This document shows, piece by piece, positions 1-5,585 of a DNA stretch of 5,585 nt (positions are counted from its first letter, which is position 1; each line of letters begins with the position of its first letter). Below the pieces are notes generated by a model. The model saw nothing but the letters and a program-made list of their open reading frames with translations, was not told the DNA's origin and made no database searches. Source of the stretch: Candidatus Zhuqueibacterota bacterium (GTDB lineage Bacteria; SM23-31); contig JADFON010000155.1 of the NCBI GenBank assembly GCA_022562855.1, positions 1 to 5,585 on the forward strand. The letters run 5' to 3'. A program made the position numbers and the translations under genes.

Positions 1-69
1 ACGTCCGTAGGTTCTTTATTCGGCGATTTCACGGTATTGAGTTTCACCGTTAACTGGAAATTCGACTGA
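1..69 (+). CDS. C-terminal end of a probable outer-membrane beta-barrel protein (partial)
   Basis: An open frame runs in from the left edge and stops at TGA 67-69, giving 22 residues that end in FTVNWKFD. Alternating hydrophobic and polar residues with aromatics close to the C-terminus are typical of the last beta strand of Gram-negative outer-membrane proteins, which the BAM complex recognises. That is general family knowledge; 22 residues cannot identify the family, and the aromatic is penultimate rather than last. The frame could also be open by chance. The gene would converge on the arsM remnant, with 53 bases between the two stop codons and no obvious terminator hairpin. Confidence 0.4.
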   Translation, partial: TSVGSLFGDFTVLSFTVNWKFD

Positions 70-122
70 TAAACAGGATTAAACTTACCACAGTTGATCC
101 GAAAAAATACTCACAGAACAAA

Positions 123-476
123 TCAATTCGGTTTTCTTGCGCTTACCGTTATACTCGATGTCGACGCCTGCCCAGCGTTTTTAGAATCGGCATTATCCGC
201 AACAGTTTCAACAGTTGATTTATTCGACATTGCTCCCGGTTTGAGACCGCTCTCTTTTCCGATAGATACCTGCTGCGTACTCTTGACTACTTTTACATCG
301 GTAAATCCGGCAGTCTCTATTATTTCCAAATACTCGCTTTCCTGAATCGCGCCGGATATACAGCCTGCATAAGCGGCGGCGGAATTTCTTACTTCATCCG
401 GAAGGTCACCCTGCAGCACTATATCCGAAACCATGATCCTCCCGCCTGGTTTCAAAACCCTGAATTCTTTAAACAA
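123..476 (-). pseudogene. arsM: Truncated arsenite methyltransferase, C-terminal fragment
   Basis: The 117 codons match the C-terminal part of ArsM, the SAM-dependent enzyme that methylates As(III). Visible landmarks are the post-Rossmann strand RVLKPGG (6-12), VSDIVL (16-21), the AGCISGAI segment with the conserved late cysteine (C39, equivalent to the third arsenic-binding Cys of characterised ArsM proteins), EYLEIIETAGF (48-58), and the usual family ending VSARKP (111-116). ArsM is normally about 260-280 residues. The SAM-binding glycine motif, the early cysteines and the NC-x-x-NL region are all absent. The only start is a TTG at 476, directly preceded in frame by TAA (477-479), and the sequence beyond carries no methyltransferase coding in any minus-strand frame that I checked. 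I therefore read it as a decayed remnant rather than a working gene. The C-terminus looks complete; a Ser/Thr/Asn-rich stretch (84-108) before the last strand is longer and less conserved than I would expect. Confidence 0.75.
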
Positions 477-612
477 TTATTCTATCTGTTAAAATCATAA
501 TAAATCTGTCCAGCCACATCCCGCCACATGAGTGGTCGCTGCGTGTTGAGGGACCGCCATGGAAATCTGTGTTAAAGTTTTTTCTGCTGCTTGAATAATC
601 ATAAGAAAATTC
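477..612. repeat. Repeat-like intergenic sequence abutting the arsM break
   Basis: No gene was found here. The stretch contains three TCTGT units (485-489, 505-509, 566-570), two of them within AATCTGT copies 61 bases apart. It also has a GC-richer core (about 510-562) containing GGTC and GACC in inverted orientation. On the minus strand a short open frame runs through the core but has no convincing start or known motif. The mix of TCTGT repeats and a GC-rich core, placed exactly where arsM coding ends, looks like a dispersed non-coding repeat or the scar of a rearrangement. No transposase, terminal inverted repeats or target-site duplication could be defined, so the repeat call is tentative. 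Confidence 0.3.
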
Positions 613-651
613 TCAAATAATCACCCTTTTAATCGCTTGCAAAAGTTCCTC

Positions 652-659
652 TATCTTTG
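652..659 (+). promoter_or_regulatory. Bacteroidota-type -7 promoter element (TAnnTTTG) for rmuC
   Basis: TATCTTTG matches the TAnnTTTG -7 consensus used by the primary sigma factor of Bacteroidota and relatives. Transcription would start near 663-667, leaving a leader of about 35 bases before the ATG at 701. The matching upstream -33 TTTG is not clear: a TTG at 637-639 is too close, and only T-rich sequence (627-630) lies at the expected distance. No strong Shine-Dalgarno sits before 701, which fits the same group. Confidence 0.55.
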
Positions 660-700
660 TACTTTCGATACGAATATTATATGAAATTTGGAACTTAGTT

Positions 701-1873
701 ATGGAATGGGTTACGCTAATAATTGGTATAATAATAGGTTTTGCTATCGCCTTTGCCTGGAACTGGAAACAAGGGAAATCAGCTAAGGAAATTGCCGTTG
801 AGCTGCACGAAACAAATAAACAAGCATTCCTCGAAGAGATAAAACTGAATTTTGGAAATCTTTCCCTCGAGGCAATGCAAAAATTTTTGAATTTAGCTGA
901 TTCAACGATAAAATCCGCACGCGAAAAAGACGCCGATGATCTCGACAAGAAAAAAAGCCTGATTGATCAACAGCTTAAAACTATGACTCTCGAACTGGAT
1001 AAAGTCGCAAAACTCATGAGAGAATTGGAAACAGACCGGGAAAACAAATTTGGCGAGTTGACAAACCAACTGAAATCTGCCGGAGAACAGACAGCAAAAT
1101 TGACGGTCATAACCGGAAAACTACGCGAGACTCTTGCGAGTGAACACGCCAGGGGACAATGGGGGGAAAGAATGGCTGAGGATGTGCTCAATATAATTGG
1201 GTTCGTAGAAAACATAAATTATCAAAAAGCAAAAACGATCGATGAATCCAACACTCGACCCGATTTTACGTTTTTTCTTCCACGTGGATATAAAGTGAAT
1301 ATGGACGTAAAGTTTCCTTTTGATAACTATGTCAAGTACTGCGAGACCGATTCGGAAATGGAAATGGAAAAATCACAATACAAAAAACGTTTTTTGAAAG
1401 ACGTTCGCGGGCATATAAAGGAAATTACCACAAGGAATTATATCAACCCCGAACAGAACACTGTTGATTATGTCCTTCTGTTTATACCAAACGAGCAAAT
1501 ATTCTCGTTTATTCATGAACAAGACAGCAATATCCTTGATGACGCATTAAAAATTCACGTGATTATCTGCTCTCCGATTACTCTCTTTGCGGTGCTTGCA
1601 ATCATACGGCAGGCAGTCGAAAATTTTGCCTATGAGCAAAGATCAAACGAAGTTGTAAATATCCTCAACGCTTTCAGGAAACAATGGAAAATGTTTGTTG
1701 AAAAACTCGAAAAACTGGGGAAACGAATAGGGGATGCGCAAAAAGACTATGACGAACTAATCGGCACACGCAAAAACCAACTGGACCGGCATCTCAATAA
1801 ACTTGACGCCATCAAAACACAGAGAGAATTACCACCGGGAACCGAAGAAGATATCGATGAATACAAGATGTAG
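701..1873 (+). CDS. rmuC: DNA recombination protein RmuC
   Basis: This 390-residue protein has the full RmuC layout. Residues 5-20 are a single N-terminal membrane helix, and 26-150 form a long charged coiled coil. The RmuC domain (about 150-345) shows RGQWGE (151-156), RPDFTFFLP (186-194), MDVKFPFDNY (201-210), YVLLFIPNE (257-265) and the ICSPITLFAVLAIIRQA block (289-305). PD at 187-188 and DxK at 202-204 fit the PD-(D/E)xK nuclease-like fold predicted for this family. In E. coli, loss of RmuC raises recombination at inverted repeats, so it is thought to limit DNA rearrangement; its biochemical activity is poorly defined. The C-terminus is again coiled coil (327-375) and ends at TAG. The ATG at 701 is chosen because the membrane helix begins immediately after it. 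The gene appears to be transcribed alone from the TAnnTTTG promoter and converges on pyrF. Confidence 0.95.
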   Translation: MEWVTLIIGIIIGFAIAFAWNWKQGKSAKEIAVELHETNKQAFLEEIKLNFGNLSLEAMQKFLNLADSTIKSAREKDADDLDKKKSLIDQQLKTMTLELDKVAKLMRELETDRENKFGELTNQLKSAGEQTAKLTVITGKLRETLASEHARGQWGERMAEDVLNIIGFVENINYQKAKTIDESNTRPDFTFFLPRGYKVNMDVKFPFDNYVKYCETDSEMEMEKSQYKKRFLKDVRGHIKEITTRNYINPEQNTVDYVLLFIPNEQIFSFIHEQDSNILDDALKIHVIICSPITLFAVLAIIRQAVENFAYEQRSNEVVNILNAFRKQWKMFVEKLEKLGKRIGDAQKDYDELIGTRKNQLDRHLNKLDAIKTQRELPPGTEEDIDEYKM

Positions 1874-1950
1874 AAATACCTGGTGGAATTTCTCATCCAT
1901 ATCATTGCATAAATCAATAAAATACAGTAGTTTATTCCATTTTTCTACGT

Positions 1951-1970
1951 TTACCCACAGGTTATCCACC
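1951..1970 (+). other. Tandem DnaA-box-like 9-mers
   Basis: TTACCCACA (1951-1959) and TTATCCACC (1962-1970) each differ by one base from the DnaA box TTATNCACA. They share an orientation and start 11 bp apart, about one helical turn. A short GC-rich segment (1971-1977) and then the extremely AT-rich stretch follow, which is the box, GC patch, unwinding-element order seen at bacterial origins. What is seen is sequence similarity only; binding is inferred. Confidence 0.4.
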
Positions 1971-1987
1971 GCTCCGGTAAATTAAAT

Positions 1988-2021
1988 ATATATTTTATTC
2001 CTGGTATATAATAAAATTTAT
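1988..2021. repeat. AT-only inverted repeat inside the AT-rich stretch
   Basis: The arms 1988-1999 and 2010-2021 pair at 11 of 12 positions around a 10-base spacer (2000-2009). The inner 8 bp (ATTTTATT and AATAAAAT) are perfect. It sits between convergent genes, so it could act as a weak bidirectional transcription stop. It could equally be part of a duplex-unwinding element, or be chance in such AT-rich DNA. The arms do not match the dif consensus that I know. Confidence 0.4.
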
Positions 2022-2060
2022 TTTAATTATTTGCCATTTTGAGAGGGTTATTTCGACTTT

Positions 2061-2075
2061 TGGCACAGTACTTGC
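2061..2075 (+). promoter_or_regulatory. Perfect sigma-54 core promoter overlapping a 7-bp dyad
   Basis: TGGCAC, five bases, then TTGC matches the -24/-12 sigma-54 (RpoN) consensus with exact spacing. The same bases form the inverted repeat TTTGGCA (2059-2065), seven bases, TGCCAAA (2073-2079). It points rightward, toward the 3' end of pyrF, with no plus-strand gene downstream, so any transcript would be a small RNA or antisense to pyrF. The match may instead be a by-product of a TTGGCA-type operator or protein site. No enhancer-binding site or RpoN gene is visible in the window. Confidence 0.4.
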
Positions 2076-2110
2076 CAAACAAGCGCACACAAAAGGTGAT
2101 TCTGTATATT

Positions 2111-2119
2111 TTATCCACA
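2111..2119 (+). other. Perfect DnaA box
   Basis: TTATCCACA is an exact match to the DnaA-box consensus and has the same orientation as the tandem pair at 1951-1970. A one-mismatch relative, TTATTTACA, lies at 2191-2199. A single 9-mer of this kind can occur by chance; it gains weight only from the neighbouring pair and the AT-rich stretch. Confidence 0.45.
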
Positions 2120-2151
2120 ATTTCAGAATAATTTACTCTTTTAACTATTTC

Positions 2152-2166
2152 TGGCATAATATTGGC
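2152..2166 (+). promoter_or_regulatory. Second, weaker sigma-54-like element
   Basis: TGGCAT, five bases, then TGGC keeps the invariant GG and GC at the correct spacing but has G instead of T inside the -12 element. It has the same orientation as the perfect site about 90 bases upstream. Its right end overlaps TTGGCACA (2162-2169... within ATTGGCACAA), a repeat of the sequence at 2060-2067. It is low-confidence as a promoter; it may only reflect a repeated TTGGCA protein-binding half-site. Confidence 0.2.
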
Positions 2167-2228
2167 ACAAGTTTTTAAAGACACCTCGAATTATTTACAC
2201 TGCTTCTTACCTTTATCTGTCTTCACTA

Positions 2229-3053
2229 TCACTCCATTTTATCGATAACGGCGTTTATGCTGTCACGCAGTTTCTTGCATTTTTTGCCTGCCGCCCTGGC
2301 GAAGTCTTCTCCGGATGATGCATATATTATTCCCCGGCTCGAATTTATAAAAGCAGGCGCTTTCTGTTTGCCGATTGCGTTACGGACAGTTTGCTCGAGG
2401 TCGCCCTGTTGTGCGCCGATACCCGGCAGCAGCAAAGGAATATCCGGGGCAATTTTCCTGATTTGAGCCAATTCGCGGGGGTGGGTTGCGCCGACAACCA
2501 TACCGAGGTTTTTCCGCTTGTTCCATTCCACTATTTTCCGCGCCGTCTCCATGAATAATAATCTTGCGTCGTCAAGAACAAGTTTTTGCAGGTCGTCTGA
2601 ACCGGGGTTCGATGTCAGGCATAGGATAAAAACTCCCCGCTCCTCATTTAGCATAAACGGTTCGATGCTGTCGTAACCCATATAAGGATTTACGGTCATG
2701 GATTCCGCTTTGAGAATATCAAATGCCGCCCGGGCATACAGTGCCGATGAATTTCCGATGTCTGCCCGTTTCGCATCGAGAATGGTGATTGTGTCATCCG
2801 GAATAATTTGAATTGTTCTTTTCAAAGCCCTGTAACCCTGTTCGCCGCATGCTTCGTAGAATGCCGAATTCAATTTATATGCCGAAGCATATTCCGAGGT
2901 TGCTTCAATCAGGGACTTGTTGAATGCATAGATTCTCTCCTCATCCGAACCGCTTATAGACTCCGGAATCAGTTTTATATCTGTGTCGAGTCCGACACAT
3001 ACAAAGCTCCGTTTCGAATCGATTACATTCTTCACCCGTTCGGTAAAATTCAT
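2229..3053 (-). CDS. pyrF: Orotidine 5'-phosphate decarboxylase (type 2)
   Basis: This cytoplasmic enzyme converts OMP to UMP, the last step of de novo pyrimidine synthesis. It has 274 residues, the length of the longer type 2 subfamily rather than the roughly 230-residue enterobacterial type. Visible landmarks are VGLDTD (20-25), AYKLNSAFYE (58-67) with the substrate lysine K60, the catalytic DAKRADIGNS (93-102) with D93, K95 and D98, TVNPYMGYDS (120-129), LLLPGIGAQQGD (207-218) and NSSRGIIYA (237-245) with the phosphate-binding arginine R240. All the key residues are present, so it should be active. The ATG at 3053 is supported by GAGG six bases upstream. It lies 8 bases after the stop of the membrane phosphatase gene and is probably co-transcribed and translationally coupled with it. 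No other pyrimidine gene is in the window, and no terminator hairpin is evident after its TGA. Confidence 0.97.
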   Translation of the reverse strand: MNFTERVKNVIDSKRSFVCVGLDTDIKLIPESISGSDEERIYAFNKSLIEATSEYASAYKLNSAFYEACGEQGYRALKRTIQIIPDDTITILDAKRADIGNSSALYARAAFDILKAESMTVNPYMGYDSIEPFMLNEERGVFILCLTSNPGSDDLQKLVLDDARLLFMETARKIVEWNKRKNLGMVVGATHPRELAQIRKIAPDIPLLLPGIGAQQGDLEQTVRNAIGKQKAPAFINSSRGIIYASSGEDFARAAGKKCKKLRDSINAVIDKME

Positions 3054-3059
3054 GGTTCG

Positions 3060-3063
3060 CCTC
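3060..3063 (-). promoter_or_regulatory. Ribosome binding site of pyrF overlapping the upstream stop codon
   Basis: On the minus strand GAGG (3063 to 3060) lies six bases before the pyrF ATG and shares its first two bases with the TGA stop of the phosphatase gene (3064 to 3062). It is the clearest Shine-Dalgarno in the window. The overlap suggests that ribosomes finishing the phosphatase re-initiate on pyrF. Confidence 0.6.
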
Positions 3064-3790
3064 AGGTATTTATCTTGTAGTCGTCTTTCATCTGCACAGC
3101 AATCGCCGTAATATCGTCATGCCTGCCCGATTTTCCTATAAACCTCAGCACGTTGTCTTTGATCTCCTCCAGGATAATATCGGGACTGTTTCCCGCAAAC
3201 CTGCTTAGTATATTTTTGAGCCTTTCTTCTCCGAATTCTTCACCATCAGCCCGCCCCGCTTCCGATATCCCATCGGTAAAAAACAGAAACAGATCGCCGG
3301 GTTCTAAGATACAAGTTGCTTCCTCGAGTAAATCATCGAACTTATCTCCGCTGTCTAAACCGATAGCCATCCCGGCTGGAATTTTTTGAAGAGTTTTCTT
3401 ATGGTTTTCGCACCATACAATAAGAGGCAGATGACCTGCCCTTGCATAGGTTAATATACCTGTCTTAAAATCAAATACTCCGTATATAACGCTTATAAAG
3501 ACTTTTCTCGGTGCATTTTCGTAAAAAATGCGGTTTAATTTACACAAAATTTCCCGCGGTGAGGTAACTTCCTTAGCAAGCGTTTTGATGATTCCTTTAA
3601 CCATCGTCATGTAAAAAGCCGCATGAACACCTTTGCCCGATACGTCTCCAATAATCAATCCCAGCCTTTCGTCATCGTAGGGAAAGAAATCATAGTAATC
3701 TCCCCCGATTTCCTGCGCAGGTTGACAGATTGCTTCGATTTGGACATAAGGGTAATCCGGCGTATCGGAAGGAAGAAATTTCATCTGCAC
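3062..3790 (-). CDS. SpoIIE/RsbU-type PP2C phosphatase domain (downstream half of a split gene)
   Basis: This half encodes a PP2C-family Ser/Thr phosphatase catalytic domain of the SpoIIE/RsbU class, which removes phosphate from anti-sigma-factor antagonists or similar phosphoproteins. The metal-binding motifs are intact: GGDYYDF (29-35), GDVSGKG (48-54), ARAGHLP (116-122), FTDGISEA (171-178) and GRHDDITAI (222-230), with aspartates D31, D49, D173, D225 and D226. The frame continues upstream past the GTG at 3790 through LEIARE to a TAG at 3809-3811. LEIAREVQ-x-x-FLP is the linker helix normally fused to an upstream sensor, so the native start is not here. If made separately, it would need re-initiation at GTG 3790 or ATG 3784, neither with a good Shine-Dalgarno, and it would be soluble and uncoupled from its membrane part. 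No RsbV/RsbW-type partner is in the window. Confidence 0.9.
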   Translation of the reverse strand: MQMKFLPSDTPDYPYVQIEAICQPAQEIGGDYYDFFPYDDERLGLIIGDVSGKGVHAAFYMTMVKGIIKTLAKEVTSPREILCKLNRIFYENAPRKVFISVIYGVFDFKTGILTYARAGHLPLIVWCENHKKTLQKIPAGMAIGLDSGDKFDDLLEEATCILEPGDLFLFFTDGISEAGRADGEEFGEERLKNILSRFAGNSPDIILEEIKDNVLRFIGKSGRHDDITAIAVQMKDDYKINT

Positions 3791-3808
3791 TTCGCGGGCT
3801 ATTTCAAG

Positions 3809-3811
3809 CTA
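3809..3811 (-). other. In-frame TAG interrupting the membrane-phosphatase gene
   Basis: On the minus strand the codons read RFEEKDRIMK, TAG, then LEIAREVQMKFLP with no frame shift. Phosphatases of this class typically have a sense codon here (such as the E in MKELEIAR), and GAG to TAG is one base change. The break sits in the helical linker between the last membrane segment and the catalytic domain. Confidence 0.9.
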
Positions 3812-5491
3812 CTTCATTATCCTGTCTTTTTCTTCAAACCGGAAGACATACTCCGGAATATATAAATCCACTTCCTTGATAGGAGTCCCTTTTTTTTCAG
3901 CATACAATCCAAAAAAATACACAGCTAAAATAACAACGTAAATAACGATCGCGTATCCGAACGAAAAAGGACTGAGTAATAACATCTGCTGCATGCTTAT
4001 CAGGAATAATCCTGCTGTAGTTGCCACAAAAATGGTAACTAAATCTTCCCGCACATAAAAAGCCGACCATAATAAACTAACAGGAAGAAAAGCCAATACG
4101 GCGACACCGGACGGTTTTATAAGGAGATTTGAATATCCTGCAAAGATCAGAAGACCCGCAACAACTACTATCAGTTTTCGGTCAGCGGTTATCTTTTTTC
4201 TGAGAATTGATCCCCAGACAAGCAAATGCAAAACAAAAAATGAACCGACGGACGATAAGTTCGTGGACACAAAATCGAGAAAAACACCCCCTAAGGACCC
4301 GTGGGCGCCGCTATCCCCAGGCAATTCGACCCACACTCCCGGCAGGTAAACGAGAAGCTGTTCAGCCAACAAATACAGCAACAGCCCTGCGCCGGCTAAC
4401 GAAAGACCCTTTATTACATACTCGCCAATTTCCTTTACATGCGGTTTTCCCACGAAAATGGTATCAAGACCCCGCAGCTTATCACGCCGGATATCGCGGG
4501 TAATTGATTCGCCTACGGCAAAAGCGATCGTTATCAATCCCCACATCAACAATCCTCCAAAGAATGACGCCAGAGCAATTACTAACCAATTTCTTTCTCC
4601 CGAAATTGTTATTAACCCGATGTTCACAGCGAATAAGATACCGGTTATTCCGCCTATCCACATGCCTTTTCTGTACTCGATCTCATCCCGTTTGAATTTC
4701 TTGACGAGGAATACAATCACCAAAATAACACCCGCAAAATACATTATAGAACGCATTACCCGGAAAAAAATATCGCTCACGAAAACAAATCCGGATTCAT
4801 CGCTTGTGCCCAAATCGATGTTTCTTCTGAAATCCGTTACTCTATTTGCGGAGACATTTACCGAGAACGACTCAGTATATAAGGCAGAAGTAAAAGAAAT
4901 TTGAGAAAATTCAAAAGAAAACGCTGAGAATCCGGACCTCTGGTCTTCACTGCTTTCTAACATCTGAAGGTCGGATGTATCCACGGATGCGTATTCGGCA
5001 ACAAATGATTTCGCTATCCTCTCCGCTCCAAGAATAGTCGTTTCCACTCCAGGCTGTGCCTGCAGGGTGAGCGTATCGCTCAATACAATTAAGTCTCCTC
5101 TTGGATTGAAATCGAGCAGAATCGCTTCAGCGGCTCCTTCGTCTTCACCCATTTTTAAATAACGGAGTGTCCAAAAATAATACGGCAGTCTTCTTGCTTC
5201 GCCGAACGGCAAACCTTCTTTTTGGACGAATTCAAGCATCTCTTCATCGATTCTCAAATCAAAGGTCAATGTATAATCTTCGGAATCATAACCTAAATCA
5301 GACAGCACTTTCCGGCTAAAAGGTACAACTTCCACATAAGGATCGCTGTCGTACATTTCTGAAATTATTTCGCTCGGCTTGTGAATAGTGACGTTCAGGA
5401 TAATGACCGCCGTGAATATCGACAAAAGAATCAAGTGTTTCGGATATGATTTTTTAGGACGCTTTAACATTGCTGTAATTCTTTGTTGCAT
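3809..5491 (-). CDS. Polytopic membrane sensor half of the split phosphatase gene
   Basis: This half has 560 residues. A short basic N-terminus (1-19) precedes a first membrane helix (20-36). Next comes a domain of about 195 residues (40-235), predicted to be outside the inner membrane and rich in beta-type sequence (YYFWTLRYLKMG at 104-115, ILLDFNPRGDLI at 124-135, FSVNVSANRVTDFRR at 209-223). About nine further membrane segments follow (approximately 243-264, 277-296, 302-326, 358-382, 404-429, 439-457, 461-479, 484-506, 511-530), and then a cytoplasmic linker ending at the TAG. GESITR (327-332) and FFVLH (418-422) recall the first two motifs of CPBP (ABI) membrane proteases, but the double glutamate is missing, so protease activity is not supported. 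It probably senses an envelope signal and controls the phosphatase. The ATG at 5491 is the first start after an in-frame TAA at 5500-5498; ATG 5470 is an alternative. No strong Shine-Dalgarno or clear TAnnTTTG promoter was found. Confidence 0.85.
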   Translation of the reverse strand: MQQRITAMLKRPKKSYPKHLILLSIFTAVIILNVTIHKPSEIISEMYDSDPYVEVVPFSRKVLSDLGYDSEDYTLTFDLRIDEEMLEFVQKEGLPFGEARRLPYYFWTLRYLKMGEDEGAAEAILLDFNPRGDLIVLSDTLTLQAQPGVETTILGAERIAKSFVAEYASVDTSDLQMLESSEDQRSGFSAFSFEFSQISFTSALYTESFSVNVSANRVTDFRRNIDLGTSDESGFVFVSDIFFRVMRSIMYFAGVILVIVFLVKKFKRDEIEYRKGMWIGGITGILFAVNIGLITISGERNWLVIALASFFGGLLMWGLITIAFAVGESITRDIRRDKLRGLDTIFVGKPHVKEIGEYVIKGLSLAGAGLLLYLLAEQLLVYLPGVWVELPGDSGAHGSLGGVFLDFVSTNLSSVGSFFVLHLLVWGSILRKKITADRKLIVVVAGLLIFAGYSNLLIKPSGVAVLAFLPVSLLWSAFYVREDLVTIFVATTAGLFLISMQQMLLLSPFSFGYAIVIYVVILAVYFFGLYAEKKGTPIKEVDLYIPEYVFRFEEKDRIMK

Positions 5492-5536
5492 AAAGGTTTA
5501 GTACATGTTATTCTTGTTAATAATACCGTTTCGACG

Positions 5537-5585
5537 CCCCCCTGAATCCCCCCTCTCACATAGTGATTGCCTGCCCCTTCTTTTT
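5537..5585. repeat. C-run repeat sequence at the right edge
   Basis: CCCCCCT occurs twice, at 5537-5543 and 5548-5554, 11 bases apart and separated by GAAT. A CCCCTTCTTTTT tail (5574-5585) follows and is cut by the window end. On the minus strand this reads as G-runs just upstream of the membrane-phosphatase gene. Short G/C-run blocks of this kind often belong to dispersed intergenic repeats. The other half, if any, lies outside the window, so this is only a suggestion. Confidence 0.3.

Follow-up and report, generated by a model that had tools for sequence, protein, structure and literature searches.

A single in-frame TAG interrupts a predicted RsbU-type sensor phosphatase gene in a draft genome of Candidatus Zhuqueibacterota

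The stretch of DNA analyzed here (5,585 nucleotides, referred to as the window) carries on its minus strand a phosphatase frame that is interrupted by one in-frame TAG, at a site where relatives possess a sense codon and in a genome that uses TAG as an ordinary stop and has an intact RF1. With moderate confidence, we interpret the TAG as a recent nonsense allele that ends translation in a former RsbU-type sensor phosphatase gene. This reading and a consensus error in the fragmented draft are the two most likely states of the locus, the weights assigned to them being derived from general expectation and not from a measurement.

Translation of the minus strand from ATG 5491 to TGA 3062 yielded a single frame of 808 sense codons, consisting of 560 residues, the TAG at codon 561 as sole break, a further 248 residues and TGA (Table 1). 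Both halves show this genome's coding signal, at 0.14 and 0.21 bits per codon; most other frames in the window score around 0 or lower on the same measure. As a SpoIIE-type frame of 248 codons (E 5e-47) begins directly after the TAG, chance can be excluded as the cause of the frame continuing. The start of pyrF lies 8 bases past the phosphatase stop.

Table 1. Features of the interrupted phosphatase locus and its neighbours in the window.
Feature	Position	Strand	Evidence
In-frame TAG, codon 561 of the phosphatase frame	3809..3811	-	translation; homologue alignment
Upstream open frame, 560 aa: extracytoplasmic-type domain, several membrane helices, start of coupling helix	3809..5491	-	orthologue alignment; model helices 231-541
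Downstream open frame, 248 codons, SpoIIE/RsbU-type PP2C phosphatase domain	3062..3808	-	PF07228 E 5.1e-47; motif aspartates
Coupling helix, residues 547-572, broken by TAG	3776..3853	-	AlphaFold2 model; conserved residues
GTG, first possible re-initiation codon, V568 of the full-length frame	3788..3790	-	homologue alignment; Shine-Dalgarno energy
pyrF (orotidine-5'-phosphate decarboxylase)	2229..3053	-	TIGR02127 E 2e-72
rmuC	701-1873	+	ends in TAG

The frame matched PF07228 (SpoIIE) with 160.7 bits against a curated cut-off of 25; the score for the SiaA phosphatase equivalog NF038263 was 36.3 bits and thus far below its cut-off of 700. In an alignment of 65 homologues, D598, D616 and D740 correspond to aspartate in all sequences, and D792 and D793 in 62, the remaining three having gaps. 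Judged by sequence, the full-length frame is a SpoIIE/RsbU-type PP2C phosphatase with its metal-binding motif aspartates kept, confirming the initial annotation that every catalytic aspartate is retained. The upstream 560 codons matched no Pfam family; a weak YcdB/YcdC-type match stayed below the cut-off and was slightly better in the orthologue. The membrane topology of this half is a prediction.

The phylum set comprised six genomes including that of the window, two of the others belonging to the same family and none to the same genus. The closest relative found is encoded in G002, a genome of another genus within the family, as an uninterrupted full-length orthologue in a frame of 831 codons with about 37-39% identity; the match (39% over query residues 56-801) crosses the stop without interruption, and the gene is followed by pyrF in the same order as in the window. 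Full-length relatives that are likewise uninterrupted across the stop were detected in G050 (29% identity, 804 codons) and G058 (31% identity, 828 codons). It had been proposed to look for a sense codon for Glu, Gln or Lys at codon 561 in orthologues, and all three full-length relatives proved to have Glu there (GAG, GAG and GAA in G002, G050 and G058, respectively). Among the 65 homologues the same column contains 33 Glu and 29 Asp besides one His, one Gln and one Gly, so that the residue is acidic in 62 of 65. Orthologues with a sense codon and a single continuous frame are what characterizes a nonsense-interrupted gene, and the original description of one in-frame TAG splitting an otherwise intact membrane-sensor phosphatase was borne out by the translation and by the relatives that span the stop. 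A profile search with the sensor half in 386 genomes yielded no other relative with a stop at this site. Neither the phylum set nor plasmids or viral contigs contained a further genome of this species or genus, and a search of named genome contigs for one returned only distant PP2C homologues; records very near the window are possibly absent from these collections. No 16S rRNA was recovered from the genome of the window. Matches to SpoIIE-type phosphatases were also found clustered on single contigs, with three on G000:C476, four on G002:C192 and six on G050:C174 (L003), which suggests local arrays of sensor phosphatases.

In an AlphaFold2 model of the read-through protein, which was built from a four-sequence alignment with a mean pLDDT of 66 and serves as a guide only, residue 561 is located inside a predicted helix (547-572) leading into the PP2C domain. 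The pLDDT is about 58-76 across this helix, and the PP2C part is modelled confidently. L562, A565, Q569 and P574 near the stop are conserved in the 65-homologue alignment. For the PP2C half, similarity was found to the RsbU domain of Rv1364c and to the phosphatase domains of RssB, SiaA and SpoIIE. In B. subtilis RsbU, the equivalent linker governs activity by dimerising the catalytic domains (PMC12143880). The predicted helix together with this role of the RsbU linker supports the earlier proposal that the stop falls in the linker coupling sensor to catalysis. Like the RsbU/RsbP-type PPM (PP2C) phosphatases represented by B. subtilis RsbU (PMC12143880), the window frame combines an N-terminal sensor, a helical linker and a C-terminal SpoIIE-type PP2C domain, the linker being the place of signal passage in both. 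In contrast to those enzymes, however, the window frame has a predicted membrane protein from another, undescribed family as its sensor and is interrupted within the linker. Once severed from the coupling helix, the catalytic domain would by analogy be expected to show weak activity instead of being switched on.

How the genome reads TAG was evaluated in a sample of 342 kb (39 contig stretches and the window), in which 50 of the 228 genes with an end stop (22%) terminate in TAG; rmuC in the window is one example of TAG as a terminator, as had been stated before. TAG is thus neither absent nor rare as terminator, and both RF1 and RF2 are intact. No CUA anticodon was found among 17 confirmed ordinary tRNAs and no PylS in this genome, which is about 80% complete; the suggested genome-wide check for amber-suppressor tRNAs or pyl genes returned none within this scope. 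A tRNA-Sec is present on G000:C435 with the anticodon UCA, and an ArsM-like gene (L161 2688-3557, minus strand, G000:C201) contains one in-frame TGA in the context DLWTG-U-IAGALLE, which aligns with Cys in the ArsM-like piece of the window; this gene probably encodes a selenoprotein. From the tRNA-Sec and the in-frame TGA, the organism probably makes selenoproteins via TGA, with TAG as a plain stop. Decoding of the TAG as a residue by an amber tRNA or by pyrrolysine or selenocysteine machinery might draw on this probable reading of TGA as selenocysteine, but the anticodon of the tRNA-Sec is UCA, and neither a SECIS-like fold nor any stable or stimulatory RNA structure (z 0.09) was found behind the TAG. 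Recoding was rejected on RF1, the use of TAG as terminator and, as far as the about 80% complete genome and its 17 confirmed ordinary tRNAs show, the tRNA anticodons and the lack of PylS. It is largely refuted by that use of TAG, and we consider its probability practically negligible, in line with the initial annotation, which had seen no support for it.

A base-call or assembly error, with the organism having a sense codon and making an ordinary full-length phosphatase, is quite possible, though we hold it for less probable than a true lesion. The draft is fragmented, with 2.5 Mb spread over 491 contigs and a completeness of 79.6%, the window makes up an entire contig (C161) of 5.6 kb, and the TAG is a lone lesion in an otherwise intact gene with full-length orthologues. 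At positions 123-476 on the minus strand, the window moreover contains the C-terminal part of an ArsM-like (arsenite methyltransferase) gene, covering model positions 169-269 of 272; its front is missing, and the sequence upstream toward rmuC is non-coding in that frame. The piece could be the remnant of a broken gene or mark an assembly junction near 477-490. However, a search for further conserved genes split by a stop, likewise called for earlier, recognised none among about 250 sampled genes, and internal stops were absent from 28 ABC-ATPase and 27 HATPase matches, which argues that in-frame-stop errors are uncommon in this assembly. Screening the 342-kb sample for adjacent same-frame pieces that both carry coding signal yielded 17 pairs including the window, a procedure that detects in-frame stops and lets frameshift-broken genes escape. 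Eight of the 16 other pairs were inspected; seven of them combine pieces from clearly distinct families, and the eighth (L092) has a second piece that matches nothing in Pfam.

The fully intact catalytic half would also be compatible with a functional leaky stop, low-level readthrough giving a little full-length enzyme, or with re-initiation at GTG 3790 or ATG 3784 to give a free catalytic domain. We regard such a function as improbable, as the stop occurs in no relative and is not followed by RNA structure. The GTG is situated only 19 bases past the stop, but it lacks a Shine-Dalgarno sequence (+0.4 kcal/mol) and corresponds to an internal Ile or Val codon in 63 of 65 homologues; re-initiation there, one of the explanations listed at the outset, is consequently unsupported by Shine-Dalgarno strength. 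ATG 3784 has an average Shine-Dalgarno sequence (-2.9 kcal/mol; median of the sampled starts, -3.1). In this genome such energies mark starts only weakly, values at or below -4 kcal/mol being found for 37% of starts versus 20% of random places, and re-initiation may thus still take place. It is less probable again that the TAG is a kept regulatory stop, which would produce either mostly sensor stub and a little full-length phosphatase by leakiness or a free catalytic domain by re-initiation. If the stop separated two real genes, one for a membrane sensor and one for an independent phosphatase, a parallel would exist in G098 and G365: two distant sensor-half relatives there are proteins of about 560 codons, and the next gene of each is another sensor-like copy. 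Nevertheless, all close relatives are single full-length genes, the stop interrupts a predicted helix midway, and no supported start precedes the conserved residues of the downstream frame, making this arrangement highly improbable. The loci in G098 and G365 (L136 1-3168 and L137 1408-4566) carry tandem sensor-half-related proteins that are not fused to a phosphatase; this sensor family may occur independently and may serve other outputs.

The nonsense allele is favoured by uninterrupted orthologues with Glu at the site, that of G002 being also located beside pyrF. The ancestral state would have been one RsbU-type sensor phosphatase gene, in whose product a coupling helix joined the membrane sensor at the N-terminus to the PP2C domain at the C-terminus. 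Mutation of the conserved acidic codon of this helix to a nonsense codon would then cause RF1 to stop translation, leaving at most a 560-residue sensor stub without catalytic domain, and the pathway would lose the output of this phosphatase. We infer a recent lesion that exists in the organism and is no product of the assembly, together with a loss of the output. The TAG is the sole lesion of a frame without any other stop or other decay. In a drifting gene, about 3.9% of all point changes would create a further stop, and the frame without a second stop would therefore date the lesion to less than about 76 point changes (3% divergence) at 95%. The same lack of decay besides the stop speaks against a nonsense allele, as does the polarity on a needed gene that would be expected if a real stop left about 750 untranslated bases ahead of pyrF; pyrF has a good Shine-Dalgarno sequence of its own. 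The locus resembles the single-stop pseudogenes or nonsense alleles of bacterial draft genomes in having one in-frame stop, halves that are otherwise intact and relatives with a sense codon, and no feature distinguishing it from these was found. A literature search for pseudogenes and premature stops among metagenome-assembled genomes returned nothing. Overall, the range of explanations originally offered (nonsense mutation, assembly error, readthrough and re-initiation, with recoding unsupported) agrees with the tests.

The locus is properly annotated as an interrupted RsbU-type phosphatase and neither as two genes nor as evidence for amber recoding, and its significance beyond this genome is little. 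If the stop were conserved in the species, however, it would represent a natural uncoupling of a sensor from its phosphatase, placed in the helix that activates this enzyme class.
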